Virus record (IMG/VR): IMGVR_UViG_3300037584_005881
Span: 1-25,648 of that record
Strand: one strand, 5' to 3'
Length of the DNA: 25,648 nucleotides
Source of the DNA: a virus
The translations under genes and the position numbers were made by a program. Below the pieces are notes generated by a model. That model saw only the letters and a program-made list of their open reading frames with translations, ran no database searches and was not told where the DNA came from. Below, piece by piece: positions 1 through 25,648 of this stretch (its first letter is position 1; every line of letters begins with the position of its first letter).

Positions 1-2
1 AA

Positions 3-323
3 ATGGCACAAAATCAACAGTTAATCAACGACCCCGCAGCCCAAGCGGCAAGGGCGTCTAAGGTTGCTGAAGCAACGAAGCAATCAAACAAGAAAGGCGG
101 CATAGGTATGAACCCACTTGCTCTTTTTGGAACACTTGGGATGAGTGGTATCGCACAAGGCCTGTATAATAGAGGACAAAGACGGCAGGGAAAAGACAGA
201 TTAGATGCTTATTCCCGAGGAGATTTTAGTAAATCATTATCAAATACAATAGAAACCATTGAATTGAGAAAATCGTTTCAAGTAAAGAATGAAACGGGGG
301 CATTGAGAAATGCCCGCAGATAG
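3..323 (+). CDS. Small hypothetical virion-cluster protein (106 aa)
   Basis: I do not recognise this protein. It is 106 residues, basic, with an Ala/Gln-rich start, a Gly- and Leu-rich apolar stretch at about residues 36-52 that is too short and polar for a confident membrane helix, and an Arg/Lys-rich second half. The ATG lies 2 bases from the window edge, so no ribosome binding site can be seen and the true start may lie upstream. It overlaps the next gene by 14 bases, which argues that both are real and co-translated. Its place at the front of the packaging genes would suit a small terminase or another small DNA-binding protein, but no helix-turn-helix is evident. That role is only a possibility. 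Confidence 0.7.
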   Translation: MAQNQQLINDPAAQAARASKVAEATKQSNKKGGIGMNPLALFGTLGMSGIAQGLYNRGQRRQGKDRLDAYSRGDFSKSLSNTIETIELRKSFQVKNETGALRNARR

Positions 324-2931
324 TGCTTTTGACGAAGCATGGAACGGCTTGGAAAAAGGTTTCTTTGATTCATTTCAATCTGCTGCTGAGAACGCTCGTA
401 GAAAGCGTGTGGAACGGAGAGCAAATGCAAGCCGATTCACAGGGGGCGACCTCGGCAGGGGGACTGAAACAGTGTCCCCTGCCCCCACCTCTCCCGGTAG
501 CCCACCTCCCGCTACCCCTTCCGCTGATGTTGCTGCAAACATTATGCAAGCATTACGGGGGACTGACCCTTTTCAAAGCATAAGTGAATTGATGTCTAAT
601 GAACAGGCAACGCATAGAGAACAAATATCCCCCCCTCTTGAAGAAACTAAGATTGTTGAGCCTGAGCCTAACACCGTAGAGGTTGCAAACGAGACTGCTG
701 ATTATGAGCCTGTTCTTGAAAACGATACTGAGGAGGTTAGAGAGTCGAGGGAAGAGTTTAACACAAGACTTGCAGAATTCCTCAATATCGATAATCCTGT
801 CGAGAATCCTGAGTCCTCGATGGATATCCTTGATGAGCCTCGAATGGACCCTGAGGAATTTATACCCCCCACTATGGATATTCTTGATGAACCGGATAAT
901 TTGTCCGATGAAGATGAAGATGAAGAGATACCCATTATTGAAGAGGACAAACCCGATTTGGATGACGCAAAAAAAGATGAAATTGTTGCTAATTTAGTCG
1001 ATAACTTAGGTTCTGTGGATGATCAAGATGCGGCTCTTGCAAATATCCTCGGTCTACTTCAACCTGCTACGGACCCTAAAGATGATGAAAAGACTGAGTT
1101 AGAAGAGGATGAGATACCTAATATTTTAGATGACCCTGAGGGGAAAGCCCCTGATGTAGAACAATCAAAAGACGATGCTCGTTCATTTTTTGGCTTTACT
1201 GGAAAACCATTGTCAGGTGAGTCAGGTGCTAAAGAATGGAGGAGGTTGTATGATGCTTTAGAAAGTGAGGAGTCAGGTGATTATATGACTCAAGACTTCT
1301 TTGAAGTAAAACTTGAAATTGCGAGACACTTAAGGAATAATATTGATGATGACCTCGCTGAAGCACTCGGTGCGGATTTTGAGGACCTGTCAGATGACCT
1401 TTCAAATCTTATATCAGACTATAATAGCACATTGGTGAGAATGGAGGAATTAGAGGAATATACCGCCGAAGTAACAGGAGACCCGGACCCGCCAACATTT
1501 ACTGAAGTAAGAGATGATAAATTAGAAAGGGAAAAAACGCAAGCGGAAACTGAAGCCGAAAAAGCCAAACAAATGGATGAACGGTTAGCGGGGATTACCG
1601 GAGAGACATCGGCCCATTTCAGCGATGATGCACAGCCATTTGACGGGCCGACTATGAAGGTATTAGTCGATATGGTAGCAAAGGTCGGAAAACTTCTTGA
1701 TGGCGACGAGACCATTCAAACCAATCAGACAAAATTTAAGAGACGAGGCACAATACCAGTCAATCTCAGTCTCAATGATGATGGAGAGATAATTGGTGCA
1801 AAAGTATTGGGCAAAAATGCCCACATTATGACAATATTAGGTTACACAAAACCTGATGCAAAGAATATAACAATTGGTGGAGAGACGCTCGTTGATGTGT
1901 ATAACGAATATTACAAAGGAAGAAAAAAACAGAACAAAAAGATAGTAGAACAGGAATTTCCAAAATTTATCTCGAATGACCCAAGGTTGTTGCCCGATTT
2001 CGACCCTGAAAAGGATTACAAATTTCAAGAAATAGGAGGTAAAGGCATGAAAGATGTTAACATAACTCAAAACCAAGCGAGTGTTATGGGTATCGATACC
2101 GATAAGTTGCGTGGGAGTGAATTTACTGATGATGTTATTTCAGAATTGCGTCACCGTGGCGGGGGGCACAGATTTGGTAAAAAGTTTAGAGGGCGAGATT
2201 ATGTCAACCAAAAACTAAAACCAAGTCCTCGATTTGCAAGTGGCCCGAATGTCACAGTTAGCAGACAAACGGTAGACCCAATAGACCGAAGAATGGAAAG
2301 AGAAATGATTTTACCAAGAGCAGAAGGCACTGGTTTAGGAGGGAGGGGCAATCCTAGGTCAATGCAAATCCTGCCTGAGCCAAATGTTTCGGTTACAATG
2401 CCGGAGTTAACAGATGGCAGGATATATGGGGCTTTGGACACTGGTTACGAAAACATGACCCCTCGAAACATATCTGATGTATTAGTAAGGCATGGACAAA
2501 AAGCGAAAGAGGGCGGTCATCAAATTAAGGCATTAGGTGGCGTCAAAGAAGTAGCGGCGTATTTTAAAAGTTTGAAAGGCACAGAAGCCCAAGCCAGTAG
2601 AGTGGGCAATCACTCTATCGATAATAAATTGCTTCAGGTTGGTTTAAGTCACCATGATAAAGGCAGTAATAGGGAGATAAATTATCAAGGATTTGAAGAG
2701 GGTTCACCGACTGCTGAGGGTAGTGTAAGTATTCATTCTCAACATGGTTCCGTGCCTATGACCACTATTATTGCCCCGAGAGAGGATAAACTTGAGAATG
2801 TTCCTAACACATTTATGAAGTCTAAAAACGACAATTATTCTTTGTTGCCAATGTCAATACAGATGAAAAACGATTCTCAAAACAGCGTTCAAAATAATAT
2901 GAGCCTATTACCAACGGGGTGGAATCAGTAA
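310..2931 (+). CDS. Large acidic, mostly disordered hypothetical protein (873 aa)
   Basis: No family is recognised. The first ~75 residues end in a Pro/Ser/Thr-rich stretch. Residues ~100-300 are extremely rich in Asp and Glu and contain an exact seven-residue repeat, MDILDEP, at about 171-177 and 189-195, followed by an ILDDP variant near 270. Residues ~300-440 look helical and acidic. Around residue 610-650 there is a basic Gly/Arg/Lys-rich patch, so charge is strongly split along the chain. The ATG at 310 lies inside the preceding gene (14-base overlap) and the stop overlaps the terminase ATG as TAATG. Position before terminase suggests a packaging or internal virion protein, possibly one that binds DNA or a basic partner. 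This is inference from charge and context. Confidence 0.85.
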   Translation: MPADSAFDEAWNGLEKGFFDSFQSAAENARRKRVERRANASRFTGGDLGRGTETVSPAPTSPGSPPPATPSADVAANIMQALRGTDPFQSISELMSNEQATHREQISPPLEETKIVEPEPNTVEVANETADYEPVLENDTEEVRESREEFNTRLAEFLNIDNPVENPESSMDILDEPRMDPEEFIPPTMDILDEPDNLSDEDEDEEIPIIEEDKPDLDDAKKDEIVANLVDNLGSVDDQDAALANILGLLQPATDPKDDEKTELEEDEIPNILDDPEGKAPDVEQSKDDARSFFGFTGKPLSGESGAKEWRRLYDALESEESGDYMTQDFFEVKLEIARHLRNNIDDDLAEALGADFEDLSDDLSNLISDYNSTLVRMEELEEYTAEVTGDPDPPTFTEVRDDKLEREKTQAETEAEKAKQMDERLAGITGETSAHFSDDAQPFDGPTMKVLVDMVAKVGKLLDGDETIQTNQTKFKRRGTIPVNLSLNDDGEIIGAKVLGKNAHIMTILGYTKPDAKNITIGGETLVDVYNEYYKGRKKQNKKIVEQEFPKFISNDPRLLPDFDPEKDYKFQEIGGKGMKDVNITQNQASVMGIDTDKLRGSEFTDDVISELRHRGGGHRFGKKFRGRDYVNQKLKPSPRFASGPNVTVSRQTVDPIDRRMEREMILPRAEGTGLGGRGNPRSMQILPEPNVSVTMPELTDGRIYGALDTGYENMTPRNISDVLVRHGQKAKEGGHQIKALGGVKEVAAYFKSLKGTEAQASRVGNHSIDNKLLQVGLSHHDKGSNREINYQGFEEGSPTAEGSVSIHSQHGSVPMTTIIAPREDKLENVPNTFMKSKNDNYSLLPMSIQMKNDSQNSVQNNMSLLPTGWNQ

Positions 2932-4349
2932 TGTCAGATAACCCCATGTTAAAGTTAACAAGTAACATTGACTTTGAGATGGGGCGTAGAGATTTCAAGT
3001 ATTTTTTTGAGGACATCTGCGGTTTTCAATTAGCAGACTTTCACAAAGAATGGTATGAAATGTCTGAAGACCATAACAAAACTTGCGTAATTGCGTCCCG
3101 TGACCATGGTAAATCTGTGTTCTACAGGTGTTACCTGCTTTGGAAAATGGCATACAATGAAGGCACTGAGGTTCTATTCTTTTCACACAGTCAACATCAG
3201 TCGATTGATCACATGGCGAAAATGGATGAATTGATAATGACCACGCCTGCATTGGAACACCTCAAACCAAAAAGAGGTTGGGCAAAGCAATTATTCAGGT
3301 TCACAAACAAATCATCGATAAGAGCGATGTCGGTTGGTAAAGCAGTGCGTGGTGCTCACCCTGATATTGTAGTGTTGGACGATATATTGTCTAGTGAAGC
3401 ACAGACTCAATTGAAGGCTGTTGCTCAATGGTTCTACACGGCATTGCTCCCTGTATTGCACCACACCGCACAATTGTGTATAGTAGGCACACCGTTTTCA
3501 TTTACCGACCTATATGCTGAATTGAAAGGACTTAGTGGCTACAGTGTAAAAGAATATCCAGCAATAAATGAAAAAACCGGAGACCCTCTATGGCCTGAAA
3601 GGTGGTCGTTGGATGCACTTAACTCAAGGCGTAATGAAATGACATCCATTGCATTTACCCGAGAATATCTTTGTCAACCGCTTTCGAGTGAAGAGAGTTT
3701 GTTCCCTGAAGAGATGATTGCCAATGCGAAAGATGATTCTATTGCATTGACATATTACCCTGACCCGGATGAAAGTCTAAACTATTACATTGGGTGGGAC
3801 CCTGCTATAAGTCCCGATAGAAAAGCAGACTATACCTGTATGATAGTCATAGGGATGGATGAGAACCGTCACAAGAAAATAGTGCATGTCCATCATGAGA
3901 AAGGTATGGACTTCAGCAGTCAAATAGACAAAATCATTGAATTGAATGTGCGCTTTAGCCCTGTAATTATAGAATTAGAAACTAATAACTTTGCTTTAGC
4001 ATTCAAGCAGGTCTTAAATGAAGTATCAGATTTACCAGTAAAGCCTTTCAGTATGTCGAGGATGAAGAAAGAAGCATTAATTCACACACTGCAATTGCAC
4101 TTTGAGCAAGGGCATTTGAAGATACCATACATGGATGAGGGGGCCACAAGGAGGCACATGAACACACTAATCACTGAATTATCGACATTTACCATGCTTG
4201 AAAATGGCCGAATGGAGAGTTTAGGCTCTCACGACGATATGGTTATCAGTTTGGCATTGGCTGTTCAAGCCACAAAAGAATACAGGGATAACATTGTAAT
4301 ACTTGATTCTGAAGCGTGGAGTAAAAGGTTGGGGTGGGCTAATGTCTGA
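2931..4349 (+). CDS. terL: Terminase large subunit (packaging ATPase-nuclease)
   Basis: This is the motor that pumps DNA into the prohead through the portal and cuts the concatemer. The ATPase half shows a Walker A variant ASRDHGKS at residues 55-62, a Walker B strand ending in LDD (D150, D151), and a coupling motif VGTPFS. The nuclease half has an RNase H-like fold signature: D290 in the segment GWDPAIS, an ELETNN strand near 348-353, and SHDDMVISLALA with D435/D436. At 472 residues it has the usual length. I chose the ATG at 2931, which overlaps the preceding stop (TAATG) and has GGGGTGG at 2916-2922 upstream. A GTG at 2919 would add four residues. The last bases overlap the next gene. Confidence 0.95.
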   Translation: MSDNPMLKLTSNIDFEMGRRDFKYFFEDICGFQLADFHKEWYEMSEDHNKTCVIASRDHGKSVFYRCYLLWKMAYNEGTEVLFFSHSQHQSIDHMAKMDELIMTTPALEHLKPKRGWAKQLFRFTNKSSIRAMSVGKAVRGAHPDIVVLDDILSSEAQTQLKAVAQWFYTALLPVLHHTAQLCIVGTPFSFTDLYAELKGLSGYSVKEYPAINEKTGDPLWPERWSLDALNSRRNEMTSIAFTREYLCQPLSSEESLFPEEMIANAKDDSIALTYYPDPDESLNYYIGWDPAISPDRKADYTCMIVIGMDENRHKKIVHVHHEKGMDFSSQIDKIIELNVRFSPVIIELETNNFALAFKQVLNEVSDLPVKPFSMSRMKKEALIHTLQLHFEQGHLKIPYMDEGATRRHMNTLITELSTFTMLENGRMESLGSHDDMVISLALAVQATKEYRDNIVILDSEAWSKRLGWANV

Positions 4350-5691
4350 TTTCATAGAAGCGGTTGTGGGTGTAGAGTCATTATATGACGCATTGAAGAA
4401 ACTTGACCCTAATTACCAACATGACCCTTATGCAGCAGGAAAGAACCTTGCAAATTCTTTAGTGAACACAGCAAAACAGCGTTTATCGCAAATGAATCAA
4501 AAACAACAAGAAGCAGAACAAGAAGTGGCTGAGGCTGAGGAAAAGCAAAAAGAAACCAAGCCTAAAACGCCTGAAGCCCCAAAAACTACAAGTGCTGGTA
4601 GTCCAAGAGATGACTCGGGTATAAGGGGGATGAAAAGTGATGAAAGCACGGCCACCCCCGCTGAGTCGGATGGTTCCGAGGTTAGCGCATCCCCTCAAGA
4701 AAAACTCCCAATGACCAAATCTTGGTTTATTGATAACTTTGGAATGACAAGCACAGAAATGATCGAGATTCTAACAAAAGCCGAGGAATTTGGTGCTATT
4801 GACAGCATTCAGCCTTTGATTCATATGGAGAGAAAGGCGATACTAAAACAATTTGAAGGTGTTGATTCTTCATTAACTAATTCTTTGCCACTGACCGACC
4901 TTGATTATGATTTGATAAATCAAAACCCTGAACGATATAGGATTCATCTACTACAATTAGTAAAAGCGTGGACCTCATCTGATTCTGAGGATAATAAAAT
5001 ACGGGCGGAATCAATTTGGCGAACCCGTATAAATAAGACACAAAGCCTATCCCCAAGAGAGGCAAGCATGTTATCAAAATGTGCCGATGTTATGTATGAA
5101 AGAGGCCCAATGAATGTGGGTACATTGAAATCATATGGCATTAGTGCGCCGTCAAAAGAAATATCAAAACTCATTAAGTCACACGGTTTTCTTTACAATA
5201 TCGTGAAAGCGGGGCAAGGTAAAAGAGCAGATGAAAGAAGTTTGTTCTATGATGTAGACAGGCCAACAGTATTGATAAAAAATACAGGCAGGCTAATTTC
5301 TTCTTTATTGGACAGTGGCGGCGAATTAGGCTTAGACCCGAGAGGAGTCCCACGAATCGTATTGCCGTTTGATAGTGTTAACGCACCTGATTATGCCGAT
5401 GCTATTAAGGCTGAGATGGATGTCAGCAATGTCAGGGCTGAGGGTTCTTCGTTGGTTATTGAGGGCGAGAAAGCGGTGCATAAAGCACTTGAATGGGCTT
5501 TACCCTCTCTTGGAGAAAGCAAACAAGACGGACTTTTAATGAAAAAAGCGATAGAGGGCGATATGAATGCTGGCCGGATTCTTTTGTATAATGACGCCAA
5601 TCCTAACCGCCAAGTCGAGTTAATGAAAGAATGGGGCTGGTCTGTCGACAATTTTGCACAAGTATTACAAGGCGTGATGAAGAATGGCTAA
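4342..5691 (+). CDS. Hypothetical protein with winged-helix-like segment, between terminase and portal (449 aa)
   Basis: Not recognised as a known family. Residues ~1-55 are folded, ~45-75 form a Gln/Glu/Lys-rich coiled-coil-like helix, and ~75-120 are Pro/Ser/Thr-rich and probably disordered. A helical region follows. Residues ~237-300 read like a winged helix: helices, then GPMNVGTLKSYGISAPSKEI, then a hydrophobic strand pair. The C-terminal ~100 residues look mixed alpha/beta. The ATG at 4342 sits inside the end of terminase (8-base overlap) and follows GGGGTGGG at 4331-4338. An earlier in-frame ATG at 4303 has no such site. It could be a DNA-recognition partner of terminase (small-terminase role) placed after, not before, the large subunit. 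That is inference. Confidence 0.85.
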   Translation: MSDFIEAVVGVESLYDALKKLDPNYQHDPYAAGKNLANSLVNTAKQRLSQMNQKQQEAEQEVAEAEEKQKETKPKTPEAPKTTSAGSPRDDSGIRGMKSDESTATPAESDGSEVSASPQEKLPMTKSWFIDNFGMTSTEMIEILTKAEEFGAIDSIQPLIHMERKAILKQFEGVDSSLTNSLPLTDLDYDLINQNPERYRIHLLQLVKAWTSSDSEDNKIRAESIWRTRINKTQSLSPREASMLSKCADVMYERGPMNVGTLKSYGISAPSKEISKLIKSHGFLYNIVKAGQGKRADERSLFYDVDRPTVLIKNTGRLISSLLDSGGELGLDPRGVPRIVLPFDSVNAPDYADAIKAEMDVSNVRAEGSSLVIEGEKAVHKALEWALPSLGESKQDGLLMKKAIEGDMNAGRILLYNDANPNRQVELMKEWGWSVDNFAQVLQGVMKNG

Positions 5692-7507
5692 GGAAGATGC
5701 AAAGAGGATGGAACGCTTGTTCTCCGCAATAGGCGTAGACATGGAAAGACATCAGACTCCCGTTCCGGCTATGCCTCTTTTTTCGAGTGGTATACAAGAA
5801 CCGGCTCTCCTGCAAGGGATTACAATACCAGCATTGTATGCAGCAGCGTATGAATGTGTTGTATTGAGGTCAATACTAAATCACTTGAGCGTAGAAGCAT
5901 TCCGTAAAGGATGGGGTTGGAAGGCTAACTTTGTAGTTAAATGCAGGGAATGTGATGAAGAATATCAGCAAGAGGTAGCAACTTGTATGAAATGTGGTGG
6001 CGAAGTAAGAAAAGCCGATAAACAACAAATAGAATATGCAAATACAGTGTTCAATAATAATAACAGGATGACTCAAAACTTTATTGAAGTCCTTAGAGAA
6101 ATAGAGATGGACTTAAACATTGTAGATGATGCGTATATTATTTTGACAAAAGAATACTTTATTGACCCGTCTTCAAAGTCTGCCAAGTTTTACAGAATAA
6201 AAGAAGTCACAAGAGCAGACCCTATTTTTATGCGTATTGTAGCAGATAAGCGTGGTATAAGAGGGGGCAAGCAATATACCAGTATTGTTGACCGTTCATT
6301 TAGAACATCCAAATCTACAGATAAGTGCCCTAAGACTGGCATGGATGTAGTGCCAATACATTACATGAATCTTGCTGGCGTCGGCAATGGGCAGGTATAT
6401 ACTGACGATGAGGTCATACATATCAGTAAGTGGTCTCCGTCTAAACTTTACGGTAGAAGTCCTGTTGCAACAATGTGGAGGCAGGTCAATACACTCATTG
6501 CTATGGATAATTATGTTTATTCTGCATACCAAAAGAGGAGAATGCCAAGAGGAGTAATGGTGATCAAATCTTCTAACTTAGAAACGGTAGAAAGGACTGC
6601 AAGAAATATACAGGAACATCTTGAAAGAGACCCAAATTACATACCGACTGTTGGTGTTGAAACTGAGTCGGGTAGAGGCGGTCTTGAGTATGTTCGTATG
6701 ATGGACACATTGGAAGAATTACAATATATCCCAATAAAAGATGATATTCGTCAAAGGATTGCTGCTTTCTTTGGTGTGTCAAATGTATTTATGAACGATG
6801 TAACCGGAGGCGGATTAAACAACGAAGGTATGCAGATTGTTGTAAGTAATCGTTCTGTAGCCTATGCTCAGTCTATTTACAATAATGTGCTATTCCCCGC
6901 ACTGGCCGAGGCCTTTTCAATAACAGAATGGCATCTCAAACTAAGTCCTCATGAAGAGGAAGATGAAATCATGAACATGCGTAGAGACGAAATGGCTATT
7001 AGAAACATGATTCAAATGAAACAGGCTGGATTTGAAGCGACCTTGCGAGACGGTATTGATGACACAATCTTGCACTTCGATTACAAACAACCCGACCCTG
7101 CTGAATTGGCAGCGGCTCAACAGGCTGCTGCGGAGGCTGCTCAAGCACAACAGGCTCAACAAGGAGGGGCTCAACAAGGAGGGGCTCAACCTGTTCAAAA
7201 AGGCGTCATATTAGAAAAAAGGTCACAGTTGGACCCAAATAGAGGTGGTAGTTTGCCTGTTCCTTCATCCGTCGCAGTGAATGATGGTAAAACAGACATC
7301 CCTGTCTTACGCACTGTTGGCGAGGGTCAGCACGGTTCAAGAAACAGTGAAGGGAAGAGTCCAGTTAGAGTAAAAAGGCATGAGGGGGCACCTGCTGGAG
7401 CCGAATCAAAAACAGATAAGCGTCAGGACAAAAGTGTTCAAGAGTCCATGACTGATAAAAGACTTAGTGAAATGAGTAAAAGAAAAGGCCTTGGTGGGCA
7501 ATCTTGA
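5684..7507 (+). CDS. Portal protein with zinc-ribbon insertion
   Basis: The portal is the dodecameric ring at one capsid vertex through which terminase pumps DNA. HK97/SPP1-type features are visible: an N-terminal helical region, a beta-rich wing, a DDEVIHISKWSPSKLYGRSP segment typical of portals, a long stem and crown helix region, and an FFGVSNVFMND segment before the C-terminal helices. At 607 residues it is long. Two additions explain this. Residues 87-104 carry CxxC-x10-CxxC (C87, C90, C101, C104), a likely zinc ribbon. The last ~120 residues are Ala/Gln/Gly-rich and then Lys/Arg-rich, probably disordered. The ATG overlaps the preceding stop by 8 bases, with only a weak ribosome binding site. 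Confidence 0.92.
   Translation: MAKEDAKRMERLFSAIGVDMERHQTPVPAMPLFSSGIQEPALLQGITIPALYAAAYECVVLRSILNHLSVEAFRKGWGWKANFVVKCRECDEEYQQEVATCMKCGGEVRKADKQQIEYANTVFNNNNRMTQNFIEVLREIEMDLNIVDDAYIILTKEYFIDPSSKSAKFYRIKEVTRADPIFMRIVADKRGIRGGKQYTSIVDRSFRTSKSTDKCPKTGMDVVPIHYMNLAGVGNGQVYTDDEVIHISKWSPSKLYGRSPVATMWRQVNTLIAMDNYVYSAYQKRRMPRGVMVIKSSNLETVERTARNIQEHLERDPNYIPTVGVETESGRGGLEYVRMMDTLEELQYIPIKDDIRQRIAAFFGVSNVFMNDVTGGGLNNEGMQIVVSNRSVAYAQSIYNNVLFPALAEAFSITEWHLKLSPHEEEDEIMNMRRDEMAIRNMIQMKQAGFEATLRDGIDDTILHFDYKQPDPAELAAAQQAAAEAAQAQQAQQGGAQQGGAQPVQKGVILEKRSQLDPNRGGSLPVPSSVAVNDGKTDIPVLRTVGEGQHGSRNSEGKSPVRVKRHEGAPAGAESKTDKRQDKSVQESMTDKRLSEMSKRKGLGGQS
7153..7190 (+). repeat. 15-base tandem repeat in the portal C-terminal tail
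   Basis: The unit GGCTCAACAAGGAGG occurs twice exactly (7153-7167 and 7168-7182), then an 8-base partial copy follows. It encodes a repeated Ala-Gln-Gln-Gly-Gly segment in the disordered tail of the portal. Because it is in frame with the codons, copy-number change would only alter tail length. Confidence 0.9.
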
Positions 7508-7541
7508 ATAAGTAGATTAACATGGGCATAGGTGAGCGCAG

Positions 7542-7904
7542 ATGACAGAATCATTCGGAAATTTTGAAATAATTGAAAAAATGCAGCCGATGGCAAGAAG
7601 GGCCATTTCTCAGATAGAGGCTATGGAGCAAGCAATCTTACAGAACAATCGAGCAGACATTGAAAAATATATTGTAGAGGCCGAGAATGCAATTTCTCAT
7701 TTGAAGTCTGATTTAGAATTGCATGACAGACTGCAAAAAGCATTAGGCGCACAAAGAGCAGATGAGACTACCATTAGAAAAGGTAATATCCAAGAATTTC
7801 ATCACACCGATTCAGATTATGCAGGAACCGAACAAGGCGTAGTATTGGGCGTTTCTCGCAAAGGCCGCACTACTGAAGTATTCAGGCCGCACCGTGTATT
7901 CTAA
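7542..7904 (+). CDS. Small helical hypothetical protein (120 aa)
   Basis: No family recognised. Residues ~5-75 are predicted as long amphipathic helices, with Glu, Gln, Ile and Leu spaced as in a coiled coil. The last ~35 residues are polar with a basic end (GRTTEVFRPHRVF). The ATG at 7542 follows GGTGAG at 7531-7536 with a 5-base gap. It lies 34 bases after the portal and 12 bases before the next gene's start. A small helical protein just after the portal could be a scaffold-like or portal-associated protein. This is a guess from position. Confidence 0.85.
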   Translation: MTESFGNFEIIEKMQPMARRAISQIEAMEQAILQNNRADIEKYIVEAENAISHLKSDLELHDRLQKALGAQRADETTIRKGNIQEFHHTDSDYAGTEQGVVLGVSRKGRTTEVFRPHRVF

Positions 7905-7916
7905 GGAGTGAACAAT

Positions 7917-8378
7917 ATGTGGCACGATGATGGCTCAGCAAATCTACCATTAATTGGTAATAGATTTAGGGCTGAGGGCCAACATTTCAATGGCATGATT
8001 ACTAAACAGACAATGGAAATGATGCCTCAACAAGGCAGTCCAAAGTCTGCATTAGGTGACGCAATTGATGAATTAGATGCAATGGTGCAAGCATTAGGGA
8101 GTCGAGCAGATTCTGTAAACAGTTTGTTGTCTCAAGCAAGAGCAACTAACATAGACCCTGATGTTACAATGGCAATGATGCAAGATGTGGAAAAATTTAG
8201 AGGAGCACTCCTGAGTTTAACTCCTTTATTGAACGGCATTCGATCAATGCACATGAATTTGGTTCAACACGGACCCGCAACTCCAATGATGCCTGACCCT
8301 ATGATGGCAGCGGCACAACAACAGGCCCCTATGAATATGCCTCCGGCAGACCAAATGGCGCAGCAGGGGGGCATGTGA
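7917..8378 (+). CDS. Met/Gln-rich small hypothetical protein (153 aa)
   Basis: Not recognised. The middle (~45-115) looks like a helical bundle with many Leu, Ala and Met residues. The last ~35 residues are a low-complexity Met/Pro/Gln/Ala tail. The start is ATG 7917, with a clean AGGAGTG site at 7904-7910 six bases upstream. An in-frame GTG at 7908 lies inside that site and is rejected. It is followed directly by the next gene (1 base apart). Its low-complexity tail resembles those of the portal and other proteins in this cluster, which points to a virion or assembly role without saying which. Confidence 0.85.
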   Translation: MWHDDGSANLPLIGNRFRAEGQHFNGMITKQTMEMMPQQGSPKSALGDAIDELDAMVQALGSRADSVNSLLSQARATNIDPDVTMAMMQDVEKFRGALLSLTPLLNGIRSMHMNLVQHGPATPMMPDPMMAAAQQQAPMNMPPADQMAQQGGM

Positions 8379-8379
8379 G

Positions 8380-8706
8380 ATGGCCGATGAGAAACAAGCA
8401 GAAATCGATTTGATGAAGTCTATGGTTGACAAAATCAGTGCGTTAGAGCATCGAATTTCCAGTCTTGAACAGAATAATAACATACTTACTAAATCTTTAC
8501 AGGACCCTGAGGTAATGATGAAAAAGGCAGGTTGGATGAAATTTACTACACCTGTTGCAGATGAAGCATTTGACCCGCTTCAAAGAGACATTGGGGAACA
8601 GAATTTTGACTCTCCTTTCAAGGGAAGTGGCGATGTATTTCAGAAGTCTCGCTTTGATGAGTTAGAAGAGTGGAAAGCGGCAGAAAGGTCGGTGACAAAG
8701 CAATGA
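8380..8706 (+). CDS. Small coiled-coil hypothetical protein (108 aa)
   Basis: Not recognised. Residues ~5-45 form a clear coiled coil with heptad-spaced Ile, Leu and Met (KISALEHRISSLEQNNNIL). The rest is polar with several Phe/Asp-Pro turns. The ATG at 8380 follows the preceding stop by one base, with a G-rich run at 8366-8371 and GTGAG just before it. The stop overlaps the next start as ATGA, a standard coupling arrangement. Oligomerisation through the coiled coil is likely. Its role may be scaffolding or portal association, but nothing in the sequence proves it. Confidence 0.83.
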   Translation: MADEKQAEIDLMKSMVDKISALEHRISSLEQNNNILTKSLQDPEVMMKKAGWMKFTTPVADEAFDPLQRDIGEQNFDSPFKGSGDVFQKSRFDELEEWKAAERSVTKQ

Positions 8707-9158
8707 CAATGGAATGGCATGACCCCGTAAAGGAAGCAAGTAACTTATTGAAACAATATGTAGATGATTTGGTAAAATACCAAACAGACGGTAACAAAGA
8801 TAACGGTGTTCCTATGTTTATGGACCACGCTGGTGGCGTTCCTGTTCAAGCAGCGGCTGGATATTATACCAATCAAACTCTACCTCACTATGAATCAAAT
8901 GCTCCTGCAAAGACTACTATCAGCGAGGTGTACTCTATGCCCGCTGCTTTTAGAACGGGACATGATGCAAATGGTTCGTCTTTGCATATGCAAATGAATG
9001 ATGGCGGGACTAAAAAAAGTGGCTATATCGATGCTACTGAGCAAACAATGGCTTCATTAAGTCTAATTAAAGAAGCAGCCGAGGGTGATGAAGAAAGAAG
9101 CCAAATCGTCGCAGATATCGAAAAAATGCTCAATCAAATTAACTCCCGCCAAAGATAA
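8703..9158 (+). CDS. Small hypothetical protein (151 aa)
   Basis: Not recognised. It is acidic, with a helical N-terminus (~5-30), a middle of mixed polar and aromatic residues, and a helical C-terminus (~115-150). I chose ATG 8703, which overlaps the preceding stop (ATGA) and has GGTGA at 8691-8695 seven bases upstream. An in-frame upstream ATG at 8670 would add 11 residues but has no such site. Its stop codon lies in the loop of a hairpin that covers the next gene's ribosome binding site, so its translation may control the large protein that follows. Confidence 0.83.
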   Translation: MTMEWHDPVKEASNLLKQYVDDLVKYQTDGNKDNGVPMFMDHAGGVPVQAAAGYYTNQTLPHYESNAPAKTTISEVYSMPAAFRTGHDANGSSLHMQMNDGGTKKSGYIDATEQTMASLSLIKEAAEGDEERSQIVADIEKMLNQINSRQR

Positions 9159-9169
9159 GGGGGAGTTAA
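9139..9169 (+). promoter_or_regulatory. Hairpin hiding the ribosome binding site of the 1154-aa gene
   Basis: TTAACTCCC at 9139-9147 is an exact inverted repeat of GGGAGTTAA at 9161-9169, with a 13-base loop. The stop codon of the upstream gene (9156-9158) is in the loop. The G-rich site GGGGGAG (9159-9164) is partly in the 3' arm, and the ATG at 9170 follows the stem at once. In RNA, the stem would block initiation unless a ribosome finishing the upstream gene opens it. The base match is seen; the regulatory role is inferred. Confidence 0.6.
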
Positions 9170-12100
9170 ATGTCTCAGGATGAGTTAGCAAGAATTCGCA
9201 CAGATACCTTATTCTCTATTCTATTACTCAAAGATGTTGATGTTCCTTCATATCAAGATGCGATGATGAACGCTGAAATGTTATCTAATAATGACATGGC
9301 AATATCATCAGCGGTTGATGCAGCCAATAACAAACCACCTTATTCAATGCTTGACTTAAGCAGCCCTATGTCTGCTGCAAGAATGGTAATTCCAAATCAA
9401 TTGACATCTTATTTAGCGGGTCATGCTAAAATAATGAATGACCCAGTATCAGACTGGCCACAAGCAGCACCCGACAATTTATTTGGCGACCACCACCCTT
9501 TTGGCTACAAATCTAATTGCTGTCCATTACTTCACGGGGCCGCACACGGAGAACCTGAATATGTAAATCATGTACTATCTTTGATAGAAAATGACCAAAT
9601 GCCATTGAAAGAAATGGACTCTCTTGAGAAAAATGTTGAAGTGGTCCCCAAAGGATATCAGGGCTATTTTGGCAACCCCATAGAAAGTATGCACGATTTG
9701 TATGTTAGGGACCGAAACATACACGCTTTCAAGTCTGATGACGAGTACATGGATTTCAAAAGAAACGATTTGCAAAAAGGGTATGGTATGATGCCATATT
9801 TGTTTGGTTTAGAATACAACACGGATGATCAAAGACGCTCTTTCTTTGATTTGTTGTCTCAATTGTCTAAAACCAGTAATAGAGATGTTGCTGATTCAAG
9901 GCGTATTAAAAATAAGTTTCAAGAACAAGCCGGAATATCTTGGGGCCGTGCATTAAGAAATTGGCGAGCAAGATTCAAACCTCTTGCTTCGTGGTGGGAA
10001 AGAGCACCTGACCGCCATGGTCCAACAGAACCTCATCAAGGGGGTCCACTACAGCATTATCACTCACCTTATGTTAAGTCAAGTCAAGGTGCAATAAATG
10101 AATCAGCAACATATCATTGGTGGGATTTGTTTCAACCATGGGGCGGCGTTGGTCGTTCAATAGATTCTCTTGAGTCAATACTCGGACAAACATACCCTCA
10201 GGTGTTTGATGGCTCCAATGGTTGGCTGAATGATGTTTTGATTACTAATACAGTATATGACGAAACATCTCCAAATGGGGCGCATAGCCACGGCGGCTCT
10301 CACTTCCCTAATGCCGCTAACAATATGGGTATGGACTCGCCAATGCGCCCTGCGGTTTCATCAGGATATACGCCTGACGATGACTATGAAGCAAGACGGG
10401 CGATGTATTCCCATGCTGCAAACCGTCAATATCTACACCCCAGCGAAATACAGGGGACAGGTGGCCGGATTGATATTCCTGATGATGCACTATTATTCTC
10501 AGGATTGGGTAGAGCAATCGCATCTCAGGCTGATATGGGTTCTCCAAGAGTCGGTATGAAAAGAGAGGAACACCCTTCTTCAAATGAATTATACTGGGCA
10601 ATGCACAATCAACACTTTAGAGAATCGGATAGACATATAGGTAGAGTTATGCAACAGATGTCTCAGAAAGTCCTAAATCAATTCGGCCCTGAAATACTGA
10701 ACCCAGCGGGTTCTACGGATGAAATGGCGCACACAATAGCAAGAGGCAATCTGCAACAAATAGCGGCAGCAGCAAATCACGCATTGATGAGAATACCAAT
10801 AGATGACTCATATAGAAGCGTGGGCATTGACCCCGAATTTAAGAAAGTAATGGGTCCTATTGGCCCAGTATCTCCTAACTCGCACACTGTAGTCCCTCCA
10901 GTGTACCTCAGTGGGGACACAGATGCTTGGGGTCATGAAATGCCAGCAACACTCACTTGGAGATTTGACCCTAATCAAGGAAGTTATGTGTTCGGACAAG
11001 CCGATGAACCATTTACAATAATGCAACGCACAGCACATGAAAACCATGTAAATATGGTCTCTCCTTCATTAGTAGAGTCTTCAAGTAAAATATTAGGCAA
11101 ACAAAAAGACATCAATGCGCTATCTGCTGTGGACCAGTTTGGTTATTCCCCTATTCAAAATAATATGCTAAGAAAAGCGGACGATTATGAATTAACAGGA
11201 GTGTATGAAAATTTGATTGAACCTGCTCATACTGTCTATGACATTGGAGATGTAAATACCATCAAAGGCTTTAGTGGCGATTGGGTTGTTCAAAAAATGC
11301 CGAAAGGCAAGAGGGTAATGGTAAAGAAAACTGGTAATAAAATAGAGCCTAAGTCATTACCCGACGGGGTGAAGAAAGCACTAAAAGAGAGGAGTGGTGA
11401 CTTTACATTTGATGCTTATGTCGATAAAGATATGTTGAATGTAGTGGACTTGTTAGTCCACAAAGGCACCGATTTATCATATGAGCCTTTAGAAGATAGA
11501 ATGAATGTTTTGAGAACCCTCTACCATTCAGATGAAAACATTCACTTTCCGATGCCCACGAATTGTAGCACAACCGACATCGATGGACTGTCCAAGACCG
11601 TTGATTCAATGGATGGCGAAAATTATCTGATAAGAGACGCTACTTCTACTTTCATAAAAGGTAAAGAAGCACATCCAAAATGGATCAAGTTAATTGATGA
11701 AAGTATATCAAAAGAGTTTATACATGGCTTATTGCCGGAAATATCGGTCAAGCGTGATACTATATTACTCTCATATCCCGGCATATTGATGCCTATTATT
11801 GTAAAAGGAGCATTTGACGGGAGATATAGGATGAGTATAGATAAGTATGAAGGTCCTGATTATTTAGTAAAACATGCTAAGAAACAATCTAAAGTATGGG
11901 GCCCGGTGTCAATATCACTTCTAAAAGAAGCATTTGCATCTACCGACGGGGGTTCTCATAACCCGGTTCATTCTGTACCGGCCAAGCGAAAGAAGCCTCG
12001 TAGAAGAATTAACAATGGCGAAGTTGTAGTCAAGGCCCCTGCTTTACTTGATAACTCAGGTGATGTATCAAAGGTTCAGGCAATGATGAAACAAGCATTA

Positions 12101-12634
12101 CATTTGTTGAGGGATAAAGAAAAACCAATGTCGACAAAAGATTTGTGCTCTAAAATTGAGGGTCTGACGCCTAAATTATTAGATGTTCACGCAGGGGAGT
12201 ATGGTCTTGACAAAGTAGAAGATTCAGAAAATATGTGGACCGTCAATGAAGCAATTGATGATGATGTTGCACAAAAACAGTCATTCCCTCGAATGAATAG
12301 GGCATCGCCTGATGGAGGTGCGTGGTCAGGGATGCAGGCGGATATTACCGCCCCTACGGGTCCTACTGAAATAACCGAAGAATCCGGCACCACAATTGGA
12401 GCAGACCCTAACATTGTAGATGATGATGAACAAATGCCTAAAGAAAAACCGTATCACCTTCAGATAAGGGGCGACCCTGAAAAGGATGGACTCGCTACAA
12501 TAGATATAGAAAATGGCAAAGCAAAATTAAGATATCCAAAGAGAACGCCTCAGGAACAAAGAGAGGAAGATGAAATACCAGCAGACGCAAAGCCTGTCCC
12601 TGATGAAGAGGCAGTAGATATGCCGCTATCTTAG
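9170..12634 (+). CDS. Large protein with degenerate ATP-dependent DNA ligase-like domain (1154 aa)
   Basis: The first ~690 residues are unrecognised: helical at the start, then Trp/His/Pro-rich. Residues ~690-845 follow the order of ATP-dependent DNA ligase adenylation motifs: VVQKMPKGKRV around K709 (motif I is usually KxDGxR), FTFDAYV at D748 (motif III), NVVDLLVHKG at D760 (IIIa), LEDRMNVL at R777, GENYLIRD with E817 (IV), and KWIKL at K840 (V). The motif I Asp is missing and the motif III Glu is replaced, so it may be inactive. Residues ~935-950 are highly basic; ~965-1035 look like a small winged helix; the end is acidic. The ATG follows GGGGGAG. It lies between portal and protease, where minor head proteins usually sit. 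Function unknown; ligase relationship moderately likely. Confidence 0.85.
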   Translation: MSQDELARIRTDTLFSILLLKDVDVPSYQDAMMNAEMLSNNDMAISSAVDAANNKPPYSMLDLSSPMSAARMVIPNQLTSYLAGHAKIMNDPVSDWPQAAPDNLFGDHHPFGYKSNCCPLLHGAAHGEPEYVNHVLSLIENDQMPLKEMDSLEKNVEVVPKGYQGYFGNPIESMHDLYVRDRNIHAFKSDDEYMDFKRNDLQKGYGMMPYLFGLEYNTDDQRRSFFDLLSQLSKTSNRDVADSRRIKNKFQEQAGISWGRALRNWRARFKPLASWWERAPDRHGPTEPHQGGPLQHYHSPYVKSSQGAINESATYHWWDLFQPWGGVGRSIDSLESILGQTYPQVFDGSNGWLNDVLITNTVYDETSPNGAHSHGGSHFPNAANNMGMDSPMRPAVSSGYTPDDDYEARRAMYSHAANRQYLHPSEIQGTGGRIDIPDDALLFSGLGRAIASQADMGSPRVGMKREEHPSSNELYWAMHNQHFRESDRHIGRVMQQMSQKVLNQFGPEILNPAGSTDEMAHTIARGNLQQIAAAANHALMRIPIDDSYRSVGIDPEFKKVMGPIGPVSPNSHTVVPPVYLSGDTDAWGHEMPATLTWRFDPNQGSYVFGQADEPFTIMQRTAHENHVNMVSPSLVESSSKILGKQKDINALSAVDQFGYSPIQNNMLRKADDYELTGVYENLIEPAHTVYDIGDVNTIKGFSGDWVVQKMPKGKRVMVKKTGNKIEPKSLPDGVKKALKERSGDFTFDAYVDKDMLNVVDLLVHKGTDLSYEPLEDRMNVLRTLYHSDENIHFPMPTNCSTTDIDGLSKTVDSMDGENYLIRDATSTFIKGKEAHPKWIKLIDESISKEFIHGLLPEISVKRDTILLSYPGILMPIIVKGAFDGRYRMSIDKYEGPDYLVKHAKKQSKVWGPVSISLLKEAFASTDGGSHNPVHSVPAKRKKPRRRINNGEVVVKAPALLDNSGDVSKVQAMMKQALHLLRDKEKPMSTKDLCSKIEGLTPKLLDVHAGEYGLDKVEDSENMWTVNEAIDDDVAQKQSFPRMNRASPDGGAWSGMQADITAPTGPTEITEESGTTIGADPNIVDDDEQMPKEKPYHLQIRGDPEKDGLATIDIENGKAKLRYPKRTPQEQREEDEIPADAKPVPDEEAVDMPLS

Positions 12635-12643
12635 AACCTACTC

Positions 12644-12652
12644 TTTAATATA
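12644..12652 (+). promoter_or_regulatory. Putative archaeal TATA box for the protease-capsid unit
   Basis: TTTAATATA is centred at 12648 in the 42-base gap before the protease ATG at 12677. The spacing of about 29 bases would put transcription start within a few bases of that ATG. The protease ATG has no visible ribosome binding site, as expected for a leaderless archaeal message. Sequence and spacing are seen; promoter activity is inferred. Confidence 0.45.
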
Positions 12653-12676
12653 GATAGACACATTTTGCAAAGTTTG

Positions 12677-14065
12677 ATGGCGACCAGTGCAATGTCAAGA
12701 AACGGTGTTAGAACCTCCGGGTTCTCCGCTATTGGCAGCGACTTCTTATTGAAGGCAGCAGACGGTCAAGACCTATTCATTGCTGGATATGCAAGCGTGG
12801 ATATGGTTGACAAGCAAGGAGACCGAATCCCATCATCCGCATTAACTAAGGCCTTTGAGAAATTCATGGACAATAAAGCCTTTAGAAATGTGCAATTAGC
12901 ACATAGTGGAATTCAAGTTGGAGAGGTAGTCTCAGACTATACAGACTCGGAAGGCCGAATATGGAAATCCGAAGTAGATGAGCACGGATTGTTTGTAGTA
13001 TGCAGAATTCGTGACGACATACAAAAAGCACGGGAAGTGCAAAAGCAGGTTCGCAATGGTGAGTTAAGAGCGTTTTCAATCGGTGGTCAGGCACTGTTTA
13101 GGGTTAGTAAAACTACCCCCGAACATGGGTCTCATAGAGAAATCACTGATTTGGAATTGCACGAAATTACCTTGTGCAAAAAGGGCATTAATCCTGAGGC
13201 CCGATATACAATCTTAAAGATGGATAATGAAACTGGAAGTAGTAACATGAGTAACGAAGCGTTAGAAGAAATTAGAGACGGCCTAAGTAGAGTTTTGAAG
13301 CACATTGATGAAAATGATGTCGCAAAAGCAGAAGATAAAGGAATGCCTAAATCCTATAAAGAGGAAAAAGGTATGCCTAAAGAAGATGAAGAGGACCCAA
13401 CGGAAGCAAAGAAATCCCAAGAAGATGCTTTGGCTTACATTGACACCTTGGAAAAATTCGCTCACGAATCAGGCGTCGACTTGGATGGTCTAAGGTCTCA
13501 CTTTGGACTTGAAAAAGCATATCTGCAAGAAGGCAGTGGCGGCTACTCTCACCGTGGACAAGGAGACGAAGTTGGCTCCGGCGAAGATGCGTCAGAACCA
13601 ACATACCCTGCTCTACCAGCAGCATCCGGTAACAGTTATGTAATCAAGCAACCGGGTTCAATGCAAATGAATGCAGCGGCCGGTAATCAGAATGTGATCA
13701 AAGGCGGATTAAACCTAACACCTTCCTCACTTGAAAGAGGCTACCGTGCATATGCAAATATTAGAGATGAAGAAGCGGTCAAGTCTTTGGTTCAAAAAGA
13801 ATGGGCTGAAAGATATGATACAGAAACTGCAAACGCATTGGCATTGCAGAAAGAAAACGATTACGGCGGACAAATTGCTCAATTAAGAAAGCAGATAGAA
13901 TCTCTATCTCTTGAAAACAGCGACTTGCAAAAGTCTGCCACACCTACTCCATCCACTACATCAGTGAGAGTACCGACCCATGACGAATTTAACGCAATGG
14001 GCAACGGACTTGATGGTTGGAAGATGGCCGAAGACCTTGGAAGGAGAGCACTAAGAGGAGAGTAA
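12677..14065 (+). CDS. HK97-type prohead protease fused to a scaffold-like C-terminus
   Basis: This is a serine protease (U35 family) that matures the prohead. Residues ~20-195 carry the family pattern: IAGYASV near the start, catalytic His in AHSG (H76), catalytic Ser in AFSIGG (S134), and an LELHEITL strand. Residues ~200-462 are unlike the protease: an acidic helical region, a Gly/Ser-rich linker, and a coiled coil near 395-425 (QIAQLRKQIESLSLENSDLQ). This extension probably acts as scaffold, as no separate scaffold gene is evident. The start is ATG 12677; an in-frame TTG at 12665 adds four residues, and ATG 12692 is possible. No ribosome binding site is seen. The capsid gene follows 34 bases later. 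Confidence 0.93.
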   Translation: MATSAMSRNGVRTSGFSAIGSDFLLKAADGQDLFIAGYASVDMVDKQGDRIPSSALTKAFEKFMDNKAFRNVQLAHSGIQVGEVVSDYTDSEGRIWKSEVDEHGLFVVCRIRDDIQKAREVQKQVRNGELRAFSIGGQALFRVSKTTPEHGSHREITDLELHEITLCKKGINPEARYTILKMDNETGSSNMSNEALEEIRDGLSRVLKHIDENDVAKAEDKGMPKSYKEEKGMPKEDEEDPTEAKKSQEDALAYIDTLEKFAHESGVDLDGLRSHFGLEKAYLQEGSGGYSHRGQGDEVGSGEDASEPTYPALPAASGNSYVIKQPGSMQMNAAAGNQNVIKGGLNLTPSSLERGYRAYANIRDEEAVKSLVQKEWAERYDTETANALALQKENDYGGQIAQLRKQIESLSLENSDLQKSATPTPSTTSVRVPTHDEFNAMGNGLDGWKMAEDLGRRALRGE

Positions 14066-14073
14066 TTCTCCTT
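14055..14073 (+). promoter_or_regulatory. Small hairpin between protease and capsid genes
   Basis: AGGAGA at 14056-14061 pairs exactly with TCTCCT at 14067-14072, with G-T pairs possible on both ends of the stem. The protease stop codon is in the loop. No T-run follows, so it is not a typical terminator. It could mark RNA processing or protect the 5' end of the capsid message. Confidence 0.35.
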
Positions 14074-14099
14074 ACAAAATATAACATGGAAGTGAATAA

Positions 14100-15275
14100 A
14101 TGAGTGGAAGTAGAGGATATTTAAGAACAATTGAAGATATGGAACGCCTATATTACGGCGCAGGAGCAGGACAAAATGCGTGGGCATACAGTGGAACAGA
14201 CCTTTTGAAGGCAGATTCACCACTAATGTCCACCACCTCAGGAACATACAACGCAATTTTCGGTAGAAAGGTATGGTCACAATTGAACCAAGAATTTAAC
14301 GCCTTTTCTATACTACCAAAGAAACCATGGGAAAAGAGTGGTTGGAGAGTAGTTACCGATAAGCCTGATTCAAGCAAAGGTGGCGGACTCCCTGAGAACG
14401 CAACATTGCCTGACACAAGCAAGCCGACATTCGAGCACATTAACGATAAGCCTCGTACTGTTGCACATACATTCGATCTAACTGAGACCGCAATGTTCCT
14501 TGCTGACAAAGATGACGGACTTGGCGATGCAAGAGCAGTCATGAAAATGGAAATGGCAAAGCATCACGCTGAGACAATCAACAAAATGCTATTGAAAGAC
14601 ATTAGCCTTAGAAGCACAACATTGAATGATTTCGAGTCTATTGACAGAATCACATCATCACCATTTGTTGAAAATTCAGGATTTACCGATGTTGCAATCG
14701 GAGACCACGCTACTTACAACCTCGCAAGACCTAACACAGCACCTGTAAGCAAGTTAAATTGGTATGATGCAAATGTCGACGCTGGAGCAGCATCTGCTGA
14801 AAGAGCCTTAACCCTAAACACCATGGATAGTATGTTCAGAAGTATTTGGGAAAGAGGAGGTCAACCAAAGGTTATCCTAACTGGTTACGATACTCTTGAA
14901 AAGATGCAACAATTGTTACAGCCACAACAAAGATTCACTGAAATGAAGAAGGTTGTACCGGGTGTTAACGGTGTAAAAGGTGTTCCGGGTATGGAAGCAG
15001 GTTTCATCGTAGCAACTTACAATGGCGTTCCAATTATCCCATCTAAGGATGTTTATGACGAAGATGGAGCAGGTATCAGCAGAATGTATTTCTTAGACAC
15101 TGACTACACATATTTCTGCACCGCTAAACCAACATTGTACCATGAGAGTGGTATTGAGACTGGAGACCCATTCGGTATCAACAGGCTCGGTCAAATGGGA
15201 ATGTTCCACACAATGGGCAACCTATGGCAAATGTTCTTCGCAGCACACGGAAAGATTAGAGACATCAGTGCCTGA
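14100..15275 (+). CDS. Major capsid protein (HK97 fold)
   Basis: This is the capsid shell subunit, called from its length (391 residues), its place directly after the prohead protease, and its pattern. A helical N-terminal arm is followed by a polar, Gly/Pro-rich extended region at ~80-125 that fits the E-loop, then a long spine-like helix (~135-165). A-domain-like strands follow, including PKVILTGYDTLEKM and AGFIVATYNGVPIIPSKDV, with a closing strand set near the C-terminus. The ATG at 14100 has GGAAGTGA at 14088-14095 four bases upstream, one of the better sites in the window, consistent with high expression. I rely on layout and pattern, not on a search. Confidence 0.9.
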   Translation: MSGSRGYLRTIEDMERLYYGAGAGQNAWAYSGTDLLKADSPLMSTTSGTYNAIFGRKVWSQLNQEFNAFSILPKKPWEKSGWRVVTDKPDSSKGGGLPENATLPDTSKPTFEHINDKPRTVAHTFDLTETAMFLADKDDGLGDARAVMKMEMAKHHAETINKMLLKDISLRSTTLNDFESIDRITSSPFVENSGFTDVAIGDHATYNLARPNTAPVSKLNWYDANVDAGAASAERALTLNTMDSMFRSIWERGGQPKVILTGYDTLEKMQQLLQPQQRFTEMKKVVPGVNGVKGVPGMEAGFIVATYNGVPIIPSKDVYDEDGAGISRMYFLDTDYTYFCTAKPTLYHESGIETGDPFGINRLGQMGMFHTMGNLWQMFFAAHGKIRDISA

Positions 15276-15311
15276 GGATAATTAGGAGTAAAAAGAAAAT
15301 AGGTGAATATT

Positions 15312-15719
15312 ATGGCAACAGTAGACAATATAGTAGATACAGTAGGAACAGTAATTTTAGACGAAAATATGTGGATGGGTTCATTGGACTCTTCAACAAA
15401 TTGGTTAAGTGGTATCACTGGACGCAGCATCGCTGGAGTTCAAGCGAACAAGCAAGCAGACAAAGGCGTATCACTCATGATTATCGATGTAGAGGCAGCA
15501 GCACAAAACACTGCCAGCACCATTGCAGTCAAGACCAGTGAAATCCCGGGAATCAAAGGTGCAATCCAAACCGTTGTAGCAGTCTTAGCAATATCAAATG
15601 TAGAAACCATTACTAAGCAACCAACCAATGTCGGACACAGTGACTCGAAGATTTCTTTCACAACACACGCAACCTCCGGTGCTAACCAAACACACAGAAT
15701 TGCATTCTTATATTTGTGA
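15312..15719 (+). CDS. Small hypothetical protein after the capsid gene (135 aa)
   Basis: Not recognised by sequence. It is rich in Val, Ile, Ala and Thr in alternating patterns, suggesting a compact beta-rich fold with one short helix. It has no membrane segment or signal peptide. The ATG at 15312 follows AGGTGA at 15301-15306 by 5 bases. An in-frame GTG at 15303 lies inside that site and is rejected. The place right after the capsid gene is where decoration or capsid-stabilising proteins are commonly encoded, so that role is plausible but unproven. Confidence 0.87.
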   Translation: MATVDNIVDTVGTVILDENMWMGSLDSSTNWLSGITGRSIAGVQANKQADKGVSLMIIDVEAAAQNTASTIAVKTSEIPGIKGAIQTVVAVLAISNVETITKQPTNVGHSDSKISFTTHATSGANQTHRIAFLYL

Positions 15720-15728
15720 GGTGAGCCA

Positions 15729-16178
15729 GTGGCTCTTAAACTACAATATGTAGGTTCCCGACAAGTGGTTAAGATTAGACTTAACGCTTGGGGCGACACA
15801 GGTGAATATTGGTTTTCGAGAGGACAAATCAGGGATGATATCCCTGAGGGTTATATCCGAGACCGTATTGAACCGTTGATTGCCAATGGTGGAACCGCAT
15901 GGAAAATTATCAACGACAACGAAAAGAGTGAGGCAATGCTTTCAGTAGTAACTGAAGAAAAGAGCGTAGTAGCAAAACCTGTTGCTAAGACTGAAACAGA
16001 AAAGTCTGAAGCAATGCTGGCAGCGGTTAACGAGTCTACTCCTGAATTCGATCAAAGTATGTCAAGAGCAGAAATGATGGCATGGTGTAAAAGTAAAGGC
16101 ATTAAAACCTCTACTAAAGATACGAAGTCTACATTGACAGAAAAGGCTCTTGCATTTAATGCAGGGGCTGATGAGTAA
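15729..16178 (+). CDS. Hypothetical protein with C-terminal LEM/SAP-like helical domain (149 aa)
   Basis: The N-terminal ~60 residues look beta-rich with aromatic residues (GEYWFSRGQ). A Lys/Glu-rich linker (~62-105) contains the six-residue repeat KSEAML twice (about 67-72 and 91-96). Residues ~110-145 form two helices with the spacing of small helix-extended-loop-helix (HeH/LEM/SAP) domains: SRAEMMAWCKSKGI, a Thr/Ser loop, then a Leu/Ala helix. Such domains occur in many phage head proteins. The start is GTG 15729, preceded by GAGGTGAG at 15718-15725, which overlaps the upstream stop. The stop overlaps the next ATG (TAATG). Confidence 0.85.
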   Translation: MALKLQYVGSRQVVKIRLNAWGDTGEYWFSRGQIRDDIPEGYIRDRIEPLIANGGTAWKIINDNEKSEAMLSVVTEEKSVVAKPVAKTETEKSEAMLAAVNESTPEFDQSMSRAEMMAWCKSKGIKTSTKDTKSTLTEKALAFNAGADE

Positions 16179-16804
16179 TGGTTCGTATATCCTCTCACAG
16201 TATTGATGATGGCGCAGCCCGTTATGCTTCGAGGACAAGAGTGAATAAATTAGTGCTTGATTTTGAAGGTGAAAACGGATTAGGCGGCACCGACACAGCC
16301 AGCCTGACACAACACATAAACGGTCAAATACAGACAATATACATTGATTGCACAGATGGCAAGTTAACTGCAAATACTGATTCACAAACGGTCATGGGGA
16401 CCTTTTCAATAACCAATGGCGACTATACATCTCTTGATGGCAGTCCTATGTATTTGTGCTCGCCTGTTACGGGTCTTGACTTTACAAATAAACCAACAGC
16501 AAACTCAGGTATAATCAATAAAAGAACCTATATGCTTCAAACTAAAGAAGGCTCGGATAGCGCACAGCAATTGCTTGACGCTTATCCTATGCACAGTGGG
16601 CATTCCACGCCAGCATTACCTTCAATGGCAGGTCCGGCTGTAACTACTGCTAACAGTGGCAGTGCTGTTGCTTCAACATTAACAACACAACCATGGACTG
16701 GATTAGTAGCGGGTAAAGTTACATTCACTCTTAGTCTGCTCAATCCGGGTGGGGTAACATTCCATACTGAAACTAAATATCGAGTGACCATCCTCTATAC
16801 ATGA
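16178..16804 (+). CDS. Beta-rich hypothetical virion protein (208 aa)
   Basis: Not recognised. The chain is rich in Thr, Ser, Gly and Val with repeated short strands throughout, including a final Ig-like stretch at ~170-208 (VTFTLSLLNPGGVTFHTETKYRVTILY is spread over the last three strands). It has few charged residues and no membrane segment. The ATG at 16178 overlaps the preceding stop (TAATG). Its position between capsid and connector genes and its all-beta look suit a surface decoration or neck protein. This is inference. Confidence 0.85.
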   Translation: MVRISSHSIDDGAARYASRTRVNKLVLDFEGENGLGGTDTASLTQHINGQIQTIYIDCTDGKLTANTDSQTVMGTFSITNGDYTSLDGSPMYLCSPVTGLDFTNKPTANSGIINKRTYMLQTKEGSDSAQQLLDAYPMHSGHSTPALPSMAGPAVTTANSGSAVASTLTTQPWTGLVAGKVTFTLSLLNPGGVTFHTETKYRVTILYT

Positions 16805-16849
16805 GCATAACATTGATAAAGAAAAACACACACACAGGATGTGAGTATT

Positions 16850-17167
16850 ATGCCAACAGTAACGCAAATCGGTAGAACAAATGTCAGTGGAACAAGACTT
16901 ACATTCGTAGTAGACATAACAGGATTATCAGCAACCCATTCAAATGCAGGGGAGACAGTAGACTTCGGTGCAACTTTAGGGTTAAAAACAGTAGAAAATG
17001 TTCAATTAAACCCTGAGAGTGGATATGTGTTTTCTTATGACATATCAACTAAAAATCTAGTTGCACTTGGGCAAGACGATGGATCAACCGTGAGCCTTGT
17101 ACTGCCTTCCGCACAAGACTTGTCAACTTTGACAGTTAGAGCATTAATAACAGGCACCCGAGCGTGA
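16850..17167 (+). CDS. Small beta-rich hypothetical virion protein (105 aa)
   Basis: Not recognised. It is 105 residues, almost entirely predicted strands, with acidic loops. Start ATG 16850 has GGATGTGA at 16837-16844 with a 5-base gap; an in-frame GTG at 16841 is inside this site and is rejected. It opens much like the 135-residue protein after the capsid gene (short Met-x-Thr-Val start and a beta-rich body), though they do not look clearly homologous. A decoration or head-completion role is possible. The stop codon lies next to a hairpin that hides the next gene's start region. Confidence 0.85.
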   Translation: MPTVTQIGRTNVSGTRLTFVVDITGLSATHSNAGETVDFGATLGLKTVENVQLNPESGYVFSYDISTKNLVALGQDDGSTVSLVLPSAQDLSTLTVRALITGTRA

Positions 17168-17181
17168 GGAGGGAGCCTCCT
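17167..17181 (+). promoter_or_regulatory. Hairpin hiding the ribosome binding site and TTG start of the zinc-ribbon gene
   Basis: AGGAGG at 17167-17172 pairs exactly with CCTCCT at 17176-17181 around a 3-base loop; a G-T pair can extend it. The 5' arm is the Shine-Dalgarno sequence, the 3' arm reaches the first base of the TTG start codon, and the upstream stop ends at 17167. Access to the start would need the upstream ribosome to open the stem. The pairing is seen; the control is inferred. Confidence 0.6.
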
Positions 17182-17522
17182 TGGCTAAATTGTCTCTTGA
17201 CACCGTTAATTTGGATGAAGCGTTTGAAATTGAGAAACGCCGTAAATCTCGTATGTTAGAGATTGCAAATACGCACAATTCATCGGTTCATGAGTCAATA
17301 GCACCATTCAGTAAAGCATGGATGGACCAAAACTCAACCGATATTCGTATGAAAATTAAAGGAAATAGTAGAATGGATATTCAAAACATTGGTTCAGGAA
17401 CAAGATGCCTAGATTGTGGAATGTTGCATTTTTGCTGGACGCCACAATGCGCTACTTGTGGAGGGCCAATGGATTATAACTTAGGGAGCCACCACTCTAA
17501 GAAAGCAAGACAGGTGGCATAA
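17181..17522 (+). CDS. Small zinc-ribbon protein (113 aa)
   Basis: The N-terminal ~65 residues are helical and charged. Residues 76-93 hold CxxC and CxxC pairs (C76, C79, C90, C93, with an extra C85), followed by a Gly-Pro turn, as in a zinc ribbon. The tail is basic and His-rich. The start is TTG 17181, supported by GAGGAGGGAG with a 5-base gap; no ATG gives comparable support. Zinc ribbons in virion clusters may bind DNA or stabilise small structural proteins. The exact role is unknown. Confidence 0.85.
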   Translation: MAKLSLDTVNLDEAFEIEKRRKSRMLEIANTHNSSVHESIAPFSKAWMDQNSTDIRMKIKGNSRMDIQNIGSGTRCLDCGMLHFCWTPQCATCGGPMDYNLGSHHSKKARQVA

Positions 17523-17538
17523 ATAATAGGGTGATATT

Positions 17539-18177
17539 ATGAATCCAAGAACAAACGACCCCACAAAATTGTGGTATGATATATTGAAAGCAGATATGAA
17601 AGAAAAGGACAAATACTGTCAAAAGCATTTTGGGTGTAAATATTCCGAATGCACCGAGAAACAAAAGTCTCAGTGTAATAGAGAGTGCGGAAAAGAAGTA
17701 AAAAAAGCCGACGATAAACCCCCTAAACAGATTAGAGACTCATCCCCTGATGCCGTCAATATATTAGAGATGGATAAAGAAGGCAAGAAGAAGAAGAAGA
17801 AGAAGAAAGGAGGTAGTATGCCCGACCTTTCAGGTGACGGTAAAGTTACAATGAAAGATGTTCTAATAGGTAGAGGCGTTGTTCCAAAGGGTAGCGACAC
17901 TAAGAAATCCGAACAAAAAAATGTAACTTGTAGCGACTGTAATTCCGATAGCGGAGGTTGTCCATCATGCTCGGAAAAACAAAAAGAAATTGCAAAAATG
18001 TTACTTGCGAAGGCAATGCCTTGCCCAATATGTGGTGCTGGACCGGGAGACGGTCCTATGGACTGTGCGGCAGGAGAACCCCCTGTGGCTTGCTCAAGAA
18101 GGATTAACGCAATGAGGCAAATAAGAAAGCCTCGAAGTAAAGACAACAAAATGAGAGTCCCTCGAAGAATGCGATAA
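17539..18177 (+). CDS. Cys-rich protein with poly-Lys tract and EF-hand/dockerin-like loop (212 aa)
   Basis: There are three Cys clusters: 27-50 (five Cys), 131-144 (CxxC...CxxC) and 162-185 (CxxC plus two Cys). All look like metal sites rather than disulfides. Residues 83-90 are eight lysines in a row, from AAG/AAA codons. Directly after is DLSGDGKVTMKD (96-107), which matches the calcium-binding loop of EF-hand or dockerin repeats (DxSGDGxVTxxD). The C-terminus is highly basic. The ATG at 17539 follows GGGTGAT at 17529-17535. A second start at 17818 has a better site (separate entry). The function is unknown; DNA or virion-interior binding is suggested by the charge. Confidence 0.85.
   Translation: MNPRTNDPTKLWYDILKADMKEKDKYCQKHFGCKYSECTEKQKSQCNRECGKEVKKADDKPPKQIRDSSPDAVNILEMDKEGKKKKKKKKGGSMPDLSGDGKVTMKDVLIGRGVVPKGSDTKKSEQKNVTCSDCNSDSGGCPSCSEKQKEIAKMLLAKAMPCPICGAGPGDGPMDCAAGEPPVACSRRINAMRQIRKPRSKDNKMRVPRRMR
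17806..17820 (+). promoter_or_regulatory. Internal ribosome binding site and ATG inside the poly-Lys gene
   Basis: AAAGGAGGT at 17806-17814 is followed by ATG at 17818, in frame with the host gene. This could give a 119-residue product (17818-18177) that starts at the EF-hand-like loop and lacks the first Cys cluster and the poly-Lys tract. The site is among the strongest in the window. Use of it is inferred; chance arising from Lys/Gly codons is the alternative. Confidence 0.4.
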
Positions 18178-18195
18178 TCGGGGGAGGTGTAATGT

Positions 18196-20097
18196 ATGCC
18201 AAGAGATTTTCACCCCGGTCATTTACCGAACAGACCACTCTATCCTGACGAGTTAGTCTATACCTCGGTATCTAAGGTTGAAGATTTCTTACAGTTACCA
18301 CTGCCTGACCCTGTTTCATTATCAGATAATACCTCCACTGCGTTAGGAAGTGCACTTGGCTTTGCAGGTGCAGACGCTTCAAAGACATTCATTAAAGTCC
18401 CAATAAGTGGGGCGGATTATAGACGCTGGGGCTATAACAAAGATGATGACATTACAATATACGATGATGCTGACGCAATGGGTTCTACGCTTAAGGTACA
18501 TGCCATTCAATCGGCAGGCTCGGGCGGTAAAGTCAATCTCATAGCATTGGATGGCTCTACAGCCTATACAACCGCCAACAACGCAGTCATACAATCAACG
18601 AGTGCAATATCTCATAGTAAAGAGCGTGGGATAAACAAAGAGCATGTAGAAAACCTGATTAAGATAAGGCAGGATTACATTGACAGCATTACAAGGATGG
18701 CATGGAGGCCGAGACTTATCAGTGATGAATATCAAAACTTTACTACATTTAAACCGTATAGAAGGAGATACTATACAGATTATGTTGGTGCCGTTTATCT
18801 CAAGAATAGGGCTGTTCAAAGAATATTAAGATTAGCAGTATGGCAAGGGGATTATTATAGAGAGTTAGCATCGAGTAGGATATGTATTCAGGTGCAACCT
18901 AATATTAGCACCCTTACCAAGAAACTAACTGAAGAATCTAATCTTTATCTCTCCCCACCAAATTCAGGGTCCTTTGCTACACTAACGGGGGCCTCGAATA
19001 ACGCCAATGCAGGCAGGTGGAATTCAGACTTTGGACAAAAAAGTGTAGCACTGGACATCGCTAAATTGATCAACGCTGAAGGTAAAGATTCAATTCAATT
19101 AGGCTCTTTAACTGATGGGGTCGATTCTGAAGGCAATGCAAGACCGTTGAATGTAAACCATGAATTTCTTGCAACAGCCAATAGTGATGAAGGAGACGGC
19201 AAGATATTGCTCAGTAGTATGCGTTCTACAGATGAGGGCGATAGTGCTACTCTTGCTTTTACATATGGAATGTCTACAACTTTAGGAAAAGGGTCTAACT
19301 CAGCAATTACAAGTTTTGCGGGTTCAACTCTTGTATTAGATGACCCATCCGAATTTGTCAAAGGGGAGTCATTAATATTCATAGAAAGCGTTGCAGGGGA
19401 CGGCATTACGCCATACAACCATGTTGGTTTTGTTAGAAGATACACCGATAATGAGGATTTCACTTTAGTTACAGATGTAACAACCACTTTCGCTGCCTAT
19501 GCTGCAAAAGGCTCTATTGCTAAATTCTCAATTACAAACGGGGGTGCCAATTACACATCACCTCCAACCGTTACAGTCACCAGCAGCACGGGTAGTGCGT
19601 TTGCTGGGACTGCTGTGGTCCATAATAACAAAGTCGTTGGTATTGCCATTTCAAATCCGGGCAGCGGTTATTTGAATACCGATGCGGTTACATTTTCCGG
19701 CGGGGGCGGCTCGGGAGCCACTGCCACGGTAAATATCTCTCGCGTTACCCAAAAGAGACTTGATACCGATGCTGTTGAGGAAAAGAGGCAGAAGGACTGG
19801 TGGTCAATGGAAGACAACGGTGCTATCATGTTCAATAACCAATACCCGTTCTTTGAAAATCACAGCCTTAAGATATGCTATATCTTTGGGGAGAGATATG
19901 TTGAAAAAACTATTGAGGACGCTTGTACTAAGTTAGTAGCCATGGACATACTAATGAGTGATGATTACACAGTCTTATTCCCTGAAGGGACAAACAACAT
20001 TGACTTGAATGCCAAAATTCAAAAATTAGATGAAGAAATAAAGCGAATGTTAATTCCATATCAAGAATCAATAATAGTAGCGGGGATGGGTGGTTAA
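18196..20097 (+). CDS. Putative head-tail connector protein with inserted beta module (633 aa)
   Basis: The N-terminus (~1-50) and the C-terminus (~520-633) have the look of a head-completion or connector protein. The last part includes EDACTKLVAMDIL, a helical pattern frequent in phage adaptor proteins. Residues ~145-210 are basic and aromatic. Residues ~444-515 hold two copies of a Gly-rich beta repeat (GGANYTSPPTVTV and GSGYLNTDAVTF followed by a GGGGSGATATV turn) that resembles repeats in many phage structural proteins. At 633 residues it is several times the size of a typical adaptor. ATG 18196 has GGAGGTG at 18183-18189. The identification rests on position and C-terminal pattern; it could be another neck protein. 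Confidence 0.8.
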   Translation: MPRDFHPGHLPNRPLYPDELVYTSVSKVEDFLQLPLPDPVSLSDNTSTALGSALGFAGADASKTFIKVPISGADYRRWGYNKDDDITIYDDADAMGSTLKVHAIQSAGSGGKVNLIALDGSTAYTTANNAVIQSTSAISHSKERGINKEHVENLIKIRQDYIDSITRMAWRPRLISDEYQNFTTFKPYRRRYYTDYVGAVYLKNRAVQRILRLAVWQGDYYRELASSRICIQVQPNISTLTKKLTEESNLYLSPPNSGSFATLTGASNNANAGRWNSDFGQKSVALDIAKLINAEGKDSIQLGSLTDGVDSEGNARPLNVNHEFLATANSDEGDGKILLSSMRSTDEGDSATLAFTYGMSTTLGKGSNSAITSFAGSTLVLDDPSEFVKGESLIFIESVAGDGITPYNHVGFVRRYTDNEDFTLVTDVTTTFAAYAAKGSIAKFSITNGGANYTSPPTVTVTSSTGSAFAGTAVVHNNKVVGIAISNPGSGYLNTDAVTFSGGGGSGATATVNISRVTQKRLDTDAVEEKRQKDWWSMEDNGAIMFNNQYPFFENHSLKICYIFGERYVEKTIEDACTKLVAMDILMSDDYTVLFPEGTNNIDLNAKIQKLDEEIKRMLIPYQESIIVAGMGG

Positions 20098-20353
20098 TTT
20101 GCTTTCTTGGGAGAGTATACTGTCAAGGCAATTAGCCATTGTTAAAACTGTTGAAACTAAATTATCTACTATCATAGCCGATGAAAAAGATTGGCGTCAA
20201 CAAACGGTTGAGCGCGAGAAACTGATGGCTGAATTGGACGACATTGAAATGAGTGAAGATGAAATCGAGGCCGTAGTAGATGCGCAAATAGATAGTAACC
20301 CCCATAGGTCTAAAATTCAAGACCTATTGAAGCAATTGTGGAGTGAGTATTAA
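20090..20353 (+). CDS. Small coiled-coil hypothetical protein (87 aa)
   Basis: Not recognised. Almost the whole chain is predicted helix, acidic, with heptad-like Leu/Ile spacing. The start is uncertain: GTG 20090 overlaps the connector gene by 8 bases, while TTG 20099 has GGGTGGT at 20088-20094 with a 4-base gap and would shorten it by three residues. The stop overlaps the next ATG (TAATG). It lies between two head-tail joining genes and is probably part of that interface or an assembly helper. Confidence 0.8.
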   Translation: MVNLLSWESILSRQLAIVKTVETKLSTIIADEKDWRQQTVEREKLMAELDDIEMSEDEIEAVVDAQIDSNPHRSKIQDLLKQLWSEY

Positions 20354-20787
20354 TGGCCAAAGATGCTATTACTGCTGTTGTAGATATGATGAAATCACAA
20401 TGGAATGTATCACCAAAACCAAGTATAGAAGACATTACTGTATTAGACCGAGGCGAAGGTAAGCGCACTCGATTACAAGACCATGATGTCATTAGAGTGT
20501 TTGAAACGGCTCACAATGAGGCGCAACCTGAATTGCTTTTTGACTTCGTCAATGAGCATGTAAATCTAACCATAGATGTTAGGACAGTCAAAGGGCGCAC
20601 CCGCCTTAGCAGTATAAGAGATGAGGTTCGGCGCATACTGCATAAGAACAGAAAGGGCGATGGTGTTAACTTTGACAGGGTAATCTTCAAGACCCGAACC
20701 GATTTGTCTGACCGTAGCAAGGGGTTGTTCCGCTACACAATGCAGGCCGAAGTGATTACATTTAGCAAAATATTAGAAACAATCTGA
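20353..20787 (+). CDS. Putative tail-completion (tail terminator) protein (144 aa)
   Basis: A mixed alpha/beta chain of the size of tail terminator proteins, which cap the head-proximal end of the tail. The segment VNLTIDVRTVKGRTRL followed by a helix SSIRDEVRRILHKNR and a final strand pair resembles this group. It lies directly before the tail tube gene, the usual place. The ATG overlaps the preceding stop (TAATG). I rate this from size, pattern and position; no single decisive motif is seen. Confidence 0.8.
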   Translation: MAKDAITAVVDMMKSQWNVSPKPSIEDITVLDRGEGKRTRLQDHDVIRVFETAHNEAQPELLFDFVNEHVNLTIDVRTVKGRTRLSSIRDEVRRILHKNRKGDGVNFDRVIFKTRTDLSDRSKGLFRYTMQAEVITFSKILETI

Positions 20788-20797
20788 GGAATGAAAA

Positions 20798-23377
20798 ATG
20801 GTAAATACAGTATTTAAAGGCGACTTAGCAGAAGTATCGTGGGGTAAAGAAACCCCACTTAGAATAATTGGCGACGGTGCCGCTACGGGGTGGTCTGTTG
20901 CCGCCCATGCGAGTTTGCCAAACACCTCGGTAATCACATTGGGGTCAAACCTGTGGCTTCACAACACCACTGTAAAAATACCTGACAATATGTTGGTCGG
21001 GTGCACTATTAAGGTTACATCAGGTTCTAATTATATAGGTGACAATTATGCTACTAAGCGTAGAGTGTATTACATTACAGCAAATGATACTACCCTCGGG
21101 ACAATAAATGTTCAACCCAGCATGGTAGGCAGTGGTAATGCGGGTGCGTCTGAAAGTTTTGTAATTGAAGGAAGAGGCTTGCCGACTCTTGAGTTAGCAA
21201 TGACTGATGCAAGTCAAAGGGTCAAGACTGATCAATTCTTTGGATTACTAAACAGTATGACTTTGCCTGAGCCGGTGATAGATGTTAGAAAGCAACACAT
21301 TGTTGGAATGGGCCGTGATGTCAATGTATTGACCAGCGGGCGAGAAACTCTATCAGGCGGTTCTATTGAATTGAATGCACATACCTTACGATGGATGAAG
21401 TATGCGCTTGGAGGCCATACCTCGATTGGTCACGGACAATTAATGACAGCAACCGGACCCATTTCGTCAGGCGGCGGAGGACCCGGAGAGGTCCATGAGG
21501 TAGCACCAAATATTGCTGTCAACACTACAGGTCTTGTTTATGGAATGGGGCTTGTACAGCCGCAGCAGTTAGACTCGAACCCTTACGAAGGAGGACAAAC
21601 TTTGACAGGTATTACTAACGCTACGCCACCAGTTTTAGTGGGGAATTCCAATGAATCTCTCACTAAGCATTTTTTGGTTGGAGCAAAGTCGGTCCCTTTC
21701 AACACATTTGACAGCGGCGCAGTCCCCAATAAAGCAGATTATGCAGGCACTATAATGGGTGATTTCTTTAGGACTCACATTGCAGTGCCCGCTGATGGAA
21801 AAGGGATTATTAGAACAGTAGACTCACTTGGAAGTACAGCATTGGTTGCTTCATCAGGTCTTGCTCAATCAGGAGTTAGATTGTTGCTTAGTGAAGTAAC
21901 TCAAGCGGGGAATATCTCATCAGCAACAGTAACAATTAGCGCACCCGATATACCCGTCGCTTCCGGCGGTATACAAGCCACTGCGGCTGTGAGCATTATC
22001 GCTAATACTATTACTGCAATTACTGTAACAGATGCTGGAGCAGGTTATACAACAAACCCAACAGTGACTATCACTCCCTCCGGTGGAGGCACAGCGTCAT
22101 ACGCCTTTGGAGGCGCAAACCTCTACAGAACCACTGCTGTTAAGAATCACTTTTCAATTACTGATTTGCTTGATTATACTGGCACAACCGCTGCATTGTT
22201 TAACCTTGCAGATGCGACACAAACCGGAGCACCAGCATACTTCCTGCCAAAACTCACAGCAGCAATCGTTGCGGGTGACGCATGGGTCACTACCTCGGCT
22301 CAAATAGCAGGGAAATTCACTGCGGGCGATTATGTTCAAATTTGTGACAAAGATGTAGTTTCTATTCCGGGTGCCGACGAGACCCTTCCAACACTAAACA
22401 AGCATGAAATTAGAAGAGTTTGTGCGGTCAACGGCGGAGTTATTTATGTTGAAGAGGCATTTCAATTTGATCATGCTATCGATTCTGTTGGTATTGAGAA
22501 ACTTCAATATGCATTTAACAACGGCAACTTGGTTCACGGCTGTCCTTCTATAGAAACAGATTCATCATCAAACTCCAATGCTGCTTCGGGGCAATTGAAG
22601 TTTGGAATAACTCACAATATATTTGGTGCAAGTCACCTGCCTTCATTTAGCATTGAACAATCTTATAGGCAAACAGATACAACGCCGGGTAGGGAACAGA
22701 TGTTAAGGTATTACAATGGGTGCAAGGTGACAAGAGCCGCATTCATGTCTGATAGCGAGGGTGAAGTTAAGGTTAACCTTGAATACGAGGCTACAAGACA
22801 TTATACTGATACGCTCAAAAAACATAACCCACATAGAATGTTTGAGAATACCGCTAATACAAGAGCGAACAGGTCCGCTTCAGGCATAGCGGTAAATGGT
22901 GAAAAGCCATACTTGTTCCAAAACCTAAGCATTGAAGCATTTGGCAGACCAGTTATTAGAGGGACACAGTTTGATTTTGAAATAACCAACAACAATACTT
23001 CAAGATACTATGTTAGAGGATATGAGGGACAGGTTTTGTCAAATGACCAAGTACAGCACGGCGGCACACATCAACCACTTGAAATCACCGAAGCACAAAG
23101 AGAATACACATTCAAATTCTCAGCAATTGTAGAAGATGATAGGTTTTGGGATGAAGTTAGAACACGAAGGCATCACAAAAACACTAACGACATTGTGTTT
23201 AGATTAAACAAAGACGCTGGTGCCGGAGGGGAGAACGCTCAGGTAACTCTATCAGATTACACTATCTTATCAGCAAAGCATCAATTACCCGATGACAAAG
23301 GTCCGGTGAATACTGAGGTAGAGTGTGCTGTCAGACATCTACAAATCAAAGAAGTCAACGCATACTTCACACTGTGA
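20798..23377 (+). CDS. Large tail tube protein with inserted domains (859 aa)
   Basis: The tail tube polymerises into the inner channel of the tail. Residues ~145-215 (LPEPVIDVRKQHIVGMGRD, then GRETLSGGSIELNAHTL and RWMKYALGG) and ~600-780 (HLPSFSIEQSYRQ, then YYNGCKVTRAAF and EGEVKVNLEYEA) match the two-part beta pattern of phage tail tube proteins. Between them, at ~375-440, sits a Gly-rich beta repeat like that in the connector. At 859 residues it is two to three times the usual size, so extra domains probably decorate the tail surface. ATG 20798 follows GAGGA at 20786-20790. It lies before the tail chaperone genes, as usual. A sheath protein is a less likely alternative. Confidence 0.82.
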   Translation: MVNTVFKGDLAEVSWGKETPLRIIGDGAATGWSVAAHASLPNTSVITLGSNLWLHNTTVKIPDNMLVGCTIKVTSGSNYIGDNYATKRRVYYITANDTTLGTINVQPSMVGSGNAGASESFVIEGRGLPTLELAMTDASQRVKTDQFFGLLNSMTLPEPVIDVRKQHIVGMGRDVNVLTSGRETLSGGSIELNAHTLRWMKYALGGHTSIGHGQLMTATGPISSGGGGPGEVHEVAPNIAVNTTGLVYGMGLVQPQQLDSNPYEGGQTLTGITNATPPVLVGNSNESLTKHFLVGAKSVPFNTFDSGAVPNKADYAGTIMGDFFRTHIAVPADGKGIIRTVDSLGSTALVASSGLAQSGVRLLLSEVTQAGNISSATVTISAPDIPVASGGIQATAAVSIIANTITAITVTDAGAGYTTNPTVTITPSGGGTASYAFGGANLYRTTAVKNHFSITDLLDYTGTTAALFNLADATQTGAPAYFLPKLTAAIVAGDAWVTTSAQIAGKFTAGDYVQICDKDVVSIPGADETLPTLNKHEIRRVCAVNGGVIYVEEAFQFDHAIDSVGIEKLQYAFNNGNLVHGCPSIETDSSSNSNAASGQLKFGITHNIFGASHLPSFSIEQSYRQTDTTPGREQMLRYYNGCKVTRAAFMSDSEGEVKVNLEYEATRHYTDTLKKHNPHRMFENTANTRANRSASGIAVNGEKPYLFQNLSIEAFGRPVIRGTQFDFEITNNNTSRYYVRGYEGQVLSNDQVQHGGTHQPLEITEAQREYTFKFSAIVEDDRFWDEVRTRRHHKNTNDIVFRLNKDAGAGGENAQVTLSDYTILSAKHQLPDDKGPVNTEVECAVRHLQIKEVNAYFTL

Positions 23378-23415
23378 GGGTAATTATTAAGCGTAATGAA
23401 GTGGTGGAGAATCAT

Positions 23416-23805
23416 ATGAGACTGACAGGGACTGTTAATATCAATGGCTCAATAGAGCCCGTAAATTGGACTATTGTAGGAAGTAAAGTAATTTCAGGTA
23501 GCGGACTTAGCGCAGACAATATCAGCGTAATGATACCGCTGCCGTCATACCTTGAGGAATCTGCTGAAGGAAGCCCAGTAATGAGGGAAGAAGCAGCAAG
23601 CAAAGACGCTGAAACAGGCGGGTATTGGGATAAAACAGTTACAGATTTAAGACTACTATGCAAGGAGAGAGGACTCGCAATTTCCGGCAACAAAACTGCT
23701 CTTGTAGAAAGATTACAAGAGTATGACTCATCAAGTGCCCCTGATGAAGTAGAAGAAACTACTAATGAGGTGAACACAGATGATAGAGCAGAATCCAGCG
23801 AATAA
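23416..23805 (+). CDS. Small protein with SAP domain (129 aa)
   Basis: The first ~45 residues form a small beta unit. Residues ~73-104 form a SAP domain: TVTDLRLLCKERGLAISGNK followed by TALVERLQEY, with the typical helix, Gly turn, Lys-Thr and second helix. SAP domains usually bind DNA or act as small protein-binding modules. The last ~25 residues are acidic. Start ATG 23416 follows GGTGGAG at 23404-23410; in-frame codons further up lie inside the tail tube gene and lack a site. It overlaps the tail chaperone gene by 26 bases. Its job in the tail module is unclear. Confidence 0.85.
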   Translation: MRLTGTVNINGSIEPVNWTIVGSKVISGSGLSADNISVMIPLPSYLEESAEGSPVMREEAASKDAETGGYWDKTVTDLRLLCKERGLAISGNKTALVERLQEYDSSSAPDEVEETTNEVNTDDRAESSE

Positions 23806-24145
23806 ATTTTTATTGAGTAACAACCCTGACTCGCATGTAGTCAAAACCCCTATGGGTGATTTATTGATATATGTGAAGCAGTTATCTTGGATCGAACAAC
23901 AAGAAGCAATGACTAAATTTGTTGATTTTAAAATGGTAGACGGTGAGCCTGCTCCTCAAATTGATTTAGGAGGTTACTGGAGATATGTGTTTCAAAAGTG
24001 CGTTGTCAAAACCGAGCCTGAAATGTCAAGTAAAGATTTGCTTAACCTAAAACCCGAGGTTGGCGCAGAAATACAGAAACATCTACCCTCGCTGACCAAG
24101 ATTGTAGAACAATTTGCTGGCGGTGAAGCAAACCCTTTGGGATAA
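23780..24145 (+). CDS. Tail assembly chaperone, zero-frame product (121 aa)
   Basis: This is called a tail assembly chaperone (role of lambda gpG) from its size, its place between the tail tube and tape measure, its mostly helical acidic chain, and the frameshift site at its end. It would coat the tape measure and guide tube subunits. ATG 23780 has GAGGTGA at 23767-23773 with a 6-base gap, inside the SAP gene. The chain ends ANPLG; the codons A AAC CCT TTG GGA TAA form the slippery run. Most ribosomes would stop here and make the short form. Confidence 0.85.
   Translation: MIEQNPANKFLLSNNPDSHVVKTPMGDLLIYVKQLSWIEQQEAMTKFVDFKMVDGEPAPQIDLGGYWRYVFQKCVVKTEPEMSSKDLLNLKPEVGAEIQKHLPSLTKIVEQFAGGEANPLG
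24130..24142 (+). promoter_or_regulatory. Programmed -1 ribosomal frameshift site
   Basis: The bases AAACCCTTTGGGA, read in the chaperone frame as A AAC CCT TTG GGA, contain three overlapping perfect X XXY YYZ heptamers: AAACCCT (24130-24136), CCCTTTG (24133-24139) and TTTGGGA (24136-24142). The zero-frame stop TAA follows at 24143. The -1 frame is open from 24127 to 24486. A slip gives a chaperone fusion (lambda gpGT role) of about 235 residues. Sequence and frames are seen; slippage itself is inferred from the known conserved arrangement. Confidence 0.8.
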
Positions 24146-24156
24146 CCTATTCCGAT

Positions 24157-24486
24157 TTGAAGCAGTATATTGACTCAGACGGGATAGACAATGCGTTCAA
24201 TTCTACACAAAGTTTTATTTTAGCACATCAAACCGTTACCTTTGCATTAGGTAAGTATTTTGGTTGCGCTCCACACGCATGGGATGACATGCCTGCTGAA
24301 AGAGTCATGTTAGACTATATCTTTATGAGAGTCGCACAGCAAACTCAAGCCGAGGAAATGGAGAATATGAAGAAAAACCTATCGAGAAAGGGGGGTTTCG
24401 GTGGAAATTCTAAAGGTGGGAGACCTGTACGCACAACTAGCGATGGTGACTACTTTGACCGTGCTAATTTGAATTTGAAGGACTGA
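24157..24486 (+). CDS. Tail assembly chaperone frameshift extension (made as fusion with the upstream gene)
   Basis: This open frame is -1 relative to the chaperone gene and continues without stop from 24127. The only possible start before it is a TTG at 24157 with no useful ribosome binding site, so it is best read as the C-terminal part of a fusion made by -1 slippage at 24130-24142. After the slip the fusion reads GITYSDLKQYIDSD and onward. It has a helical core with aromatic residues (AHQTVTFALGKYFG), a Lys/Met-rich helix, and a Gly/Arg-rich tail. In the lambda model the extension recruits tail tube subunits while the shared part binds the tape measure. It ends 6 bases before the tape measure ATG. 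Confidence 0.82.
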   Translation: MKQYIDSDGIDNAFNSTQSFILAHQTVTFALGKYFGCAPHAWDDMPAERVMLDYIFMRVAQQTQAEEMENMKKNLSRKGGFGGNSKGGRPVRTTSDGDYFDRANLNLKD

Positions 24487-24492
24487 ATCTAA

Positions 24493-25648
24493 ATGGTAAA
24501 TGCAGCGGAAGCAACATCTGAAATCGCAAAGGCAAGTATTACGCTTGGCGGTTTTTCTAAGAATGTCCAGTCCGCAGCACTTTATACTAAAATGCTAAAT
24601 GCTGCACTTGGTCCTTTTTACAATACTTGGGTTAGTTTGAAGCAAGGCATAGGGACTACAAAAGAAGTGTTAGAGGATATAACTAATGTATTTACATCTT
24701 CCAATGAGGCCTTGGAGCCATTGGCAGATACAGTGTCTTTAGTCGACAAAGGGTTTTCCGGTATATTCTCAGCCATTGCGATGGGTATCGGCCTGTTATT
24801 GGCGTTAGGGCTTGGAGTAGTGATGCTCGGGGGCAATATGGGGGAATTAGGTGACTATCTCCCCGGAGTCGGGGATGGCCTCACCAACATATTCAGCGGA
24901 CTAAAGGACATTGGTGCGTCTATCATGGAGTTAGTGGGCATTATTTTGTCAATAGACTTCAGCCCAATCATCGAACCCCTCACTATCTTTGCTGGAGCGA
25001 TAATAATCTATTTAGTAGAAATCGCTCAAACATGGGTTGCGATTACTGCAACAATCATAGAACAGGTTGTAAAGGTGTATTCGCATTTGGCGGAGACAGG
25101 CGCACTACAGGCTCTCATTGATGCCATAGGTGGCGTGATGGATGCCTTGATATTCGCATTTGGTTTTATCTTCAAAGCATTAGCCGACTCAGGAGTCACC
25201 TTTGAGAGCGTGAGGAATTTCATTACTTCGTCAATTGAAAACTTCGTGGATTTCTTAATTTCAAGCGGCATTATTGATTTCATTGTAGAGGTGGCCTTAT
25301 TGATTGCTGAGGTTGCAGCCGTTGTGATCAAAGTAGTCGGCGTAATTATTGGCATCGTGATATACTTACTCGGGGTTCTTATACCCTTATTGACGCCATT
25401 ATGGTTATCTTTTAAGTTGACTATGAAGGTAGTTATTACGATTTTCACATTTTTAGCGAGGACTGTCATTGCAATAATCAGATTCATAGTAGCAATGTTT
25501 ACACTTGACTTTGACAAAATGGAAGACATAGTGTTTGGCTGGGCCGATGCGTTTATCGGTGTTTTTGAATCGTTATTTGGATTTGTTGGAACATGGGTTG
25601 ATGGCATCTTAGATTTCCTTTCACCAGTGATAGATGCAATAGAGTATG
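24493..25648 (+). CDS. Tape measure protein, 5' part (runs off the window)
   Basis: The frame is open from ATG 24493 to the window end (385 codons, incomplete). Residues ~1-85 are helical and polar. Then come strongly apolar segments at about 91-113, 146-175, 213-230, 264-300 and 312-337, separated by short amphipathic helices. This is typical of phage tape measure proteins, which sit in the tail lumen, set tail length and may enter the membrane on infection. It follows the tail chaperone pair as expected. There is only a weak AAGGA-type site upstream. The apolar load is high and begins near the N-terminus. The 3' end, and any lytic domain there, is outside the window. Confidence 0.88.
   Translation, partial: MVNAAEATSEIAKASITLGGFSKNVQSAALYTKMLNAALGPFYNTWVSLKQGIGTTKEVLEDITNVFTSSNEALEPLADTVSLVDKGFSGIFSAIAMGIGLLLALGLGVVMLGGNMGELGDYLPGVGDGLTNIFSGLKDIGASIMELVGIILSIDFSPIIEPLTIFAGAIIIYLVEIAQTWVAITATIIEQVVKVYSHLAETGALQALIDAIGGVMDALIFAFGFIFKALADSGVTFESVRNFITSSIENFVDFLISSGIIDFIVEVALLIAEVAAVVIKVVGVIIGIVIYLLGVLIPLLTPLWLSFKLTMKVVITIFTFLARTVIAIIRFIVAMFTLDFDKMEDIVFGWADAFIGVFESLFGFVGTWVDGILDFLSPVIDAIEY

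Follow-up and report, generated by a model that had tools for sequence, protein, structure and literature searches.

A candidate −1 frameshift site, C_CCU_UUG with a downstream hairpin, between the tail chaperone frames of a probable magrovirus-like virus

Chaperone frameshifting in tailed viruses and the source of the window

Phage λ encodes a short, abundant tail chaperone (gpG) and a rare −1 fusion (gpGT) before its tape measure gene (PMC5009743). Tail-chaperone −1 frameshifting has also been reported, from sequence, for the haloarchaeal viruses HVTV-1, HCTV-1, HCTV-2 and HCTV-5 (PMC5009743, PMC8211752) and for the chaperone pair of halovirus Hardycor1, an archaeal virus with the same arrangement and the heptamer G_GGA_AAT, for which the accessible portion of the source describes no hairpin (PMC7911831). 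That archaeal ribosomes shift into the −1 frame has been shown experimentally for Saccharolobus fucA1, which differs from the locus described here in being a cellular gene with an A-rich site (A_AAA_AAT), low efficiency and a two-frame arrangement in few strains only (PMC8211752). Thus, whether archaea use such shifts at all, which the original prediction for our locus implied was open, had already been addressed (PMC5009743, PMC8211752, PMC7911831). In the literature searched, subscription papers aside, we found no report of ribosomal frameshifting for magroviruses, marine group II or Poseidoniales viruses, nor of a CCCUUUG frameshift site in archaeal viruses. Frameshifting of a λ G/GT-type chaperone is already known in haloarchaeal viruses, and what appears to be new, judging from the sequences, is CCCUUUG with its hairpin.

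The locus lies in a stretch of viral DNA of 25,648 nucleotides, which we refer to as the window; all features below are on its plus strand. It shares with λ a layout in which a short chaperone and a predicted −1 fusion precede the tape measure gene, but λ has a bacterial host and no sequence homology with the window's G protein was found. The shift site of λ is G_GGA_AAG. We inspected the sites of HVTV-1, HCTV-1 and HCTV-5 (Druskaviridae) and found G_GGA_AAG or G_GGA_AAC close to where G ends, with matching gene order and annotated joined chaperones. These viruses resemble that of the window in being archaeal and tailed, in having a related capsid protein and a −1 shift near the end of G, and in placing the chaperone pair directly or shortly 5' of the tape measure gene. 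However, their stop lies about ten codons beyond the heptamer, whereas the window has C_CCU_UUG with the stop one codon on, and its G has no detectable sequence match to theirs. The window also has a hairpin at 7 nt, the comparison with these three viruses being one of heptamer and stop alone. The sites known for haloarchaeal viruses are GGGAAAN or AAAAAAC, in contrast to CCCUUUG plus hairpin in the window virus.

Consistent with the original prediction of an archaeal virus, tblastn with the major capsid protein (14100-15275) matched archaeal viruses only, namely HVTV-1/2 and HCTV-1/5/16 (haloarchaeal Druskaviridae) and the Methanofastidiosa virus vir519. A group II chaperonin (thermosome) was present in 11 of 14 related contigs (75-108 kb) and was traced for one of them (L106), where it is closest to those of Poseidoniales MAGs. 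PolB was found in 4 of the 14; the window ends short of the replication module. A terminase search in cellular genomes returned no provirus. By its capsid protein and the thermosome of the related contigs, the source is a tailed virus of archaea, and probably a magrovirus-like one that infects marine group II (Poseidoniales). Elsewhere in the window, residues 86-105 of the portal protein (5684-7507) form a zinc-ribbon-like CxxC...CxxC (Pfam Zn_Ribbon_1, E 0.008, below the cut-off), and two small zinc-finger-like ORFs rich in cysteine pairs (17181-17522 and 17539-18177) lie between the capsid and tail genes.

The chaperone gene and the heptamer maintained at its end

G (23780-24145, zero frame, 121 aa) is assigned as a tail assembly chaperone gene by PHROG matches, predicted fold and the adjoining tape measure gene (24493-25648, truncated where the window ends; E 5e-6 to PHROG tape measure). 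The PHROG tail assembly chaperone matches were weak and occurred in 8 of 17 G homologues (best E 4e-4). An AlphaFold2 model of G, built from a 17-sequence alignment (pLDDT 79.8), was matched by Foldseek in BFVD to the 'Tail assembly chaperone' of Haloarcula hispanica tailed virus 2 (HHTV-2) with E 1.7e-6, and to other viral chaperones; no match was found to the model in the PDB, or to the G sequence among named phages. Together with its place upstream of the tape measure gene, the fold bears out the predicted chaperone function, and we put the probability that 23780-24486 is a λ G/GT-type tail chaperone pair with a −1 frameshift at about 94%. Between the large tail protein and G, 23416-23805 encodes a SAP domain (Pfam E 1e-11), unexpected beside tail genes.

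The end of G carries AAACCCTTTGGGA (24130-24142), 13 bases in which three slippery heptamers (AAACCCT, CCCTTTG and TTTGGGA) overlap, all in the X_XXY_YYZ phase of ORF 23780-24145 and followed directly by the zero-frame stop TAA (24143-24145). The −1 frame is open from the site to 24486, and a slippery heptamer therefore lies in-frame inside the overlap of two open frames, the arrangement of canonical −1 frameshifting. These features are as originally predicted. The 24 ORFs of the window (8006 codons) contain 29 in-frame heptamers, among which those at 24130-24142 are the only overlapping ones and the only ones at which the −1 frame is open for more than 31 codons (116-118 codons); CCCTTTG occurs once on the plus strand of the window. 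When codons were shuffled, with homopolymer runs included, 27% of trials produced a triple somewhere in the genes of the window, but only 0.4% placed one among a gene's last codons. Thus, it is the position of the triple that is rare, and the prediction that the triple is unusual holds for its place at the gene end and not for the triple as such.

Relatives were collected by a search with G (68 loci plus the window, and later 3 more loci) and an independent search with T, the −1 frame product (67 loci, 66 of them read, with 5 not already in the G set), giving 77 sites in total; for column counts these were grouped into 39 clusters at 90% protein identity. CCCTTTG (24133-24139 in the window, read as C_CCU_UUG) is present at 76 of the 77 sites, the exception (L170) having CCCTTTA, and at 66/66 of the sites read in the T-side search alone. 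Counted by cluster, CCCTTTG occurs in 38/39, TTTGGG in 16/39, AAACCCT in 4/39 and all three in 2/39. A functional role for the triple, in which any of three successive codon pairs could slip and so give the window virus a higher shift rate, would draw on the in-phase run of three and its presence in those two clusters, but it is improbable given how seldom the outer heptamers are retained beside CCCTTTG, and the codons that flank the heptamer fit amino-acid and −1 coding needs. Conservation at third codon positions, suggested as a check, is seen for CCCTTTG in all but one case, while most relatives carry changes that disrupt AAACCCT and TTTGGGA. By this comparison the maintained site is the middle heptamer, C_CCU_UUG, and the outer two appear incidental.

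The constraint on the middle heptamer goes beyond the protein. A C stands directly ahead of CCT in 39/39 clusters, whereas the next best variable codon column holds a single third-position base in 68%, and this C is supplied by eight codons (AGC, GAC, AAC, GGC, GCC, TCC, ACC and CGC) that encode seven amino acids. Since C is kept despite this variety of amino acids, the constraint acts on the RNA. CCT is the same in 741/741 cluster pairs against an expected 31%, and TTG in 95% against 19%, UUG differing once in the 39 clusters; the heptamer codons show the strongest synonymous constraint, or excess of identity, in the G gene. The corresponding products of codon-usage probabilities, approximately 1e-20 for C and 1e-19 for CCT, ignore shared ancestry and are to be read only as far beyond chance. 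In two relatives (L085 and L114) the upstream stop in the −1 frame abuts CCC, and entry to the −1 frame must therefore be at the CCCTTTG heptamer. The zero-frame stop lies exactly one codon past UUG in all relatives read; this fixed position may be stimulatory, or it may simply follow from the −1 Gly-Ile/Leu/Val that is conserved there.

The −1 frame and the downstream hairpin

The T domain (24139-24486) is predicted to be made only as a G-T fusion of 235 aa. Across the T region the −1 frame is open in all complete relatives, the other two frames contain stops, dN/dS is approximately 0.10 (12 usable pairs), and the motifs PPHxWDDxPxxRV and RTTSD are conserved. In 37/38 the −1 Gly codon immediately after the shift is retained, whereas the residue read there in the zero frame varies, showing that coding switches frame at the heptamer. 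Heptamer conservation and this switch together support a shift in the predicted −1 direction.

Another way to view T is as a gene in its own right, with ribosomes re-initiating after the end of G or using a start that belongs to T. The first TTG of its frame (24157), which in the window and in several relatives follows the zero-frame stop at 14 nt, would be the place for it. In the window, no ATG occurs in the T frame until offset +146 relative to the stop. There is no conserved T start codon across the relatives: the first possible starts range from −1 to +329 and differ in codon, with none until +329 in one relative (L134). TTG 24157 also lacks a Shine-Dalgarno sequence, with anti-Shine-Dalgarno pairing of −3.6 kcal/mol near the background of −3.0 against a gene-start mean of −6.9, so that the second frame has no credible start, as had been noted from the window by itself. 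The conserved T residues begin upstream of this TTG, and an independent T would leave the invariant C_CCU_UUG unexplained. We consider a separate T highly improbable. Downstream of T, four relatives (L109, L112, L114 and L118) have no visible ATG at the expected tape measure start.

Least credible of all is an apparent frame change from transcriptional slippage or from sequencing or assembly indels, for although assembly frame disruptions near short runs are common, the runs here are just three bases long and the same arrangement recurs at 77 sites on many independent contigs with intact flanking coding.

Folding of the downstream bases, suggested as a check with the original prediction, gave a stem-loop at 24147-24187. 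Its 5' arm, CUAUUCCG (24147-24154), begins 7 nt past the heptamer and pairs with the 3' arm, CGGGAUAG (24180-24187); folding also gives an inner stem (24156-24160 with 24175-24179) and an apical loop, together spanning 24156-24179. The spacing fits the 5-9 nt of −1 frameshift stimulators (PMC8211752). In the window the outer stem has a z of −3.06 against dinucleotide shuffles. A second null, which keeps the T protein and codon usage, was applied to the 39 clusters and gave a Stouffer z of −7.6 over 65 nt. Over the 51 nt that begin at the stop, the mean z was −1.67 and the Stouffer z −10.4, with 21/39 clusters below −2. Stouffer sums take the clusters as independent, and the better guide is the contrast with fifteen other stretches up- and downstream, where the Stouffer z ranged from 1.1 to −3.5 against the −10.4 of this 51-nt segment. 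Structure also varies by clade, with a mean z of −2.1 in the window's clade and −0.5 in one sub-clade of 11 clusters.

Pair counts for both arms include compensatory types (e.g. UA/AU, CG/UA and UA/CG), with pairing that itself exceeds column shuffles and is worse in slid registers, but the number of compensatory pairs is not above column shuffles. RNAalifold over 38 mixed clades gave no consensus structure, since the 3' arm is displaced by one codon from clade to clade; an alignment confined to one sub-clade yielded a 7-bp stem. These results suggest that the stem-loop at 24147-24187 is a candidate stimulatory structure, with stability beyond that due to protein coding and local to that place. 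As an upstream stimulator we considered the Shine-Dalgarno-like GGCGGTGA and rejected it: its pairing is strong but explained by Gly-Gly-Glu codons (mean z −0.19), and is missing in some relatives.

Proposed mechanism and meaning

We propose that most ribosomes would read G to the stop TAA at 24143, and that in a minority the tRNA-Pro on CCU and the tRNA-Leu on UUG would slip back by one base to CCC and UUU, aided by the stem-loop, which begins 7 nt further on, where the mRNA enters the ribosome. The slipped ribosomes would go on as GGG-AUA-ACC into a G-T fusion with the junction ...GEANPL|GITYSDLKQ..., giving the 235-aa G-T fusion beside the 121-aa G. By analogy with λ, both G and the fusion would keep hold of the tape measure protein during polymerisation of the tail tube. 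Comparison is what identifies the site with its −1 frame and hairpin, the constraint at the RNA level, the fold as that of a chaperone and the affiliation of the virus with archaea; we infer the slippage event itself, and tandem over single-tRNA slippage, from the sequences, while the proposed role in tail assembly follows from λ.

A point against this course is that, in the systems known, UUG serves less well than UUA or AAG as the second codon, as tRNA-Leu(CAA) on UUU makes a wobble-base mispair. Tentatively, and with the odds somewhat against it, the site may belong to a distinct −1 class in archaea, in which a tandem tRNA-Pro/tRNA-Leu slip on an invariant C_CCU_UUG, a hairpin spaced 7 nt away and a required stop one codon on would be tuned to Poseidoniales ribosomes and kept lineage-wide.

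Experimental evidence on archaeal frameshift signals is almost limited to the one Saccharolobus gene. With the locus described here, tail-chaperone frameshifting would reach the viruses of a group of marine archaea that is abundant but uncultured. The sequence clusters, approximately 40 in number, narrow the site to a single heptamer and may serve as a natural data set on the tRNA pairs and RNA hairpins to which archaeal ribosomes respond. For annotation, the motif nnC CCT TTG Gnn stop would find, in magrovirus-like viruses, a product that ordinary gene calling would miss.
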